Source: a virus. From it: a stretch of 22,618 nt of DNA. Each line of letters begins with the position of its first letter. The stretch's first letter is position 1. The translations under genes and the position numbers were made by a program. Shown one piece after another: positions 1 through 22,618 of the stretch. The stretch covers positions 1-22,618 of IMG/VR virus record IMGVR_UViG_3300045944_000421. One strand, given 5' to 3'. A model generated the notes under the pieces. The model saw only the letters and a program-made list of their open reading frames with translations, was not told the origin of the DNA and made no database searches.

Positions 1-42
1 GTAGGCGTCAGCGACGTCGAGCAGATGATCGATGTCCAGCAT
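1..42 (-). CDS. 5' end of a divergent gene, first 14 codons only
   Basis: Reading leftward from an ATG at 42, fourteen codons stay open to the window edge and give MLDIDHLLDVADAY. This resembles the N-terminus of small phage DNA-binding-type proteins that I recall opposite repressors in rhizobial prophages, but 14 residues cannot prove it. It diverges from the repressor across an 87-bp gap filled with operator sequence, the position of a Cro-like or leftward early gene. Its existence also argues against starting the repressor at the ATG at 25, because the two genes would then overlap head to head through the operator. No Shine-Dalgarno sequence precedes the ATG. Confidence 0.55.
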   Translation of the reverse strand, partial: MLDIDHLLDVADAY

Positions 43-46
43 GATC

Positions 47-78
47 TGACACATTCGGTTAATTTACCGAGTGTGTCA
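47..78. promoter_or_regulatory. Operator O1: 32-bp near-perfect palindrome
   Basis: Fourteen of the sixteen base pairs across the dyad are complementary. The outer arms are TGACACA (47-53) and TGTGTCA (72-78), and the core is CGGT...ACCG. The centre, GGTTAATTTACC at 57-68, is repeated exactly at 822-833 in the early promoter. It lies between the divergent gene and the repressor, so it is most simply the repressor's main operator. The dyad and repeats are seen directly; repressor binding is inferred. Confidence 0.75.
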
Positions 79-79
79 A
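51..79 (-). promoter_or_regulatory. Predicted leftward promoter inside O1
   Basis: On the minus strand a perfect TTGACA -35 box (79 to 74) is followed after 17 bases by a weak -10 box GAATGT (56 to 51). The operator core fills the spacer. Transcription would begin almost at the ATG at 42, giving a leaderless or nearly leaderless message. The -10 is poor, so this rests mainly on the -35 box and the matching layout of the early promoter. Confidence 0.4.
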
Positions 80-80
80 C

Positions 81-92
81 GGTTGACTTACC
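81..92. promoter_or_regulatory. Operator O2: variant copy of the operator core
   Basis: GGTTGACTTACC matches the O1 core GGTTAATTTACC at 10 of 12 positions and keeps the GGT...ACC half-sites. Its centre is 24 bp from that of O1, a little over two helical turns, so both sites would face roughly the same side of the DNA. It overlaps another perfect dyad, GTCAACGGTTGAC at 75-87. It is probably a second, weaker site that allows cooperative binding. Confidence 0.5.
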
Positions 93-94
93 AA

Positions 95-122
95 ATGACA
101 GCACCGATTGCCCCGCTAGAAA
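95..122 (+). promoter_or_regulatory. Predicted repressor promoter
   Basis: ATGACA (95-100, five of six bases of TTGACA) lies 16 bases before TAGAAA (117-122, four of six of TATAAT). The expected start is about 129-130, which is the ATG proposed for the repressor. This would give a leaderless message, as for lambda cI from PRM, and fits the absence of a ribosome binding site there. O2 lies just upstream of the -35 box. Confidence 0.35.
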
Positions 123-129
123 TACCGGC

Positions 130-777
130 ATGCTGGCGGATGTGCTGTTTCGGATTCAGAAGCGCTTGGAAAAGGTGGGGCTTTCCGAATCGCGGGCGGC
201 GATCGCTGCCGGACTCAGCCAGGACGCCATCAGAAACATGCGCAGAACGGTTGAGTCCGGCAAGCTGGGCGCCGGCGTGAACACCAGCACCATCGCCGCG
301 TTGGCTCCGGTGCTGCAGACGACCGTCAGCTGGCTTTTGGAAGAGCGGGGATCGGAAGAACTCAGCGACGACTATATCGATGCACCGACCGTCATCGACG
401 TGCCGCTGATTTCATGGGAAAGCGCAGCAAAGCTGGGAATTTCGGGCGCCCCGATCCTGGCGCAGGACATGTCCCGTGTCGTGCGCGTGGTTGATCTTGA
501 CATACAGGGCAACTGGATCGCGCTTCGGGTGAGCGGCAATGTCATGAACCTCGTTTCACCACACGACTCGATCATTTTCGTCAATCGCCGTGATCGCCGC
601 CTGGAGCCGTTCAAGTATTATCTCATCGGCACCGCAACCGAAGCGCTCTACCGACGCTTTCGCCCACCGCATTTCTGGGAAGGTGTCTCAACCGATCCGC
701 AGTTTAATAAGCCGGTCGTCCTCATTGAGCCGACGACTATCATCGGACGTGTCAAAAAGTCGCGTACCGATTTGTAA
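130..777 (+). CDS. Phage repressor, HTH plus S24-like domain without catalytic residues
   Basis: A 215-residue protein. Residues about 1-70 form a helix-turn-helix DNA-binding region (motif around SRAAIAAGLSQDAIRNMRR). Residues about 90-215 have the LexA/CI-type S24 fold pattern (LRVSGNVMN...SIIFV...EALYRRF). The catalytic Ser in the usual GDSM motif is Val138, and the catalytic Lys is Arg175. Their spacing of 37 residues equals that of LexA Ser119-Lys156, so the alignment is secure. The expected Ala-Gly cleavage bond appears as Ala99-Ala100. It probably maintains lysogeny by binding O1-O3 but cannot cleave itself in the SOS response. The ATG at 130 was chosen because the longer frame from 25 runs through the operator palindrome and the divergent gene. 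Confidence 0.85.
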   Translation: MLADVLFRIQKRLEKVGLSESRAAIAAGLSQDAIRNMRRTVESGKLGAGVNTSTIAALAPVLQTTVSWLLEERGSEELSDDYIDAPTVIDVPLISWESAAKLGISGAPILAQDMSRVVRVVDLDIQGNWIALRVSGNVMNLVSPHDSIIFVNRRDRRLEPFKYYLIGTATEALYRRFRPPHFWEGVSTDPQFNKPVVLIEPTTIIGRVKKSRTDL

Positions 778-801
778 TCGAAATGCAATCGCGGTTTTTT
801 T
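764..801 (+). terminator. Weak intrinsic terminator after the repressor
   Basis: ACCGATT (766-772) can pair with AATC-GGT (787-795, two-base bulge), and the stem is followed by a run of seven T residues at 795-801. The stem is imperfect and overlaps the end of the repressor gene. It would separate the repressor transcript from the early promoter that starts at 813. Confidence 0.35.
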
Positions 802-812
802 ACCCAAGCCGG

Positions 813-841
813 TTGCCGTTAGGTTAATTTACCGTTAGTCT
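813..841 (+). promoter_or_regulatory. Early operon promoter with operator O3 in its spacer
   Basis: TTGCCG (813-818) and TAGTCT (836-841) are separated by 17 bases. The spacer contains GGTTAATTTACC at 822-833, an exact copy of the O1 core. Repressor bound here would block RNA polymerase. The first gene of the operon starts 28 bases downstream behind a good ribosome binding site. The -10 box is weak; the exact operator copy is the strong evidence. Confidence 0.6.
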
Positions 842-869
842 GTTTCTTTCCGCTTGGGAAGGAACGGCG

Positions 870-956
870 ATGAGCGATCCTGTCAGAGGTATCGTCAACG
901 GTCTTTTCATTAGCACTGCACTCTGGGCGATCATCCTGTGGGCGTTGCTGACATGA
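870..956 (+). CDS. 28-residue single-pass membrane peptide
   Basis: ATG at 870 follows a strong ribosome binding site (GGAAGGAA, 857-864). The frame reads MSDPVRGIVNG and then about 17 hydrophobic residues rich in Leu, Ile, Ala and Trp (roughly 11-27), which fit one membrane span. The stop TGA overlaps the ATG of the next gene as ATGA at 953-956, so the two are probably translationally coupled. Similar tiny proteins occur widely in rhizobial genomes as far as I recall, without known function. It could be a genuine membrane peptide or a leader that sets translation of the next gene; the good ribosome binding site and hydrophobic composition support a real product. Confidence 0.6.
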   Translation: MSDPVRGIVNGLFISTALWAIILWALLT

Positions 957-1789
957 TCGAGCGCGATGAACCCGACCCCTGGCTGTTCTGGAAGCGCGCC
1001 ATCCAGGCGCCGGGACTGATCGGCACCTATGAGCTGCCGCTGTTCGTCGATGCGCCAGAGATTGGCTTCTATAGGCTCTTCGACAAACGGCTCGACCGCT
1101 GGGCACCGGTGGCGTTCTTCTTCGACGATGCTGCGCTGCTGTGCTGCCAGGTCGACGGCCGCCTCGTCGAGCCGCTGAAGATGGGCGACATCTGGCACCG
1201 CTGCTGCCGGCATCCGATTTCCTATGCTGCCTACCAGGACGCCATTGCCGGCAACGGCTTTGCCGACGAGCCGCCGGCGCCGGCACTGGGCCATAACTTG
1301 TCGACTGATCTGCGTGAGCAGCTGCTGCTGGAATTCGAGGCCGAGCAGGAGATCGCCCGCGATCTGATGGCCAAGGATCTCAGCCAGGACATTGCCGACC
1401 AGATCGCCATCATGACCAAGCGGCTGTCCGGACTGCGCCAGCGCGCCGACCTGGAGCATACGAAGGAGAAGCGGCCGCACCTGGAAGCCGGCCGCGAAGT
1501 CGATGATCGCTGGCGATTCCGCGATGGGGTGACAGAAACTGTCACCCTGTTGAAAAAACACCTGCAGCCTTGGCTTGACAGCCACGAACCATCGGCTGGC
1601 CGCACCGGCGCCAAAGTATCGCTGCGGCGGGTCTATGTCGGCGAGATCGTCAACGCCGAGCTTTTTTTCGGCGCCGTCAAGGATCGGCCGGAAGTCCGCG
1701 AGGCGCTGCAGAAGGTGGCGAACCAACTGGCCCGCGCGCATGCCGAGACGCCGGGCCTGGTGATACGCGAGGAGGCGAGAGCGATATGA
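953..1789 (+). CDS. Conserved phage protein of unknown function next to RecT
   Basis: A 278-residue protein, probably cytoplasmic. The N-terminal ~90 residues are rich in aromatics and Cys. A GHN motif near residue 102 leads into a charged, probably coiled-coil central region (about 105-200). The C-terminal ~60 residues (TGAKVSLRRVYVGEI..., VKDRPEVREALQKVANQLAR...) match a pattern I recognise from alphaproteobacterial phages, where such genes often lie beside single-strand annealing proteins. Its reaction is unknown. Position two genes before RecT suggests a part in phage recombination or replication, perhaps replacing the missing exonuclease partner, but this is inference. The start is the ATG in the ATGA overlap with the upstream peptide; a GTG at 938 is possible. 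Confidence 0.75.
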   Translation: MIERDEPDPWLFWKRAIQAPGLIGTYELPLFVDAPEIGFYRLFDKRLDRWAPVAFFFDDAALLCCQVDGRLVEPLKMGDIWHRCCRHPISYAAYQDAIAGNGFADEPPAPALGHNLSTDLREQLLLEFEAEQEIARDLMAKDLSQDIADQIAIMTKRLSGLRQRADLEHTKEKRPHLEAGREVDDRWRFRDGVTETVTLLKKHLQPWLDSHEPSAGRTGAKVSLRRVYVGEIVNAELFFGAVKDRPEVREALQKVANQLARAHAETPGLVIREEARAI

Positions 1790-2043
1790 AGCTTACATAT
1801 GCTCGTCGCGCTTGGCTGGAATTGCTAGCCGAACAAGGACCGCACGAACGCCAGCACGGACCCACTGGCTTCTTCTGTCACCAAGTCGGCTGGACGGAAT
1901 GGAATTATCGATATGAAGGCCGGGACATGACGATGGACGAGGCCAAGGCGTGCGTGCCCGAACCTTTCTGGGAACATGCGCGGGCTGCCGGCGAGCGCAT
2001 CACCGAGGCCGGCCTTGCAATATTGAGGGAGGATACCCGATGA
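1786..2043 (+). CDS. Small hypothetical protein
   Basis: An 85-residue protein that starts within an ATGA overlap (1786-1789) and ends within another (2040-2043), so it is embedded in the operon between the conserved unknown and RecT. It is rich in aromatic residues in its middle (GFFCHQVGWTEWNYRY) and ends with a helical, charged stretch. There is no signal peptide, membrane span or repeated Cys/His metal site. I do not recognise the family. Its position suggests an accessory role in recombination or early takeover. Consistent coding phase and tight overlaps at both ends make it a likely real gene. Confidence 0.65.
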   Translation: MKLTYARRAWLELLAEQGPHERQHGPTGFFCHQVGWTEWNYRYEGRDMTMDEAKACVPEPFWEHARAAGERITEAGLAILREDTR

Positions 2044-2978
2044 ACACCCCCGAAACCCGTTTGCCGGCGCTGGTGTCCGGCGGTGCCATCCGCCCGATCA
2101 TCCCGCAGGACTTTGAAGGCGCCTGGCGCATAGCCTCGGCGATCGCCAAGGCCGGCATGCAGCCGCCGGGACTGGAATCGCCGGAAAAGATCACCATTGC
2201 CATTCTCGCCGGCATGGAGGTGGGCTTGCCGCCGATGCAGGCCATCCAGTCGATCGCCATCATCAATAACCGGCCATCGATCTATGGCGACGGCGCGCTG
2301 GCGCTGGTCCGCGCCTCCGGGATGCTCGTTGACATGCAGGAGCGGCTCGACGGCCAGGGCGAGGCGATGACCGCGACCTGCCGCGTGCGCCGTCGTGGCG
2401 AGAATACCGACACCATCCGCCAGTTTTCCGTTGCCGACGCCAAGAAGGCCGGACTGTGGACGCGCAAGGGACCGTGGGAACATTACCCACAGAGGATGCT
2501 GGCCATGCGTGCCCGCGCCTTTGCGCTCAGGGACGGCTTTGCCGATGTGCTGCGCGGCCTCGGCGTGGCCGAGGAGATGGCCGACGTGAAGCCGGCGCCG
2601 CAGCCCGGCCCGCCGCCCGACGACAGCATTCCCGATTTCGGCAGCAGCGTGGTAGACTCCGACCCAGGCGTCACCATTCGCCCCCCAGCCGACGCCGAAG
2701 GCAGCAGCGAAGGTTCCACCCCCTCAGCGCACGACCTCGCTGCTGCCGCCCTGCGCCGCTCGAATGTGCTGGAACTGCTGCTCGAAATCGCCGAGGACGA
2801 GGAACTCGACGCCGAGGACCGGGTGGCCAAGATCGACGGTTTTGGGCCGCGCATGGCCGCCGAGCAACTGAAAGGCGACATGGAGTTTCACAAGGCGCTG
2901 TTTGAGACGGCGGTGAAGGTGGCGCGCGGCCAATTGAAGCCGGATAGCGCGCGGAAGTTCCTGGAAGGGATGAAGTGA
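2040..2978 (+). CDS. recT: RecT-family single-strand annealing protein
   Basis: A 312-residue protein. Residues about 20-180 carry the RecT pattern: AIAKAGM...PEKITIAILAGMEVGLPPMQ, then AIINNRPSIYGDGALALV, and further on AKKAGLW, WEHYPQRMLAMRARAFALRD and ADVLRGLG. RecT proteins coat single-stranded DNA and anneal complementary strands during phage recombination and replication. The C-terminal third is a Pro/Ser-rich linker (about 185-240) followed by a helical tail that may bind partners. The ATG at 2040 overlaps the previous stop (ATGA) and has a GGGAGG ribosome binding site; the frame is open to 1950 but without comparable signals. No RecE/YqaJ-type exonuclease is adjacent, which is unusual. 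Confidence 0.85.
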   Translation: MNTPETRLPALVSGGAIRPIIPQDFEGAWRIASAIAKAGMQPPGLESPEKITIAILAGMEVGLPPMQAIQSIAIINNRPSIYGDGALALVRASGMLVDMQERLDGQGEAMTATCRVRRRGENTDTIRQFSVADAKKAGLWTRKGPWEHYPQRMLAMRARAFALRDGFADVLRGLGVAEEMADVKPAPQPGPPPDDSIPDFGSSVVDSDPGVTIRPPADAEGSSEGSTPSAHDLAAAALRRSNVLELLLEIAEDEELDAEDRVAKIDGFGPRMAAEQLKGDMEFHKALFETAVKVARGQLKPDSARKFLEGMK

Positions 2979-3193
2979 TGCCGGATCCTTCGATCAGACG
3001 CCATCCGCATGACAGCCGGAAAGTCATCGTCACCTTTGACGGCAGCACCTATTCGATGGATGTGGCGAAAGCCGAGGAGATGCTAGCCTTCCTGGAGGCG
3101 CACGTTGACGACCCTGACGTTGACAGCGCCGGCCTGCCGGAATTCATCACGGCCATCCACAAGGCACTGGCATCGGTGAAAGGCACGGCGTGA
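2978..3193 (+). CDS. Small hypothetical protein
   Basis: A 71-residue protein that starts at an ATG sharing one base with the RecT stop (TGATG, 2976-2980). It has a basic N-terminus (SIRRHPHDSRK), a short beta-like stretch (VIVTFDGSTYSMDV), then an acidic helical half (KAEEMLAFLEAHVDDPDVD...). The pattern suggests a small soluble, probably protein-binding fold, but I do not recognise the family. It is translationally coupled to RecT and to the next gene, so it may act with the recombination genes. Confidence 0.65.
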   Translation: MPDPSIRRHPHDSRKVIVTFDGSTYSMDVAKAEEMLAFLEAHVDDPDVDSAGLPEFITAIHKALASVKGTA

Positions 3194-3438
3194 CCCTGAA
3201 GCCGGATCCGCTTTCTTATCCCCCGCGCGGCCTGTCCCGCGAAGAAGCGGCGCGCTATGTCGGCGTCAGCCCGCGGCTGTTCGACGAGATGATTGCCGAT
3301 CGGCGGATGCCGAAACCGCGCCAGGTCAATTCCCGCACCATCTGGGACCGCACCGAGATCGACATCGCGTTTTCCGAATTGCCGCACCAGAACAGCGGCA
3401 ATCGGCTGGATGGGTTCTTCGGCATCAAGGCGTCCTGA
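3190..3438 (+). CDS. AlpA/excisionase-like DNA-binding protein
   Basis: An 82-residue protein. Residues 14-60 (LSREEAARYVGVSPRLFDEMIADRRMP...) have the winged-helix pattern of AlpA and MerR-type excisionases: a helix-turn-helix followed by a short wing containing RTIWDRTEID. Such proteins bend DNA at attachment sites to favour excision, or act as small transcription factors. It begins with GTG in a GTGA overlap (3190-3193) with the previous stop. A tyrosine integrase and candidate attachment region lie about 1.1 and 2.7 kb downstream in the same operon, so excisionase is the best guess; a regulatory role is the alternative. Confidence 0.7.
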   Translation: MTLKPDPLSYPPRGLSREEAARYVGVSPRLFDEMIADRRMPKPRQVNSRTIWDRTEIDIAFSELPHQNSGNRLDGFFGIKAS

Positions 3439-3525
3439 AAAAATACTCGTGTTGCGTATTCGTTCCGCTTGCGTGTTGTGCGCAGAGTGCGTATGTCTGT
3501 GGTGTGTCAACAAACGGAGACACCC
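3439..3525 (+). promoter_or_regulatory. Intergenic region with repeats and possible internal promoter
   Basis: This 87-bp gap is the largest break inside the early operon. CGTGTTG occurs at 3448-3454 and 3472-3478, and TGCGTAT at 3453-3459 and 3488-3494. TTGCGT (3469-3474) is 17 bases before TATGTC (3492-3497), a plausible weak promoter for the HTH gene downstream. A GGAGA ribosome binding site lies at 3516-3520. The repeats could be binding sites for one of the two small DNA-binding proteins that flank the gap. Confidence 0.35.
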
Positions 3526-3741
3526 ATGCAACGACTACGGATAAACACCGGCAGCTCGAAGGCCGAGCACCTCGCGTACGACGTAAAGGAGTGGCGCGGC
3601 AAGGTGCCAGCCCGCATCGCCGCCGAGGTGCTCGGCATATCCAAGCGCACCTTGGACGGCATCGAGCAGGGGCGCGGCTTCACCTATGAGAAACTGCTGC
3701 GCATCGCCATGGAAACGATGCCGCTTGAGGAAAAGAAATGA
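3526..3741 (+). CDS. Small HTH (Cro/CI-like) DNA-binding protein
   Basis: A 71-residue protein. Residues about 22-65 (WRGKVPARIAAEVLGISKRTLDGIEQGRGFTYEKLLRIAME) read as a helix-turn-helix of the Cro/CI kind: a helix, the turn around LGIS, a recognition helix KRTLDGIEQGRG and a supporting helix. It is too small for a dimerisation domain beyond short helices. It is preceded by GGAGA five bases from the ATG and by its own possible promoter, and its stop overlaps the next ATG (ATGA, 3738-3741). It may control integrase expression or the early operon itself. Confidence 0.7.
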   Translation: MQRLRINTGSSKAEHLAYDVKEWRGKVPARIAAEVLGISKRTLDGIEQGRGFTYEKLLRIAMETMPLEEKK

Positions 3742-3944
3742 CAGTCACGCTTGAACTGCTTGGAAAGCAGATGGAGACGCTGATCGGCGAGGTGCGCGGC
3801 TTGCGCGACTCCGTCGATGCCATGCGCGCCGAGATCGACGGCGCCTTTCACATGATGCGCGGCACTGATTCCCGCGTCGAGGGATTGCGCATGATCGTCG
3901 ATGGCCACGGCCAGCGCATCACCGCGCTGGAACGCACGAAATAA
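3738..3944 (+). CDS. Small coiled-coil protein
   Basis: A 68-residue protein that is almost wholly helical with heptad-like spacing (LLGKQMETLIGEVRGLRDSVDAMRAEI...RVEGLRMIVDGHGQRITALERTK), so it probably forms a coiled-coil dimer or trimer. It has no signal peptide or membrane span. The last ten codons (QRITALERTK and the stop) plus the following bases are duplicated about 350 bp downstream. It starts in an ATGA overlap with the HTH gene, which suggests joint expression. Function is unknown. Confidence 0.65.
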   Translation: MTVTLELLGKQMETLIGEVRGLRDSVDAMRAEIDGAFHMMRGTDSRVEGLRMIVDGHGQRITALERTK

Positions 3945-3949
3945 TCAAC
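3912..3949 (+). repeat. Direct repeat, left copy (38 bp, 35/38 identical)
   Basis: This copy is the functional 3' end of the coiled-coil gene and the bases after its stop. It matches 4268-4305 with only three mismatches. The two copies bracket the secreted-protein gene, which suggests a duplication or insertion event. Confidence 0.8.
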
Positions 3950-3974
3950 CAAGATGAGAAAAGGACGAAAAGGA

Positions 3975-4241
3975 ATGAAGCGCTTTCTACTGCTTACCCT
4001 CCTGCTGGCCACCCCGGCGGAGGCGGACCAATTCACCACCAAGTTCGGTACCGAGGGATACTGGGCACCGAAGCAACCGGTTGAGACCCAAACCCAGGAC
4101 CAGTCGCCGCCCGTTCGATCTCACCGGAGGCAACTCTCCGCAAACCCGGAATGGACGCCGACCAGAAAGCCGGCGTGGACCATCAACCGTCCCACCCAGC
4201 CGTCCAATCAGACCATCATCATTGTGATTCCACAGCAATGA
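3975..4241 (+). CDS. Small secreted protein with signal peptide
   Basis: An 88-residue protein. It begins MKRFLLLTLLLATPAEA, a clean Sec signal peptide with a likely cut after residue 17 or 18, followed by about 70 polar residues rich in Pro, Thr, Gln and Arg. The mature part looks unstructured and ends in IIIVIPQQ. The ATG at 3975 was chosen because it gives a proper signal peptide and has AGAAAAGGA nine bases upstream; an ATG at 3954 would add a basic extension. A secreted protein among early genes is typical of a moron that alters the host envelope or the periplasm. I do not recognise the family. Confidence 0.6.
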   Translation: MKRFLLLTLLLATPAEADQFTTKFGTEGYWAPKQPVETQTQDQSPPVRSHRRQLSANPEWTPTRKPAWTINRPTQPSNQTIIIVIPQQ

Positions 4242-4300
4242 AGACCCGGGAATTCCTTGTCAAAACGCAGCGCATCACCGCATTGGAACGCGCGAAATAA
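4238..4300 (+). pseudogene. 20-codon remnant of the coiled-coil gene 3' end
   Basis: An ATG overlapping the secreted gene's stop (ATGA) opens a frame of 20 codons: MKTREFLVKT followed by QRITALERAK and a stop. The second half copies the C-terminus of the coiled-coil protein encoded at 3738-3944 with one substitution. It is most simply a truncated duplicate. It may still be translated by coupling, but is unlikely to have its own function. Confidence 0.5.
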
Positions 4301-4305
4301 TCAAC
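4268..4305 (+). repeat. Direct repeat, right copy (38 bp)
   Basis: Matches 3912-3949 at 35 of 38 positions and stays in the same reading frame (QRITALER-K-stop). It lies just downstream of the secreted-protein gene. Confidence 0.8.
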
Positions 4306-4323
4306 ATCAGAGGGGGAAATGAA

Positions 4324-4569
4324 ATGGAAGATAGCAGCAACATCGGACTCTTGATCCTGGGAGCGCTTTATCTCCTGCCGGGGATCATCGCGTCGGCACG
4401 CAAGCACAAGAACAGGGATCCGATCTTCATCGTCAATCTGTTTTTCGGCTGGACCTTCATCGGCTGGGTGGGTTGCCTCGCCTGGAGCCTGTCGCATCAG
4501 GAGCGGCCAGCGCTCGCCAAGCAGCCTGCATCCGAGTCTCAACTGGGCAAGTGGATTGAATCGAAATGA
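4324..4569 (+). CDS. Superinfection immunity protein (T4 Imm-like)
   Basis: An 81-residue inner-membrane protein with two hydrophobic segments, about residues 7-24 (IGLLILGALYLLPGIIAS) and 33-56. The LYLLPGIIA motif, a short basic loop (RKHKNRD) and then VNLFFGWTFIGWVGCLAW are characteristic of the Imm_superinfect family named after T4 Imm, which blocks DNA entry from superinfecting phages. AGAGGGGG upstream is a strong ribosome binding site. Its stop overlaps the integrase start (ATGA). In a temperate phage it could protect the lysogen or the infected cell from related phages. Family assignment is fairly sure; the target phages are unknown. Confidence 0.8.
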   Translation: MEDSSNIGLLILGALYLLPGIIASARKHKNRDPIFIVNLFFGWTFIGWVGCLAWSLSHQERPALAKQPASESQLGKWIESK

Positions 4570-5702
4570 AACATCCGGATTATCCCGGCGTCTCGTCCTA
4601 CGAGGACCGCCATGGCAAGACCCGCTGGCGCTTCCGCAAGAGCGGCCTGCAGCCGGTGAACCTTCCCGGTGAGCCGCACTCGCCGGACTTCGACGCCGCC
4701 TATGAGAAGGCCATTTATGGCCAGCCGCAGCCGCGCCAGGGACAACTGGTGCGGTTGAACACTGCCGCGCTGCCGGAGTCATTGCGCGCCGCCTATGTAC
4801 TGCTACGGAGGACTGCCGGATGGCAGAAACTGGCCGACACCACCAGAGCCACCAACAGCCGCCACATCGAGAATTTTTTGACCCATGGCGGGCGGCCGAT
4901 CGGCGACCAGCCGGTGGCCGATCTCAGGCGCAAACATATCAAGGCCTATCTTGAAACGATGGCCGAGACGCCGCATGCGGCCAAGGTGGCGTTGAAGGCA
5001 ATCCGCAAACTGACCAATGTCGCGCTCGACGAGGAATGGATCGACACCGATCCGACCTCGACGCTGAAATACAATCCACCGCGCGACGGCTGGCCGGCGT
5101 GGACCGAGGACATGATGGACGCCTTCGAGCGCCGCTGGCCAATCGGCACACCACCGCGCACCGCCTATGCGCTCGGCCTCTGGCTGGGCAACCGGGCCAG
5201 CGACGTCGCCCGGCTGCGCTGGGACCAGCTGAAGGCCAAGACCTTCGTGGTCGATGGCGAGGCGGTCCGGATCGAGGGCTTCGAGTTCGTCCAGCACAAG
5301 GGCCGCAACAATTACGGCCGCGAGATGTTCCTGCCGCTGACGCCGATGCTGGCCAGCGCCCTGGCACCGCTGGACCGCTCGAGCGAACGGGTGCTGGTAT
5401 CGCGGCTCGGCCGCACCTTCAGCGACAATGCGCTGGCCACCGCGATGATCAAGTGGGCGGGACAGGCCGGCGTGCCTTCCGGCTATTCGATGCATGGATT
5501 GCGGAAAGCGCTGGGCGTCAAACTGGCCGAGGCCGACGCCACGACGCGGGAAATCATGGAAGTGCTTGGACACACCAGCATTGAGCACGCCGCGCTCTAC
5601 ACCAAGGACGCCGACAAGATGCGGCTGGCGGTGAAGGGCATGCGCAAGATGGCGGCAATGGAGCAGCTGCTCAGAAAGCCGGACCTGAAGGTGGTGAAAT
5701 AA
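4566..5702 (+). CDS. int: Tyrosine site-specific integrase
   Basis: A 378-residue tyrosine recombinase that inserts and excises the phage genome at att sites. Residues about 1-60 form a basic arm-binding-type N-terminus (YEDRHGKTRWRFRKSG). Residues about 75-170 are the core-binding SAM-like domain. Residues about 180-360 are the catalytic domain with all key residues visible: Arg210 (LGNRASDVARLRW), Lys245 (QHKGRN), His310 and Arg313 (HGLRK), His336 (LGHTS) and the nucleophile Tyr345 (ALYTK). It starts in an ATGA overlap with the immunity gene and ends in a TAATG overlap with the next gene. It lies close to a repeat array that could be its attachment region. Confidence 0.92.
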   Translation: MKHPDYPGVSSYEDRHGKTRWRFRKSGLQPVNLPGEPHSPDFDAAYEKAIYGQPQPRQGQLVRLNTAALPESLRAAYVLLRRTAGWQKLADTTRATNSRHIENFLTHGGRPIGDQPVADLRRKHIKAYLETMAETPHAAKVALKAIRKLTNVALDEEWIDTDPTSTLKYNPPRDGWPAWTEDMMDAFERRWPIGTPPRTAYALGLWLGNRASDVARLRWDQLKAKTFVVDGEAVRIEGFEFVQHKGRNNYGREMFLPLTPMLASALAPLDRSSERVLVSRLGRTFSDNALATAMIKWAGQAGVPSGYSMHGLRKALGVKLAEADATTREIMEVLGHTSIEHAALYTKDADKMRLAVKGMRKMAAMEQLLRKPDLKVVK

Positions 5703-6121
5703 TGGCCCGCTATGCCGCCTTCCGGAAACGCGACCTGCTGGTGGCACTGGCATGCGCCAAGCAGGCCGGCATACCGATCAGCTCAATCAAGTTCACCGAT
5801 GACAAGGGTTTCGAGATCATCGTCGGCGAACCAGAGGTGGCCGAGCCGGCGCCGCCGCCAAGGCGTGTGCCTCTCTTTGATCCAATCTCGACAGAAACAG
5901 TGCACCACCGGCGCCGTCGTGTTATTGCCGAGACGATCACGTTGCTGCAGACCCAGGATCGTCCGGTCGGCGTCGGGACTGTCGTCGACGCCATCGTCAC
6001 CGGGAAACGGACGCTCACGCAAAATGATCGTGAAGCCGTCATGTCAATGGGCGATGGGATCGGGTGGCGTGAATCGCTCGCCCGCCTGGTCGAACGCGTT
6101 CTCGATGAGCAACAGAAATGA
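5702..6121 (+). CDS. Small hypothetical protein coupled to integrase
   Basis: A 139-residue protein that starts in a TAATG overlap with the integrase stop. The first ~45 residues (YAAFRKRDLLVALACAKQAGIPISSIKFTDDKGFEIIVGE) resemble short proteins that I recall beside integrases in rhizobial elements, with a helix and then two short strands. A Pro-rich linker (about 48-58) joins a basic HHRRRR segment and a helical C-terminal part. The basic segment suggests DNA binding. It may assist integrase or direct excision, but this is inferred from position only. Confidence 0.65.
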   Translation: MARYAAFRKRDLLVALACAKQAGIPISSIKFTDDKGFEIIVGEPEVAEPAPPPRRVPLFDPISTETVHHRRRRVIAETITLLQTQDRPVGVGTVVDAIVTGKRTLTQNDREAVMSMGDGIGWRESLARLVERVLDEQQK

Positions 6122-6186
6122 GGCTTGGCGAACCCGATTTGGCGAACCTTGGCGAACCGGCCTCTAACCCATTGAGATCAAAGTGA
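6118..6186 (+). CDS. Possible 22-codon frame over the repeat array
   Basis: An ATG overlapping the previous stop (ATGA, 6118-6121) opens 22 codons, MRLGEPDLANLGEPASNPLRSK. The coding repeat LGEP comes directly from the TTGGCGAACC DNA repeats. The overlap copies the coupling style of the operon, but the frame may be a chance product of the repeats. Low confidence as a gene. Confidence 0.2.
   Translation: MRLGEPDLANLGEPASNPLRSK
6125..6158 (+). repeat. Three direct copies of TTGGCGAACC (candidate integrase arm sites)
   Basis: TTGGCGAACC occurs at 6125-6134, 6139-6148 and 6149-6158. The inverted form GGTT(A)GCCA occurs twice about 100 bp further on. Short direct repeats on either side of a core next to int are the hallmark of arm-type integrase sites at attP. 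Confidence 0.6.
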
Positions 6187-6285
6187 CAAAATATTCCATT
6201 GGTCAACATGGCGTTGCAAGGAAATCAAGATGTTACAAGAGGGTTAGCCAGGCGATGTTCGCACTTTGTTGCAGGGGTTAGCCAA
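6125..6285. other. Candidate phage attachment region (attP)
   Basis: Three TTGGCGAACC repeats (6125-6158) and two inverted near-copies, GGTTAGCCAG (6242-6251) and GGTTAGCCAA (6276-6285), flank an AT-richer stretch of about 80 bp (6160-6240). That stretch holds small dyads such as TTGAGATCAA (6172-6181) that could be the strand-exchange core. The layout arm sites, core, arm sites, placed between int and the end of the late operon, matches attP in lambda-like maps. I could not identify a tRNA-like core, so the exact crossover site is unknown. Confidence 0.45.
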
Positions 6286-6287
6286 GC
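6241..6287. repeat. Two copies of GGGTTAGCCARGC (inverse of the TTGGCGAACC repeats)
   Basis: GGGTTAGCCAGGC at 6241-6253 and GGGTTAGCCAAGC at 6275-6287, each preceded by TGTT(A/G)CA. The reverse complement of TTGGCGAACC is GGTTCGCCAA, which differs from GGTTAGCCAA at one base, so these are inverted relatives of the left repeats. Confidence 0.6.
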
Positions 6288-6300
6288 TATAAAAACGCCG

Positions 6301-6325
6301 TGGCGGGATCCAGCGAGACCCGCCA
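6301..6325 (+). other. Perfect 7-bp hairpin upstream of the terminator
   Basis: TGGCGGG (6301-6307) pairs with CCCGCCA (6319-6325) around an 11-base loop. A TATAAA box lies just upstream at 6289-6294. With the following terminator this could form a short structured RNA of about 80 bases, or simply an extra stabilising stem at the end of the int transcript. Confidence 0.35.
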
Positions 6326-6330
6326 ACTCA

Positions 6331-6376
6331 CCGGCCCGCCAGGGTGAAGCCCCTTTCCCTGGCGGCCGGTTTTTTC
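6331..6376 (+). terminator. Strong intrinsic terminator of the early/int operon
   Basis: CCGGCCCGCCAGGG (6331-6344) pairs with CCCTGGCGGCCGG (6357-6369), giving 13 base pairs with one bulged C and a 12-base loop, followed by seven T residues from 6370. It ends plus-strand transcription just before the convergent late operon, whose last stop codon is at 6379-6381. The minus strand has no U-tract here, so it works mainly in one direction. Confidence 0.85.
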
Positions 6377-6378
6377 TT

Positions 6379-6576
6379 TTAGCGTGGGATCTGCATCCCG
6401 ATGTCGACGCCGGTCAGGGCCAAGAGATCCAGGACGATAATGAGGATGCCGATGACCATTGAGACGATCTTCGCGATTTTATTCAACGGCTCCGGGAATG
6501 GGACGTAGTCCGCCGCCCAGAAGATCAGGCCGACGATCAGGCCGATAATGAGGATATGGATGAGGATAGTCACCAT
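6379..6576 (-). CDS. Small two-span membrane protein, holin-like
   Basis: A 65-residue inner-membrane protein with two hydrophobic segments (about residues 3-21 and 36-57) joined by a short loop, ADYVPFPEPLNKIAK. The motif pattern (PFPEP, then I-hydrophobic, ending LLALTGVDI) is common in small phage membrane proteins (Thivi_2564-like) found near lysis genes. A good ribosome binding site (AAGGAAG) precedes its ATG. It is the last gene of the late operon and follows a lipoprotein-like gene. A holin is the leading guess from size, topology and position, but no endolysin is visible nearby. Confidence 0.65.
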   Translation of the reverse strand: MVTILIHILIIGLIVGLIFWAADYVPFPEPLNKIAKIVSMVIGILIIVLDLLALTGVDIGMQIPR

Positions 6577-6588
6577 GGCTACTTCCTT

Positions 6589-7101
6589 TCATTTCTTGTC
6601 GTGACCCTTGCCCTTGCCGGGATTGTCGCTGTCGGAATGGCCGGGATCGTTTCCATGACCACGGTTGTGGTCGCCCGATCCACCAGGATTTCCGCCGCCA
6701 CCAGAGCCGCCTCCGCCTCCGCTGCCACCGCCTGGCGGAGTTCCGCCGCCGCCAGCGCCGCCACCATCATCAGGGCCGCCCCCGCCAGGACCAGCGCCGC
6801 CACCGCTACCGGCACCGGCTCCCGCACCACCATCAGCGCCAGCAGTGCCACCACCGCCACTGCTGCGGCCACCAGCAGCGTTGTTGCCGGTTCGAGCACC
6901 ATTACCGCCCTCGCGGGGAGATCGCGCTGGACGGGCCTCGCTGCGGCGTTCTGCGGGCCGGCTGCCGTAGTCGAGATTGCAGGTGTTCGGATACCAGCGC
7001 TCGAGCAGCCGGCACTGCTCGCGGGTCAGCCGCACCGTCTGCATCGAGCAGGTGGCGAGCAGCAGCGTCGGAAATATAAAAACATATCGTCGCAGCCTCA
7101 C
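6589..7101 (-). CDS. Glycine-rich lipoprotein-like protein
   Basis: A 170-residue protein. It starts RLRRYVFIFPTLLLATC, a short basic hydrophobic signal ending in a lipobox-like LATC with Cys18; Thr at the -1 position is unusual. Residues 19-60 are ordinary and contain Cys30 and Cys41. Residues about 75-150 are an extremely Gly-rich, flexible tract, and the end is Asp/His/Lys-rich (HNRGHGNDPGH...GKGKGHDKK). It starts with GTG in a GTGA overlap with the upstream gene. It may be an outer-membrane lipoprotein, possibly a spanin partner, or a secreted adhesin-like peptide. The function is not recognised. Confidence 0.55.
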   Translation of the reverse strand: MRLRRYVFIFPTLLLATCSMQTVRLTREQCRLLERWYPNTCNLDYGSRPAERRSEARPARSPREGGNGARTGNNAAGGRSSGGGGTAGADGGAGAGAGSGGGAGPGGGGPDDGGGAGGGGTPPGGGSGGGGGSGGGGNPGGSGDHNRGHGNDPGHSDSDNPGKGKGHDKK

Positions 7102-7556
7102 CGCTCACCCTTTTCTCCCTCGCGTCCCTGGATGTCCTCGACCTGCCAAATTACATCCGGCGGTGGCCCCAATCCATGCAGCGCATCGATCATCGTCTGC
7201 AGGATGACGCACAGCGTCTGCTGTTCTTCCTCAGTCGGCAGCCGGCTCATGATGGCGCCGATCGTGTACCGGGTCTGGCCCTCGAAAGCGATGCCGGTGG
7301 TGACGGCATAACTAAAATCCTCGCCCCGCTCCCTGGCCCTGACAATGCGGCAGGCGGTGCTGGTCGGCTCGACGGCGTAGGCGCTAAGGAAACGATCCAG
7401 AAGGGCGGGATCGGTGACCAGGCGATAGACCACGTAAGCCGGCACCAGGCCACAGAGCAGGAGAAGGATAGCCAGGGCATTTTTGGGCGTCAGTCGTTCG
7501 AGGAAACTGAGGCCGGCGGTGACAGTCGTCGGCGGCGGTGGAGGCGTTACAGCCAC
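7098..7556 (-). CDS. Membrane-anchored hypothetical protein
   Basis: A 152-residue protein. A Pro-rich N-terminus (AVTPPPPPTTVT) is followed by one membrane segment at about residues 27-47 (NALAILLLLCGLVPAYVVYRLV) and a soluble C-terminal domain of about 100 residues with Cys69 and Cys115. GTG start, overlapping the upstream gene by 10 bases; its stop overlaps the lipoprotein-like gene as GTGA. A single-span protein overlapping a lipoprotein gene is the arrangement of two-component spanins (Rz/Rz1), but coiled-coil character is weak here. Otherwise unknown. Confidence 0.55.
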   Translation of the reverse strand: MAVTPPPPPTTVTAGLSFLERLTPKNALAILLLLCGLVPAYVVYRLVTDPALLDRFLSAYAVEPTSTACRIVRARERGEDFSYAVTTGIAFEGQTRYTIGAIMSRLPTEEEQQTLCVILQTMIDALHGLGPPPDVIWQVEDIQGREGEKGER

Positions 7557-8194
7557 GCCGCGACCGCAAGCGCCTCGTCGCTGGCAGCACTGCTAACCGA
7601 GACCGCAACATTGCTTCCCGCCGTGGTGTTGGATGAACTGGCATGGCTACGGCCGCCCGTTGTCACATTGACTGTCGCAAGACCTGTCCAGGTGACCACG
7701 GCGCCGCCGTTGTTGGTGGTCACGCCGACCACGGCACCGAGCGACGGAAAATCGATGGTGGTGGCAGCCTCGTTGCCAAGCGCGCTTGCCGTGTCGGATG
7801 GCGTGGCGGAGCTGTAGCCTTCGAGCGTATAGACAGCCGCATTATGAGAGCTGGGCAGGCCGTTGAGCGTGACGCTGATGGTGATCAGGCCGCCGGTCGT
7901 TATCGCGCGATAAAGGATGCCCGCTCCTGCTCCCGACGTGCCGTTGGGCACTGTCTGGACGGCGATGGTGGCGGCGCTGCCGTCGATCGCCCCCGAACTG
8001 ATCTGACGAGATGTCGCCGTGCTGCGGGTATGTCCATCGGTGACGATGACCAGGCGCGTCCCGCTCGCCGCCCCGATGTCGATGCTGCTGGTGCTGATGG
8101 TGGTTGCCGTCGAGCTGCCGAAGACGCCCCGATAGACAAGCGTCGGCCCCACGGCAGCCGTAGCGAAGCGATAGGGATCGATCAGAAAACTCAT
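7547..8194 (-). CDS. Probable virion tail-associated protein
   Basis: A 215-residue protein that begins MSFLIDPYRFA, a start often seen in phage tail appendage proteins. The rest is rich in Thr, Ser, Ala and Val with alternating hydrophobic residues, as in an all-beta, lectin-like or jelly-roll domain (for example GTRLVIVTDGHTRSTATS and NAAVYTLEGYSSATPS). It begins in an ATGA overlap with the fibre gene upstream, so the two are made together. It could be a host-range accessory to the fibre. No catalytic motif is seen. Confidence 0.6.
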   Translation of the reverse strand: MSFLIDPYRFATAAVGPTLVYRGVFGSSTATTISTSSIDIGAASGTRLVIVTDGHTRSTATSRQISSGAIDGSAATIAVQTVPNGTSGAGAGILYRAITTGGLITISVTLNGLPSSHNAAVYTLEGYSSATPSDTASALGNEAATTIDFPSLGAVVGVTTNNGGAVVTWTGLATVNVTTGGRSHASSSNTTAGSNVAVSVSSAASDEALAVAAWL

Positions 8195-9102
8195 GTGCGG
8201 GTGCCGATCAATGTTACTTTCAAGCCTTTGGCGGTGCCGTCACCGATCTGGTCGATGTCGATCGTCATCTCGGCGTCGTCGGCTAGCGCGCTGTCGGAGA
8301 TGACGGCTGCTGTGGCGGCCGTGGTCGAGGTCTTTTCGGTGTTGTCGATGGTGAGCTTGGTCGACAGCACCGAAGTGCCTCCTTCGTTGATGTCGACGGT
8401 GAAGATCGAGCCGGAGGTCTGCGCGGTCACCAGCGAGGCGCGCACCGCCGTCAGCGTCACTGCATCCGGCATCCTAAACGTGATCTTGGCGGTGCCGGTG
8501 GCGAGCGCCGTCACCTCGTCGGAACAGGCGACGATCAGATCGAACGGCTGCGCGGCGGCGACAGCATTGAACGTCACCACGCCCGCCGTCGACCAGTCGG
8601 CGGTGATGGTGGCGCTGTCGGTGACCACCCGCTCAGCGCTCAGCGCGCCATCGGCGGTCTTGACCAGGTAATCGGCGCTGCTTGGCGCACCACCGCCACC
8701 GCCACCACCGCCGCCCGCTGCGCGCACGTTGACGCCGTCGGAAACCAGCGTGCCGAGACTGCCGTCGGCAATCGTCGGCGGCGTTTCCGACTGGCCGGAG
8801 ATCCCAACCGAGATATCCTCGCCGCAATTGTTGAGGATGCTGAACAGGCCGCGCTCCTCGGCCGGAACGTCGATGGTCACCGCGCCGCCCGGCGCCGGCG
8901 ACCCGACGGTGGCCTCGAAATAGCTGCCCTCCCAGAACACCGCCGAGGTCATCGTCATAGTGGTACTGTTCACCGGGTAAGTCACGAAGCCGAAGGCCGC
9001 CGATTCGACGCGGTCGAACCGGTTGTTGATGGCGGTAATGCCGGTGGTCACCTGGCCCTGCGCCACCGGCACCGCCTGCGGGATTTTCTGCTCGATGGTC
9101 AT
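8191..9102 (-). CDS. Tail fibre / receptor-binding type protein
   Basis: A 303-residue protein in three parts. The N-terminal ~125 residues are a beta-rich attachment domain (FWEGSYFEATVGSPAPGGAVTIDVP). Residues 130-138 are nine glycines. Then SADYLVKTADGALSAERVVT, a motif typical of fibre shafts, leads into a C-terminal beta domain (KITFRMPDAVTLTAVRASL..., FTVDINEGGTSVLSTKLTID...) that I recognise from many phage tail fibres. It likely binds the host surface. It lies just after the tail-tip gene (7-base gap) and overlaps the next gene (ATGA). Confidence 0.75.
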   Translation of the reverse strand: MTIEQKIPQAVPVAQGQVTTGITAINNRFDRVESAAFGFVTYPVNSTTMTMTSAVFWEGSYFEATVGSPAPGGAVTIDVPAEERGLFSILNNCGEDISVGISGQSETPPTIADGSLGTLVSDGVNVRAAGGGGGGGGGAPSSADYLVKTADGALSAERVVTDSATITADWSTAGVVTFNAVAAAQPFDLIVACSDEVTALATGTAKITFRMPDAVTLTAVRASLVTAQTSGSIFTVDINEGGTSVLSTKLTIDNTEKTSTTAATAAVISDSALADDAEMTIDIDQIGDGTAKGLKVTLIGTRT

Positions 9103-9109
9103 GGTTGCC

Positions 9110-12100
9110 TCATAGGGTGACTGTCTCTTCGGCGCGATGGCCGCGGCCGACCACCGCCGACATCTGGTAAACGCGGAAGCTCAGCGAGGCCGGCATCGAC
9201 CCAAAATCCGCCGCGATATCGGCCGCCAGATAGGTCGCGCTGTTGGTGGCGGCAGTGATCGTTTGCACGACCGTCGCGCCGTCCATGACGTCGACCTCGA
9301 AGGCCAGCGTCGCCTCGCCGCTCGACGGCGCCACGTCGAACATCTCCCAGGCGTCGAGCCGTGACCGGTAATCCCAGCTGAGCGCAATGTCGGATCCGGC
9401 GATCGCCGCAGCGAGGTTGACCGGCGCATAGGGTGTCTCGGCGGCGCCGGCGATGGTGTGCGGCAGCACGGTGAGGCCGGCCGGATTCTGCCGGCTGCCG
9501 GCCGCCTTGTAGTAGAACGTGTCGTCGAGGTCGGTGACCGGATGCGCCACCCGGCGCAGCCATTCCAGGTTGAGCAGCACGAACAGGTCGCCGGCCGCGT
9601 GATCATCGGCATAGACTTCGGTGCCGCGATAGCCGCGATGCGCGAAACCGGACAGGGTGAACGAGCCGTCGCCATTGTCCTCGACCGTCGTGAAGCCGAG
9701 CAGCTCCCAGCGGCCTTCCTGGCCGATGGCGCACATGTTGGCGCCTTCCATGACTTCGCTTTCCGGCCGCTCGACCAGCAGGTCGGAATCGCCGGAGGTA
9801 ACGTTGATGGTCACCGAGTTGACGAAGTCGCCGGCAAAGTCAGACGGCGGCGCCACCAGTACGTCGACGCAGGAACCGATCACCCCGCCATGCGGCGCCT
9901 GGTCGAATTTCGCCGCCAGCTCGGTCGGCGCCGGCCCCGAATAAAGAATGCCGCCGGCCCAGTTCTCCGCTCCCTTCGACGCCAGCATGCCGTATTGCAC
10001 CAGGCCGCCGCCGAGGTCGTCGGCATAGTTGTAGAGCGGAATGTCGAGATGGACATATTGGGTGGCGAGCGAGAACTGCGTCAGCACGCCGACATTGTTG
10101 GTGACCGCAGTGATCTCCGCCGCCACCTCGGTCTGGAAATCGATGGCGCCGATCTCCGCCGACATGTTGCGCAGCTCCAGCGCCACGCTGTTCACTTTGG
10201 CGATGAAGTTCAGCGCGCCGGAGGGAATCGACACGATGTCGCCGGGCAGCAGGATGAGATGCTCGGGAGCCGCCGTGCAATTGTGGTCACGCCGGTCCTG
10301 CTGCGCCTCGAAGAACTTTTCGGTGACCAGCTGCTGCGCGGAAGCGTCGGTCATCACCACCGGCGTCGAAAACCGCTCGATCATGATCGACGGCAGCACG
10401 CCGGTCGGCATGGTGAACGAGGCCGGGCGCACCTGGTAGCGCGCGTCCTTGGACACATATTCGAACTCGATGTGAGCCGGCGTTCGCAGGCTGGCCTCGT
10501 CGCGCGACTGCACCGCGCCGTCCGGCCGCTCGACCAGGTCTTCGGCGGCAAACGTCGTGTCGATGGTCACCACATCGTCGCGGCCGGGTTTCTTGAAGAC
10601 GAAGCCGCTGCCGGTATCGCAGAAGGAAAAATCATAGACATCGGCGAGCGAGCGCACCGCCGCCTGGATGTTGGTGTCGCTCTTGATGACGTAGCCGTAG
10701 CTGGACAGGCCGGAAAAGCCGCTGAACGACAGGTCGCTGGCCTCGAAGCCAGACAGCGCCATCGTGTCCGTGACGATGTCCTCGAGGTCGATGAGGCCCG
10801 GCAGCTGGTTGGGCAACGCGTGCTCGACCCAGTGGTCGTCGTAGATGCTCTCGTACCAGACCAGCCTGTTCTGGTCGAAGATGCCGGTGGTGAAACTCAG
10901 ATTGTCGACGGAGTCCTTCTCGGCGTAAAGGGCCAGCGCCTGTTCCTCGATGCTGAACAGCCAGACGCTGCCGTCGGCGTCGATGCTGCCCTTCTGCATG
11001 AAGACGAAACCGGGCCGCGGCCAGTAGCGCTCGGTGCCGGTCGAGAACAGGCCGGTGACGATGAAATAGCTGACGGCGCCGAGCGAGAATGTTTCGGCCA
11101 CCTCGCCGGTATCGGGATTGATGCAGCGGACATGAAAGGTGCCGGACTCTTCCTCGATGGCGACCAGGTAGCCGCTTTGCTCATCGTACTGGATGCCGGT
11201 CAGCGCATTCGGGGATGGCGCATTGTAGACGACCGTGTTGGTCCACGCCGTGCCATCGAAGACGGTCTCGGTGACAAAGTGATCAGGCGAAGCGCCGAGG
11301 ACAAAGAAGGAAACGCTGCTGCCGGTGGTGCGGCCGCGCGCGACATTGCCGGCCACCAGGGTCGCGTCGATGGTGACGTCGAGGCTGCTGAGCGCCAGAT
11401 CGACCACGGCATGGGCGGTGGTGTCGGTGCTCGGCGCCAGGTCGTGGCCGATGAACACGTATTGGTCGCCGAACGGCATGCCCATTTTCCAGTTGAGAGC
11501 CTCCGGCGATTCCTCATACTCGGCGACGACGGCGCCGGTGGTGGCGTTGTAGACGCGGGTGAGTTTCGGATTGCCGAACTTCGCCAGCCTGACCAGCACA
11601 TGGCCCGAGCCGCGAATGGCCATGATCCATTGGGACTGCGTCGCATAGGCCGACGAGTCGGCCAGCGCCACGCGGTACGATTCGAACCGGGTATTGAGAT
11701 CGAAAACCACCAGCCAGATCGCCGAGACGCCGGGCAGCTCCGTCTGGCTGAGCAGTTGGTAGAGGACGCTGTCGACCGGATCATAGGCCGCCATGACGCC
11801 GGCCGAATCACCCCCGAACGGTCCTGGCGGCGGGGCGCCAGTCCATTCGAGTTCGCGGTCCTCGGGCTGGTCGGTCGCCGCGTTGGAGATCACCGCGCTG
11901 ACGCTCGGCGCGCTCGACGACTCGTAGCCTTCCAGGAACACCATGACGAAATTCTGGTAGGCGCCGGCCTCGTCGCCGATCAGCTCGGTGAGCAGCGGAT
12001 CGACGCGATCCTGGCGGCCGCCGTAGAACCGGAACTGCAGTCCGGCGCCGATGCCGTTCTCGGTGTCGAAGACGATCTCGCCGCCGACCTGCAGCTGGAT

Positions 12101-12535
12101 CAAATCATAGCCGCGCTCGTAGGCGTCATAGGCCAGGATGTAGCCGACATGCGCGCTTGTCCTGGTGGTTTTCTCCTCGACGGTCACCGTCTGGTAGGCG
12201 TTCATGTCGATATTGATGTCGGGCGCCGAATAGGTGGCTCGCGGCGCGCCGGTCGGCACCGTCGTATAGACCGGCGTGGTGATGCTCACCCGGTCGAACA
12301 CCGACGGCGCCAGTTCCAGTTCCTCGTGATAGGTGCTGATGGTCTCGGTGACGATGCCGCCGATGAAATACAGGCCGTCCACCCGCCCGGTGCCGATCAC
12401 ATAGGGGATCGCCGACCCCATGGTGGTCGCCCTGATCTGCTCGGTCATGGTGCGCGCGGTGACGCCGTCCGCCGGCCTGGCGGTGGTCGGCTTCAGCACG
12501 AACGGCGCGAACAGGTTGGGGCCAAGGTAGAACAT
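9110..12535 (-). CDS. Large tail-tip (J-like / phage-tail_3) protein with inserted propeller-like domain
   Basis: A 1141-residue central tail-tip protein, functionally like lambda J and the gene-transfer-agent tip protein. Residues 1-235 hold the N-terminal hub part (MGSAIPYVIGTGRVDG..., YQNFVMVFLEGYE). Residues about 240-575 are a long insert of repeating beta strands (VMAAYDPVDSVLYQLL, IQYDEQSGYLVAI, GSVWLFSIEEQALALY) that looks like a beta-propeller. Residues about 580-800 resume the phage-tail_3 pattern (DIVTDTMALSGF, ADVYDFSFCDTGSGFVFKK, LILLPGDIV). The C-terminal ~150 residues look like a fibronectin-type domain. It follows the DUF2163 gene directly, without the usual NlpC/P60 peptidase gene. 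Confidence 0.85.
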   Translation of the reverse strand: MFYLGPNLFAPFVLKPTTARPADGVTARTMTEQIRATTMGSAIPYVIGTGRVDGLYFIGGIVTETISTYHEELELAPSVFDRVSITTPVYTTVPTGAPRATYSAPDINIDMNAYQTVTVEEKTTRTSAHVGYILAYDAYERGYDLIQLQVGGEIVFDTENGIGAGLQFRFYGGRQDRVDPLLTELIGDEAGAYQNFVMVFLEGYESSSAPSVSAVISNAATDQPEDRELEWTGAPPPGPFGGDSAGVMAAYDPVDSVLYQLLSQTELPGVSAIWLVVFDLNTRFESYRVALADSSAYATQSQWIMAIRGSGHVLVRLAKFGNPKLTRVYNATTGAVVAEYEESPEALNWKMGMPFGDQYVFIGHDLAPSTDTTAHAVVDLALSSLDVTIDATLVAGNVARGRTTGSSVSFFVLGASPDHFVTETVFDGTAWTNTVVYNAPSPNALTGIQYDEQSGYLVAIEEESGTFHVRCINPDTGEVAETFSLGAVSYFIVTGLFSTGTERYWPRPGFVFMQKGSIDADGSVWLFSIEEQALALYAEKDSVDNLSFTTGIFDQNRLVWYESIYDDHWVEHALPNQLPGLIDLEDIVTDTMALSGFEASDLSFSGFSGLSSYGYVIKSDTNIQAAVRSLADVYDFSFCDTGSGFVFKKPGRDDVVTIDTTFAAEDLVERPDGAVQSRDEASLRTPAHIEFEYVSKDARYQVRPASFTMPTGVLPSIMIERFSTPVVMTDASAQQLVTEKFFEAQQDRRDHNCTAAPEHLILLPGDIVSIPSGALNFIAKVNSVALELRNMSAEIGAIDFQTEVAAEITAVTNNVGVLTQFSLATQYVHLDIPLYNYADDLGGGLVQYGMLASKGAENWAGGILYSGPAPTELAAKFDQAPHGGVIGSCVDVLVAPPSDFAGDFVNSVTINVTSGDSDLLVERPESEVMEGANMCAIGQEGRWELLGFTTVEDNGDGSFTLSGFAHRGYRGTEVYADDHAAGDLFVLLNLEWLRRVAHPVTDLDDTFYYKAAGSRQNPAGLTVLPHTIAGAAETPYAPVNLAAAIAGSDIALSWDYRSRLDAWEMFDVAPSSGEATLAFEVDVMDGATVVQTITAATNSATYLAADIAADFGSMPASLSFRVYQMSAVVGRGHRAEETVTL

Positions 12536-12544
12536 CAGCGTCCG

Positions 12545-13360
12545 TCAGTTGGAGACGAATTCAAAGCCGGGGAAGCGATCGACATTGTCGAAGGAAATAC
12601 ACGAAGCGCGCGTCTGCGCGCAGCCGTGGCTGGCCCAGAACTGGTGCCCGACCGCGATGTCGAAGGGGAAATCGGTGACCATGTCGAACTGATGGGATCC
12701 GGCGTCCCAGTTGCGGATCCAACCCTCCCAGCCGCTGTTGTCGCCGGTCGTCCAGGTCACCTTGCCGAGCTTGAACGTATGGCCGGCGGCCGGCATCACC
12801 GAGGCGGTGAAGCGGCGGCGGCTGGCCGCTGTCGCCACCGTCGCGGCGAAGCGGTTCGTCGTTTCGTCGACGCCGCAGCGCGCCCCATAGAGCTTGTACT
12901 GGCACTTCGGCTGGATGGTGAACAGCACGATGTCCTTCAGCGCGTCGGCCAGCGTCAACAGCTCGATGCGCCCGTCGAGACGATCGGTGAAGCCGGTCAG
13001 GCCAATGAGCCCCTTGCCGAGGATTTCGCGCGCCGAAGGATTGTCGGTGAGGGTGAGCCAGACGGTGATCACCGCGCCGCGCCAGGCGCCGCGCCGGACA
13101 TGGTCGGTGTAGATCGGCCCGTCGTCGGAAAACGGAATCTGCAGATCGAGCGTGGCCGGCGTGCCGCCATGGCTGACGGTGAGCCGCGAGCAGGTAAAGC
13201 CGGGCGTCTTCTGGAAGGTCTGGCCACCGGCGACGATGTCGACGTCATGACTGGTCAGCCGCACGGTGACATTCGACCGGCTCACCAGCTCGGCCAGCAT
13301 GCAGCGGCGCAGCTCGGCGCCCGCCAGCGCCGTGGTCAGGCTCGAGTTCCACGCCCTCAT
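12545..13360 (-). CDS. Tail hub protein, DUF2163 / phage BR0599 family
   Basis: A 271-residue homologue of gene-transfer-agent gp13, with the same role as lambda gpL. Residues about 1-150 are the DUF2163 domain. The C-terminal part has the conserved Cys motifs C153-x8-C162 (CQYKLYGARC) and C247-x6-C254 (CAQTRASC) and ends DNVDRFPGFEF, as is usual in the family. Lambda gpL binds an iron-sulphur cluster through cysteines spaced in this way, so a cluster is likely here. It begins in an ATGA overlap with the DUF2460 gene. It connects the tail tube end with the tip protein. Confidence 0.85.
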   Translation of the reverse strand: MRAWNSSLTTALAGAELRRCMLAELVSRSNVTVRLTSHDVDIVAGGQTFQKTPGFTCSRLTVSHGGTPATLDLQIPFSDDGPIYTDHVRRGAWRGAVITVWLTLTDNPSAREILGKGLIGLTGFTDRLDGRIELLTLADALKDIVLFTIQPKCQYKLYGARCGVDETTNRFAATVATAASRRRFTASVMPAAGHTFKLGKVTWTTGDNSGWEGWIRNWDAGSHQFDMVTDFPFDIAVGHQFWASHGCAQTRASCISFDNVDRFPGFEFVSN

Positions 13361-13965
13361 GGGACGATCTCGATGGCCGTCAGATCCTCGACCGAGATGA
13401 TGTCCATCTGCGGCTGGTAGTCGACGATCGACTGGAAGCGGTCGCCATCGAAACGCACCGGCACGTAGAACTCGAACGAGGCGGTGACCAGCGCGCCGTT
13501 GGCCGGCGCCGAGACGAAGGTGACCAGCCCGGTCGAGGAGACCGTGTAATGGGTGGTCGGCGTCTGCAGTACGCTATCGACATAGACCGCAAGCGTGCCG
13601 GACTTGATGTGGCGGATGGTGCGCTGATAGGGATTGGAGCCGGCGGTGTAGGTCTTGATCAGCTGGAAGGTGGTCAGCGCGCCGGTGCCGACGCCGGTCG
13701 GCTCGGCGGTGGCCGAATAATCGGCGTGGTCCTTCAACAGCCAGGATTTGAAATCGCCGCGGCGATCAAACCAGAACTCTTTCAGCGAGGCCTCGATGGC
13801 GCGCGAGGTATTCTGGTAGTGCCAGGTGTAGACATGAATGGCCACGTCGCGGCTCTGCATGCGGCGTTCCTGGCCGTTCACCATCACCAGCTTGTCGGTG
13901 AGAAAGGTCGGGCCGCCGCGGAAGCCGAGCGACACCCGTTCGTCGAGGACGATGTTATCGACCAT
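13357..13965 (-). CDS. Distal tail protein, DUF2460 family (GTA gp12-like)
   Basis: A 202-residue protein. It has the family signature near the start (LDERVSLGFRGGPTFLTDKLVMVNGQERR) and then HVYTWHYQNTSRAIEASLKEFWFDRRGDFKSWLLKDHADYS, the conserved FxxxRxGxxxxFxxxDxxDY-like region. The rest is beta-rich. DUF2460 proteins form the distal tail ring in alphaproteobacterial gene transfer agents and related siphophages, below the tape measure. It overlaps the tape measure gene by 11 bases and the next gene by 4. Confidence 0.85.
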   Translation of the reverse strand: MVDNIVLDERVSLGFRGGPTFLTDKLVMVNGQERRMQSRDVAIHVYTWHYQNTSRAIEASLKEFWFDRRGDFKSWLLKDHADYSATAEPTGVGTGALTTFQLIKTYTAGSNPYQRTIRHIKSGTLAVYVDSVLQTPTTHYTVSSTGLVTFVSAPANGALVTASFEFYVPVRFDGDRFQSIVDYQPQMDIISVEDLTAIEIVP

Positions 13966-15703
13966 GGTAGGCCCTCAGCGCGGCCTCGGTGCCGGCCGAG
14001 GCGGCCTGCTTGATCTCGGCCGCCGACTGCGCCGACAGCCTGGTGCCTTCCATGACCGGTTTCACCATGATCGAGACATTGACGGTGCCCGCCGCCTCGC
14101 CGGCCTCGGCGATCGGCTGCTGCATGGCGGCCGGTGTTCCCATCGTGTCGAGGGGGATGTTGAGCGGATAAACCTTGTACGAATAGCGGCGGCCGGCCCA
14201 GCTGTCGCCGCTGCGGCCGGGGTCGCTGCCGCCGAGGCCGGAAAAGCGGAAGTTCGGGTCGACGTTGATCTTCGCCGCCTCGACCACCCGGTGGCCGAGC
14301 GCGGCGATGGCGTCGTTGAGGTTGGCGAAACTGAAGCTCTGGGCACTGCTGAGGTTGCCGATATAGCCGCCGATGTTGGAGTCCAGCCGCTCGACCTGGC
14401 GGCGCACGTCTTTCGTCGCGCCGGTTTCCTCGTGGATGGCATCCTCGATCTTGTTCATGACATCTTCGTCGATCCCGGCGCCTTGCAGGTCGGTGCCATG
14501 CCAGACGCGAGGCAGATTGCCGCCACCGCCAGCGCCTCCGCCACCGCCGAACATATCCCTTGATGCAGCTTCCCCGGCGCGGAAGGCCTGGAACAAGGCC
14601 ATCTGCTCCTCGGTGGCGCCACGGCTCAACCGGATCGTGTCCACCAGTTCCTTGTTCATTTTCACAAGCGCTTCGCGTTCGCGCTCGAACCGAAGCGCCA
14701 TGACCGGATCGTTCGCGTGCGTGGCCAGTTTATCGAGCAGTTCTGTCTGTTCCCTGATCTCGGCATTGAGCCGCTCGATTGCCTCGGCTGACGTTTCCTC
14801 CGCGTCCTTGAAGTTCTCCATGACTTCTGAGACGATTTGAGTCGGAGACTTCTGCAGGAATTTATAAAACTCGGAATTGGTGAATTGCTCGATTTCCTGC
14901 ATGAAGCTCGCCAGCGCTTCGGCGCCCTTGATCAGTCCCTGGCTGATCAACGGACCCATCTTCACAAGCTCTTTGCTCAGCCTGATGCCGACAATCTCTG
15001 TTATGGCGACCAGTTCCTTTTTAAGACTGTCGGCCCGCTTGATATCGTCTTCAGTGACAATGACGCCGAGTTTCCTAGCTGTCGCCGTGAATTCGTCAAG
15101 CGAAGCGCGGCCACCGTCCAGCACGTCAATCATTTTATCGCCGTTCTCGCCAAATGCCGCTGCTGCCAGCGCCGCCTTCTGAGTGGCGTCGGACGTCCGG
15201 CTCATCGCGTCGGCGACCAGCTTCAGCCGTTGTTCCTGGTCGCCGGCGGTGAGCACCGCTTTCAGGAGTTCCGGATTGAGCTTCAGCAGTCCGAAAAAGA
15301 GTTGGCCCGTCCCTTCGCGGGCTTTGCCGACGTTCTTGGCGAACGTCTCCAGTCCGGCACTAAGCGACTCGGTGTCCGTGCCGGCCTGCGCCGCGCCATG
15401 CGACAGCCCTTGGAAGAAATCGGTTCCCAGCCCGGCGGCCTTGGCCCGGTTGCCGACGTCACTGAGCCTGGAAAGTGATTTTGTATATGCATCGATCGCT
15501 CCGGACACCGAAAACAGCTGCGAAACCACGCCGCCGGCAATGCCGCCGACAAAGCCTTGCATGATGCCGCCGATTCCCTTGACGGCCTTCGACATCCGCG
15601 CCGATTGCCGCTCGACGGTGGTGGCCGCCGACTTGAAGCCATTGGCGAACTTCACCGTATTGGTGGAAAGGTCGATCGAGATCGAGCCGACGGTCGCGAC
15701 CAT
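13955..15703 (-). CDS. Tape measure protein
   Basis: A 582-residue protein that fills the tail lumen and sets tail length; by the usual rule of about 0.15 nm per residue it predicts a short tail of roughly 85 nm. The N-terminal half is helical with the typical opening (IDLSTNTVKFANGFKSAATTVERQSARMSKAVKGIGG) and a hydrophobic Gly-rich stretch at about 44-66. Residues about 300-380 are charged coiled coil (RLNAEIREQTELLDKL...). A Gly-rich hinge (DMFGGGGGAGGGGN) separates the C-terminal ~190 residues. It starts immediately after the TAG of the upstream gene with no gap. Confidence 0.85.
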   Translation of the reverse strand: MVATVGSISIDLSTNTVKFANGFKSAATTVERQSARMSKAVKGIGGIMQGFVGGIAGGVVSQLFSVSGAIDAYTKSLSRLSDVGNRAKAAGLGTDFFQGLSHGAAQAGTDTESLSAGLETFAKNVGKAREGTGQLFFGLLKLNPELLKAVLTAGDQEQRLKLVADAMSRTSDATQKAALAAAAFGENGDKMIDVLDGGRASLDEFTATARKLGVIVTEDDIKRADSLKKELVAITEIVGIRLSKELVKMGPLISQGLIKGAEALASFMQEIEQFTNSEFYKFLQKSPTQIVSEVMENFKDAEETSAEAIERLNAEIREQTELLDKLATHANDPVMALRFEREREALVKMNKELVDTIRLSRGATEEQMALFQAFRAGEAASRDMFGGGGGAGGGGNLPRVWHGTDLQGAGIDEDVMNKIEDAIHEETGATKDVRRQVERLDSNIGGYIGNLSSAQSFSFANLNDAIAALGHRVVEAAKINVDPNFRFSGLGGSDPGRSGDSWAGRRYSYKVYPLNIPLDTMGTPAAMQQPIAEAGEAAGTVNVSIMVKPVMEGTRLSAQSAAEIKQAASAGTEAALRAYHGR

Positions 15704-15961
15704 CTAGTGCATCACCTTCGAAATCAGTTGCGCCATGCGATACTGTTGGTCCAGCGTCTGCCGCTTGCCGACACTGCGTCGACGGAAGATCGCCTCTTCG
15801 CTCTTCGGGAAATGCCGGTGACCGACGCGGCCGAAGTAAGCGATGCGCCAGGCCAGCCGGTAAGCGTCCTCATGCGTCACTGTAAACGCCGCGATCACCT
15901 GGTGCGCGGTCATCGCCCAGAACTCGCTCAACGGGATCCCGGCACGAAAGGCGAGGCTCAT
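15704..15961 (-). CDS. Second tail chaperone-like protein (T-like, small FW motif protein)
   Basis: An 85-residue protein with SLAFRAGIPLSEFWAMTAHQVIAAF near the start; the FW-x-x-T pattern is typical of the small chaperone protein between the gp10-type chaperone and the tape measure in gene transfer agents and related phages. The rest is basic and helical. The ATG at 15961 overlaps the upstream stop as TGATG, so coupled re-initiation is likely. The frame is open upstream to 16084 in the -1 phase relative to the gp10-like gene, which leaves a frameshifted fusion possible. Confidence 0.7.
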   Translation of the reverse strand: MSLAFRAGIPLSEFWAMTAHQVIAAFTVTHEDAYRLAWRIAYFGRVGHRHFPKSEEAIFRRRSVGKRQTLDQQYRMAQLISKVMH

Positions 15962-16353
15962 CAGCCACCCGGTAAGGCTTTCGTGCCCGTCGTAGGGTTT
16001 TTGCTGTTGCTGGACGCTGCAGCGGCTGCCATGTCGTCGACCCACGCCTGGTGGCTCTTGCCGTAATGGAACAGCGCCAGGCAATCGAGGCAGTGGGTGG
16101 CAATCGGCGCGATTGGCGTCGGCAGCTCCGGCACTTCCTTGATCCGCTCGCCGTCCTTCCTGAGCGCCACCTTGAGGAACGGCACCAGGTAGGTCGCCGA
16201 CAGCACCGCCAGCCCGTTGCGCACCTTCCAGGCGAAATCGATGTCTCCGAACTGGCTTTCCAGTTCCGCCTGGCCGCGCATGTCGAGCCTGAGCGTATAG
16301 CCGTCGCCGAATTCCGGCGCCTCGACCTCGCCATTGAAGCGATTGGCCGTCAT
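15961..16353 (-). CDS. Tail assembly chaperone (GTA gp10-like, Phage_TAC)
   Basis: A 130-residue protein. It begins NRFNGEVEAPEFGDGYTLRLDMRGQAELESQFGDIDFA, which matches the gp10-type chaperone pattern (N-R-x-G-E-x-E, then L-x-L-x-x-x-x-A-E-L-E-x-x-F). It then has a helical middle and a Ser/Ala/Asn-rich tail. Such proteins coat the tape measure during tail assembly and correspond to lambda gpG. It lies between tail tube and tape measure, as expected, and overlaps both neighbours (ATGA at 16350-16353, TGATG at 15959-15963). Confidence 0.75.
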   Translation of the reverse strand: MTANRFNGEVEAPEFGDGYTLRLDMRGQAELESQFGDIDFAWKVRNGLAVLSATYLVPFLKVALRKDGERIKEVPELPTPIAPIATHCLDCLALFHYGKSHQAWVDDMAAAAASSNSKNPTTGTKALPGG

Positions 16354-16817
16354 GAGGCGGCGCCCCAGGTCGGCGACGATGACATCGAGATGGTGCCGGA
16401 TCCGGTCACCATGCCTTCCGACACCGACACCGAATGCGCGGTAACGACACCGGAGAACGAGCAGACGCCGTTGGTGGTCGGCGCCCCAACGCCGCTGTTG
16501 TCGGCGCCGGTGAAGTCGATCTTGAAGTTGCGCGACTCGCCGGAATCGTAAGCCGCCAGCATGCCGTCGGTGTCGTCATGGGTGGGGTTGTCGGGATCGA
16601 AGTGATACTCAAAGTCGACCGAGGCCGACTTGAAGCCTTGCTTGTATTCCCGATAGCCGGAGGTGGATAGAAGATGGGTGGCGTCGACCTGGTCGGCCTC
16701 GGTGTTGAGGTTGATCGAGGTGACGTTGCCGACCGCGTTGAACACTTCGGTCGGTGTGGCGCCGTCGCCGATCTGCAATTCGGCACCGATGCCGGTAAAG
16801 CCGGTGGTCTGAGGCAT
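16350..16817 (-). CDS. Major tail tube protein
   Basis: A 155-residue protein with the composition and pattern of siphophage tail tube proteins: an N-terminal TTGFTGIGAELQIGDGATPTEVFNAVGNVTSINL (the G-VTSI motif), then EADQVDATHLLST and FKSASVDFEYHFDP, followed by a beta-rich core and GMVTGSGTISM at the end. It polymerises into the tail tube. It has the clearest ribosome binding site in the tail module (AGGAGC about seven bases before the ATG) and a 16-bp gap upstream, consistent with high expression. Confidence 0.85.
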   Translation of the reverse strand: MPQTTGFTGIGAELQIGDGATPTEVFNAVGNVTSINLNTEADQVDATHLLSTSGYREYKQGFKSASVDFEYHFDPDNPTHDDTDGMLAAYDSGESRNFKIDFTGADNSGVGAPTTNGVCSFSGVVTAHSVSVSEGMVTGSGTISMSSSPTWGAAS

Positions 16818-16833
16818 TGGTTTTGCTCCTGAG

Positions 16834-17238
16834 TTATGCGCTGCTGCGCCAGCGCAGGGTGAACGCCATCACGCGGCGGTGCGTGGTGAGGTCGTCGGCA
16901 TAGTCGGTGAAGTCGACGGAGTCCTTCTGGAACGATGCATGCACGGGCTGCGCGTCGGCCGACACGTAATGCAGATCACGCAGATGGTCGCGCACCGCCT
17001 CGCCGAGATCGATGGCGGCCGATGCCTTGGCGGCAATGCAATGCACCTGCACCGAGGTTTCGGGATAGACCGAAGCGCCCTGCAACAGGACTTCCTCGTC
17101 CTCGGCCGACATGGCCACGGCGATCGCCGGCAGCGTTGTAGTCGGCGGCAATGGCAGCGGATAGATGCGGTTGGCCACCAGCCCGGTCACCGGCGACGGC
17201 ACCAGCAGCGCCTTGATGGTGAGCGAGACGCCGCTCAT
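16834..17238 (-). CDS. Tail terminator / tail completion protein (DUF3168)
   Basis: A 134-residue protein that matches the DUF3168 pattern: a helical start (SLTIKALLVPSPVTGLVANRIYPLPLPPTTTLPAIAVAMSAEDEE), a central strand set (ETSVQVHCIAAKASAAIDLGEAVRDHL) and an end RRVMAFTLRWR. Members cap the tail tube and join it to the head, like lambda gpU. It lies between the head-tail adaptor and the tail tube gene, the usual position, and overlaps the adaptor gene (ATGA, 17235-17238). Confidence 0.85.
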   Translation of the reverse strand: MSGVSLTIKALLVPSPVTGLVANRIYPLPLPPTTTLPAIAVAMSAEDEEVLLQGASVYPETSVQVHCIAAKASAAIDLGEAVRDHLRDLHYVSADAQPVHASFQKDSVDFTDYADDLTTHRRVMAFTLRWRSSA

Positions 17239-17570
17239 TCGACCAGCCTCGCCTCGATCATCAGCCCTTGCCGGCGGCCCAGCTCGCGCGGCCGCCCGAT
17301 GATCTCATAGGTATCGCCGTCGAAAATGATGCGGTGCTCGGCATCAACGTCAGGCCGCCAGCGGATGGTGAAGAACAGCGCCATCTGCGCATATTCACGC
17401 GCCACCGCTTCGGCCTCGAACGAGCGGTGGAATTCCATCTTCGCCCACACCGTCGCATAGGTCGCCCAGGTCAGCACCTCCTCATTATAGTCGGGGTCGT
17501 TGACGATGGTCGCCGCCTGCAGCTCGATGCGGCGGTCGAGCTGCCCGGCTGCCATTGCGATGACGGTCAT
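17235..17570 (-). CDS. Head-tail adaptor (head closure) protein
   Basis: A 111-residue protein with the standard opening AAGQLDRRIELQAAT, then WATYATVWAKMEF and RPDVDAEHRIIFDGDTYEIIGRPRELGRRQGLMIEARLVE, the pattern of the phage head-tail joining family (SPP1 gp16-like). It closes the portal-connector channel and forms the interface with the tail. It overlaps both neighbours by four bases (ATGA). The assignment is strong from motif and order. Confidence 0.88.
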   Translation of the reverse strand: MTVIAMAAGQLDRRIELQAATIVNDPDYNEEVLTWATYATVWAKMEFHRSFEAEAVAREYAQMALFFTIRWRPDVDAEHRIIFDGDTYEIIGRPRELGRRQGLMIEARLVE

Positions 17571-18055
17571 TTGGTCGTCTTCCTGCCCAGCTTGGCGGCG
17601 CGTTTTTCCATTTCCGGGCCGATCTTGTCACCGAACCGTCTCACCACCTCATTGCGGGTGGAGAAATAGGCCGGCGTCAGGAACGGCTGCGGCCGCGTGC
17701 CGGGATGGAGGCGGTTGCCGATCATGTGACCCGAGGTGCCGAACTCGACCAGGTGCGCGTATTTCACCGGCTTGCGCTTGCCGAACCTTGTTTCCCGCTC
17801 GACCCCGGCATCCGGCCCGACGCGGTGCATCGGGTTGACCTTCGAGGAACGCGGGTTGCGCTTGATGGTGAGCGAGCGAGCCAAGGTCCCGGTGGTTTCC
17901 TTGAGCGGCAGCCTAAGCACGTTCTGCCTGGCCGCCTTGAGCGTCGGCTGCAGCGCAAACCGCGACGAGGCATTGAGTGGCACGCTGACCTGTTTTGCCA
18001 GCGCGCGCAGGTTGGCGGCCGTCTGCCGGTCGCCGCTGACTTTGCCGGTGATCAT
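17567..18055 (-). CDS. HK97 gp10-family neck/tail protein
   Basis: A 162-residue protein in the HK97 gp10 family. The opening GKVSGDRQTAANLRALAKQV is the typical G-x-x-x-x-x-x-x-L-x-x-L helix. A basic middle (LARSLTIKRNPRSSK) is followed by the diagnostic YAHLVEFGTSGHM and RPQPFLTPAY. Members help complete the tail or neck. The ATG at 18055 was chosen as it places the start at the family's usual position; a GTG at 18085 would add ten residues. The stop overlaps the next gene (ATGA). Confidence 0.85.
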   Translation of the reverse strand: MITGKVSGDRQTAANLRALAKQVSVPLNASSRFALQPTLKAARQNVLRLPLKETTGTLARSLTIKRNPRSSKVNPMHRVGPDAGVERETRFGKRKPVKYAHLVEFGTSGHMIGNRLHPGTRPQPFLTPAYFSTRNEVVRRFGDKIGPEMEKRAAKLGRKTTK

Positions 18056-18110
18056 TCGTCTGCTCGCAATTTGTGGGAATGGCACAGCATACGCCGAAGC
18101 GTGCGCATGC

Positions 18111-18575
18111 TCAATGCTTCCAGGATGCAGCCAGAGCAGCGAGGTGGATCTTCAGCATGTCGTGCGCCGTATCCCGCTGGCGCCGGGTTCGACAGATATC
18201 GCGGATATGCTCGCCATCGCCGCAGATGCGGCCAACCAACATATAACCATGCGCGCCGAGCAGCTGCCGGCAAAAGCGCAGATCCGCCGCTGCCTGCAAC
18301 CGACGCTCGGCGATGCCAGTGGGGCGGCGGCTCATATCCACCCGTTCGCCAAAAGCCGCCGAAGAGCTACCGATGCCGCCGACCGTCTCCCAAGCGTGGC
18401 GAAAACGGATCGCCGCCTGCACCTGGGCAAGATCGAGAATGCCATGCGCGGCCAACGTCGATACCGAGGATTCGCGCAGGTTGACCACGGCCGTCACTTG
18501 GCGCGGATTGGTCCCGCTTTCCGGATGGTCCGCCGAGTAATATGGATTGTCGATCGTGGTCAGCGCCGTCTTCAT
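18111..18575 (-). CDS. Conserved phage structural-region protein of unknown function
   Basis: A 154-residue, mainly helical protein that starts in an ATGA overlap with the connector gene (18572-18575). It begins IDNPYYSADHPESGTNPRQVTAVVNLRESSV, then has AQVQAAIRFRHAWETVGGIG, and later CRQLLGAHGYMLVGRICGDG before a C-terminal helix pair. I recall similar proteins in alphaproteobacterial prophages, where the C-terminal half has a helix-turn-helix-like look. In this window it lies between connector and gp10, so it may be a neck or DNA-binding assembly protein. The role is uncertain. Confidence 0.65.
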   Translation of the reverse strand: MKTALTTIDNPYYSADHPESGTNPRQVTAVVNLRESSVSTLAAHGILDLAQVQAAIRFRHAWETVGGIGSSSAAFGERVDMSRRPTGIAERRLQAAADLRFCRQLLGAHGYMLVGRICGDGEHIRDICRTRRQRDTAHDMLKIHLAALAASWKH

Positions 18576-19114
18576 GCGCGCGGAACCCATAGCCCGCTGA
18601 GCAAATCGCTGATCCAGAACGGCATCTGTTCGAGATCGAGCGCTGTCACCGATTCGCGATGCTCGTAGAGCATGCCGGCGACGCGCAGAATGCCGGCCCG
18701 CATCGGCGGCGGCAGGCTGGCCATATCGGCATAGCCGGCAGTGAGCGTTATCGCGGCATCGGCCGCGAATGCCGTGCCGTCGCTGTGCACCAGCCATACC
18801 GGCTCGGTCAGGCTGGCGCTTTCGAGCGCATATTCCGACGAGACGTCGACTGCATCCGCCACCACCGTGAATGCCGATACCGGCTGCAACGGACACTGGT
18901 AGCTTGCGGCGCCGGTTGCCAGATCCGGCTGCCAGTCGACTGCAGCCGAAAAGATAGACAGCCCCCAGACATGCTCGAGCAGCCCGATCGACTGCGCCAG
19001 CTTGTCGGTAATCAGTGCATCCTCCACCGAGTGATCGACGCGCAAATGCTGCTTGGCCATGTCCAGCAGCGCCGCCGGCAGTGTGGTCCAGTCAGGAGTC
19101 GCGGTATAGCTCAC
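18572..19114 (-). CDS. Head-tail connector protein (HK97 gp6-like)
   Basis: A 180-residue protein with the gp6-like connector pattern: LPAALLDMAKQHLRVDHSVEDALITDKLAQSIGLLEHVWG at the start (helical, matching the family's L..vK.HLRvd...DD.l...I..A), a beta middle (QPVSAFTVVADAV), and a helical end (LPPPMRAGILRVAGMLYEHRES). These proteins form a ring beneath the portal. It starts with GTG in a GTGA overlap (19111-19114) with the collagen-like gene. Confidence 0.85.
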   Translation of the reverse strand: MSYTATPDWTTLPAALLDMAKQHLRVDHSVEDALITDKLAQSIGLLEHVWGLSIFSAAVDWQPDLATGAASYQCPLQPVSAFTVVADAVDVSSEYALESASLTEPVWLVHSDGTAFAADAAITLTAGYADMASLPPPMRAGILRVAGMLYEHRESVTALDLEQMPFWISDLLSGLWVPRA

Positions 19115-20019
19115 TCGCCGCGCTCCTGGTCGTAGCGTTCAAACATGGGTCTGAGGTCAACGATGGTTTCGCGGCCGTCGGTCAGCCGCAACACCAACGA
19201 CCAGTCACGACAGGCAATGCCGGTAATGCCAGCGCCGGCCTCGCCGCGCTCGCCTTTCGGGCCGCGCTCACCAGAACGCCCCTGGCTACCGGCGCGTGCC
19301 GCCAGCATCCAGCCGTCGCCGGGCAGTGGCCCAGGATCGTCCGAGCGCGCGATCCATTCCGACCCGTTGAATGACACACGGTCAAGTTTCGCGTAGGCGT
19401 CGTCCGGGTCGTATTTGCCGCGCGCCTCACCGGTGCGACCATCAGGACCGCGTGGCCCTTCGGGTCCCGGCTCACCGGCCGGTCCCGGTTCGCCGTCCTT
19501 CAGAGCGGCCAGACGCTCGGTCATATCCTCACACAGCCGGTCATAGCGGCGGCGGGCCGCAAGTAACTGCTCCTGTGCCTCCAGCCGCTCCTCGCGCAGT
19601 TTTTCCAGCGTCTGCACGGCCAGCCGTTCCTCAGCCGCAGCGACCTCAGTGACCAGTTCATCAATGCGCGATTCGGTCTGTTCGCGGAATTCCATGTAAT
19701 CAGCAACACGATTGCTGATCTCTTCTACTACCGGCGGAACGAGGTCCGCACGCTGGGTCAACTCATCCAGTCTGATGCCCAACGCGGCATCGGCTTCGCC
19801 GCATACTTTGGCAACTTCCTCAACAGCGGCGGCAATATCGCCCTGCAATTTCACCAGAGTTTCGCCGCCGCCCCACCGCATTTCATCGATTGCCGCCGAT
19901 ATCCGGTCATGCTCGATGTTGATGCTTTCACCGATGGCTGTCGTCAGCCGCTCGCGTTCCTCGGCGAACCGGCGACCGAGATAGCGGCTGAGATCATCAA
20001 GCTGCTCTTGAAGTGACAT
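19111..20019 (-). CDS. Coiled-coil and collagen-like protein in the head module
   Basis: A 302-residue protein. Residues about 1-170 are charged, helical coiled coil (SLQEQLDDLSRYLGRRFAEERERL..., EERLEAQEQLLAARRRY). Collagen-type Gly-X-Y triplets follow at about 176-200 (GEPGPAGEPGPEGPRG) and 244-264 (GERGPKGERGEAGAG), separated by a small globular part (VSFNGSEWIARSDDPGPLPGDGW). The C-terminal ~38 residues form another small domain. Such proteins trimerise into rods and often decorate phage particles. The ATG at 20019, overlapping the portal gene by 23 bases, was chosen because the frame beyond it lies inside portal coding sequence. Confidence 0.75.
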   Translation of the reverse strand: MSLQEQLDDLSRYLGRRFAEERERLTTAIGESINIEHDRISAAIDEMRWGGGETLVKLQGDIAAAVEEVAKVCGEADAALGIRLDELTQRADLVPPVVEEISNRVADYMEFREQTESRIDELVTEVAAAEERLAVQTLEKLREERLEAQEQLLAARRRYDRLCEDMTERLAALKDGEPGPAGEPGPEGPRGPDGRTGEARGKYDPDDAYAKLDRVSFNGSEWIARSDDPGPLPGDGWMLAARAGSQGRSGERGPKGERGEAGAGITGIACRDWSLVLRLTDGRETIVDLRPMFERYDQERGE

Positions 20020-21502
20020 GCTCGGTCTCGCCCAGTTCGAATGCGCGTTCATCGAATTTTGCCGCCTTCGCCTGCTCCGGTTCCTCTTCCTGCGCTTCCG
20101 GTTTCTCTTCCGCCTCAGCCGCCGGTGGTGGCGGCGGCGGTGCATCGGGCCGCGGCGTTTCCGGCTTCGCCTTGTCCCATGCCGATAGCGGCACCACCTG
20201 CTGCTGCACCCTTGGCTCGTCGCCGAACGGTGCGTCGGGCAGATCCTCGGCGTTGCGGGCTTCGTTCGGCGCATAGATGCCGCCTTGCACGCCCCGCGCC
20301 AGCGCCTCGATGCGATCCTTGTAAGCCACGCGAAGCAACGCCGCGGTGTCGAACTCGACCCATTCGTCCGGCCATGATCTGAGCCCGAAGAAATGATCGA
20401 AAGCTACTTCTATGTGATTGATGGCGAATCCGAGCCCGCGCGCCAGCCAGAACTGCATCAGCGCCTCGGTCGAGGCAAAACTTGCCTTGTCGGTCATGCC
20501 GAGGATGGCCGGCGGTACGCCGTAGACCATGAAGATTTCTTCCTGGGTCAGCTTGATGGTCGCCGCCACGTCGGCCTCCTGGGCCGTCATCGAAACGCCC
20601 TTGAACTTCATGCCGGGCGGCAGGATCGGTGGACGGCCGGCCAGATTATCGACGCCATGCCAGGCTTCATTGAAACGCTGCCCGAACTCTTTCGTTTGTG
20701 TGGTGGTCACAGCCACATCGGTCTCAATGACGCCGGCAGGCCGACTCATGTTGCCGAATGTCTTGACCAGCTGGCTGCCAATCGCCCGCTGCGCCGCAAT
20801 GGCGCTTGCCGCATGCCGCACCGGCGGCACCCCGACCAGCGGCTGGCCGCGGTTGGCTTCAAGTTTCACGTGTAACACGTCACGCGCTGGAACAATGATC
20901 GAAGTGCCGGAACCGGTGAGGCCGAGAAAGCGGCTGCGGTCGACGCTACCGCCATACTGTCGCTCGATCACGTCGTTGCCGGCCAGCTCATAGAAAACCT
21001 CGCCGCCCTGCGCCACCAGCGGCCGCGACTGCTTCGGATCGAACGGGTGCAGCGCCGCCACCTCAAAACGGTCGTTGCGAACGGCCAGCGCATAGGTGTT
21101 GCCGTCACGATAGAGATCAGCGGCAAGTTTCAGGATGAAGTCCGAGCGGGACTGGTAATCGTTCGGCCGCCGCAGAATCCTCGACAGCGCCGAATTGGTC
21201 ACCCGCTCGCGGCCGCCGTTGGGCAGCGCCCGCCAGTGATCGCCGGGACACATGGCAATGGTCTGCGCATAGGCCGCCACGCAGGCCTCGACGATGGCCG
21301 ACCCGCCGGCGGCCAGCGGGTCGAGGTCCATCTGCCAGAAATTCCAGTAACCCCATTCAGACGGCAGCCAGCCCTGATTTTCGCCCGTGGTGATCAGCCA
21401 CGGACCGGCCTTTGGCTGACCCTCGACGCCCGGCGTGCCGCTTTCCAGGCTTTTGCCAGTGAAGCGCTGCAATGCCCTGCGAAACGGATCGGCAATCGCC
21501 AT
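19997..21502 (-). CDS. Portal protein (HK97 family)
   Basis: A 501-residue portal, the dodecameric ring at one vertex of the head through which DNA enters and leaves. Family motifs are in order: SAIVEACVAAYAQTIAMCPG, RILRRPNDYQSRSDFI, ADLYRDGNTYALAVRND, VLHVKLEANRGQPLVGVPPV, KFKGVSMTAQEADVAATIKLTQEEI and VPPAILGMTDKASFASTEALMQFW. The C-terminal ~80 residues are a Pro/Glu-rich disordered tail (PPPPPPAAEAEEKPEAQEEEPEQ). It starts 4 bases after the stop of the small gene upstream. Terminase genes are not in view and probably lie to the right. Confidence 0.93.
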   Translation of the reverse strand: MAIADPFRRALQRFTGKSLESGTPGVEGQPKAGPWLITTGENQGWLPSEWGYWNFWQMDLDPLAAGGSAIVEACVAAYAQTIAMCPGDHWRALPNGGRERVTNSALSRILRRPNDYQSRSDFILKLAADLYRDGNTYALAVRNDRFEVAALHPFDPKQSRPLVAQGGEVFYELAGNDVIERQYGGSVDRSRFLGLTGSGTSIIVPARDVLHVKLEANRGQPLVGVPPVRHAASAIAAQRAIGSQLVKTFGNMSRPAGVIETDVAVTTTQTKEFGQRFNEAWHGVDNLAGRPPILPPGMKFKGVSMTAQEADVAATIKLTQEEIFMVYGVPPAILGMTDKASFASTEALMQFWLARGLGFAINHIEVAFDHFFGLRSWPDEWVEFDTAALLRVAYKDRIEALARGVQGGIYAPNEARNAEDLPDAPFGDEPRVQQQVVPLSAWDKAKPETPRPDAPPPPPPAAEAEEKPEAQEEEPEQAKAAKFDERAFELGETEHVTSRAA

Positions 21503-21505
21503 CTC

Positions 21506-21823
21506 TCACTTGGACTTCGGCATGGTGGAGCGGATTTCGTAGTCGCCCGACGGCTTGTCGGCCTCCAGCGACTTGGTTTCTTTCTTCGCCTTCGGGCTGT
21601 CGGCATCTTCCTCGCCGCGCAGTTTGCGGCCGGCCTTGGCAGCGGCAACCAGCATCTTGTCGCGATCCTCGTCGGTCATTTCTTTCGGCTCCACTGGCTC
21701 ACCGAACGGATCCCTGGCCCAGCCATCGGCGATGGCCTGTTTGGCCACATCGGGCGCAACGGTGAGACGTTTGCCGGCATAGTCGCCATAAAGGCCTTCG
21801 ATCACCACATCGTCATCGGGCAT
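21506..21823 (-). CDS. Small acidic hypothetical protein between capsid and portal genes
   Basis: A 105-residue protein. The first ~50 residues (DDDVVIEGLYGDYAGKRLTVAPDVAKQAIADGWARDPF) form a small domain that resembles the head-associated insert proteins found in other phages, and the remainder is a charged Lys/Glu-rich tail (PKAKKETKSLEADKPSG). It has a good ribosome binding site (AGGAG) and is preceded by a GC-rich hairpin after the capsid gene. I do not recognise a named family; a head decoration or assembly role is possible from position. Confidence 0.65.
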   Translation of the reverse strand: MPDDDVVIEGLYGDYAGKRLTVAPDVAKQAIADGWARDPFGEPVEPKEMTDEDRDKMLVAAAKAGRKLRGEEDADSPKAKKETKSLEADKPSGDYEIRSTMPKSK

Positions 21824-21834
21824 TTCAATCTCCT

Positions 21835-21878
21835 GCGAAAAGAGGCGGGCCGGAAGAGGAGGAGACGGCCCGCCAGGC
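21835..21878 (-). terminator. Attenuator-like hairpin after the capsid gene
   Basis: In the minus-strand direction a perfect 9-bp stem, GGCGGGCCG (21874 to 21866) with CGGCCCGCC (21852 to 21844), around a 13-base loop, is followed by the T-rich TCTTTTC. It begins 16 bases after the capsid stop codon. It may partly terminate transcription so that capsid message exceeds that of portal and later genes, or protect the 3' end of capsid mRNA. Confidence 0.6.
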
Positions 21879-21890
21879 TGAGGGAGGTTC

Positions 21891-22618
21891 CTACCAGGTA
21901 ACGGCAGCGATGGTCTGCACCATGCTTGAACGCACCATCATCCAGGTGACATAGAGCGACAGCCGGATGCCGATCGAGTCGGTCTGGAACAGATTGCGCG
22001 CCGGCGCCGCGACGGTGTTCGGCGAACCGGTGGTGCCGATTGCCAACGGCGTCGTATCCTCCATGTGCAGGGTTGCCTGGTCGCTGACGTTGAAGCGTGG
22101 CGCATCGCCGGTTGCGGTGGCAAACCAGTCGGCATCGACCGCAATGACCCGGCCAGCCGCGACTGTGGTCGAATCGATGATGCGGCTAACGCCGAACCTA
22201 GCCGCTGCATCGGACGGATTGCTGAAAGCCAGGTTTCCCGTCGTGGTCTGCGCCTGGTTCATCTTGCGCAGTTGCGCCGGATTCATGATCAGCACGATGT
22301 TGCCGCCGCCGCCGGCCGCCTCGATCGGCGCAATCAGCGCGTTGATGTCCGCAATGATCTTGTCAAGTGAGGTCGATGCCGCCGATGCGGTGATCGGGGA
22401 GACGCCATTCAGAAGCCCCGGCGGACGGGTTGCCGATTCCGCCACGGCATCGATCAGGAATCCATCAAGCGAATACTGCGTATCGTCAGCCATCGCCTTG
22501 CGCAGCAGTCCTTCGACCGCCGGCACCGACGACATCGCCATTTCTTCGGTATAGACCGTGATGCACGACAGCTTGTGCGGCGTCAGTGTGACGGTCGACA
22601 GGCCGATGTTCTTGACCG
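21891..22618 (-). CDS. Major capsid protein (HK97 fold), C-terminal part
   Basis: The frame is open to the right edge, so the N-terminus is missing. The visible 242 residues begin VKNIGLSTVTLTPHKLSCITVYTEEM, the HK97-type strand and EE motif, then LLRKAMADDTQYSLDGFLIDAVAES...PPGLLNGV, and end with NLFQTDSIGIRLSLYVTWMMVRSSMVQTIAAVTW, the typical capsid C-terminus. The protein forms the icosahedral shell. It lies upstream of portal in the transcript, the reverse of the usual portal-then-capsid order. Confidence 0.88.
   Translation of the reverse strand, partial: VKNIGLSTVTLTPHKLSCITVYTEEMAMSSVPAVEGLLRKAMADDTQYSLDGFLIDAVAESATRPPGLLNGVSPITASAASTSLDKIIADINALIAPIEAAGGGGNIVLIMNPAQLRKMNQAQTTTGNLAFSNPSDAAARFGVSRIIDSTTVAAGRVIAVDADWFATATGDAPRFNVSDQATLHMEDTTPLAIGTTGSPNTVAAPARNLFQTDSIGIRLSLYVTWMMVRSSMVQTIAAVTW

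Follow-up and report, generated by a model that had tools for sequence, protein, structure and literature searches.

Prophage induction without self-cleavage of the repressor is already known from a few phages, coliphage 186 among them. The CI protein of coliphage 186 carries an arginine (Arg152) at the base position and is without the canonical active site (PMC12984324), and it is switched off by the LexA-controlled antirepressor Tum (PMC7708051). The Gifsy repressors GfoR and GftR of Salmonella are not cleaved on induction (PMC3121763). Among the cI proteins of linear plasmid-phages, a phage group different from the one studied here, 210 of 271 were classed by automatic feature calls as putatively non-autoproteolytic, without predicted catalytic residues (PMC10432266).

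In this study, we describe the repressor of a temperate phage from rhizobia-like bacteria. The gene lies in a virus record of 22.6 kb, probably a fragment, which is called the window below. The self-cleavage centre of this CI-type protein was cleanly lost as a derived change, while the other sampled members of the subfamily keep the centre and the operator-like sites around the gene are unchanged.

Gene and protein

The open reading frame at positions 130 to 777 (+) encodes a protein of 215 aa, as the preliminary description had read it, and its start codon at 130 is aligned with the starts of relatives. The protein matches the transcriptional repressor family phrog_4 of PHROGs (5.9e-10). Its match to Pfam S24 is weak, with 17.3 bits for a cut-off of 23.3 bits; the closest full-length relative, from an Aquamicrobium prophage, reaches 46.3 bits. 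The AlphaFold2 model has a mean pLDDT of 90.4 and was matched by Foldseek to lambda CI, a lambda-186 hybrid, LexA and 186 CI, and a profile match to LexA 3k2z was also obtained (E = 0.0012). The S24-like domain proposed earlier is indeed of full length with a complete fold, and the S24/LexA fold is predicted by the model to be kept though the catalytic centre is gone. Based upon phrog_4, Pfam S24 and the model, the gene is annotated as a CI-type repressor with an HTH N-terminal domain and a catalytically dead S24-like C-terminal domain.

The N-terminal DNA-binding domain (residues 1-75, positions 130 to 354, +) shares 55-72% identity with the N-domains of intact relatives and shows a normal evolutionary rate. 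This domain looks intact, and binding to the DNA switch is apparently kept.

Catalytic residues

Residues were counted in a core subfamily of 66 aligned close relatives, and the alignment of the repressor (RVSGNVMNLVSPHDSIIFVNRRDRRL...EALYRRFRP against RVDGDSMNRISPHDSIIFVNRKDKRL...GATYKRFRP) is unambiguous. Val138 (GTC, positions 541 to 543, +) stands at the position of the catalytic Ser and Arg175 (CGA, positions 652 to 654, +) at that of the catalytic Lys; both Ser and Lys are found in 66/66 aligned relatives and in 77/77 relatives from genomes. The expected Ala-Gly cleavage bond reads Ala99-Ala100 (GCA-GCA, positions 424 to 429, +), and Gly is present in 65 of the 66 relatives. The three replacements claimed in the preliminary description are therefore confirmed by the alignment. 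Placed beside the autoproteolytic S24 type, the repressor possesses the fold, and the Ser, the Lys and the Ala/Cys-Gly bond are all missing.

A total of 35 C-domain columns are conserved in at least 90% of the 66 relatives. The repressor keeps 27 of them and loses eight, compared with four lost in the next worst row and one in the median row, and Gly100, Ser138 and Lys175 are all among the eight (hypergeometric P = 0.0086).

Two sets of relatives support these counts. The first contains about 76 distinct C-domains from viral contigs, all with catalytic Ser and Lys, and is biased at the nucleophile because the pattern for most of its members admitted only Ser or Val there. The second search, in bacterial genomes, used patterns touching neither catalytic column and yielded the 77 distinct relatives counted above, each with Ser and Lys. 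No close relative in the same Val/Arg state was found. An exact-peptide search of viral contigs with the protein gave no match, and a degenerate DNA search of the viral contigs for GNVMNLV gave 18 loci, none of which is related, and no other member in the Val state.

Phylogenetic analysis

In the C-domain tree, the repressor groups with L038, L042, L147 and the Aquamicrobium protein L145 (UFBoot 98, SH-aLRT 74), its exact placement being uncertain because its branch is long. All four of these proteins have an intact dyad, and the dyad loss is derived since the repressor is nested among intact proteins. The terminal branch of the repressor measures 2.29 in the C-domain tree versus 0.20-0.31 in its sisters, about ten times longer, and 0.55 in the N-domain tree, near the median of 0.49; these branch comparisons are indicative because the two domains recombine in this repressor family, in addition to the long branch. 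A relative-rate test against the Aquamicrobium protein with L141 as outgroup counted 34 to 5 unique changes in the C-domain (P = 2e-6). Whichever outgroup was used, the repressor showed the C-domain excess (16:9 to 34:5), and P was below 0.05 with 9 of the 13 outgroups. The N-domain was not accelerated in the same comparison. The acceleration of the C-domain could alternatively reflect plain decay of the domain.

Flanking sites and genes

AT-rich GGTN6ACC sites occur in the 22.6 kb only as O1 to O4, two on either side of the repressor gene. Upstream, the operator-like site O1 (GGTTAATTTACC, positions 57 to 68) is at the same place, about -74, as in intact relatives, and O2 (GGTTGACTTACC, positions 81 to 92) follows at 24 bp, a spacing common to L025, L036, L043, L101, L110 and L111. 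Downstream, O3 (GGTTTTTTTACC, positions 793 to 804) is 29 bp from O4 (GGTTAATTTACC, positions 822 to 833), as in L021, L022, L023 and L026. In relatives with an intact dyad the upstream pair is likewise 24 bp apart, and the downstream pair, where present, 29 (or 27) bp apart. When the flanks were shuffled, three sites were never reached in 20,000 trials. The four sites look like the lambda-type operator pairs around cI, apparently conserved across the dyad loss. Their layout, being shared with intact relatives, argues for a working repressor and not a pseudogene, and suggests that repression by the protein may be retained. The features of a CI-type lysogeny repressor that can be read from the sequence, namely a DNA-binding N-domain and paired operators, are present together with the phrog_4 match.

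The window start cuts the divergent gene, which occupies the Cro position, and only its first 14 codons (MLDIDHLLDVADAY..., positions 1 to 42, -) are available. They resemble the counterpart in the Aquamicrobium prophage, a protein of 80 aa (MISISHLLRLVDAY...) encoded at the same position, which belongs to phrog_7669, annotated as of unknown function, and is without Pfam match. Since this counterpart adjoins a repressor with an intact dyad, the divergent gene is not specific to the dyad loss, and its proposed role as an antirepressor was rejected as unsupported. Neither an exact alphaproteobacterial LexA box (GTTCN7GTTC) nor a match to an antirepressor family was found in the 22.6-kb window, from which the cro side and other genome parts are missing, and a search for an overlapping contig carrying the cro side found none.

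An excisionase/HTH-like gene (positions 3190 to 3438, +) matches phrog_25900 transcriptional regulator (1.2e-14) and phrog_66 excisionase (5.1e-5), and has 58% identity to its counterpart in the Aquamicrobium prophage. An intact tyrosine integrase (positions 4566 to 5702, +; Pfam Phage_integrase, 1.2e-14) also has a homologue there. The integrase, portal, capsid and tail genes all read open, and the phage is thus not obviously decayed.

Several other genes of the window were annotated. The first open reading frame after the downstream operator pair (positions 870 to 956, +) encodes 28 aa with a hydrophobic stretch and has a plausible ribosome site. A RecT-like ssDNA annealing protein (positions 2040 to 2978, +; phrog_561, 3.1e-33) is preceded by a gene at 953 to 1789 with a part-length match to the phage exonuclease family phrog_10477 (4.6e-13). 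Directly upstream of the integrase, positions 4324 to 4569 (+) encode a protein of 81 aa assigned to phrog_1039, immunity to superinfection (3.1e-21). The gene between portal and head-tail adaptor (positions 19111 to 20274, -) has tail-fibre and collagen-like matches in its C-terminal part.

Survey of repressors with the same N-domain

Two wider searches were performed, one with the N-domain alone and one of about 800 genomes with the whole protein, and they show this N-domain fused to many S24 subtypes. Damage to the dyad was found by inspection as Ser to Ala in L125, Lys to Arg in L130 and L334, Lys to Ala in L131, Lys to Arg without Ala-Gly in L260/L261, and Lys to Gly in L326/L328/L332, and as loss of both residues in two neighbouring proteins of L318. 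At the latter locus (G181 C23:20482-21405), two repressor-like genes of the same N-domain family lie side by side, and each encodes a degenerate S24-like C-domain. Among these repressors, where dyad loss is partial or full, the Lys is affected most often (K to R, A or G). No S24 domain at all is present in L102, L112/L114, L122, L135, L144, L243, L245, L252, L276, L329 and L333, and the S24-less proteins end in short C-terminal tails. In divergent subtypes the calls of dyad damage and of S24 absence were made by eye and are less certain than that for the repressor studied here. A rhizobial-type repressor was also found on a 3.3-kb contig of a bin labelled Xylophilus, a non-rhizobial genus (L208), possibly through contamination of the bin.

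When the label intact or lost was mapped on the N-domain tree for the 46 closest members, parsimony required 11 changes, at least four of them forced by well-supported branches. Loss of the dyad or of the whole domain is recurrent in this N-domain family. No conserved LexA box was found near the other dead-dyad or S24-less members examined. A broader reading is that this alphaproteobacterial repressor family repeatedly loses RecA-cleavability and keeps DNA binding, and that an undescribed inducer, possibly one independent of the SOS response, docks on the dead S24 domain or is sensed by it; we regard this as doubtful.

Discussion

S24 self-cleavage is not expected without nucleophile and base. 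Some trace of activity might survive if only the Lys were changed to Arg; none should survive a change of Ser to Val. From this established chemistry the repressor is very likely non-cleavable and, both dyad and cut site being lost, RecA-stimulated self-cleavage should therefore be unable to inactivate it. The prophage would then have to be woken by a signal other than self-cleavage after DNA damage. In this respect the preliminary description holds; its suggestion that the divergent gene may be an antirepressor is not supported.

The explanation that we consider quite probable is a functional CI-type lysogeny repressor with a dead S24 domain, uncleavable through RecA and induced from outside, most likely by an antirepressor. 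The N-domain would bind a lambda-like operator set with two sites on each side of the gene. The C-domain would be enzymatically dead, with nucleophile Ser replaced by Val, base Lys by Arg and scissile Ala-Gly by Ala-Ala, and would keep the S24/LexA fold, which presumably serves dimerisation and cooperativity. We infer that repression and dimerisation are retained, and its sequence features make the protein likely to be a functional repressor. Induction would require an external factor, most likely an antirepressor binding to the protein, as Tum does to 186 CI. The examples of phage 186 and Gifsy make such a trigger, also put forward in the preliminary description, plausible, and nothing in the window shows one; taken alone, the antirepressor is a tentative proposal to which we give slightly less than an even chance.

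The prophage may instead be locked, with an active repressor that nothing inactivates, a C-domain degrading without replacement and an element heading to domestication. The long C-domain branch and the eight lost columns are in line with such a fate, as is the failure to find an inducing gene in the 22.6-kb window. However, 27 of the 35 conserved columns and a confident fold model are retained, the structural genes and the integrase are open, and other dead-dyad or S24-less members are spread across many prophages, which makes locking unlikely.

In special constructs one S24 molecule can act on another, and host LexA, UmuD or the repressor of a co-resident prophage might in this way cut the protein. 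In a few intact relatives (L071, L087, L251), too, the cut Ala is followed by an amino acid that is not Gly. Nevertheless, the window has no second S24 gene, the Gly of the cut site is lost and the region around it is predicted to be helical in the model, so that cleavage in trans appears highly improbable.

Cleavage through another nucleophile and base inside the C-domain, for which Ser143, Ser147 and a Lys specific to the window in PFKYY would be available, has a negligible chance: both serines are also invariant in intact relatives, which have the catalytic Ser close by, and thus are not replacement nucleophiles, the Lys precedes position 175 by about 13 residues, and the check for a different Ser/Lys pair that the preliminary description had proposed was run by alignment, in which no second pair fits. 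An error of sequencing or assembly, conceivable for a single virus record of which no identical copy was found, is scarcely credible, since three separate sites are substituted, neither GTC from a Ser codon nor CGA from a Lys codon can be reached with fewer than two substitutions, which goes beyond a chance base error, the frame is open and the divergence around the sites is accelerated to match.

The derived loss, with the operators unchanged and the centre kept by the other sampled members of the subfamily, makes this protein well suited to a natural comparison of the ways in which prophages replace SOS self-cleavage. It also cautions that an S24 annotation of a repressor does not always mean that the prophage is SOS-inducible.

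Comparison with described repressors

The two-domain layout and the fold are those of lambda CI and LexA (MEROPS S24), in which, unlike here, the catalytic Ser, the Lys and the scissile Gly are present. The Gifsy repressors GfoR and GftR are without this C-domain altogether, whereas the present repressor keeps the domain in a dead form. The closest full-length relative found, the prophage repressor L145 of Aquamicrobium zhengzhouense (54% over residues 1-211), has the Ser, the Lys and the Ala-Gly bond intact, and its prophage region carries an integrase and xis related to those of the phage studied here. With coliphage 186 CI (PDB 2fjr, 2fkd) the repressor shares a C-domain of LexA/CI fold, to which its model was matched, and an Arg at the base position. 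The two differ in that no sequence relationship was detected between them, a Tum-like gene was not found in the 22.6-kb window of this incomplete genome, and the loss described here arose inside an otherwise catalytically intact subfamily. The S24-like fold without catalytic residues that marks the 186 CI/Tum type is nonetheless present in this repressor, and coliphage 186 CI is its closest precedent.
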